The notes under the pieces are model-generated. The model saw only the letters and a list, made by a program, of their open reading frames with translations. It ran no database searches and was not told the DNA's origin. Both the position numbers and the translations under genes were made by a program. DNA of 36,174 nt from Bacilli bacterium (GTDB taxonomy: Bacteria; Bacillota_I; Bacilli_A; Haloplasmatales; Haloplasmataceae), in NCBI GenBank assembly GCA_012516175.1, contig JAAYWZ010000178.1, positions 1 through 36,174 of the forward strand. Reading direction: 5' to 3'. Position 1 is the stretch's first letter; the number at the start of each line of letters is the position of its first letter. Shown one piece after another: positions 1 to 36,174 of the stretch.

Positions 1-108
1 ATATGTTTTAATAATTTCAATTAACATATAACTGATGCTAATTGTTAACTATTTAACTCTTAATTGATTTACCCTCATATAGAAGAATTAATTCACCTAA
101 TATATTTA

Positions 109-2815
<2,707 letters not shown>

Positions 2816-2865
2816 CTAAATCTACGACTATTATAATATGTTTTCAGGTAAGTTACTATATTTTT

Positions 2866-2904
2866 TACACAAAATAGAAGAGGATGTCACATACGTAACA
2901 TCCC
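2866..2904 (-). terminator. Rho-independent terminator after the 2914-3360 gene
   Basis: A 9-bp stem (GGATGT...ACATCC with inner TAC/GTG pairing) with a 4-base loop spans 2882-2903. On the minus strand it is followed by TCTTCTATTTTGTG, a moderately T-rich tail. It separates the small membrane-protein gene from ligA. Confidence 0.7.
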
Positions 2905-2913
2905 TTTCTGTTA

Positions 2914-3360
2914 TTAATATGTAGGTGAATAATTTTTAGTAGATTCTTCACTCAAGTAACAATCCAAGAAAATCACAAATTCTTGGTAGTTATAATTAGC
3001 CAAGGCAAATTGGACAGCTTTTTTTGCTTTTAATTGGTATCCTAATAAAACAAAGTCCGTTTTACTTCTTACAAATAAGATACCGAAGATAATTGATAAG
3101 ATTAATACTGTCGTATACTTAATATAAGAAGATGAAAAGGTTACATGTTTTATTAAGATTAAAATACATATAAAACCTAAAGTAACTAATATCACATTTT
3201 TAAGATATTTTATAATCGTAATAATATTAGGTTCATGTAACTCTTTATATGTATTTGAGGAACTAAAAGTTTCTTCCTTTTCCTGTAAATACATAATATC
3301 ATGGATAAACAAGAGTACATTAATATCTGTGATTAGTGCTTTCATTTCTGCATATTTCAT
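2914..3360 (-). CDS. Small two-helix membrane protein, function unknown
   Basis: I do not recognise this 148-residue protein. It has a polar N-terminal half that could be helical, two predicted membrane helices (about residues 54-71 and 81-98) separated by a short loop, and a soluble C-terminal tail ending in NYSPTY. There is no signal peptide or catalytic motif. The ribosome binding site is strong (GGGGGG, 7 bases before the ATG). A TATAAT at 3407-3402 is its likely -10 box. It is transcribed divergently from pepF across a 173-base region containing a palindrome, and ends in its own terminator, so it is probably monocistronic. Confidence 0.7.
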   Translation of the reverse strand: MKYAEMKALITDINVLLFIHDIMYLQEKEETFSSSNTYKELHEPNIITIIKYLKNVILVTLGFICILILIKHVTFSSSYIKYTTVLILSIIFGILFVRSKTDFVLLGYQLKAKKAVQFALANYNYQEFVIFLDCYLSEESTKNYSPTY

Positions 3361-3401
3361 CGAAATTCCCCCCTTAATCCTGTTTAACTTGGCTCAATTT
3401 T

Positions 3402-3407
3402 ATTATA
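3402..3407 (-). promoter_or_regulatory. Probable -10 box for the 2914-3360 gene
   Basis: TATAAT on the minus strand, 42 bases upstream of the start codon. I see no good -35 match at 16-18 bases. The half-palindrome TTAACTTggctCAA (3384-3397) lies just downstream of it. Confidence 0.45.
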
Positions 3408-3461
3408 TTTGTATATGAATGTCGAAGTCTGTTAGTTTTTCTGACTAATGTCAATATTTTT

Positions 3462-3479
3462 TTAACTTAGTCAAGTTAA
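3462..3479. promoter_or_regulatory. Palindromic operator candidate in divergent promoter region
   Basis: TTAACTT-AGTC-AAGTTAA is a perfect 7+7 inverted repeat just upstream of the pepF promoter. A degenerate copy (TTAACTTggctCAATTT, 3384-3399) lies near the opposite promoter. Two related sites flanking divergent promoters suggest a regulator-binding site. No regulator gene is adjacent. Confidence 0.4.
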
Positions 3480-3485
3480 GTTACC

Positions 3486-3514
3486 TTCAAAAATAAAAGT
3501 GCTTGTGCTATAAT
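3486..3514 (+). promoter_or_regulatory. pepF promoter
   Basis: TATAAT at 3509-3514 preceded by TGC gives an extended -10 element. A weak -35 (TTCAAA, 3486-3491) sits 17 bases upstream. It lies 20 bases before the pepF start codon. Confidence 0.65.
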
Positions 3515-3533
3515 CGAACTAAGGAGGTTCACT

Positions 3534-5318
3534 ATGGAAATAATTAAATATGATTTGACAAAACTCTACCCTAGTTTTGATAGTCCTGAATTTCAAAATG
3601 ACTTGCAAAAATTAGCGAATGATTTGCAAACTTATAAGGAATATGTCGAAAATAATTGTCGCGATTATGAAGATTTTGAACGAAAACTTCAAGATCTTAT
3701 AAAGTTTGATGAAGAATTATCACTACTAATTGAAAAGATTTATCCTTTCATCAGTCTAACCCGTAGTGCTGATACCACTAATGAAGATGCGAATAAATTC
3801 CTAGCGAAAGTACAGATGTTACTAGCAGAAGCAACACCTTGTTTCGCGAAAGTTACAAAGTTTATCGGCAAATATGAATATCTAGATGAACTGATGGAAC
3901 GCAAGGAATATCAGGAATATCGCTTCTATCTCTTCGATTTACAAAGCAAAGCTAAACATCAACTAAGTGATGAACAAGAAGAGATCATAAGTAAAATGCG
4001 CCAAACTGGCTCGCTAGCTTGGAGTCAATTACAATCCCTCTTAACTAGTAAGTTAGAAGTACAAGTTAAAATAAAAGATGAAGTTAAAACCTATACCATA
4101 ACTGAAGTTAGTAATCTCCTCCACTCCCCCGACCAAGAAACAAGAAAAGCTGCATATTTAGGTATGCAAGAAGCTTATCAAAAAATCGATGATAGTATCG
4201 CTATGTGCTTAAGCAGTATTAAAGGAGAGGTAAACTTTGTCGCCCGGTTACGGGGTTATCAAGATGCTTTAGAAGAATCGCTTGATAAATCGAGAACTTC
4301 GAATAAAACCCTTGATGCAATGTTACAAGCGATGTATGAATATTTACCTCATTTCCATAAGTACCTAAGAAGAAAAGCTCACCTTCTAGGTCATGAAAAT
4401 GGCTTACCTATATATGATTTAACAGCACCGATTGGTAAAATAACCAAAACTTATACTTATGAAGAGGCGAAAGAATTCATTCTCAAAAACTTTGCGACTT
4501 TTAGTGATAAATTAGTTAATGTGGCGAAAAGAGCGTTTGAAAACAATTGGATAGATGTATACCCCAGAAAGGGTAAAGTTGGTGGTGCCTTCTGTCACAA
4601 TATTAGATCTATAAAAGAAAGTCGTATCTTAACCAACTTCAATGGTAATCTTAGTGATGTCATTACTATCGCCCATGAACTAGGGCATGCTTATCATGGC
4701 GAATGCATCTTTGAAAACAATGTCTTAAGTTCACATTACCCCATGCCGTTGGCGGAAACAGCTTCAACTTTCTGTGAAACTATCGTGATGAACGCGATCA
4801 TTAATGAAGCCACTGATGAAGAAAAACTAGCCTTAATTGAATCTCAACTTCAAGATTTTACCATTATCATTTGTGATATCTTATCACGTTTCATCTTTGA
4901 AAAAGCAGTCTTTGAACGTCGCTTAGATCATCCGCTCAACTCTAAAGAGCTTCAAGACATCATGCGGGAAGCTGTTAAAGAAAGTTTTGGTGATGGGTTA
5001 GATCACAATTATATTAACCCTTATGCTTGGTTGAATAAACCACATTATTATAGTTCTGGCCTATCCTTCTATAACTGGCCTTATGCTTTTGGTCTATTAT
5101 TTGCCAAAGGTTTATATGCTCAATATTTAAATGATAAAGAGGGTTTCTTAAAACACTATGATGAAATCTTAAAAGCAACTGGTAAGATGCTTGTTGAAGA
5201 TGTCGCTAAACAAGCTGGTATTGATGTTACAGATGTCAACTTCTGGCGAAGTTCTCTTGAACTTATTAAAGAAAATATTGAATTATTCTTAGAATTAACA
5301 GAGAATAAGGATAAATAA
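3534..5318 (+). CDS. pepF: Oligoendopeptidase F (M3 family)
   Basis: PepF is a cytoplasmic zinc metallopeptidase that cleaves short peptides, mainly in peptide recycling. The 594-residue length is standard for the family. The zinc motif HELGH is at residues 381-385, with the third ligand probably the glutamate of PLAETAS near 408. The long helical N-terminal region, the SLLTSKLEVQVK segment and the C-terminal YYSSGLSFYNWPYAFG block are all family features. The ATG follows AAGGAGG by 6 bases, and an extended -10 promoter lies just upstream. It is a single-gene unit closed by a strong terminator. Confidence 0.95.
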   Translation: MEIIKYDLTKLYPSFDSPEFQNDLQKLANDLQTYKEYVENNCRDYEDFERKLQDLIKFDEELSLLIEKIYPFISLTRSADTTNEDANKFLAKVQMLLAEATPCFAKVTKFIGKYEYLDELMERKEYQEYRFYLFDLQSKAKHQLSDEQEEIISKMRQTGSLAWSQLQSLLTSKLEVQVKIKDEVKTYTITEVSNLLHSPDQETRKAAYLGMQEAYQKIDDSIAMCLSSIKGEVNFVARLRGYQDALEESLDKSRTSNKTLDAMLQAMYEYLPHFHKYLRRKAHLLGHENGLPIYDLTAPIGKITKTYTYEEAKEFILKNFATFSDKLVNVAKRAFENNWIDVYPRKGKVGGAFCHNIRSIKESRILTNFNGNLSDVITIAHELGHAYHGECIFENNVLSSHYPMPLAETASTFCETIVMNAIINEATDEEKLALIESQLQDFTIIICDILSRFIFEKAVFERRLDHPLNSKELQDIMREAVKESFGDGLDHNYINPYAWLNKPHYYSSGLSFYNWPYAFGLLFAKGLYAQYLNDKEGFLKHYDEILKATGKMLVEDVAKQAGIDVTDVNFWRSSLELIKENIELFLELTENKDK

Positions 5319-5320
5319 GT

Positions 5321-5362
5321 AAAAAATCAGATATCACCTATTAAGTGATGTCTGATTTTTTT
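5321..5362. terminator. Bidirectional terminator between pepF and the 5407 gene
   Basis: A-run, ATCAGATATCAC, loop CTATTAA, GTGATGTCTGAT and T-run form a 17-bp stem with one wobble. A and T runs on both sides make it usable from both strands, serving pepF (plus) and the convergent operon ending at 5407 (minus). Confidence 0.9.
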
Positions 5363-5406
5363 ACTTTAAAACTATTAGTTATTATTTAAATTTAGATTAT
5401 TGATCA

Positions 5407-6276
5407 TTAATGTTTTAATTTATTATCATAGATAAACTCACGCAAATAACTACTTCTTAATAATTCTAATACTGGAGTATCTACATCAAGCATATCACAA
5501 GTAACCAAGCCAGTTTTTAAGAAATTAACACTATGAGCATATTCAGCTAAATGATTATCATAAAAGTATTTCTTATCCAACCCAAAAACATCTATTAAGA
5601 CTTCTACACCATAAATACCTTGATATGTCGGTCCATAAACACTAAATTCAATCAATGGTTTATTTGCATTATTATATTCTTCTTCAAAAAGAAGTGGAAA
5701 GAAACCTAAAGGCCAATCATGGATGTTGATGATATCTATAGGCGTAGTCATTCTTTTAATTACTTCTACACTGGCTTTGGTAAATATCGCAAACCTTATA
5801 GGGTCATCAACATAACCATATATTAAATCCCTTTCAAATAAGGGGTTAGCTATAAAGAAGAAAAGGTTGCCTTTATAAGTTGTTTGATAAATACTTACTG
5901 GATATTCATTATGATTTACCTCAATTACTAGATCATAGGCACGCTCTAAGATTTGACTATCAAGATGATATCTTGGCATAATAACTATCGCTTGATTTTC
6001 ATCAAGTGAACAGTAGCGTAGTTTCTGATAGACTAAATCCCCGATTCCTTCCTTCTTAAAGGGAGCACACTCTAACGATACGATAACAGATAACTTAGGT
6101 TTAGGTTTTTCTTTTTTCTTTATACTCGCAATTTCCATTAAGTCAAGGTCAGGAATAATCTTTTCAGGAACAAGGGACAGATGATTTTTTACATGCTTAT
6201 AACCCAATTCCTTAAGTTTTCTTACCACATCCCGACTTTTAACGCCACGAATCCGAGCATACTCATAAACTTTCAT
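5407..6276 (-). CDS. IF2_N domain plus truncated glycogen-synthase-like (GT5) domain
   Basis: Residues 1-40 (VYEYARxxGVKSRDVVRKLKELG) match the IF2_N helical domain found at the N-terminus of initiation factor IF-2. After a lysine-rich linker, residues 62-270 resemble the N-terminal half of GT5 glycogen/starch synthase: ECAPFKKEGIGD, VIMPRY, NIHDW (HDW 186-188), GPTYQGIYG, and NFLKTGLVTCD. The C-terminal GT-B domain that binds much of the ADP-glucose is absent; the protein stops at 289 residues where about 480 is usual. The conserved KTGGLGD loop reads KEGIGD, one residue short. I infer a non-catalytic or regulatory relative. Its start overlaps the upstream gene by 14 bases, implying translational coupling. 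Confidence 0.7.
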   Translation of the reverse strand: MKVYEYARIRGVKSRDVVRKLKELGYKHVKNHLSLVPEKIIPDLDLMEIASIKKKEKPKPKLSVIVSLECAPFKKEGIGDLVYQKLRYCSLDENQAIVIMPRYHLDSQILERAYDLVIEVNHNEYPVSIYQTTYKGNLFFFIANPLFERDLIYGYVDDPIRFAIFTKASVEVIKRMTTPIDIINIHDWPLGFFPLLFEEEYNNANKPLIEFSVYGPTYQGIYGVEVLIDVFGLDKKYFYDNHLAEYAHSVNFLKTGLVTCDMLDVDTPVLELLRSSYLREFIYDNKLKH

Positions 6277-7000
6277 CTATCCCACCCCTTATTGAAAAGG
6301 TGTATTCAATGGTTTTATTACCTTTAACTAATATACCTAACCCAATGTTTTTTATCGCTTTTTTACCCAAGTTAATTAAGTGCTTTTTCCGAAAGTAAGT
6401 TCCTGTATTAACATAAGCATCAGTGATATTATTTACTGCTAAATTAATACCATTTTCATAAGTAAGTTCAATCTTATTATTAATTGGATAATGCTTAAAA
6501 AACTTAAATCGCTGCGCATAATCTAGTTTATTGTGATCAAGAAGACAAGTGTGATTTAAAATATCTTCCTTAACATTACCAGAAAGGTTAAAGAATAATA
6601 TATGCCCTAGATGAAGATTTAAGTTAGTTTCATAACTAATAACCAATTTATCATCAATTAAGAGGTATACCACTTGAATATATTTAGCATCGGTTTGATA
6701 AGTAAAGATTAAGCCATTTTCTAGTGGTGTACAATCAAAATGATAATTGTAGACTTTTTTATTCTTTCTAAAATTATTGACATCAACTAAAGCGCCAAGA
6801 AAATAAGGATTTTCTTTGTACAACTTATAATCATGATACCTTAAAAGAATACTCTCGAGCTTATCATTTTTATTAGGTACAATGATTTTTGTCAGTGTCG
6901 CACCAAGGTTTAAAGCGCTAAGTTTATACTTACCTGTGTCAATTGTGTACTCATTAACAGCTCTCCCACAATACTCATAAATAAACCGAACTTCTAACAT
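6263..7000 (-). CDS. Degenerate aldose 1-epimerase (GalM-like) protein
   Basis: The 245-residue protein resembles the galactose mutarotase fold: LNLGATLTKIIVPNKNDK near residues 30-47, YFLGALVD near 66, and LFFNLSG at 135-141. True mutarotases are near 340 residues and have a GRxANRI motif and a histidine in NHxYFNL. Here the first reads DVNNFR and the second GHILFFNL, with the histidine displaced by one. Catalysis is therefore doubtful; a sugar-binding role is possible. It lies between the Xaa-Pro peptidase gene (14-base gap) and the GT5-like gene (14-base overlap), in the operon headed by phosphoglucomutase, so a carbohydrate link is plausible. Confidence 0.65.
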   Translation of the reverse strand: MLEVRFIYEYCGRAVNEYTIDTGKYKLSALNLGATLTKIIVPNKNDKLESILLRYHDYKLYKENPYFLGALVDVNNFRKNKKVYNYHFDCTPLENGLIFTYQTDAKYIQVVYLLIDDKLVISYETNLNLHLGHILFFNLSGNVKEDILNHTCLLDHNKLDYAQRFKFFKHYPINNKIELTYENGINLAVNNITDAYVNTGTYFRKKHLINLGKKAIKNIGLGILVKGNKTIEYTFSIRGGIDESL

Positions 7001-7014
7001 ACCCCTTCAACCGC

Positions 7015-8262
7015 TTAAGTCCTAGATTTTTCCATGAATCTTTCGATTTCATCTACAGACTTAATGATAGATTTGGAGAGATTTTCACAACCTGTTTCAG
7101 TTACTAATACATCATCCTCGATGCGCACACCTATTTCTTCTTCAGCGATATAGAGCCCAGGTTCAACTGTTAAAATCATGCCTGGTTCTAGGACCCGTTC
7201 TTTGAATTCTCGCCGACCCACATCATGCACATCAAGACCTAAGAAGTGACCAATACCGTGGTAATAGTACTTACCAACATCTTTTTTATCGGTAATTAGA
7301 CCTAATTTAATGCATTCTTCGGCAAGCATGTCCTTCGCGGTATCTAAGAATTCTCCATAGGTCATCCCTGGTTTAATTAAATTGATCATTGCTTCATTTA
7401 CTCTAAGTACCGCTTCATATACTTCTCGTTGTCGAGGTGAAAACTTACCATTAATCGGAATTGTTCTCGTTATATCTGAACAGTAATGTTGATACTCAAC
7501 ACCTAAATCAAAGAGTACCAATTTACCATCCTCTAATAGATGATCATTTTCTTCATAGTGAAGAATTGTCGCATTCTTACCACTAGCCATAATTGTTTTA
7601 AATGAAGTACAATCAGCTAAGTTGTATTTTACTTCAAAGTCAAAATAAGCTTCTAATTGTTTTTCATAGATACCAGGACGACAATTTTTCATTACCGCTT
7701 GAATACCTTTATTAGTAATTTCAATAGCTTTTCGGATGTTTTCTACTTCTTCTGGTTCTTTAATAGTACGTAAATCATCAATGAGATGTTTTACATTATG
7801 GATTTGGAGATAGGGATGAGTTCTTTGAACTTCATGCGCAAAGTCCAAGCCTGGGTTACCAGGATAATTTTCGATATCAATATAAATATTTTCAAAATGA
7901 TGGTTACTAAATGCTTGGTTTAAATAACCTGGAAAATCTTCCACATAACTTACACTTTCAATACCTGAGATGGCACTAGCTTCATGCGCCCGTAATCTAA
8001 TCCCAATCCATTTTTCAATGTCGGGATCAGGTTTTGTAATGAACAGTTGTTCCTTTACTTTATTGTCATATTTAAGGACCACTAAGATAAACTCTTCTCT
8101 TGTTAATCCAGTTAAATAGTAGAAAGAACGAATGGGAGTAAAGGGATAAGCTTGGTCAGCACTGCGGTGTGGTGCTTTGCCCGCAAAAACAACAACGATC
8201 GAGTTATCCTTAATTAAAGGAAGGAGTTTACTTCGATTTTTTACCGCTAATTCTTTATTCAT
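7015..8262 (-). CDS. pepP: Xaa-Pro aminopeptidase (M24 family)
   Basis: Aminopeptidase P removes the N-terminal residue from peptides with proline in second position, using two metal ions. The creatinase-type N-terminal domain (residues 1-165) is followed by the pita-bread domain with ligands D252, D263 (FDLGxxxxxxCSDITRT), H339 (HGIGHFLGLDVHD), E367 (TVEPGLY) and E382 (RIEDD). An ATG seven codons upstream exists, but GGAGG lies 5 bases before the ATG at 8262, giving 415 residues. The gene directly follows phosphoglucomutase with almost no gap. The pairing with carbohydrate genes appears to be operon packing rather than a shared pathway. Confidence 0.93.
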   Translation of the reverse strand: MNKELAVKNRSKLLPLIKDNSIVVVFAGKAPHRSADQAYPFTPIRSFYYLTGLTREEFILVVLKYDNKVKEQLFITKPDPDIEKWIGIRLRAHEASAISGIESVSYVEDFPGYLNQAFSNHHFENIYIDIENYPGNPGLDFAHEVQRTHPYLQIHNVKHLIDDLRTIKEPEEVENIRKAIEITNKGIQAVMKNCRPGIYEKQLEAYFDFEVKYNLADCTSFKTIMASGKNATILHYEENDHLLEDGKLVLFDLGVEYQHYCSDITRTIPINGKFSPRQREVYEAVLRVNEAMINLIKPGMTYGEFLDTAKDMLAEECIKLGLITDKKDVGKYYYHGIGHFLGLDVHDVGRREFKERVLEPGMILTVEPGLYIAEEEIGVRIEDDVLVTETGCENLSKSIIKSVDEIERFMEKSRT

Positions 8263-8263
8263 G

Positions 8264-9985
8264 TTAACCTCCAATCTTATCAATTCGATCTAGTATGTAT
8301 TGTTTAATACTTTCGTTTTTCGTTTTACTATCTGTTAAACTATTACCCTTCACACCAACATAAATCTTTAGCTTAGGTTCAGTACCAGAGGGTCTTAAAA
8401 CGAACCAAGAGCCATCAGCTAAGATATATTTTAAAACGTTGGATTTAGGTAGGGTTAGTTCACTGATGTTATTCGCATCATAACGTTTACTTACTAAATA
8501 ATCCTCAATTACTTTAACTTCAAGGCTATTAACCGTTTTGGGTGGATTATTACGGAAATCAGTCAAGATTTTATCAATTTTTTGCAAGCCTTCGATTCCT
8601 AATAAGTTGATATTAATTAGTGATTCGTAATAGTAACCATAAGTCTCATACAGTTCATTTAGCACCTCGAGTAAACTCTTGCCTTGGTGTTTATAGTACG
8701 TTGCCATTTCGGCACACATAAGCACTGATTGGATTGAATCCTTGTCACGGACGAAATCAGCGATCAAATAACCGTAGGATTCTTCATAACCAAAGACGAA
8801 TTGTTTGCCTAAATGGCGGATTTCTTCAGCCTTGTCACCAATAAACTTAAATCCTGTTAAGGTAGATTGGACTTCTAAACCAAAACTTCTCGCAATATGT
8901 GCGCCAAAGTCACTAGTAACAATCGTATTAAAGACAACCCCATTTTTAGGTAAGGTCCCTTGGGCAACTTTTTGCGTCAGAATATAATGAATGAGGAGTG
9001 CTCCTGTTTGATTACCAGTGAGTAGCGTATACTCTCCTTCTGAGTTCTTAACCGCTAGCCCTACACGGTCTGCATCGGGATCTGTCGCGATTAAAATATC
9101 AGCATCTTTTTCTTTGCCTAACTTAATCGCAAGTTCAAAAGCACTACCATCTTCGGGATTAGGTGATTTTACAGTACTGAAATTAGGATCAGGTACACAT
9201 TGACTTTCTACTACAAAGAGATTATTATACCCACATTCTTTTAATAACGTTCTTACAGGTACATTACTTGTTCCATGTAAAGGGGAAAAGACAATTCTTA
9301 AGATAGATTTATCAAGTTCAGGATTAAGTTGAATTGTCTTAACTTGATCTAAATAAGCCCTGTCCACTGCTTCATCAATATACACCAATAATCCTTGGGC
9401 CAAAGCTTCTTCTTCAGAGATGACATCAATACCAAAGACATCTTCACACTGTTCAACATAAGCGATAACTTCGTCTGCTAATTCAGGCACTAATTGGCAG
9501 CCATTATGGTCATAAATCTTATAACCATTATATTGAGGTGGATTGTGACTTGCGGTTATAACGATACCGCCAATTGCCTTCAAGTAGCGAACCGCAAATG
9601 ATAATTCTGGTGTTGGCCTTAATGAGGTAAATAAATAGACTTTAATACCATGGGTAGCTAACACCTTAGCTGATTCTAACGCAAATTCCTTAGAAAAATG
9701 CCTATTATCATAAGCAATAACAACTCCACGGTGAGCTTGATTGGGATATTTATTCAATAAGTATTGGCTAAAACCAACATTAGCTCTTCTAATGGTATAA
9801 ATGTTCATGCGATTTGTACCTACACCAACTACTCCTCGCATACCACCTGTACCAAATTGCAAGTCCGTATAAAAGGCATCTTCTTTGTTTTTTTCATCCA
9901 TCATTTCTAATTCTGTTTTTAATTGTGGATCTAACTTGGGGTTAGTTAACCATGCTTCTACTTTTAGTTTCCAATTTGATTCCAT
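8264..9985 (-). CDS. pgcA: Phosphoglucomutase/phosphomannomutase (PgcA type)
   Basis: This alpha-D-phosphohexomutase interconverts glucose-6-phosphate and glucose-1-phosphate, feeding UDP-glucose for glycolipids, wall or storage glycans. The 573-residue length fits the Bacillus PgcA group. The phosphoserine loop is TASHNP (S146), the magnesium loop DPDADR (302-307) and the phosphate-binding loop RPSGTEPKLKIY lies near the C-terminus. The start is set by GGAGGAG, 4 bases before the ATG. It heads a four-gene minus-strand operon with pepP, the GalM-like gene and the GT5-like gene. A TGG-TATACT extended -10 lies 30 bases upstream. Confidence 0.95.
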   Translation of the reverse strand: MESNWKLKVEAWLTNPKLDPQLKTELEMMDEKNKEDAFYTDLQFGTGGMRGVVGVGTNRMNIYTIRRANVGFSQYLLNKYPNQAHRGVVIAYDNRHFSKEFALESAKVLATHGIKVYLFTSLRPTPELSFAVRYLKAIGGIVITASHNPPQYNGYKIYDHNGCQLVPELADEVIAYVEQCEDVFGIDVISEEEALAQGLLVYIDEAVDRAYLDQVKTIQLNPELDKSILRIVFSPLHGTSNVPVRTLLKECGYNNLFVVESQCVPDPNFSTVKSPNPEDGSAFELAIKLGKEKDADILIATDPDADRVGLAVKNSEGEYTLLTGNQTGALLIHYILTQKVAQGTLPKNGVVFNTIVTSDFGAHIARSFGLEVQSTLTGFKFIGDKAEEIRHLGKQFVFGYEESYGYLIADFVRDKDSIQSVLMCAEMATYYKHQGKSLLEVLNELYETYGYYYESLININLLGIEGLQKIDKILTDFRNNPPKTVNSLEVKVIEDYLVSKRYDANNISELTLPKSNVLKYILADGSWFVLRPSGTEPKLKIYVGVKGNSLTDSKTKNESIKQYILDRIDKIGG

Positions 9986-10014
9986 ACTACTCCTCCAAAG
10001 TAAATCATATTTTT

Positions 10015-10023
10015 AGTATACCA
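10015..10023 (-). promoter_or_regulatory. Promoter (-10) of the pgcA operon
   Basis: TGGTATACT on the minus strand is an extended -10 element about 30 bases upstream of the phosphoglucomutase ATG. The -35 region is weak. Confidence 0.5.
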
Positions 10024-10049
10024 TTATTTACCAGATTTATAAAGCGATA

Positions 10050-12635
10050 TTACGTTATTCGCTTAATCACCTTGATTGGTTTAACTTTAGTGATACGTTT
10101 AATTGGCACGTACACTGATAAAAAGACTACTAGTAAGCCTATAATAAAGACAAGTATGATTGCTAGATAGTTAACATATAAAAAGACAATATCTAAATCA
10201 AAACCCTTAATATTTAGATAAAACAGTCCACGAATCTGTAAGCCTTTAGTAATAATGGTATCGATTTTCTTAATAAAGTAACTTGCAAGAATATTAGCGA
10301 TAGTGCTCGCAAATAGGATAATCAACATACTCTCAGTGATGAAAATTTTCCCAATATCCCAGCCTGTTGTGCCGAGAGCTCGTAAAATTCCAATTTCTTT
10401 CTTTTTACTATCAATACTTGCGCTAATGAAATAATAAATGATGATTCCTGTAATAATCGTAAAGATACCTCCTAAGATATATAAAGGCACTTTAAATAAC
10501 ATAAACACTCTTGGTAATTGTGATAATTCATCACTGTAAGCTGTTTTACTGCGGTACTCTTTATCGTCTAATAAATAGATAAAAGCCCGATTTTCTTTTT
10601 CATTACTTCCAAGTAGCGCAAATCCTTGCGTTAAGTTATTGCGTCTTTCAATAAACTTATACATTTCATCACTTAAGACAAAAGTACGATAATCCACTGA
10701 TTCATCGGTAATGATTCCGGTGATGGTAAATTCATAGGGTTCATAACCATAACTTTGGGAATTATGATTCATAAACCCATAATGCATATAGGAAAAGGTG
10801 TGGTTGGTGCCAATTAACTTAGAAACATCCTCTCCCACAAATCCTAACTCTGTATAGGCATAGTCATAGGTTATCATTAATTCATTTTCTTTTTGGGGGA
10901 GTGCACCAATATATGAAGGATTAGCGAAGAAACTTGTTGAAGTTAAAATACTACTAGGTCCATCATAAGTATCAGCCTTGCCATAGAAAAAGCTCGTATC
11001 AAAAGAATCTGGCAAGTCAACATAATCATGTTTTTCCCGATTAACGAATATTTGTCCATATACTTCATAATAATTAAGTTCAAAATCACTATTAATGTTT
11101 AGGTAATTATACTCACCATAATATTTTGCATAATCGGTTTTTACAATCCCTGTAATCTCATAACCATTGGGTAGGAGTGCTCCAATCATTTCTGCATCAG
11201 TTTCAACTTCGATGTAACCATAATGTCGCATCATTAACGCCATATAATCAGTTATTAATGCTTGTTCTTTACTTTGCGGGAAAGTACCTATGTAATCAAG
11301 ATTTTTATCATCATCTAAGTAGCTTATTCTGGTAAAACTATTACGATAAAACAAGTTATCATCGGAAGACTCAATATCAAAAGTTAATGAGTAGAGTTCA
11401 GATAAATAGAAATTCACATATGGATATGCGCATCGAAGTTGTTCGATATTTTCCATATTCATGCCAATATCATTATAGTAACAACTAAAAAGACCATCAC
11501 CACACTCCTGAATTTGTTTCATAAAAGGAATGGTGGTAATATCCCCCTTCTGGAAGGTCTGATAAACTGCTTCTTGAGCATCATAAAGACTTAGTGTTAA
11601 TCCTACCCCAACAAAGGTAAGTGATAAAGTAAACAAGAATAACATTAAAGCTAACTTAACTTTCTTAGTAAAGAGGTTATGAAAAGCTAGTTTAATCCAG
11701 TTATTGAAATGGAACTTAGGTTTTTTCAAAGCAAGTGGTTCATTGATAATTTCTAACGGCTTATGTGCCACTTCATAATTCGCTTGCTCTAGTTGGATAA
11801 GGTTCTTTAGTTTATCTTTGCGGTAAATCGTTAAATAGAGATCTTCTTTGGCATCTACTAGTCTACCATTCAAGTAATTAATGACGCTTTCAGGAATAGT
11901 CTTCTCTTCACTAATATCAATAATAACCGTATCATTAACTTCAATGATGTTTTTTTCGGGATTATTAGTGGTATCACGTACAACAACTCCATCATGAAGT
12001 TCAATAATCCGTTCCCCATAACTCTTCGCAAATTCTTCATCATGGGTTACCATGATGACTAAATGATTTTTCGCTAAGGTTTTTAAGGTGTCGAGAATCA
12101 ACTTACCCGTTGCACTATCAAGATTACCAGTGGGTTCATCACAAAGAATGATATTAGGATTCTTAACAAGAGCCCGGGCGAGAGCAACTCTTTGTCGCTG
12201 TCCACCACTCAATTCCTTAGGTTTACGCTTTTCTAATCCTTCAAGGTCGACGATTTTGAGGATTTCTTTAACCTTATCTTCAATTTGGTCCTTTTGATAT
12301 CCTATTAATTCTAAACTTAAAGCGATATTCTTTTTAACAGTATATTCCTCAAGGAGATTATAATCTTGAAAAACAAAGCCAACATAAGTGTTACGATACT
12401 CATCCCAAAGATTGGCAGTAAAATCTTTGATAGAATTCCCTTTAAAGCGAATTTCACCACTAGTTGGTTCATCTAAGCCACCGATAAGATTTAGGAGAGT
12501 AGATTTCCCACTGCCACTCTTACCTAAGATAACCACGAATCCAGATTTACCAAAAGTTAAAGTAATATCTTTTAGAGCGACAATTTGCTTATCACTAACT
12601 TCATAAATTTTCGTTAAGTTACGTAATTCTAACAT
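10050..12635 (-). CDS. Fused ABC ATPase-FtsX permease, downstream paralogue
   Basis: The 861-residue protein joins a MacB/LolD-type ATPase to an FtsX-type permease. Walker A is GKSGSGKST (38-46), the signature LSGGQ is 142-146, Walker B NIILCDE is 161-167 and the H-loop is VTHDE. A linker leads to the first membrane helix (about 327-350), a large extracellular domain (about 355-740) with a C-x6-C pair at 378/385, and three C-terminal helices ending in a YVPIKRITKVKPIK motif. MacB-type systems usually act as dimers for drug or peptide resistance or lipoprotein traffic; the substrate here is unknown. It lies 9 bases downstream of a paralogue, which suggests a heterodimer. The ATG follows GGTGG by 5 bases. 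Confidence 0.9.
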   Translation of the reverse strand: MLELRNLTKIYEVSDKQIVALKDITLTFGKSGFVVILGKSGSGKSTLLNLIGGLDEPTSGEIRFKGNSIKDFTANLWDEYRNTYVGFVFQDYNLLEEYTVKKNIALSLELIGYQKDQIEDKVKEILKIVDLEGLEKRKPKELSGGQRQRVALARALVKNPNIILCDEPTGNLDSATGKLILDTLKTLAKNHLVIMVTHDEEFAKSYGERIIELHDGVVVRDTTNNPEKNIIEVNDTVIIDISEEKTIPESVINYLNGRLVDAKEDLYLTIYRKDKLKNLIQLEQANYEVAHKPLEIINEPLALKKPKFHFNNWIKLAFHNLFTKKVKLALMLFLFTLSLTFVGVGLTLSLYDAQEAVYQTFQKGDITTIPFMKQIQECGDGLFSCYYNDIGMNMENIEQLRCAYPYVNFYLSELYSLTFDIESSDDNLFYRNSFTRISYLDDDKNLDYIGTFPQSKEQALITDYMALMMRHYGYIEVETDAEMIGALLPNGYEITGIVKTDYAKYYGEYNYLNINSDFELNYYEVYGQIFVNREKHDYVDLPDSFDTSFFYGKADTYDGPSSILTSTSFFANPSYIGALPQKENELMITYDYAYTELGFVGEDVSKLIGTNHTFSYMHYGFMNHNSQSYGYEPYEFTITGIITDESVDYRTFVLSDEMYKFIERRNNLTQGFALLGSNEKENRAFIYLLDDKEYRSKTAYSDELSQLPRVFMLFKVPLYILGGIFTIITGIIIYYFISASIDSKKKEIGILRALGTTGWDIGKIFITESMLIILFASTIANILASYFIKKIDTIITKGLQIRGLFYLNIKGFDLDIVFLYVNYLAIILVFIIGLLVVFLSVYVPIKRITKVKPIKVIKRIT

Positions 12636-12644
12636 TTAATCCAC

Positions 12645-15158
12645 CTACCCCTTGATTGCCTTTACAGGTTTCATGTTAGCGATATGTCTAATCGGTATAT
12701 AAGTTGAAATTACTACCATGACAATCGCTATTAGAGTGATAATGAAATTAGTAAGGAAATTATTATAAATAATTACTACATTCAATTTTAGTTCTTTCAC
12801 AAAACCATTATTGATGATACGCATCAGGATTACAATAAAAATATTGGCGAGGATACTAGCGACAGATGCAATAATTACTCCTTCAGTGATAAAAATTTTA
12901 CTAACATCACTGAGTCTAGCACCTAAGGCTCTTAAGATACCGATTTCTTTTTGCTTATCACTAATTGAAAAGAGGATAAAAGTAAAAATTAGTACACTAC
13001 CAAAGATAAAGAATAATCCACCAATGATATAGAAGAGGATTTGAAGTTGTCCGAGAATTTTTTCAATGGAGTAGATTTCCGTAGTATAAAAAGTGTTATG
13101 ACGATATTTATGCTCAGCAAGCATGCGAAAAAAGTTCGTATTTTCATTAGGATTGTCTGTTAATACAGCCTGCATTTGCTTATAATGTGTTTCATTAATT
13201 AGCTTTTCATAGTACTCTTGCGAGAACATTACAGTAAATGGCAATAGTTCAGTAGAATCATCGAAAATCCCGACGATAGTAAAGGTACGTTCTTCATATC
13301 CGCCAATAGCGATGGTTATTTCATCATCTAACTCGTAAGTTTCGCTGAGATCATTTAACGTTGATAAAGCAATCGCTATTTCATTAGCTTTCCCTGGAAG
13401 TCTTCCAGTAACCCAGGATTGATAGGTATTATCGTAGTTTGTTATCTTAGCGTAAATATATTTATCATTAATGTACAAGTGACTTGATTCTGTCTTCATT
13501 AACGCATCAAAAGTAGTTTGATTCATGTATACTTGGGTAAATAATCCATAACTCATATTATAGTTAAACTCGCCTGGATAGTACTCTGTTTCTTTATAAG
13601 GATGGAATTTTTCAATGCCAGTGAAGACGATACCAGAAATAGTTAGGGGTGTTCCTTCAAGTGTAATTACTCTACCAATATAATCATCATAATTGCTTGA
13701 TTTAGGAAAAATAGCGAATTCAACTAAGGCTTCTAAGATATAATCTGTTATAAGCACTTGGTTATTTTCAGGTAGATTACCATAATAATTTAAAGCGGAA
13801 ATATCTTCTTCAAGAATAGTGATTTTCGATATACCATGTTCAATATGCATAAAATAATAAGAATCATTTTCAATATTTGTTAACTCATCTATTTCTAAAA
13901 TAGGGTAATAACTATGAATAATTTTTATATCTGGAAATTCTTGAATAAAATATTGTAGCATGTCTTTATCATATGACATTGGGGAATAATATGTCCAACA
14001 TACTTGATTTTCACATTTAGTAGTTTCTCTATCTAACGGGATAATTTTAAAGTTTGCTTTTTCGAAAGTTAATGCACTGGCTTTATTTACATCATACATA
14101 CCAAAGTTCAAAGCGATACCGATAAATAATAAGGCAAAGATAATCGACATAAACATCAAGATGAGTTTACCCTTTTTCTTAAAGAAACTATTATAGACCA
14201 TTTTAAGGGCATATTTAAATGGTAGGTGACTCTTATTTAATTGTAATTCTTCATTAACCGTTACAGTAATTTCTTGCGAAGAAACAGTCTTTTCAATTTC
14301 AGGAATAACAGTAATGAGATTAGTTGGAGGTGTTGCTGATAATTGTAAGATATACTTGTCTTCATTTTCGGTGATTATTCTGTTTAGATAATTAACTAAA
14401 TAACTTGATAATTTTTTCCCTTTCGGTAAACGAATTACCTTATCGTAATCATCAATTCCTTCATAGATATTGGTTTTAAGGTCATCATCATGAGTATCAT
14501 GAATGATTTCCCCATCTTTTAGCTCAATGACCCGATCCCCATACTGATAGGCAAACTCTAAATCATGGGTTACCATAATAACTAACCGGGTTTTCGATAA
14601 CTCTTTTAAGAGTTCCAAGATTAATCTACCTGTTTCACTATCAAGATTACCTGTTGGTTCATCTGCTAAGATAAGCTCAGGGTTCTTTATTAAAGCCCTA
14701 GCAATTGCGACTCTTTGCGCTTGTCCACCACTAATTTCGGTAGGTTTATGATTAATATAATCTTCTAAACTCACTAACTTAAGTGTATCTTGTACTCTTA
14801 CTTCAATATCCTTTTCAGGTTGATTTTGTAGTTTTAAGGCAAGGGAAACATTTTCTTTTATAGTAATATCATCGATTAAGTAAAACTCCTGATAGACATA
14901 GCCAACATATTGATTGCGAAAAGCATCCCAATCATTCTTGGTAAAGTTCTTAGTAGATTTACCATTAATGATGATGTCACCATCATCATATACTTCTAAT
15001 CCACCTAAAATATTAAGTAGTGTTGACTTACCACTACCGCTTTTACCAGTAATCATTACTAATCCTTGATTTCCTAGTTCTAAATTTATATTTCTTAAAG
15101 CATGAATCTTATCATATTTTGTCTGATATACCTTACTGAGATTCTTTATTATTATCAT
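12645..15158 (-). CDS. Fused ABC ATPase-FtsX permease, upstream paralogue
   Basis: The 837-residue protein has the same architecture and near-identical motif spacing as its downstream neighbour: Walker A GKSGSGKST (38-46), signature ISGGQ (142-146, an Ile variant), LADEPTGNLD, and the first membrane helix at about 331-350. A large extracellular domain with C382 and C387 is followed by three C-terminal helices. The cysteine pair sits at the equivalent place in both proteins, just outside the first helix, suggesting a conserved disulphide. The two genes probably arose by duplication and are co-transcribed. No two-component regulator is adjacent. GGAGG precedes the ATG by 7 bases. Substrate unknown. 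Confidence 0.9.
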   Translation of the reverse strand: MIIIKNLSKVYQTKYDKIHALRNINLELGNQGLVMITGKSGSGKSTLLNILGGLEVYDDGDIIINGKSTKNFTKNDWDAFRNQYVGYVYQEFYLIDDITIKENVSLALKLQNQPEKDIEVRVQDTLKLVSLEDYINHKPTEISGGQAQRVAIARALIKNPELILADEPTGNLDSETGRLILELLKELSKTRLVIMVTHDLEFAYQYGDRVIELKDGEIIHDTHDDDLKTNIYEGIDDYDKVIRLPKGKKLSSYLVNYLNRIITENEDKYILQLSATPPTNLITVIPEIEKTVSSQEITVTVNEELQLNKSHLPFKYALKMVYNSFFKKKGKLILMFMSIIFALLFIGIALNFGMYDVNKASALTFEKANFKIIPLDRETTKCENQVCWTYYSPMSYDKDMLQYFIQEFPDIKIIHSYYPILEIDELTNIENDSYYFMHIEHGISKITILEEDISALNYYGNLPENNQVLITDYILEALVEFAIFPKSSNYDDYIGRVITLEGTPLTISGIVFTGIEKFHPYKETEYYPGEFNYNMSYGLFTQVYMNQTTFDALMKTESSHLYINDKYIYAKITNYDNTYQSWVTGRLPGKANEIAIALSTLNDLSETYELDDEITIAIGGYEERTFTIVGIFDDSTELLPFTVMFSQEYYEKLINETHYKQMQAVLTDNPNENTNFFRMLAEHKYRHNTFYTTEIYSIEKILGQLQILFYIIGGLFFIFGSVLIFTFILFSISDKQKEIGILRALGARLSDVSKIFITEGVIIASVASILANIFIVILMRIINNGFVKELKLNVVIIYNNFLTNFIITLIAIVMVVISTYIPIRHIANMKPVKAIKG

Positions 15159-15194
15159 TTTTCACCCTCCAATAACACAAATATATCCTCAATC

Positions 15195-15200
15195 ATTATA
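15195..15200 (-). promoter_or_regulatory. -10 box of the ABC transporter operon
   Basis: TATAAT on the minus strand, 36 bases upstream of the ATG at 15158. The region 17 bases further up (TAGTAA) is a poor -35. Confidence 0.45.
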
Positions 15201-15229
15201 ACCTATTCAATGTTTAATTACTACTTACT

Positions 15230-15270
15230 CTAAATAAAAATTAAAAAGTGATTTTTCGACAAAATCACTT
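15230..15270 (-). terminator. acpP terminator overlapping the stop codon
   Basis: AAGTGATTTT, loop GTCGA, AAAATCACTT (15270-15246) forms a 10-bp stem followed on the minus strand by TTTAATTTTTATTTAG. The TGA stop of acpP lies inside the first arm. Confidence 0.85.
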
Positions 15271-15495
15271 TCTAACTTTCTCAATATAATCAACAATATC
15301 TTTGATTGTTTTAATATTCATTAATTCATCGTCTGCCACTTCAATATCAAATGCGTCTTCAACTGCCATGATGATTTCTACTGCATCTAAACTATCAGCA
15401 TTAAAATCTTTTTGTAAATCTGATTCTAAAGAAATATCTTCCGGATTCAAACTTAATTTTTCCGCAACAATATCTCTAACTTGTTCAAAAACCAT
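15265..15495 (-). CDS. acpP: Acyl carrier protein
   Basis: ACP carries growing acyl chains on a 4'-phosphopantetheine arm during fatty-acid synthesis. The 76-residue form has the standard length, is acidic, and has the DSLDAVEI motif whose serine (about residue 36) receives the arm. An ATG five codons upstream (15510) is part of the ribosome binding site itself (ATGGAGGAAG), so the start is the ATG at 15495. A good promoter and a terminator make it monocistronic. No other fatty-acid synthesis genes adjoin it. Ending at the TGA (KVRK-stop) supports use of TGA as stop. Confidence 0.96.
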   Translation of the reverse strand: MVFEQVRDIVAEKLSLNPEDISLESDLQKDFNADSLDAVEIIMAVEDAFDIEVADDELMNIKTIKDIVDYIEKVRK

Positions 15496-15528
15496 AATTT
15501 CTTCCTCCATAAATTTTAGTTTACATAT

Positions 15529-15557
15529 ATTATAAACGAAAATTGGAAATATGCAAA
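15529..15557 (-). promoter_or_regulatory. acpP promoter
   Basis: On the minus strand TTTGCA (15557-15552), a 17-base spacer and TATAAT (15534-15529) lie about 34 bases upstream of the acpP ATG. Confidence 0.7.
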
Positions 15558-15577
15558 TGGTTTTATGATAAAGTTAC

Positions 15578-16786
15578 CTATTCAGGACGTTTCTTAAGGG
15601 TTAAAGTTACAGTCATTTGTACATTATTGCGGATAATGGTCAAGGTTACTTCATCACCAATTCTAGCATTATTTATTTGTAGACGCATATCATCAAATTT
15701 ATTAATCTCAATATCATTGAATTTAACAATGATATCCCCAGGTTGAAGATGCCCTTCTGCTGAACCGTTCTTGACAATTGTACTGACATAAACTCCACTA
15801 GTAACACCTGCAGGAATTGGAATTATTTCGCCTGACGCAAGACCAGCTCTTATCAACTCATTATTGTACAAGACATTTTCGACCGCAATCCCAGTAATAC
15901 CTAACGAAGGACGTTCAACTTTCCCATAAGTTTCTAATTGTTCAATAATATATATTACCGTATTAACAGGAATCGCAAAACCGATATCATCGACGCGGCT
16001 TTCAACAATCTTCATATTATTGATACCGATTAATTCACCCTTGATATTGAATAAACCACCACCACTGTTACCTGGGCTAATCGCTGCGTCATGTTGAATT
16101 AAAGTGGCAACCCAGTCAATGACATTATCATTATCATAATCAATTGAGATGTCACGCGCTAGTCCCGAAACAATGCCAAAGGTCACAGAACCATAATAAT
16201 CATAACCTAATGGGTTACCAATCGCAATCGCGAATTGACCCCGTACGAGTTCACTACTATTTCCAAATTTGGCTGTTGGAAGGGAATCGGTTAGTTGAAA
16301 CTTGAGAACTGCTAAATCGGTTTGGGCATCTTTACCAATTAACTCAGCAGTTATTTTACGTCCATCTTCTAACACAATCCGAATTTCATCAGCACCATCA
16401 ACAACATGCTCATTAGTAACAACAAAATACTCACTCGTATCGATTATATGTTTATATATAACACCACTACCTGTGGACTGAACTACCGATACATTGTTTT
16501 GTCTCTTGTAGTTAGAAACTCCTACCACGCTCTCAGCATAGGTTCTAACCACATTTATAATCATGTTTTCGACATCTGATAAGCCTTGTTGATATTCATT
16601 TAATAACTCTTCGCGTACTTGGTCCATTACTTGTTCAACGATATTTTGCCAATCTTCTTCACTAAGTTGTGCTAGATTCTTTTGGGTGGTTGTTGTTTCT
16701 TTTGTTAAATTAAAATATAGATATTCACAACCTACTAATGCAAATGTTAATAGCACTACGAGTAACAACCGTTTAAATACTTTCAT
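15578..16786 (-). CDS. htrA: HtrA/DegP-like serine protease, lipoprotein
   Basis: This is a surface quality-control protease of the trypsin-like HtrA family. The N-terminus is a lipoprotein signal (LLLVVLLTFALVGC, lipidated C20) rather than the membrane anchor seen in many Gram-positive HtrAs. A helical spacer precedes the protease domain with the catalytic triad H127 (TNEHVV), D157 (TDLAV) and S241 (GNSGG). A PDZ domain covers roughly residues 300-395 (GVYVSTIVKNGSAEGHLQPGD). The 402-residue length is normal. AGGAGG precedes the ATG. It follows the SDR gene by 22 bases and is probably co-transcribed with it. Confidence 0.94.
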   Translation of the reverse strand: MKVFKRLLLVVLLTFALVGCEYLYFNLTKETTTTQKNLAQLSEEDWQNIVEQVMDQVREELLNEYQQGLSDVENMIINVVRTYAESVVGVSNYKRQNNVSVVQSTGSGVIYKHIIDTSEYFVVTNEHVVDGADEIRIVLEDGRKITAELIGKDAQTDLAVLKFQLTDSLPTAKFGNSSELVRGQFAIAIGNPLGYDYYGSVTFGIVSGLARDISIDYDNDNVIDWVATLIQHDAAISPGNSGGGLFNIKGELIGINNMKIVESRVDDIGFAIPVNTVIYIIEQLETYGKVERPSLGITGIAVENVLYNNELIRAGLASGEIIPIPAGVTSGVYVSTIVKNGSAEGHLQPGDIIVKFNDIEINKFDDMRLQINNARIGDEVTLTIIRNNVQMTVTLTLKKRPE

Positions 16787-16808
16787 ACTTTCCTCCTTAG
16801 GTAAACAC

Positions 16809-17537
16809 TCAATCTAAATAAATCATTTTCTTAGTTACACCACCATCAACGATGATGTTTTCGCCATTAATAAAATCATTATCTTCATGACAGAGAAACA
16901 CACATAAATTCGCAATGTCAGTTACTTTCCCAACCCGTTTTGAAGGATGGAATAAATGATCTTCTCTTCTTAATTTATCATAATTCCTCGTTTCAATCCA
17001 ACCTGGACTGATGCAATTAACAGTAATATTTTCCTCAGCTAGACTTAATGCTAAAGCGTGAGTCAAAGAGACAATTCCACCTTTACTAGCAGCATATGCT
17101 TCACTATTGGGTTCACTCATCAAGTAACGCGTAGAACTGATATTTATAATCCGTCCATATTTCGTGCCTCTATTTAACTTGGCAAATCCTTGGCTCATTA
17201 AAAAAGTAGCTCGCAAATTGATATTTATCACATCATCGAATTCTCCTGGGGTTATTTCAAAGAAATTCTTAAACCTAGATATGCCTGCATTATTAATCAA
17301 AATATCTGCTTTTCCATAATTATCCTTTAGCCACTGAAAGAAAGCTTCAATTTCCTTAACATTTCGCAAATCACAATAATAAAAGACACCATTAATCTCT
17401 TTACTAAGCTTTTCCCCATTAGCTTTATCAATATCAAGGATAATTACTTGTCCATCTAGTTTAGCGAAGCTTTCCGCAATCGCTTTACCGATACCATTAG
17501 CACCACCTGTTACGATTATTACTTTATCTTTAAACAT
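16809..17537 (-). CDS. Short-chain dehydrogenase/reductase
   Basis: The 242-residue classical SDR has the cofactor loop TGGANGIG (10-17), NNAG (82-85), catalytic Ser in NISST (about 134), and YAASK (Y148, K152). D35 after the second strand suggests NAD(H) preference, by family rule. It shares the general shape of FabG or 3-alpha-hydroxysteroid/glucose dehydrogenases; the substrate cannot be named. The ORF extends six codons to a TTG at 17555, but GGGTGAT lies just ahead of the ATG at 17537, which fixes the start. The htrA gene follows closely. Confidence 0.88.
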   Translation of the reverse strand: MFKDKVIIVTGGANGIGKAIAESFAKLDGQVIILDIDKANGEKLSKEINGVFYYCDLRNVKEIEAFFQWLKDNYGKADILINNAGISRFKNFFEITPGEFDDVININLRATFLMSQGFAKLNRGTKYGRIINISSTRYLMSEPNSEAYAASKGGIVSLTHALALSLAEENITVNCISPGWIETRNYDKLRREDHLFHPSKRVGKVTDIANLCVFLCHEDNDFINGENIIVDGGVTKKMIYLD

Positions 17538-17607
17538 GTAATAATCACCCCACAATTCGTTTATATTATTTTAACACAATTATGGGCTGATAACCTTAAA
17601 ATAACTT

Positions 17608-17647
17608 AAAATAATAAAAAAATAAATAAGCGTTTAAACGCTTATTT
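17608..17647 (-). terminator. Terminator of the 43-residue small gene
   Basis: A perfect 24-base palindrome (AAATAAGCG TTTAAA CGCTTATTT, 17624-17647) is followed on the minus strand by ATTTTTTTATTATT. It overlaps the stop codon of the small ORF upstream. Confidence 0.9.
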
Positions 17648-17773
17648 ACTCTTTAAATTGAGTCTAGGTTTGAGTTGGTCTTTAGTTAATAGGAAATCAA
17701 AACCTTTAATCTTTTCTCTAGTATTTTCTTTTACTAATTTATCTAAACTTTTCCCTAAAACTCTTTTTTTCAT
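17642..17773 (-). CDS. Small basic protein, 43 residues, unknown
   Basis: The 347-base space between the SDR and epimerase genes holds a short ORF encoding 43 residues, beginning MKKRVLGKSLDKLVKEN and ending LKPRLNLKSK. It is rich in lysine and arginine, probably helical in its first half, with no signal peptide or membrane segment. Support for it being a gene: AAGGGGG six bases before the ATG, TATAAT at 17806-17801 upstream, and a perfect terminator palindrome right at the stop. I do not recognise the family. A nucleic-acid- or ribosome-binding role would fit the charge but is only a guess. Confidence 0.7.
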   Translation of the reverse strand: MKKRVLGKSLDKLVKENTREKIKGFDFLLTKDQLKPRLNLKSK

Positions 17774-17800
17774 TATGAGCCCCCTTGATATGTTTCTACT

Positions 17801-17806
17801 ATTATA
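17801..17806 (-). promoter_or_regulatory. -10 box of the small gene
   Basis: TATAAT on the minus strand, 28 bases upstream of the ATG at 17773. I see no convincing -35. Confidence 0.45.
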
Positions 17807-17850
17807 TACTTATCAATGCTAGATAATATGTCGGTTTTTGCTAATAGTAT

Positions 17851-17890
17851 CAATTAAAATTAAAAGGACAATAGTAACTATTGCCCTTTT
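17851..17890 (-). terminator. Terminator after the LacX/YeaD-type epimerase
   Basis: AAAAGGGCAATAG, loop TTA, CTATTGTCCTTTT (17890-17862) with one wobble pair, followed on the minus strand by AATTTTAATT. Confidence 0.85.
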
Positions 17891-17903
17891 TAATAGAGAG
17901 TGA

Positions 17904-18776
17904 TTAAATAATTTCAATTGTAAACATGGATCGGAATTTTCCACCTGGATAAACTGATTCAATGTAAGGTTTATCACTTAATTCTTGCGGTAAACCAACA
18001 TAATCTGGAGCACCTTGCCATGGTTCTAAGCATACGAAGGGACTCTTAATTCTGTTTGGACTCCAAACAGCAAGAAGGGGAAAACTAAAGGTTGATAATC
18101 TTATTTCATCATCATTAATCCGATTTTTTAGACTTACTTGGTTGATGTTTTCAAAGATTAATGTATCATTAGCTTTGAACATCTCATATGTCAACGGTAA
18201 TTTATCGATATTTTCACCGATTACTTTTTCCTCATATGTTAATAATCCTACTTCACTATCAATTGTCTTCGTCTTGAGTGTCATAGGAGATCCAAAATCT
18301 AAATAAAAATCATCATATCCGTTTGGTGTTAGGTTGGTATTGAACGCGGGATGTCCTCCAATTGAGAAATACATGAGTTCCCCAGAATTGTTGTATACTT
18401 TGTATTTGACAACTAATTTGTTATCAATTAATCGATAACTTACAGTAATCCGGAAATCATAAGGGTAGACTAAGAGGGTCTGTTCATTAGCGTCAAGACG
18501 GAATTTTACATAATCTGGAAGCTTTTCCACTACTTCAAAATCCATATCTCTACTAAACCCATGTCTAGTTAAGTGATAATCTTTCCCCTTGATAAAATAT
18601 GTGTTATTTGCTAGTTTTCCTATAATTGGGAAGAGGATGGGGGCTCGTCTTGGCCAATAGGTTTCATCTCCCTGCCAAAGAAACTCGCGTTCTTTCCCTT
18701 TGTGATAAATACTCTGTAACTCCGCTCCGTGTTCTGAAATTACTACCTTCAGAACATCGTTTTCAATAATCTGCAT
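17904..18776 (-). CDS. Aldose 1-epimerase family protein (LacX/YeaD type)
   Basis: The 290-residue protein belongs to the galactose-mutarotase-like superfamily, in the subgroup of LacX and YeaD, which act on aldoses or hexose-6-phosphates. Visible family marks are AELQSIYHKGKEREFLWQGD, the RRAPILFPIIGKL block, TRHGFSRD with the conserved histidine, SIGGHPAFN with the second histidine, and CLEPWQGAPD near the C-terminus with the probable catalytic glutamate. Unlike the 6263-7000 protein, all these blocks look intact. GGGAGG precedes the ATG. It lies 60 bases downstream of trmL and may be read with it. Confidence 0.88.
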   Translation of the reverse strand: MQIIENDVLKVVISEHGAELQSIYHKGKEREFLWQGDETYWPRRAPILFPIIGKLANNTYFIKGKDYHLTRHGFSRDMDFEVVEKLPDYVKFRLDANEQTLLVYPYDFRITVSYRLIDNKLVVKYKVYNNSGELMYFSIGGHPAFNTNLTPNGYDDFYLDFGSPMTLKTKTIDSEVGLLTYEEKVIGENIDKLPLTYEMFKANDTLIFENINQVSLKNRINDDEIRLSTFSFPLLAVWSPNRIKSPFVCLEPWQGAPDYVGLPQELSDKPYIESVYPGGKFRSMFTIEII

Positions 18777-18810
18777 GGTTATTACCTCCCAATTTTTATT
18801 TTTAATCTAT

Positions 18811-18840
18811 TTAAAACATCGTAATTAACGACTGTTTTAA
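18811..18840 (-). terminator. Hairpin at the end of trmL
   Basis: TTAAAACA(G)TCGT-TAATT-ACGATGTTTTAA forms a 12-bp stem with one bulge, overlapping the trmL stop codon. The following sequence (ATAGATTAAAAATAAAAATT) is not a clean T-run, so termination may be partial and the hairpin might instead act in processing. Confidence 0.45.
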
Positions 18841-19346
18841 TCGTAAATGAAGTTTTCACCTTTGATTACTTCTACTTTTGATAAGCCATGATATTTTTGC
18901 TGGCGTAATGCTTCATATACCATAATAGCGACACAATTAGCTAGGTTTAAGCTTCTTACATCTTCACGCATTGGTAATCTAATACAATTGTCGAGATGTG
19001 ATTTAAGGATTTCTTTCGGTATGCCTGTTGATTCTCTACCAAACACCAGGTAGATGTTTTTATTGGGATCACTAAAGTCAAACTCATCAGGACTCTTTTT
19101 CCCATAGCGAGTGAGAAAATAGAATTCCCCCTGGTTTTTACTTAAAAAATCCTCCCAATCAAGGTAAGTCTTGAATTCAACTTTATCTAAATTGTTGGCC
19201 GAGCTACGCTTTAAGAACCGATTATCAATCCGAAAACCGCAAGGTTCGATAATATGTAATTCCGCATTGGTCGCTGCACAAGTTCGCATAATATTACCCG
19301 TGTTTTGCGGTATTTCGGGATTATATAACACGACATGAATGGTCAT
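18837..19346 (-). CDS. trmL: tRNA (cytidine/uridine-34-2'-O)-methyltransferase TrmL
   Basis: TrmL is a SPOUT-class enzyme that 2'-O-methylates the wobble base of tRNA-Leu isoacceptors (CAA and UAA in E. coli). The 169-residue length is standard. Recognisable are VLYNPEIPQNTGNIMRTCAA at the start, LVFGRESTGIPKEIL and the trefoil-knot SAM-binding end RLPMREDVRSLNLANCVAI. The ATG overlaps the stop of queG (ATGA, 19343-19346), so the two tRNA-modification genes are coupled. One possible substrate, tRNA-Leu(CAA), is encoded at 26867-26954. Confidence 0.95.
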   Translation of the reverse strand: MTIHVVLYNPEIPQNTGNIMRTCAATNAELHIIEPCGFRIDNRFLKRSSANNLDKVEFKTYLDWEDFLSKNQGEFYFLTRYGKKSPDEFDFSDPNKNIYLVFGRESTGIPKEILKSHLDNCIRLPMREDVRSLNLANCVAIMVYEALRQQKYHGLSKVEVIKGENFIYD

Positions 19347-20356
19347 TTTTCTTCGCCTTCTCCTAGTTTTTTCTTCGCATAATCAGTTGCTTGATTTAAG
19401 TATTCAATATTAGTATTTGTTAATTTGTCTAAATTTTCCAAATCTTTTATATTTTTTTGATTTGCACTTACTAATATCGCATTTCTTAACAAAACATTTT
19501 TGCCACGAAAGTTAGCAGCTAAATCACCATACTTTTCCTTAAAAGACTTATTTGATAAAGCCTCTAAGTCCTTCACTTTGATAATTTCTTTTCCCTGTGG
19601 TTTAAATTCCGCAAGGATTGGTAGGTCATTGTCAGTATTATATATACAAGTAATCTGACAAATATCACATCCATAAATATATTTACGGAATTTATCGAGA
19701 TACTCATCAGGTATTAGTTTCTTACTTTGGGTTAAATATGACATACATTTATAAACTTCAATGAAGCGTGATTCACTTAATGCTTGGGTTGGACAACTCT
19801 TAATGCAGCGATTACAACCTTGACAAATATCACTGAATCTAGGTTCATCGTATTCTTCTAATTCTAAATCAGTAAGAATTAAACCAATGAAGAAATAGGA
19901 ACCATAAGTAGGATTAATTAAGAGTGTATTCTTGCCAAAATTACCCAAACCAGCAAGATAAGCTAAGTGTTTTTCATGTAAAGGATGGTTATCAGTAAGT
20001 ACTATACTTTCAGCATTATAGTTATCTTTTAAATAACTAGCAATGATACTCAATTTATCTTTTAATACCAAATGGTAATCAATACCATATGATGATTTAC
20101 TAACTACATGACTAGCTCGATCAAGTTCTGGATTTCTTTGCGTATATGGGAATATAACAACAATAATCGTTTTTACTTTATCATAAATCAGATAGGGATT
20201 TATCCGCTTTTCAATATCATGTTCAACAAGCTCTATTTCGCCATTAATCGCAAGATATCTTAGGAGTTTTTCTCGTAGTTCTGTAAAGATGCGTGCTTTG
20301 ACGAAACCAACTTGACAAGAGAACATTGCTTGGATGGTCTGTTTGAGTTTATTCAT
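19343..20356 (-). CDS. queG: Epoxyqueuosine reductase QueG
   Basis: QueG is a cobalamin- and iron-sulphur-dependent enzyme that reduces epoxyqueuosine to queuosine at position 34 of GUN-anticodon tRNAs. The protein has 337 residues. The two [4Fe-4S] clusters use CxxCxxCxxxC (C178, C181, C184, C188) and C204 with CDICQITC (C230, C233, C237). The active-site aspartate is in DNHPLHEKH (D122), followed by GLGNFGKNTLLIN. A short HEAT-like C-terminal part (RNAILVSANQK) is present. AGGTGA precedes the ATG. It is coupled to trmL by an ATGA overlap. No other queuosine genes are in view. Confidence 0.95.
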   Translation of the reverse strand: MNKLKQTIQAMFSCQVGFVKARIFTELREKLLRYLAINGEIELVEHDIEKRINPYLIYDKVKTIIVVIFPYTQRNPELDRASHVVSKSSYGIDYHLVLKDKLSIIASYLKDNYNAESIVLTDNHPLHEKHLAYLAGLGNFGKNTLLINPTYGSYFFIGLILTDLELEEYDEPRFSDICQGCNRCIKSCPTQALSESRFIEVYKCMSYLTQSKKLIPDEYLDKFRKYIYGCDICQITCIYNTDNDLPILAEFKPQGKEIIKVKDLEALSNKSFKEKYGDLAANFRGKNVLLRNAILVSANQKNIKDLENLDKLTNTNIEYLNQATDYAKKKLGEGEEK

Positions 20357-20395
20357 TATCTCACCTAATTATATTTTACACCCCTACCTTAAAAA

Positions 20396-20425
20396 AAGCA
20401 AAAAAACGACCAAAAAAAGGTCGTT
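20396..20425 (-). terminator. Terminator after the YerC gene
   Basis: AACGACC, loop TTTTTTT, GGTCGTT (20425-20405), then TTTTTGCTTTTTTT on the minus strand. It begins at the end of the YerC coding sequence. Confidence 0.9.
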
Positions 20426-20717
20426 AATCCCCATACTCAATCGTCAGGTGATATTTATCAAACATCTTATTATAACCTTGCCCATTTTTAAGGCATTTAT
20501 TCACCCTTGTGATGGTTGTTGAACTAATGCCAGTCATCTTTTCAATTTGCGCAAATGACAAACCATCTTTGAGCATTTGCGCAACCACAAAGCGTTGATA
20601 GATGTCTTCCAACTCCTTCACAGTGCAAACATCTAGCAATAAATCAGCTATATCTGATTTATCTTCAAATACACTGAAAATATAGCTAATTACTTCTAGA
20701 TGTTTTTGTGTATCCAT
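20424..20717 (-). CDS. YerC/YecD family TrpR-related DNA-binding protein
   Basis: The 97-residue all-helical protein matches the YerC/YecD family, related to the tryptophan repressor. It has LLLDVCTVKELEDIYQRF near residues 26-43 and a helix-turn-helix MLKDGLSFAQIEKMTGISSTTITRVNKCL near 48-76. It is presumably a dimeric transcription regulator; the ligand and targets are unknown for this family. GGGAG lies about 10 bases before the ATG. A near-consensus promoter directly upstream and a terminator directly downstream give it its own transcript, though it may also be reached from the esterase gene. Confidence 0.9.
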   Translation of the reverse strand: MDTQKHLEVISYIFSVFEDKSDIADLLLDVCTVKELEDIYQRFVVAQMLKDGLSFAQIEKMTGISSTTITRVNKCLKNGQGYNKMFDKYHLTIEYGD

Positions 20718-20749
20718 GATTGAACAACTCCCATCTCAACTTTAAGGTT

Positions 20750-20778
20750 ATTATACACTTAAACTGTGATTTTGTAAA
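20750..20778 (-). promoter_or_regulatory. Promoter of the YerC gene
   Basis: TTTACA (20778-20773), 17 bases, TATAAT (20755-20750) on the minus strand, about 33 bases before the ATG. Confidence 0.75.
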
Positions 20779-20788
20779 GCGATTACAT

Positions 20789-21532
20789 TTAACTCCTAAT
20801 AAAGTTCAACAAGTCACTGAATACTTGTCGTCTTACTAACACATTAGTAAAAGTATGATCACTACCATCATAAACGATGAGTTTACAATTTGAGTATAAA
20901 CTCTCATACTTTTCACTAACTGATACCTTCACAGCTTGATCGTTTCGATCATGTTGGATTAAAACAGGGTTAGTAAATACATCAACGCCTGTAAATAAAT
21001 CCTGCTTAACAATATCTTCAACAAAGGCTGGACTAATTTCTAAACCACCAAGGATGTAGTTCCCATTAGGTAGTTGGGGTACTTGATTTTTTTGTTGGGC
21101 AAGGATAATCTGATTCATATTACCTGCTGGTGCCCAGAGAACCAACTTATTAATATCATTTGGTCTTGCTTTTGCAACTTGAGTAGCGACAGCACCACCC
21201 ATGCTTAAACCTAATATAATGATATCTGTTATATTTGGTAGGTTCTTCGCATAGTCGAGGATTGCTAACGCTTCATTGACTTCATTAGAAAAAGTCATAT
21301 AAGAGAAGTCATTATCACTATCGCCACTACCTAAAAAATCAAATCTTAGACTAGCGACATTATTAGCACAGAGAAAACGTGCTAATTGGACAAACAAGAA
21401 ATGACTTTCACCTTTATGCCCTGTAAAACCATGGAACATGATAACTAGTGGATATTTATCCGCATTATCCGGTGTATGTAAAAAACCCCTAAGCGTACCA
21501 TTTGACGTCTTTAATTCTTGGTATACTTGCAT
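20789..21532 (-). CDS. Alpha/beta hydrolase, esterase-like
   Basis: The 247-residue single-domain serine hydrolase has an oxyanion region HGFTGHKGE (34-42), the nucleophile elbow GLSMGG (S110), the acid in HDRND (probably D198) and the base in GSDHTF (H226). The layout resembles feruloyl/cinnamoyl esterases of Firmicutes such as LJ0536 and Est1E, but the substrate cannot be settled. There is no signal peptide, so it acts in the cytoplasm. The ORF could start at a GTG at 21550, but AGGGGG lies 6 bases before the ATG at 21532. It lies just downstream of the DUF402 gene, probably in one transcript. Confidence 0.88.
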   Translation of the reverse strand: MQVYQELKTSNGTLRGFLHTPDNADKYPLVIMFHGFTGHKGESHFLFVQLARFLCANNVASLRFDFLGSGDSDNDFSYMTFSNEVNEALAILDYAKNLPNITDIIILGLSMGGAVATQVAKARPNDINKLVLWAPAGNMNQIILAQQKNQVPQLPNGNYILGGLEISPAFVEDIVKQDLFTGVDVFTNPVLIQHDRNDQAVKVSVSEKYESLYSNCKLIVYDGSDHTFTNVLVRRQVFSDLLNFIRS

Positions 21533-21542
21533 AAGCATCCCC

Positions 21543-22085
21543 CTAAACACTTACTTTATAATTATTTTTTAAAAAATAACGATACCAATGTTCAACGAAT
21601 CCCGCTGCAAATGGTCCTTCCTGATTTTTTATAAATTCTAGTAACACTTTTAGTTCCTTATCAATAATCTCAGCGATATTATCAGGATACTTCATCTTTT
21701 TACGATGTTTATCATATTCATCTTTATCAAGAATCCGATAATTATAATTGGGATATACTTTGACGTCTAAATCATAATCAATATATTTAATTGCGCCCTC
21801 TTCAATCAAATAAGGTGAGCACATATTACAATAATAATAAATCCCATCGCTTCGGAGCATCCCAATCACATTAAACCAGTGTTCTTTAAAAAAGTAACAT
21901 ATCGCTGGTTCCCTCGTAATCCAGCTGCGGCCATCCGATTCGGTAACACGTGTACGATTATTGGCAACAATCAGATATTTATCAGAATAATCGATGATTA
22001 CTGCTTCTTTCCATGCCCGATGAATTTGACCGTTATGCTTGTAACTGTGGATTTGGACCACATCACCAACCTTTACTTCATTCAT
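21543..22085 (-). CDS. DUF402 nucleoside di/triphosphate phosphatase
   Basis: The 180-residue protein closely matches the DUF402 family typified by Staphylococcus SA1684, a metal-dependent nucleoside tri/diphosphatase linked to virulence and nucleotide pools. Characteristic are VGDVVQIHSYKHNGQIHR at the N-terminus, the basic/tyrosine stretch, and the YYYCNMCSPY...IKYIDYDLDVKVYPN core with acidic metal ligands, ending DKDEYDKHRKKMKYP. The ribosome binding site is weak (AGAAG). A TATAAT (22128-22123) lies 38 bases upstream. The esterase gene follows immediately. Confidence 0.9.
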   Translation of the reverse strand: MNEVKVGDVVQIHSYKHNGQIHRAWKEAVIIDYSDKYLIVANNRTRVTESDGRSWITREPAICYFFKEHWFNVIGMLRSDGIYYYCNMCSPYLIEEGAIKYIDYDLDVKVYPNYNYRILDKDEYDKHRKKMKYPDNIAEIIDKELKVLLEFIKNQEGPFAAGFVEHWYRYFLKNNYKVSV

Positions 22086-22122
22086 CTTCTCACTTCTTTC
22101 TCTTTATACAGTCTTTCTCCTA

Positions 22123-22151
22123 ATTATATCCTTTTTTCTGCCAAAATTAAA
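22123..22151 (-). promoter_or_regulatory. Promoter of the DUF402-esterase unit
   Basis: TTTAAT (22151-22146), 17 bases, TATAAT (22128-22123) on the minus strand. Confidence 0.5.
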
Positions 22152-22164
22152 TACTTTCCTAACC

Positions 22165-22518
22165 TCAAGACAATAATTCTTCGTACTCGTCCGCATCGAA
22201 ACCGATATAAACTTTATCATCAGTAACTAAGATTGGTCGCTTTAGTAACATTCCATTAGTGGATAAAAGGTTATACGCTTCTTCTTCGGAAAACTGATCT
22301 ACCTTATTCTTAAGGTTTAATTCTCTGTATTGTTTGCCACTAGTATTAAAGAGTTTCTTCAATTCTTTTCCACTCTTTTTATGAAAAGTTTTAATATCCT
22401 CTGGTTTAAATTTAGCAGTTTTAATGTCGATTGGTTCATAAGGAATTTGATTATTATCTAAGAATTTTTTCGCTTTCTTACAAGTAGAACACTTTTCATA
22501 ACAATAAAACTTATACAT
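22165..22518 (-). CDS. ArsC/Spx-family thioredoxin-fold protein
   Basis: The 117-residue protein has the ArsC/Spx/YffB fold. A CSTC motif at residues 10-13 (CxxC) follows YCYEK, then FLDNNQIPYEPIDIKT, the KKLFNTSGKQYREL block and a C-terminal LLKRPILVTDDKVYIGFD segment, where the RP is conserved. Spx itself also has CxxC but a distinct RNA-polymerase-contact surface. The LLKRPILV ending is closer to the arsenate-reductase-like/MgsR branch. It may be a redox sensor or thiol reductase. GGTGAT before the ATG at 22518 favours that start over the ATG at 22530. Confidence 0.85.
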   Translation of the reverse strand: MYKFYCYEKCSTCKKAKKFLDNNQIPYEPIDIKTAKFKPEDIKTFHKKSGKELKKLFNTSGKQYRELNLKNKVDQFSEEEAYNLLSTNGMLLKRPILVTDDKVYIGFDADEYEELLS

Positions 22519-22563
22519 AGTATCACCCATCTTTAGTTTTCTTCTAATAGTTACTTTTTTATT

Positions 22564-22594
22564 ATTATAACAAAATTCTGTGATAATTTGTCAA
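22564..22594 (-). promoter_or_regulatory. Promoter of the ArsC/Spx-like gene
   Basis: A perfect TTGACA (22594-22589) and TATAAT (22569-22564) with a preceding TGT on the minus strand. The 19-base spacer is longer than usual. Confidence 0.55.
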
Positions 22595-22639
22595 AACTTG
22601 CAGAAAATATTCTTGTAGAAAAATAAAAGGAGGTTTATT

Positions 22640-22870
22640 ATGAATCAAACATCAATGAAACAACCACCAAATGTTATCTCTAACAAAGACTTATCTTACA
22701 TTGAAGACATGTTAGCATGGAACTTAACTGCTGCGAAAAGCGCGCGTGAATTTGCTAGTCATGTTAATGACCAAGAAATCAAACAAGAACTTGAACAAAC
22801 TTTCCAAATGCATAAGAAACATTACGATGAATTATTAAACTTCTTACAAAGTCATGCAAATATGAATTAA
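22640..22870 (+). CDS. CotF-like small protein, first of a pair
   Basis: The 76-residue, helix-rich protein resembles the spore coat protein F (Coat_F) family: NKDLSYIEDMLAWNLTAAKSAREFASHVNDQEIKQELEQTF followed by HKKHYDELLNFL. This is a ferritin-like helical hairpin without obvious metal ligands. Family members occur in sporulating Bacillota and also in some non-sporulating relatives, so spore function cannot be assumed. AAAGGAGG precedes the ATG. The partner gene follows 14 bases on. It diverges from the ArsC/Spx-like gene; I found no convincing promoter. Confidence 0.75.
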   Translation: MNQTSMKQPPNVISNKDLSYIEDMLAWNLTAAKSAREFASHVNDQEIKQELEQTFQMHKKHYDELLNFLQSHANMN

Positions 22871-22884
22871 GGGAGGTATAAATA

Positions 22885-23205
22885 ATGCAACAACAAACAC
22901 AAACTATTCAAAACCCCAAGACAGAAGTACCAAATACACCTGGTCTAAATGAACGTGATTATGTGGACATGATGTTAAATACCTGTAAGAAGATGGTCCA
23001 TGCTTATGCCATCGCTTTATGCGAATGCTCTAATGATCAATATTATAATTTTTTATTCAAGATCTTTAAAGAAACATCAGAAGCGCAACGTCGTCTTTAT
23101 AATCTAATGTTCCGTAAAGGTTGGTACACTATTTGTGCTGAACCAAGCCAAAAGATTTCTCAAACGGTGCAAAAAGAAATGCCTAAAAAACAACAATTAC
23201 AATAA
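22885..23205 (+). CDS. CotF-like small protein, second of a pair
   Basis: The 106-residue protein has a flexible Gln/Thr/Pro-rich N-terminus (about 20 residues). A Coat_F-like helical core LNERDYVDMMLNTCKKMVHAYAIALCECSNDQYYNFLFKIF follows, then a second helix with RRLYNLMFRKGWY and a Gln/Lys-rich tail. It is related to, but longer than, its neighbour. GGGAGG precedes the ATG, and the two genes form an operon closed by a terminator. The role is unknown; it may form a heteromeric layer with the first protein. Confidence 0.75.
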   Translation: MQQQTQTIQNPKTEVPNTPGLNERDYVDMMLNTCKKMVHAYAIALCECSNDQYYNFLFKIFKETSEAQRRLYNLMFRKGWYTICAEPSQKISQTVQKEMPKKQQLQ

Positions 23206-23211
23206 ACATAA

Positions 23212-23240
23212 AAGGCTGTCACTCCAGACAGCCTTCTTTA
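23212..23240. terminator. Bidirectional terminator between CotF-like pair and ttcA
   Basis: AAGGCTGTC, loop ACTCCA, GACAGCCTT (23212-23235), followed by CTTTAT on the plus strand and TTATGTTTATT on the minus strand. It overlaps the 3' end of the convergent ttcA-like gene. Confidence 0.8.
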
Positions 23241-23962
23241 TCATCACGATCCCATAATTCCACCCGCTCAGAATTAAGCAACATGTTTTGAAAGTTAAGT
23301 TCAGCAGTGGGAAAATCTTTATATACATTATTAAGCCATTGTTTAATAACTTCTCTACTCGTATGCTTATCATTAGGACATTTACTAGGAACAATGGGGA
23401 TATGGTTTTTTAAAACAGCTCTTCTAATAACTTTTTCTTTGCATAACACTAAAGGTCTAATAAATGTAACATCGGTGCGGTCTAAATACATCTTAGGTTT
23501 AAAGGTAGCTAAATAGCCATTATAAATGGCATTCATAAATAGGGTTTCAATTCCATCATCAAGATGATGAGCCATCGCAACTTTATTACAACCCAACTTT
23601 TTCGCTTCATTAATTAGTAATGCCTTCTTAAACTTAGAACATAAAGAACATTGGATTTTCCCTTGATTATCAACTTTTTCTTTTAAAACATCATACACTC
23701 TCGTAGGCACTAAATGGTATTCGATATTTTTGTCTTTACAAAACTCTACGATTCTGGTAAAATCCATATCTGGAAACCCTAACTGCAGGGTAATTCCAAT
23801 TACTTTAAACTTTCCCTTCGTAAATTGGGAATATAAATGTAAAGCGTAGAGTAAGGTCATACTATCCTTACCACCACTTACACCGACCGCGATGCAGTCA
23901 CCTGGTTCAATTAAATTAAACTTTTTATTTGCATCTACGATTGCACCTATAATTTGTCGCAT
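23219..23962 (-). CDS. ttcA: TtcA-like tRNA 2-thiocytidine synthetase
   Basis: The 247-residue PP-loop ATPase has SGGKDS at 29-34 and a CSLC motif (C105, C108) followed by KFKKALL. It also has HHLDDGIETLFMN, RPLVLCKEK and a later cysteine in PSKCPND. These match TtcA, an iron-sulphur-dependent enzyme that thiolates C32 of certain tRNAs, where the three cysteines bind the cluster. TtcA acts on arginine and serine tRNAs in E. coli, and tRNA-Arg(CCG) lies immediately upstream on the other strand. GGTGAT precedes the ATG. A strong promoter is present. Confidence 0.87.
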   Translation of the reverse strand: MRQIIGAIVDANKKFNLIEPGDCIAVGVSGGKDSMTLLYALHLYSQFTKGKFKVIGITLQLGFPDMDFTRIVEFCKDKNIEYHLVPTRVYDVLKEKVDNQGKIQCSLCSKFKKALLINEAKKLGCNKVAMAHHLDDGIETLFMNAIYNGYLATFKPKMYLDRTDVTFIRPLVLCKEKVIRRAVLKNHIPIVPSKCPNDKHTSREVIKQWLNNVYKDFPTAELNFQNMLLNSERVELWDRDDKEGCLE

Positions 23963-23977
23963 AACATCACCGACAAG

Positions 23978-24006
23978 ATTATAGCGAAAAACTTGCGAAC
24001 TGACAA
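23978..24006 (-). promoter_or_regulatory. Promoter of the ttcA-like gene
   Basis: TTGTCA (24006-24001), 17 bases, TATAAT (23983-23978) on the minus strand, 16 bases before the ATG. Confidence 0.75.
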
Positions 24007-24017
24007 CGGTTTAATGG

Positions 24018-24046
24018 TTTCAAATTTACTTAAGTTGCGGTATAAT
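24018..24046 (+). promoter_or_regulatory. Promoter of tRNA-Arg
   Basis: TATAAT at 24041-24046, 19 bases before the tRNA. A weak -35 (TTTCAA, 24018-24023) lies 17 bases upstream. It is divergent from and close to the ttcA-like promoter. Confidence 0.6.
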
Positions 24047-24065
24047 ATATTTGGAAGAATATCAT

Positions 24066-24142
24066 GCGCTTGTAGCTCAACTGGATAGAGCGTCAGATTC
24101 CGGTTCTGAAGGCTACGGGTTCAAGTCCTGTCAAGCGCGCCA
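24066..24142 (+). tRNA. tRNA-Arg (anticodon CCG)
   Basis: Acceptor arms GCGCTTG/CAAGCGC pair fully. The D-arm is GCTC/GAGC, the anticodon stem TCAGA/TCTGA with loop TTCCGGT gives CCG, and the T-loop TTCAAGT and an encoded CCA end are present. It has its own promoter and terminator. Confidence 0.96.
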
Positions 24143-24144
24143 TT

Positions 24145-24179
24145 AAAAAAACTATGTGAGTAAGCCACATAGTTTTTTT
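24145..24179. terminator. Terminator between tRNA-Arg and nagB
   Basis: A-run, ACTATGTG, loop AGTAAGC, CACATAGT, T-run. Symmetric runs allow use by tRNA-Arg (plus) and the nagAB operon (minus). Confidence 0.9.
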
Positions 24180-24192
24180 GCTTATTATTATT

Positions 24193-24918
24193 TTATTTTA
24201 ATAAACTTGCTGCTTCTTCATCAAGGAAGAGCACTACATCATCATGATATTGGAGAGCTGTAGCTGGCCATTCAGGTGTTGGTGTGCCTTTAACAAGATG
24301 GAAAATGGCTTCACTCTTATTTTTACCTGTTGCGATGAGCAGGATTTTCTTAGCGGAAAGAATGTTTTTGATGCCCATTGTAATCGCATATTCAGGTACT
24401 TCAGCGATGGAACTAAAGAAACGCGCATTATCGCGTCGTGTTTTTTCATCTAATTTTACTAGATGCATCGTTGAATCAAAAGGTGTACCAGGTTCATTAA
24501 AACCAATATGTCCATTAGCTCCAATTCCTAAAACTTGAATATCAATGTGGTATTTTTCTAAAAGTTGATTGTAATTGGCACATTCTTGTTCAAGGTCAAA
24601 AGCACAACCATTGGGAATGTGAACATTGCTTAAGTCAATATCAATATGATTAAATAAATTTTCCATCATGAAGGTATAATAACTTTGAGGATGATTTTTA
24701 TCTAAACCAACATATTCATCCAAGTTGAATGTTTTAACTTCTTTATAAGAAGTATGATTAACATCATGATCACGAATAAGTTCTTGATACAAACCAAGCG
24801 GGCTACTACCAGTAGCGAGCCCTAATACGCTACGAGGAAAATTACGCACTTGGTCAATTATAACTTTAGCACAAGCACTACTTAATTCCTTATATGAACT
24901 AAACACTTTGATTTCCAT
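24193..24918 (-). CDS. nagB: Glucosamine-6-phosphate deaminase NagB
   Basis: NagB converts glucosamine-6-phosphate to fructose-6-phosphate and ammonia, the last step of amino-sugar use. The 241-residue length fits the Gram-positive form. The phosphate loop is LATGSSPLGLY (34-44). The catalytic acid is D67 in FNLDEYVGL, and GIGANGHIGFNEPG (131-144) carries the catalytic histidine H137. AAGGAG, overlapping the end of nagA, precedes the ATG; the two genes are 5 bases apart and form an operon. Confidence 0.96.
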   Translation of the reverse strand: MEIKVFSSYKELSSACAKVIIDQVRNFPRSVLGLATGSSPLGLYQELIRDHDVNHTSYKEVKTFNLDEYVGLDKNHPQSYYTFMMENLFNHIDIDLSNVHIPNGCAFDLEQECANYNQLLEKYHIDIQVLGIGANGHIGFNEPGTPFDSTMHLVKLDEKTRRDNARFFSSIAEVPEYAITMGIKNILSAKKILLIATGKNKSEAIFHLVKGTPTPEWPATALQYHDDVVLFLDEEAASLLK

Positions 24919-24923
24919 TTTTT

Positions 24924-26078
24924 CTACTCCTTACAATAACATATTCTTCCTTTTACAATTGTCATTATAACTTCCAAGTTATCATTTAAAACTACTAAAT
25001 CAGCATCCTTACCAGGTTCAATGCTACCTTTGCGGTCATAAACACCTAACTTCTTGGCAGGATTAACAGAAGCCATGTAAATGATATCTTCTAAGGTAGC
25101 ATCAAGAAAATCATGCATATTTCCCACTGCTTCATTCATCTTTAAGACACTACCGGCAAGAGTGCCATTCGTTAGACGTGCTTCTTTTCCTTTAACATAG
25201 ACTTTTTGCCCACCTAATTCGTATTCACCATCAGGTAGCCATTTAGCTTCCATCGCATCAGTAACGAGAGTTAGCTTGTCTTTACCCTTAAGTTTGTAAA
25301 GAATTTTTATCGCCTCTTTACTGACATGAATACCATCTGCGATAAGTTCTGTCGTTAACTCATCATGGAGAAGTGCAGCACCAACAACACCCACATCGCG
25401 ATGATGGAGCCCACTCATCGCATTGAAACAATGCGTCACATTAGTAGCTCCTGCTAACACAGCTTGATGAGCATCTTCATAAGTGGCTTTGGTGTGTCCT
25501 ATTGAAGCGACTATGCCAGCACTAGTACAATACTTAATAAACTCTATCCCACCAGGCATTTCTGGTGCTACTGTGACCAGTTTAATGAGATTACCTGATG
25601 CATCTTGATACCTTTTAAGTTTATCCACATCAGGATTCACTATGTAAGCAGGGTCTTGGGCACCGCAAGCACTTGGATTTAAGAATGGTCCTTCTAAGTG
25701 TATCCCTATTACCTCTGCCCCGTTTTCAACGGGATTATCCACATATTCCTTCACATTATTAAGTGCTTTAATAATGACATCTTCCTTTTGTGTCATTGTG
25801 GTAGCGAGGAAACTAGTTACTCCCTCTTTAACGATGGTGCAGGCAATGTTGCTTAGACTATCTAAGTCACCATCCATCACATCACTACCATTAGCACCGT
25901 GGATGTGCTCATCAATGAAGCCAGGAACGACAGTGACTACATCAGTAAATGTTAACCCATTAAAATTTGGATCATAGTTAATATTGGTGATTTTACCATT
26001 ATCTATTTGGAGATTACCATTAATAAAACCTTCAGGTGTCAAAATTCTGACATTTTTTAATCCATTAATCACTTTCAT
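24924..26078 (-). CDS. nagA: N-acetylglucosamine-6-phosphate deacetylase NagA
   Basis: NagA removes acetate from GlcNAc-6-phosphate, supplying NagB. The amidohydrolase fold shows PGFIDEHIHGANGSDVMDGD, EGPFLNPSACGAQDP, GHTKATYEDA, THCFNAMSGLHHRD and the catalytic aspartate in LVTDAME. The reading frame stays open to an ATG at 26267, but the extra 63 residues are hydrophobic, overlap a divergent lipoprotein gene and contain the promoter. The real start is the ATG at 26078, preceded by AAAGG, giving 384 residues, as in the family. The promoter carries a tandem 10-bp repeat. Confidence 0.95.
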   Translation of the reverse strand: MKVINGLKNVRILTPEGFINGNLQIDNGKITNINYDPNFNGLTFTDVVTVVPGFIDEHIHGANGSDVMDGDLDSLSNIACTIVKEGVTSFLATTMTQKEDVIIKALNNVKEYVDNPVENGAEVIGIHLEGPFLNPSACGAQDPAYIVNPDVDKLKRYQDASGNLIKLVTVAPEMPGGIEFIKYCTSAGIVASIGHTKATYEDAHQAVLAGATNVTHCFNAMSGLHHRDVGVVGAALLHDELTTELIADGIHVSKEAIKILYKLKGKDKLTLVTDAMEAKWLPDGEYELGGQKVYVKGKEARLTNGTLAGSVLKMNEAVGNMHDFLDATLEDIIYMASVNPAKKLGVYDRKGSIEPGKDADLVVLNDNLEVIMTIVKGRICYCKE

Positions 26079-26094
26079 CAACCTTTCATGCATA

Positions 26095-26123
26095 ATTATA
26101 CACAAATTAACACTAATTAACAA
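26095..26123 (-). promoter_or_regulatory. nagAB promoter with tandem repeat in the spacer
   Basis: On the minus strand TTGTTA (26123-26118), 17 bases, TATAAT (26100-26095). The spacer region carries TTAATTAGTG TTAATTTGTG, a 10-bp direct repeat (26120-26101), placed where a repressor would block polymerase. Confidence 0.6.
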
Positions 26124-26191
26124 CATAATCGTTCTCAACAAAACTAAGATATGATAAAATAAATTAGTAATGGAAAAAATTTGTATTAGTA

Positions 26192-26200
26192 TGCTATAAT
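26192..26200 (+). promoter_or_regulatory. Promoter (-10) of the lipoprotein gene
   Basis: TGCTATAAT is an extended -10 element 35 bases before the ATG. The -35 is weak. Confidence 0.6.
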
Positions 26201-26235
26201 ATGAATGTGAATATAACAATAAGGGGACAATTAAC

Positions 26236-26727
26236 ATGAAAAAACTAATGTTCTTATTAACAATCACAATCTTATCACTTATCTTAGTAGGATGTACTGG
26301 TGGTTCTAAAGAAGTAAAACCAAATTTAGATGCTATTAAAGCCGATGAGGAATTAAGTCAAAAATTATATAATGAGGTATGTTTTAACCAATATAAAAAG
26401 AGTGAAAAATGGGGTGAAACCCATTATGATTTCGTTAGTGTTCAATGTTACTATATTAATGTAAATGATTATGATGAAACAGATCTCTCTAAGTTAACTC
26501 TTGAAATCTTTAAAACCCAAGTTTTTGAAGGTGTTCCTAAAGGAAGTTTAACCAAAGTTGGTGAACGTTATAATGTACCTGAATATACGGCACCAAGTAC
26601 AACTAAAACGGTCATTAAACCTTTCTGCCGGATAAACGATGATGGTTACAATACTTGTTTAAGTAACCAATGGGAAGTCAAAGGCGGTATTTCAGAACGT
26701 TATGCGATTATAACTCTAACAGAATAA
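26236..26727 (+). CDS. Cysteine-containing lipoprotein, function unknown
   Basis: The 163-residue protein starts with a clear lipoprotein signal (MKKLMFLLTITILSLILVGC, lipidated C20). It is thus expected on the outer face of the membrane. The mature part has four more cysteines (49, 71, 131, 141), an even number that could form two disulphides, and no family motif that I recognise. AGGGG precedes the ATG by about 8 bases. An extended -10 promoter and a terminator make it a single-gene unit divergent from nagAB. A link to amino-sugar use is possible but unsupported. Confidence 0.8.
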   Translation: MKKLMFLLTITILSLILVGCTGGSKEVKPNLDAIKADEELSQKLYNEVCFNQYKKSEKWGETHYDFVSVQCYYINVNDYDETDLSKLTLEIFKTQVFEGVPKGSLTKVGERYNVPEYTAPSTTKTVIKPFCRINDDGYNTCLSNQWEVKGGISERYAIITLTE

Positions 26728-26733
26728 TAATAA

Positions 26734-26770
26734 AAAAGAGTGAGTAATCTTCGACAATTCTCACTCTTTT
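26734..26770 (+). terminator. Terminator of the lipoprotein gene
   Basis: AAAAGAGTGAG, a partly paired loop, CTCACTCTTTT (26734-26770): an 11-bp stem ending in a T-run. Confidence 0.85.
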
Positions 26771-26827
26771 ACATGCTTTTTTTACAAAATATGTATATAT
26801 TGTTTTATTTTTTTTAAATAAAAACAC

Positions 26828-26856
26828 TTTACAATTTAATTCAATCCGTGTATAAT
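26828..26856 (+). promoter_or_regulatory. Promoter of tRNA-Leu
   Basis: TTTACA (26828-26833), 17 bases, TATAAT (26851-26856), 10 bases before the tRNA. Confidence 0.8.
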
Positions 26857-26866
26857 AAACAAGTGC

Positions 26867-26954
26867 GCCAGCGTGGCGGAATTGGTAGACGCAGTGGACT
26901 CAAAATCCACCGGACCATAAATCCATGCGGGTTCGAGTCCCGCCGCTGGCACCA
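26867..26954 (+). tRNA. tRNA-Leu (anticodon CAA)
   Basis: Acceptor arms GCCAGCG/CGCTGGC pair fully. The anticodon stem GTGGA/TCCAC with loop CTCAAAA gives CAA. The long variable arm marks a class II tRNA, and the T-loop TTCGAGT and an encoded CCA end are present. Confidence 0.97.
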
Positions 26955-27012
26955 TTTTTATGTTTAGAAGATATCTCCTCTCTTTATTAACTAAACAAAA
27001 AAATGGTTTAGG

Positions 27013-27040
27013 GTCCTCCAAATGGAGGACTTTTATTCTT
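27013..27040 (+). terminator. Terminator after tRNA-Leu
   Basis: GTCCTCC, loop AAAT, GGAGGAC (27013-27030), followed by TTTTATTCTT. Confidence 0.85.
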
Positions 27041-27050
27041 TTTGGATATA

Positions 27051-27093
27051 TTTGCATATATTCATAAAGAATTAACCATAATGTATATGCAAA
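27051..27093. repeat. Perfect 10-bp inverted repeat in a non-coding gap
   Basis: TTTGCATATA (27051-27060) and TATATGCAAA (27084-27093) are exact reverse complements separated by 23 bases. They lie between the tRNA-Leu terminator and the next terminator, with no gene or promoter that they obviously serve. Confidence 0.6.
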
Positions 27094-27123
27094 GGGTAGG
27101 AACTTTTTTCATTGTCGGTTAAC

Positions 27124-27153
27124 AAAAAGAATCACGAGTTGTGATTCTTTTTT
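27124..27153. terminator. Terminator of the flavoprotein-ankyrin operon
   Basis: AAAAAGAATCAC, loop GAGTT, GTGATTCTTTTT (27124-27152). On the minus strand it begins at the stop codon of the flavoprotein gene; it is symmetric enough to work both ways. Confidence 0.85.
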
Positions 27154-28396
27154 ATTTTGTCATATTAATACTAGCTACATAAGCACTGCTCCAAGCCCAT
27201 TGGAGATTCATACCACCACAGTCACCATCCACATCCATGACTTCACCCGCAAAAAACAAGCCTTTAACGAGTTTTGATTCTAAAGTATCGGGATTAATAT
27301 CACGGGTATCCACTCCCCCAATCATCGCTTGAGCATTAGTAAATCCTAAGGTTCCTGTACACTTAAATGTCCAGTTCTTCAAAGTCTTGGTTAGTTTCTT
27401 TAGTTCTTTATGGGTTAGGCTCTCACAGGGTTTATGCAGAACATTAATCCCACTATCTTTTAATAGTGCTGGGATGAGCTTTTTATGAACTAGGCCAATT
27501 AACCCATTAGCGATGGAGCGTTCACTCATTATCGCAAAGCGATTAGCTAACATTTCTGCTAATTCTTTTTCTGATATGTGGGAGAATAGGTCCAGTTTTA
27601 TATTTACTGGTAAGTTACGACTAGTGCCAACGGATGCTTCGCGACTAAGAAGATATATAGCTGGACCGCTTATACCATAATCAGTGAATAAGATTTCATC
27701 AAATTCTTGTCTCCTTAATTCATTATCTACATAGATAGTTGCTAAACAATCAAAGCGGACACCACTGATACTTTTTAAGTGTTCATAATCTAACTTGAGT
27801 TGAACAATGGATGGTAAGGTGGGGATAAACCGATGTCCTAAACGTTCAAGTATGCCATAGAGACTACCATCACTACCCGTATTAGGTGCTGTTTTCCCAC
27901 CACAGGCAACTAATATTTTGTTACACTTAAAATAGTGGTTTTCTTCATTATCAGTTTCCACGATAAAACCTTTTTTATCTTTCTTTATATCAATCACTTT
28001 ACTATTTAAATAAACAGGTATCTTACGTTCTTCAAGATTTAATAAGAAAATATCAACAACACTGCTTGCTTGCAGACTCATGGGGTACATTTTCCCCTTT
28101 TCAAGTTCAACAATGGGTAAGCCATAATAAGAAAATAAATTTATTGTATCATCGACGCCAAACTTATCTAGTACTTTAGCGATGATATCAGGATTGTCAC
28201 TATGATACATTTTATATGGAGACTTTATCTTCCGGTTAGTAATATTACAACGACCATTACCAGTTGTTAAAAGTTTCTTCCCGATGCGGTTTTGACTTTC
28301 AACAATAATAACCTCTTTACCAGCATCTTTAAGAATAAGTGAGGCAAATAGACCACTTGCCCCACCACCAATAATCAATATATCTGTTTCAATCAT
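27152..28396 (-). CDS. HI0933/YhiN-family flavoprotein oxidoreductase
   Basis: The 414-residue NAD(P)/FAD-dependent protein matches the HI0933 family (BaiN/RdsA/YhiN). The dinucleotide fold GGGASGLFAS is at residues 10-19, GRIGKKLLTTGNGRCNITN-like sequence follows, and ILVACGGKTAPNTGSDGSLYG lies mid-protein. The C-terminus has FFAGEVMDVDGDCGGMNLQWAWSSAYVA, which closes the FAD site. The physiological substrate of the family is not settled; bile-acid and rRNA-related roles have been proposed. The ATG overlaps the ankyrin gene's stop (ATGA, 28393-28396) with AGGTGT as ribosome binding site, so the two are translationally coupled. Confidence 0.92.
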   Translation of the reverse strand: MIETDILIIGGGASGLFASLILKDAGKEVIIVESQNRIGKKLLTTGNGRCNITNRKIKSPYKMYHSDNPDIIAKVLDKFGVDDTINLFSYYGLPIVELEKGKMYPMSLQASSVVDIFLLNLEERKIPVYLNSKVIDIKKDKKGFIVETDNEENHYFKCNKILVACGGKTAPNTGSDGSLYGILERLGHRFIPTLPSIVQLKLDYEHLKSISGVRFDCLATIYVDNELRRQEFDEILFTDYGISGPAIYLLSREASVGTSRNLPVNIKLDLFSHISEKELAEMLANRFAIMSERSIANGLIGLVHKKLIPALLKDSGINVLHKPCESLTHKELKKLTKTLKNWTFKCTGTLGFTNAQAMIGGVDTRDINPDTLESKLVKGLFFAGEVMDVDGDCGGMNLQWAWSSAYVASINMTK

Positions 28397-30090
28397 GAGC
28401 TAACACCTAATTTTTCAGAATAGTGTTTGATAATCCGCGCAATCTCGAAGTTATCCTTACTTAAAGCATAAAGTATTGCGGTATTCTTATCATTATCCTC
28501 GATATTGGGATTAGCACCACATTTTAGTAATGCTTCGACAACTTTTATATCATTATTCACGACAGCATGGATTAAAGCTGTCTTACCCGTATCATCTTGA
28601 AGATCTACATCGAAATTCAGATGCTCGAAGATTTTAACGATAAAACGGGTTTTCTTCATGTTAATCGCAAGCATCAGAATGGTATGGCCACCTTTATATT
28701 TGATATTTAAATCAGCTCCATATCTTAATAAGAAGTCAAATAAATCAAGGTTATCATCTTCCAAAGCTAATAATAGTGGTGTTTTTGACTCCTTATCAAT
28801 CTTGTTGATATCAGCTTTACGACTAGCGATGATTTGTTGGAAGGTACGATAATCGCCCATTTCGTAGGCCAATATTAAGGCTGTCTTCCCATCATTATTA
28901 GTAATATTCAAATCAATATCAGGATTTTGAATTAACTGATCAATGATTCTTGGTAACTTCAATTTAATGGCTAACATGAGTGCTGTATCGCCATTAATAT
29001 CTTGGATATTGACATCGATACGCCGATCTAATAATTCATCAATTATTAACATGTATTCTTTTTGGGCATTTAAATCATTCCGATATTCGTGTAAGCGTTC
29101 AATAATATAGAAAAGGACGGAGCGATTGTCAAAATCACATAAGTTGATATTAGATTCTAAGTAGAAGATTTTCCGTGCATAGACCAAGCGTCCAAATTCA
29201 ATACAGTACATTAAAAGTGATTTACCGCGGTAATCGATATTATTAAATAATACAGGATTACGCCAGATTTTTTCAAAGATGTCTCGATTATCATATTTAA
29301 TCGCAAATACAGCGATTAAGAAGGGGATATTAATTTCCTGAAAATCTTGATTATCCGCATAATCAATTAACAAGTTACTTATGTATTCAATGTTATTATT
29401 TTTAAATAGGGAATCAAAAAACTCAATAACTTTATTTCTTAATTGTTTATCAAAGCCTTTTTCTTTCGCAATATCCATAGGAGTGATTTGATGGTAGTTT
29501 TGGATAAATATATGCGCACCATACTCAATCAAAAGATAAGCAAACTCTAAATCATTATTCCATAGAGCATAATGTAAAATGGTATTGCCATCTTTATCTA
29601 TATGATTGACAAAAATATGTTGATCCAGTAAACGCAAGCAGATTTCTTTGCGGCCCTTTTTATAAGCATAGATAAGGGCATTTTCACCTTGTAAATTAAA
29701 ACCTTTAACATCGATGTCTTTATCAGCTACTAACGCAAAAAACTCACTATTAGGGTTATTAACTAAATAAAACCATAGTGATTCACGGTTATTATCAACG
29801 ACATTTAAGTCCACACCTTTTTCTAATAATAATTTAAAGATCGGATAGTTGTTATATTGGACAGCTAGCATCAAATAACTCTGATTATTATCGTTTAACG
29901 TATTTAAATTATCACAATAAGTGATTGCTGTTTCGGCAATGGTATTTTTATGATGCTTAATAGCCTTTTCGATTAAATCTTCGCTATCCTTAAAAACATC
30001 ACTGATTGTGAATTTTTTGTTTTCAAGATAATAATATAGTTTAGGGTCATCATCTTCAAACATCCGCCTGACTTTTCTATATTTAAACAT
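28393..30090 (-). CDS. Large ankyrin-repeat protein
   Basis: The 565-residue cytoplasmic protein consists almost wholly of ankyrin repeats, about a dozen of 30-35 residues. Recognisable units include GNTILHYALWNNDLEFAYLL, GDTALMLAIKL, GKTALILAYEMGD, SKTPLLLALEDDN, GHTILMLAINM and GKTALIHAVVNND. There is no signal peptide, membrane segment or catalytic domain. The short N-terminal part (MFKYRKVRRMFEDDDP) is basic, then acidic. GGGAG before the ATG at 30090 decides against the ATG at 30126. It probably binds a protein partner; overlap with the flavoprotein gene suggests a functional tie. Confidence 0.85.
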   Translation of the reverse strand: MFKYRKVRRMFEDDDPKLYYYLENKKFTISDVFKDSEDLIEKAIKHHKNTIAETAITYCDNLNTLNDNNQSYLMLAVQYNNYPIFKLLLEKGVDLNVVDNNRESLWFYLVNNPNSEFFALVADKDIDVKGFNLQGENALIYAYKKGRKEICLRLLDQHIFVNHIDKDGNTILHYALWNNDLEFAYLLIEYGAHIFIQNYHQITPMDIAKEKGFDKQLRNKVIEFFDSLFKNNNIEYISNLLIDYADNQDFQEINIPFLIAVFAIKYDNRDIFEKIWRNPVLFNNIDYRGKSLLMYCIEFGRLVYARKIFYLESNINLCDFDNRSVLFYIIERLHEYRNDLNAQKEYMLIIDELLDRRIDVNIQDINGDTALMLAIKLKLPRIIDQLIQNPDIDLNITNNDGKTALILAYEMGDYRTFQQIIASRKADINKIDKESKTPLLLALEDDNLDLFDFLLRYGADLNIKYKGGHTILMLAINMKKTRFIVKIFEHLNFDVDLQDDTGKTALIHAVVNNDIKVVEALLKCGANPNIEDNDKNTAILYALSKDNFEIARIIKHYSEKLGVSS

Positions 30091-30202
30091 AAACTCACTC
30101 CCATACAAATCAGTGCTTATATACAATTTTACTTGTCGATAATTGGTAAATCAATAGAAATGTCGTTAAATAATGAAAATTATATATCTATATTTTAAAT
30201 CA

Positions 30203-30211
30203 TGCTATAAT
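30203..30211 (+). promoter_or_regulatory. Promoter (-10) of the 30247 gene
   Basis: TGCTATAAT is an extended -10 element 36 bases before the ATG at 30247. The -35 is weak. Confidence 0.55.
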
Positions 30212-30246
30212 TATATTAATAATTTGTTGATTAGGGAATGGTGTTT

Positions 30247-30960
30247 ATGGATTATCGTAGTATCCTACTTGGATTTGTACTAGGGATTCTATTTGTTATC
30301 TCGCTTTTAGCTCTATTGGTTCATATCACTAATAAACGTTTTATCAAAATGAGTATTGAGGCATTCACCGTAGATAACGAAGACATAAGTAAACTAGTCA
30401 CAAATAAGCGCAAGAAAATCTTAAAATCAACACGTTTGGGAGTTATAAATAATTTTTACTTGGTTCAAGAATTAACACTTGAATTAGTTAAAGAAATTGC
30501 TGAATATTATTATCCCGACAGTAAGTATCCGCATTTAGAGATAACGATAGAAGAAGCTCTTGATATGAACGAACGCATTTTAGAAAGATTAAGATTAATT
30601 CTTGATTTTAAGTTAGTAAGCTTTTTGAGGAATATCCGTATTTCCCAAATTATCTCTGTTTTAGAATTCAAAAAAACTATTGAGCAAAATAAAATATATC
30701 AAGGTGCTAAAAAGCTTCATCTAGATAAATTAATAAGTTATGGTTACGCTGCCTTTAATATAACAAATCCCAAGTATTGGTTAACTAGAATTATTCTTAC
30801 TTCTACATTAGAAAGTACCCTTAGGGGAGTCGCAATAATGACTTTAAACATCATTGGCGAAGAAGCAAATCGATTATATAGTAGGAAGATTATCGACAAT
30901 AGCGATAAGATCTTAGAAAAGGAATTAGAAAAATTTATTAAAGAAATAGAGGCAAGTTAA
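30247..30960 (+). CDS. Single-pass membrane-anchored protein, unknown
   Basis: The 237-residue protein has one N-terminal membrane helix (about residues 4-25, SILLGFVLGILFVISLLALL) and a helix-rich cytoplasmic domain. A notable segment is NITNPKYWLTRIILTSTLESTLRGVAIMTLNIIGEEANRLYSRK near 170-210. The amphipathic character and conserved-looking NPKYW/GEEANR pieces suggest a real family, but I cannot name it. AGGGA lies 9 bases before the ATG at 30247, preferred over the ATG at 30238. Its stop overlaps the stop of the convergent DUF362 gene by 4 bases, with no terminator between them. Confidence 0.75.
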   Translation: MDYRSILLGFVLGILFVISLLALLVHITNKRFIKMSIEAFTVDNEDISKLVTNKRKKILKSTRLGVINNFYLVQELTLELVKEIAEYYYPDSKYPHLEITIEEALDMNERILERLRLILDFKLVSFLRNIRISQIISVLEFKKTIEQNKIYQGAKKLHLDKLISYGYAAFNITNPKYWLTRIILTSTLESTLRGVAIMTLNIIGEEANRLYSRKIIDNSDKILEKELEKFIKEIEAS

Positions 30961-31844
30961 TCGACGGTGATATTGCCACCGTAGACTCTTTTCGAAAAGA
31001 TTAACTCTGCCTCTTTTAATGTTAAACCATGGATATTAATCTTATTGACATCAGTTTCTATTAAACCTTGTTGTTCTAAAAGATATAAATAACCAACCCC
31101 TTGGGGTTTAAAACCTAATAACCGCGCTCCTATCGTATCAGTACTAATTGGATTATCTCCACAGATAACTAATCCTGTATGGAAGGGTATTCCTTTTATT
31201 GGTCCTGTCCCTACCATAGCTGGGTTACAACTTACAATCGCTAAATCGATTTTAACCTTTTCAGCCATCTTGGCGATAAAGCCATGTAAGTCTTGATGAA
31301 TTCCCTTATCCTTCTTAGGAGCGCCATGTTCTTCAGTAGAGGGAATACTCATCATAACGTTCTTAATAGAAGCACTCATGGTAGATTCTTCATGTTGTTT
31401 GAGTTGGGTAAAAGAAATAAGTTTTGTCTTTTCAAATAGGACTCTATTAATTTTTAATTTCGTAATTATATGATGATTAATTTTTAATTCTTCATAGGGA
31501 CCTGTATTAAAATCAACAAATTCACACTTCTCTTCGTCAATGATCTTATCATATCCTACTTTCTGCATTACTTCTAAAGTATTACCCCCACCTGAACCTG
31601 TAGCAATCACAACCTTTTTTGGTTGTAAACTCTTCACCCACTGAATTAGTGTTCTTAAGGTATTGGTACCTACTGTTATTCCACTTGAAGGATGCGGTTT
31701 ATCTGCATTAACCCAGTTGGGAACAATCATGACAATATCATCGTTAGTGATTAACCTTTCGGCGTTAATTAGTTTAAGTCCTTCAAGTAATGCTTTACTT
31801 TCATCTTCATTATGGCAAATTGAAACATTACAAGTATTATACAT
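30957..31844 (-). CDS. DUF362 domain protein
   Basis: The 295-residue protein matches DUF362: VPNWVNADKPHPSSGITVGT, VVIATGSGGGNTLEVMQKVGY, a TQLKQHEESTMSASIKNVMMSIP block, DLAIVSCNPAMVGTGPIKG and CGDNPISTDTIGARLLGF. Many relatives carry a ferredoxin-like 4Fe-4S domain at the C-terminus; this one does not. The function of the family is unknown. GGAGG precedes the ATG. It lies downstream of the SPT-like gene but is separated by a strong terminator. Confidence 0.88.
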   Translation of the reverse strand: MYNTCNVSICHNEDESKALLEGLKLINAERLITNDDIVMIVPNWVNADKPHPSSGITVGTNTLRTLIQWVKSLQPKKVVIATGSGGGNTLEVMQKVGYDKIIDEEKCEFVDFNTGPYEELKINHHIITKLKINRVLFEKTKLISFTQLKQHEESTMSASIKNVMMSIPSTEEHGAPKKDKGIHQDLHGFIAKMAEKVKIDLAIVSCNPAMVGTGPIKGIPFHTGLVICGDNPISTDTIGARLLGFKPQGVGYLYLLEQQGLIETDVNKINIHGLTLKEAELIFSKRVYGGNITVD

Positions 31845-31893
31845 AACCTAACCTCCTTTACCTTATTATGGTATTAATCAAACAAAAGCATAC

Positions 31894-31930
31894 AAAAAAG
31901 CCATACAAAACCGCTTTGTATGGCTTTTTT
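31894..31930. terminator. Terminator of the SDR/oxoamine-synthase operon
   Basis: AAAAAAGCCATACAAA, loop ACCGC, TTTGTATGGCTTTTTT (31894-31930): a perfect 16-bp stem with A and T runs, 17 bases after the oxoamine-synthase stop. Confidence 0.95.
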
Positions 31931-31947
31931 AACAATGTATATGTTAA

Positions 31948-33117
31948 TTATTTATTAAATACTTTCTTAAACTTAGATAACGCATAATCTAATTGTTCTT
32001 TAGTATGAGTTGCTGTATAACTTGTCCGTAATAATGCTTCTCCAGGTCGAACCGCAGGAGTAATTACTGGATTAACATAGACTCCTTCTTCAAGTAATTG
32101 CTTAGCTTTTAAGAAGGTTTCAAAGTCATCATAAGTCATAACAGGGATAATTGGGGTTTGGGAATTACCAATGGTAATACCTAATTCTCTAAAGCCTTCA
32201 CGCATGTAATCTGCAAGTTCGTTTAAGCGTTGTACTCTTTCGGGTTCAGCTTCAAGAATCTTTAATGCCGCAAGGGCAGCAGCAGCATTCGCTGGTGAAA
32301 TGGAGGCACTAAAGATAAATGGACGGCTAACATGTCTTACATAATGTATTACTTCTTCACTAGCTGCGATATATCCACCTAAACTCGCAAGGGATTTACT
32401 GAATGTACCCATAATAATATCAACTTTATCTTCTAAGCCGTAGTATTCACCAGTACCACGACCATTTTTACCGATAACCCCTAAACCATGAGCATCGTCA
32501 ATCATGATACGGGCACCATATTTTTCTGCAAGTTCTACCATGTCAGGAAGGTTAACAATGTCACCTTCCATACTGAAAACACCGTCAGATACGATTAACT
32601 TACCATGACCTTCAGGTACTGCTTTAAGGGCTCTTTCAAGATCAGCCATATCGTTATGATTATATTTAATGACCTTCGCAAAGCTTAAGCGGATACCATC
32701 AATGATACTAGCGTGGTTAGCACGGTCACAAATAATATAGTCATTGCGACCTGCAATCGCAGAAATAATACCTAAGTTAGATTGAAATCCAGTACTGAAA
32801 CACATGGCAGCTTCTTTATGTAAAAAGTTCGCTAAAGCTTTTTCTAATTCCACGTGTAAATCTAAAGTACCATTTAAGAAGCGACTACCAGAACAACCTG
32901 TACCATACTTCTCTACTGCTTCAATGGCAGCTTGCTTTACGCGTGGGTCACTTGTTAGACCTAAATAGTTATTCGAACCAATCATGATGGTACGTTGACC
33001 ATTGATTATTACTTCCGTATCTTGTCCACTTGTTAACATGTGGAAGTAAGGGTAAACCCCTGCTTCGATCATTTCCTTAGCAGCTGTAAATTCTCTACAC
33101 TTTTGAAAAATATCCAT
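31948..33117 (-). CDS. Alpha-oxoamine synthase, likely serine palmitoyltransferase
   Basis: PLP enzyme of the alpha-oxoamine synthase family, which condenses an amino acid with an acyl thioester. The 389-residue length is typical. The PLP lysine is K241 in GTFSKSLASLGG, the stacking histidine H135 (NHAS), and D207/H210 are in DDAHGLG. Members include glycine C-acetyltransferase, BioF, ALA synthase and serine palmitoyltransferase (SPT). The wording AGVYPYF, GTGCSGSRFLNGTLDLH, NDYIICDRANHASIIDG, HNDMADLE and EGVYVNPVITPAV is that of Bacteroides-type SPT as I remember it. The SDR gene 17 bases upstream supports this. Glycine C-acetyltransferase is the main alternative; no threonine dehydrogenase adjoins. 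Confidence 0.8.
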   Translation of the reverse strand: MDIFQKCREFTAAKEMIEAGVYPYFHMLTSGQDTEVIINGQRTIMIGSNNYLGLTSDPRVKQAAIEAVEKYGTGCSGSRFLNGTLDLHVELEKALANFLHKEAAMCFSTGFQSNLGIISAIAGRNDYIICDRANHASIIDGIRLSFAKVIKYNHNDMADLERALKAVPEGHGKLIVSDGVFSMEGDIVNLPDMVELAEKYGARIMIDDAHGLGVIGKNGRGTGEYYGLEDKVDIIMGTFSKSLASLGGYIAASEEVIHYVRHVSRPFIFSASISPANAAAALAALKILEAEPERVQRLNELADYMREGFRELGITIGNSQTPIIPVMTYDDFETFLKAKQLLEEGVYVNPVITPAVRPGEALLRTSYTATHTKEQLDYALSKFKKVFNK

Positions 33118-33134
33118 AATTCATCCTCTTCCTA

Positions 33135-33938
33135 CTAATATAATTTTTCAACAACATAGTGTACCAATTTCTTTGGTAATAAGCGTATTAAGAACGCAAT
33201 CAGTTTATATTGAAATCCTACAACCCTTCTAATCGCCGGATTCCGTTTATATAAAATCTTCTTAAGTTCTTTTAAGACTACCTCAGGTCCAGGACCTTTA
33301 TGTTCGGACTCAATCATCGTTTGAACTGCTTTTGTGCACCGTTCTTTATATACTGAGTCATGCGATTTTACCGTATACTCGCGCACAAAGTTAGTTTTCA
33401 TGTCACCTGGTGCAATTAGCGAAACTCTTATATTGAAGGGTTTAACTTCAATTCTTAAAGCTTCGGTCATTGCCTCTAAGGCATATTTGCTGGCACTATA
33501 CATTGCTTGATAAGGAATCGCAATAAAACCAGCCACACTACTGATGTTAATGATATGTCCATCTCGCTGGGCTCGCATGATTGGTAATACGGCACGACAA
33601 CACGCCATTACCCCAAAGAAGTTAGTTTTAAATATCTTTTCTGCTTCTTCTGTCGAAGTATCTTCGATACTACCTGCTAACCCATAACCTGGACAGTTAA
33701 TTAAGACATGAATGCCACCTTCTTTTTCATATATGTAGTTAACTGCCTTAGTTATTGTGTCTTCATCTGTGACATCAATGGGAAGCATATGGATGTCATC
33801 TATAACATCACCATAATTCGCCTTTCGTGATGAGCCATAGACGGTATATCCTTGACTAACAAGGTAATTAGCACAGACTTTCCCTACTCCAGAAGATGCT
33901 CCGACTACTAGTGCTACTTGATTCTTAACTTTAGCCAT
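33135..33938 (-). CDS. SDR, candidate 3-ketodihydrosphingosine reductase
   Basis: Classical short-chain dehydrogenase of 267 residues with GASSGVG (13-19), N105, catalytic S133 (NISSVAG), Y147 and K151 (YSASK). SSRKA after the second strand (residues 36-40) has a basic residue, favouring NADP(H). The C-terminus (RRVVGFQYKLIAFLIRLLPKKLVHYVVEKLY) is hydrophobic and amphipathic, as in SDRs working on lipid or steroid substrates. With the SPT-like gene directly downstream, reduction of 3-ketosphinganine to sphinganine is the natural hypothesis. NNAG is altered to NCPG. GGGAGG precedes the ATG; TGTTATAAT is the promoter. Confidence 0.8.
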   Translation of the reverse strand: MAKVKNQVALVVGASSGVGKVCANYLVSQGYTVYGSSRKANYGDVIDDIHMLPIDVTDEDTITKAVNYIYEKEGGIHVLINCPGYGLAGSIEDTSTEEAEKIFKTNFFGVMACCRAVLPIMRAQRDGHIINISSVAGFIAIPYQAMYSASKYALEAMTEALRIEVKPFNIRVSLIAPGDMKTNFVREYTVKSHDSVYKERCTKAVQTMIESEHKGPGPEVVLKELKKILYKRNPAIRRVVGFQYKLIAFLIRLLPKKLVHYVVEKLY

Positions 33939-33970
33939 ATTAACCTCCCTTTGAATGCATAATTTCCTAT

Positions 33971-33979
33971 ATTATAACA
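33971..33979 (-). promoter_or_regulatory. Promoter (-10) of the SDR/oxoamine-synthase operon
   Basis: TGTTATAAT on the minus strand is an extended -10, 32 bases before the ATG. The -35 (TACACT) is weak. Confidence 0.6.
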
Positions 33980-34071
33980 AATATTTTTAAAATAGTGTAT
34001 ATCTTTTTAATTAGTTTGAATATAAAAATATTTAGGTAAAGTTTTTGACGAAAAAAACCAATTCATAAATC

Positions 34072-34099
34072 TTCACTTTTCTCATAATTATGATATAAT
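34072..34099 (+). promoter_or_regulatory. Promoter of tRNA-Pro
   Basis: TTCACT (34072-34077), 16 bases, TATAAT (34094-34099) with a preceding TGA, 16 bases before the tRNA. Confidence 0.65.
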
Positions 34100-34115
34100 C
34101 ATTTAGGTAGGACGT

Positions 34116-34192
34116 CGGGAAGTAGCTTAGCTTGGTAGAGCACCTGGTTCGGGACCAGGAGGTCGTAGGTTCAAATCCTGTCTTCCCGACCA
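34116..34192 (+). tRNA. tRNA-Pro (anticodon CGG)
   Basis: Acceptor arms CGGGAAG/CTTCCCG pair fully. The anticodon stem CCTGG/CCAGG with loop TTCGGGA gives CGG. The T-loop TTCAAAT and encoded CCA end are present. Confidence 0.96.
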
Positions 34193-34201
34193 TAAACAAA
34201 G

Positions 34202-34236
34202 ATTGGGCTGTAAGTTTACAGTCCAATTTTTGTATT
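34202..34236 (+). terminator. Terminator after tRNA-Pro
   Basis: ATTGGGCTGTAA, loop GT, TTACAGTCCAAT (34202-34227) with one wobble pair, then TTTTGTATT. The truA start codon lies 33 bases beyond its stem, so truA may depend on readthrough or an unseen promoter. Confidence 0.8.
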
Positions 34237-34259
34237 AGTTTTATGAGAGGGATGAGAAG

Positions 34260-35009
34260 ATGAAACGGAATCTAAAACTAACTATCGCTTATGATGGCAC
34301 AAGATACAATGGTTTCCAGAGATTAGGGGATACGAAAAATACGATTCAAGAGAAACTAGAAACATGTATATCAAGGTTTTTAAATGAAGATATTAAAATC
34401 ATCGGTGCTTCAAGAACTGATGCGGGTGTACATGCCTATGAGCAAATCATCAACTTCTATACCAATTCTGATATCGATGATACTGAATTACGAGATAATC
34501 TAAATTTTTATTTACCTGAAGACATCGTAGTTACCAGTGTCGAAGATGCACCAAGTAACTTTCATAGTCGTTACTGGGTGGTAAGAAAAACCTACCTCTA
34601 TCGCATCTATACTTCACCTATACCCCCTTTATTTGAACGTAATTATGTATATAATCTAGGTAAAAAGTTAGATGTCGAAAGAATGAGAGAAGCTAGTAAT
34701 CTTTTTATAGGAGAGAAAGACTTTCAAGCTTTCTCTAAAAGAAATGGTAAAAAAGATACCATTAGAACAGTATATAATCTTGAAATAATTGAAACGGAAA
34801 AGGAAGTTGATATTTATATCACTGCCAATAGTTTTCTCTACAACATGGTACGCATCATTGTTGGTACCTTAATTGAAGTCGGTTTACACAAACGAGAATT
34901 AGATTCAATAACCAAGGCATTTGAGACTTGTGACCGTACTTTAAGTGGATTTACGGCACCACCAGAAGGCCTATTTTTGTATAAAAATTATTTTACAGTA
35001 AAGAAATAA
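34260..35009 (+). CDS. truA: tRNA pseudouridine synthase A
   Basis: TruA makes pseudouridine at positions 38-40 of tRNA anticodon stems. The 249-residue protein shows AYDGTRYNGFQ near the start, the catalytic GASRTDAGVHA (D54), NFYLPEDIVV, RKTYLYRIY and FLYNMVRIIVGTLIEVG near the C-terminus. GAGAGG lies about 9 bases before the ATG. It follows tRNA-Pro and its terminator; the downstream permease gene is 127 bases away. Confidence 0.96.
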   Translation: MKRNLKLTIAYDGTRYNGFQRLGDTKNTIQEKLETCISRFLNEDIKIIGASRTDAGVHAYEQIINFYTNSDIDDTELRDNLNFYLPEDIVVTSVEDAPSNFHSRYWVVRKTYLYRIYTSPIPPLFERNYVYNLGKKLDVERMREASNLFIGEKDFQAFSKRNGKKDTIRTVYNLEIIETEKEVDIYITANSFLYNMVRIIVGTLIEVGLHKRELDSITKAFETCDRTLSGFTAPPEGLFLYKNYFTVKK

Positions 35010-35136
35010 AGAATATATATTAAACAGATATTAATTAATGTAGAAAATAATATCTATCCTCTACTATTGTCTTTTTATCTTAAATCTACTAAAATAAAAG
35101 TACTCTAAAACACAAAAGATAGGATGTAGATTATCA

Positions 35137-36054
35137 ATGATACGTTATGCATTGATAAGACTGATCTGGATGTTCATTATTCTACTTGCATTCATGTCAG
35201 TTGTCTTTATCATGATCGTAGTAATCCAAGAACGAACATATTATACCTCAATTGATCGTATCGCACCTTTAATAATAGAGTATTTTCATTGGTTAAAACG
35301 CATCTTAACTTATGGTAATTTTGGTTTTTCAGAACATTACATAAATATCCGTGTATCAGAACTCTTTATTGAAAGACTGCCTGTTACTATTAAACTTAAT
35401 TTAATTGCCTTTTGTGTCTATACTCCATTAGGTATTATCCTTGGGATAATGGCATCCATAAACAAAAATAAACGTCTAGATAATGTCATATCCATCTTAA
35501 CGGTCATCTTTGCGTCATTACCAAGTTTTGTCATGATGTTTATAGTAATGCTAGTATTTGGATATGCCCTCCACTGGTTACCCACGATATACCCCGCCAA
35601 AGATCTTAAAGGAGCTATACAAATTACAGGTCTAGTGTTACCAGTAATTGCCTTATCAGTGGAACCAATTGCGATGATTACACGGTTAGTGCGGGGGGAA
35701 CTAACTGAAGTTCTTACTAGTGAACACTTCATGCTTGCGCGGGTTAAAGGACTAACTAAACGCCAAGCTATCATCCGCCACGGTTTAAGATCAGGAATTA
35801 TTTCTGTTATTCCTACCATCATATCATATATGCTTGCGGTCTTTAGTGGCTCATTAATCATCGAACGGATTTATGCCATTCCTGGTACTGGTCAACTATT
35901 CTTTAGTGCTATAACAATAGGAAATTTTGACTATAACATGATTTTATTGTTGACATTTATCTATACTTCCGTAAGTTTAGTTGCGATGTTCTTTATTGAT
36001 TTGGCCTATGGATTAATTGATCCACGTATTAGAATTGGTTCTAAGAAAAGATAA
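35137..36054 (+). CDS. OppB/DppB-type ABC transporter permease
   Basis: The 305-residue inner-membrane protein has about six helices and the peptide/nickel permease signature EHFMLARVKGLTKRQAIIRHGLR (coupling helix). IERIYAIPGTGQLFFSAI and a terminal DPRIRIG, the OppB hallmark, follow. It lacks the usual longer segment after helix 1, being slightly short. It normally pairs with an OppC permease, two ATPases and a binding lipoprotein to import oligopeptides. None is seen here, and a strong terminator follows at once. The ribosome binding site is poor (AGGA, 12 bases before the ATG). Confidence 0.9.
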   Translation: MIRYALIRLIWMFIILLAFMSVVFIMIVVIQERTYYTSIDRIAPLIIEYFHWLKRILTYGNFGFSEHYINIRVSELFIERLPVTIKLNLIAFCVYTPLGIILGIMASINKNKRLDNVISILTVIFASLPSFVMMFIVMLVFGYALHWLPTIYPAKDLKGAIQITGLVLPVIALSVEPIAMITRLVRGELTEVLTSEHFMLARVKGLTKRQAIIRHGLRSGIISVIPTIISYMLAVFSGSLIIERIYAIPGTGQLFFSAITIGNFDYNMILLLTFIYTSVSLVAMFFIDLAYGLIDPRIRIGSKKR

Positions 36055-36117
36055 AAAAAAGGGGCTGTAAAAAAATAACTTCTGAAAACTAAGGAGTTCA
36101 TTACAGTTCCTTTTTTT
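36051..36117 (+). terminator. Long compound terminator after the permease gene
   Basis: AAAAAAAGGGGCTGTAA pairs with TTACAGTTCCTTTTTTT (two wobbles). The intervening 31 bases contain a second stem, AACTTCT/AGGAGTT. The T-run follows at 36111-36117. Confidence 0.85.
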
Positions 36118-36174
36118 CATGCTCAATTTTGGTGGTTTTCTCTGTTTTTATAAAGATAATTTATATCTCTAAAC

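Follow-up and report, generated by a model that had tools for sequence, protein, structure and literature searches.

The window analysed here, a 36,174-nucleotide stretch of contig JAAYWZ010000178.1 from a Haloplasmataceae-type genome (G000), carries a gene that joins an IF2_N-type domain to half of a GT5 glycogen synthase (half-GT5) and closes a run encoding a phosphohexomutase, a Xaa-Pro aminopeptidase-like protein and an epimerase-like protein (Table 1). The reading frame agreed with the initial annotation in position, strand, length and start codon. The coupled start and following terminator claimed for it were also borne out, since its first 14 nt overlap the end of the upstream gene and follow a ribosome-binding-site-like sequence, and the convergent M3 peptidase gene is preceded, at about 5321-5356, by a strong hairpin that carries a run of U; a simple terminator scan did not flag this hairpin, which was detected by folding. 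For the epimerase-like gene, the Pfam match was 22.5 bits (cut-off 27), and hhalign against E. coli GalM gave a probability of 46 and an E of 2e-4, leaving the HGG histidine region without a match; judged by these matches, this gene, present in seven f1 genomes, is perhaps a second dead sugar enzyme of the run. Elsewhere in the window, beyond ligA, a 247-aa gene at 109-852 (-) with weak FG-GAP/beta-propeller matches may be a cut or short form, two relatives having proteins of 1057 and 1066 aa there.

Table 1. Features of the half-GT5 locus, in window coordinates.
Feature	Position	Strand	Remarks
IF2_N + half-GT5 pseudoenzyme gene (strongly supported as such)	5407..6276	-	289 aa, ATG start
IF2_N-type domain, residues 1-46	6139..6276	-	PF04760 in 13/13 orthologues; pLDDT about 83-91 over residues 1-50
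Basic low-confidence linker, residues 47-61	6094..6138	-	pLDDT 57 in block 51-60; net charge +4
GT5 N-terminal (acceptor-side) domain, residues 62-289	5410..6093	-	PF08323; Z 24.4 to 2qzs
Eroded ADP-glucose loop KEGIGD, residues 75-80	6037..6054	-	aligned to E. coli GlgA K15-D21
Ribosome-binding-site-like AAGGGGTGG	6282..6290	-	5 nt before ATG; read from sequence
Terminator hairpin + U run, between convergent genes	about 5321..5356	-	-18.9 kcal/mol, z -6.75 (folding)
Coupled upstream gene, degenerate aldose-1-epimerase-like	6263..7000	-	245 aa; in 7/8 f1 loci, contig ends in 8th
Xaa-Pro aminopeptidase-like gene, same run	7015..8283	-	
Phosphohexomutase (PgcA/PGM-like), conserved run	8264..9985	-	

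Pfam profiles identified only IF2_N and Glyco_transf_5 (residues 65-263, 105.6 bits, E 4.3e-30) in the protein, and the G domain and C domains of IF2 were absent. The IF2_N domain that had been proposed was weak in the window copy alone (residues 1-29, 19.8 bits, E 6.7e-4, below the cut-off of 25.3) but significant at the level of the family, with PF04760 matching all 13 orthologues at E up to 0.1 (best E 2.3e-9). In the genome search its cut-off was passed at 10 of the 13 half-GT5 places, those of G000, G001 and G003 falling below, and the frames over the cut-off in 16 genomes were IF2-sized or IF2-like frames (1-2 copies each, their identity as IF2 inspected by eye in G000 only), half-GT5 frames and one full-length fusion in G006. 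The AlphaFold model showed a complete fold (mean pLDDT 89.7), with helices at residues 3-10, 14-23 and 38-46, low confidence at about 51-60 and an alpha/beta domain from residue 62. Residues 59-289, the span of the structural alignment rows (VIA-align), aligned with starch and glycogen synthases, IF2_N being identified by sequence and not by fold match; the score to 6gne was Z 27.3 (228 residues, rmsd 2.3), several N-domains of such synthases scored Z 24-27, and E. coli GlgA (2qzs) scored Z 24.4 with an rmsd of 2.3 over 220 residues. Since the matched chain range in GlgA was residues 1-239, the protein corresponds to the whole N-domain and ends where the second GT-B domain begins. The description as half a glycogen synthase without the C-terminal GT-B half was thus correct, and that half (R300, K305, E377) was absent from all 13 halves.

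A search of 60 relatives found half-GT5 in all eight genomes of the window's family (f1, Haloplasmataceae-type), and five of the eight genomes of a second family (f11, which we presume is perhaps Turicibacteraceae) carry it as well, distributed by genus as 4/5 in g16, 1/1 in g47 and 0/2 in g60; two of the three f11 genomes without it are only 75-85% complete. Matching public records include Haloplasma contractile, Inordinaticella fortuita and uncultured Haloplasmataceae. Among the matches listed for 395 sampled genomes of the class, full-length profile matches in a short frame came from these 13 alone, with G006 adding one full-length fusion; nine carriers, all in f1 or f11, were found in 392 genomes of the phylum (E up to 1e-57), and the 17 records of a plasmid search were glgA-like only, none covering 80% of the query. 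The proteins are 265-290 aa long in f1 and 313-394 aa in f11. The linker of the G017 copy (L042:8886-10067) contains about five acidic repeats of ~13 residues (EVEACLVEMDTND type), for a net linker charge of -32.

The 13 halves lay on one side of a branch in both trees (97/96 with 62 rows, 95/95 with 40 rows; neither tree included plant sequences), and a single origin is favoured by the fusion and the truncation that they have in common, but the f1 and f11 stems are both long and their joining in the trees could be aided by long-branch attraction. The G006 genome, which also carries the half form, encodes a 535-aa full-length glycogen synthase with IF2_N (L044:6186-7793, -). With the changes K15R, Y165N, R300P and K305R at catalytic residues, this protein is also probably inactive. 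It fell outside the halves in both trees and grouping with them was not rejected (p-AU 0.365), so that it could be of the ancestral type or stem from a second fusion. Frames of ~800-820 aa (L046:4050-6458, L048:4100-6502, L049:4217-6628, L050:4010-6463), which resemble GlgD-GlgA fusions, adjoin GlgC and phosphorylase genes in both families, and GT5 frames of comparable length are present in further families of the class.

Comparison of G000 with G001 gave a dN of 0.19 and a saturated dS of 2.70, for a ratio of about 0.07 (0.05-0.09 in flanking genes), and ratios in three other pairs were 0.12-0.22, indicating purifying selection. Identity between these two copies was 89% in IF2_N, 71% in GT5 and 77% in the tail; mean pairwise identity in f1 was likewise higher in IF2_N (0.67 vs 0.47 in GT5), with the reverse in f11 (0.57 vs 0.62). 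The loss of half the enzyme and of the donor loop might be taken as the mark of a decaying, truncated glgA pseudogene, but 13 intact orthologues of the same layout with a conserved tail, the purifying selection and the intact predicted fold make this hardly credible, and we rejected it. At the syntenic locus we saw no full-length orthologue, and the initial judgement that this is a retained gene and not a fresh pseudogene is strongly supported.

In f1 the run of phosphohexomutase, Xaa-Pro aminopeptidase, epimerase-like gene and half-GT5, convergent with the M3 peptidase gene, was found at 7/8 loci. In G003 and G006 further genes are inserted ahead of half-GT5, G007 has an additional gene separating half-GT5 from the peptidase gene, and G005 likewise has one ahead of the peptidase gene, its contig ending just past the half-GT5 start. 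The 14-nt overlap with the upstream gene is shared by G000 and G001, and elsewhere there are gaps of 8 (G004), 23 (G002) and 65 nt (G007), with larger ones in G003 and G006. The neighbours in f11 genus g16 differ from those in f1, and in G058 a phosphohexomutase gene lies three genes upstream of half-GT5.

To locate the active-site positions, we aligned the 13 halves and other enzymes to E. coli GlgA, with roles assigned from Tables 1 and 2 of PMC6210743, in which E9, D137 and Y165 are contacts of the acceptor glucose and K15, G18 and H161 are donor contacts. The acceptor positions were retained (E9 and Y165 in 13/13, D137 as D in 12 and E in one), whereas the donor positions were lost or eroded, with K15 kept in 1/13, G18 in 4/13 and H161 in 4/13 (0/8 in f1, 4/5 in f11). 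N246 and everything C-terminal to it were missing from the 13 halves, and the L19 position was L in eight and I or V in five. The window loop, KKE-GIGD, is one residue shorter than KTGGLAD, with a gap at E. coli G17. The loop erosion reported initially is therefore real in the window copy, but KEGIGD itself is not conserved: the lysine is lost in 12/13, and although the loop is one residue short in the eight f1 members, it is full length in the five f11 members, where S or N stands in place of K, and E, D or S in place of the second G of GG. With donor-site residues lost or eroded throughout the 13 and no C-terminal half, these alignments lend strong support to the earlier argument against glycosyl transfer and to reading half-GT5 as a conserved relative of glycogen synthase that has lost its catalytic activity. 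The acceptor side calls for more caution. Over E. coli residues 2-222, 14 enzymes shared 34 nearly invariant columns, of which 11 were kept in at least 12 halves, and P12, F13, P42, R90, W138 and G167 were as well kept as E9, D137 and Y165, so that retention of the latter, which sit among other conserved residues of the fold, may be structural. A further acceptor contact, Y95, was uninformative because it was gapped in the 13 halves and in all 13 of the other aligned enzymes.

Profiles for glycogen genes were searched in 16 genomes. The window's genome had a single PF08323 place and no complete glgA elsewhere, and in the genome search G000, G001, G003, G004 and G005 each had one GT5 place and no other GT5 gene. 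The same five had no true glgC, their best GlgC-profile matches being below 60 bits against at least 417 in each of the other 11 genomes, and their branching-enzyme matches were below the cut-off (best 302 bits in G001, 293.5 in G000); G005 and G001 are 85% and 91% complete, which makes absences there weaker evidence. Glycogen phosphorylase was present in 16/16 genomes, and alpha-glucan metabolism thus persists in the carriers. The five carriers without detectable glgA or glgC indicate that the pseudoenzyme does not depend on glycogen synthesis. Because the half stops at a domain border, we also considered one half of a split GT-B enzyme of the Alg13/Alg14 type, completed by a separate C-terminal half. 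A GlgA C-half query found no such partner in G000, G003, G004 or G005 and only a match of E 0.0135 within a 981-aa frame in G001, the five PF00534 frames of G000 were all 368-404 aa, as long as a complete GT4-type enzyme, and the donor-loop residues of the N-terminal half are lost too; this very improbable reading was rejected.

By analogy, the closest functional parallel is plant STARCH SYNTHASE 5 (SS5/SSV), which PMC10801857, PMC11772324 and PMC8626487 describe as non-enzymatic. Like half-GT5, it is derived from GT5, has lost the donor-site K15 and His, and has a degenerate or missing GT1 domain (PMC10801857, PMC6013586 and PMC4653816); in maize SSV, according to PMC4653816, K15 is replaced by S and the active-site His (H163) by Q, with the GT1 domain undetected. 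These parallel losses, and the presence of glgA and/or a GlgD-GlgA fusion together with GlgC in 8/13 carriers, would suit a non-catalytic partner of glycogen synthase acting as an SS5-like initiator of glycogen synthesis. Such a role is hard to hold in the five genomes without another GT5 gene or true GlgC, and as a general partnership with GlgA it was rejected on that account; we regard it as improbable. In the same sources SSV begins with a coiled coil, and SS5 acts beside active synthases in granule initiation, whereas half-GT5 has an IF2_N N-terminus and five of 13 carriers show no synthase, so by the tests made the two are not the same family.

Compared with GlgA, half-GT5 shares the N-domain fold and the acceptor-side residues but differs in the absence of the C-terminal domain, K15, G18 and, in f1, H161, in its IF2_N domain and in being kept where glgC was not found. 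With the acceptor side kept and the donor side missing, glucan binding without transfer is most likely, and we give an even chance to a sensor or adaptor that binds glucan, reaches a partner through its IF2_N domain and is encoded with a phosphohexomutase. The GT5 half would bind the ends of alpha-glucan or malto-oligosaccharides and transfer no glucose, IF2_N on its flexible linker would be the output end, docking on a partner that may be a protein, RNA or the ribosome, and the whole would serve as a glucan-responsive adaptor. Glucan breakdown is a plausible input, given that these cells also have phosphorylase and phosphohexomutase. The glycan-binding or regulatory pseudoenzyme first suggested thus stands as a pseudoenzyme, given the 13 orthologues and the lost donor residues; that its GT5 half still binds glucan we infer from the kept acceptor residues. 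The accompanying link to RNA or ribosomes was drawn from the IF2_N name; the domain is basic in one family (+1 to +7) and not in the other (-1 to 0).

The better conservation of IF2_N than of GT5 in f1 suggests that sugar binding may not be the main function. Under full neofunctionalisation, sugar binding would have been lost and the GT5 half would be no more than a scaffold in a complex related to RNA or translation and reached through IF2_N. This is consistent with the 89% vs 71% identity between G000 and G001, with the confinement of over-cut-off IF2_N in the 16 genomes to IF2-like frames, half-GT5 and one full-length fusion, and with retention in genomes without glgA or glgC. There is also a plant precedent in MKIP1, presented in PMC13172542 as a neofunctionalised starch-branching enzyme that became a chloroplast splicing partner; it too is a dead alpha-glucan enzyme retained with an added non-carbohydrate region, but it comes from another enzyme family, from plants, and its partner is known. 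The acceptor-side residues retained in all 13, a basic IF2_N charge not common to f11, and f1 neighbours that are sugar-phosphate and peptidase genes and not translation genes speak against this scaffold-only alternative, which we consider somewhat unlikely although it ranks close behind the glucan-sensor reading. Like the N-terminal subdomain of IF2 (E. coli 1ND9, as cited in PMC3130014), half-GT5 has PF04760 at its very N-terminus followed by a flexible linker, but it has no GTPase or C domains and is joined to a GT5 half. It is doubtful, though conceivable, that the protein links alpha-glucan or sugar status to translation, with glucan binding by the dead GT5 half altering the way in which its IF2-like N-domain competes with IF2, or docks beside it, on its natural partner; if true, metabolism would here act directly on translation initiation or on ribosome-associated RNA.

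The literature searched, with subscription journals mostly outside it, gave no earlier description of an IF2_N-GT5 protein or of a bacterial glycogen synthase pseudoenzyme, and as far as these searches show, both the IF2_N fusion and its retention in genomes lacking a synthase are new. Plants are known to have dead starch synthases, and half-GT5 would be a bacterial case with an independent layout. It is under selection where the ancestral pathway was not found, and its job there cannot be glycogen synthesis. The N-terminal region of IF2 is called poorly understood in PMC11838494, and re-use of its N-terminal subdomain outside IF2 may offer a handle on that region.
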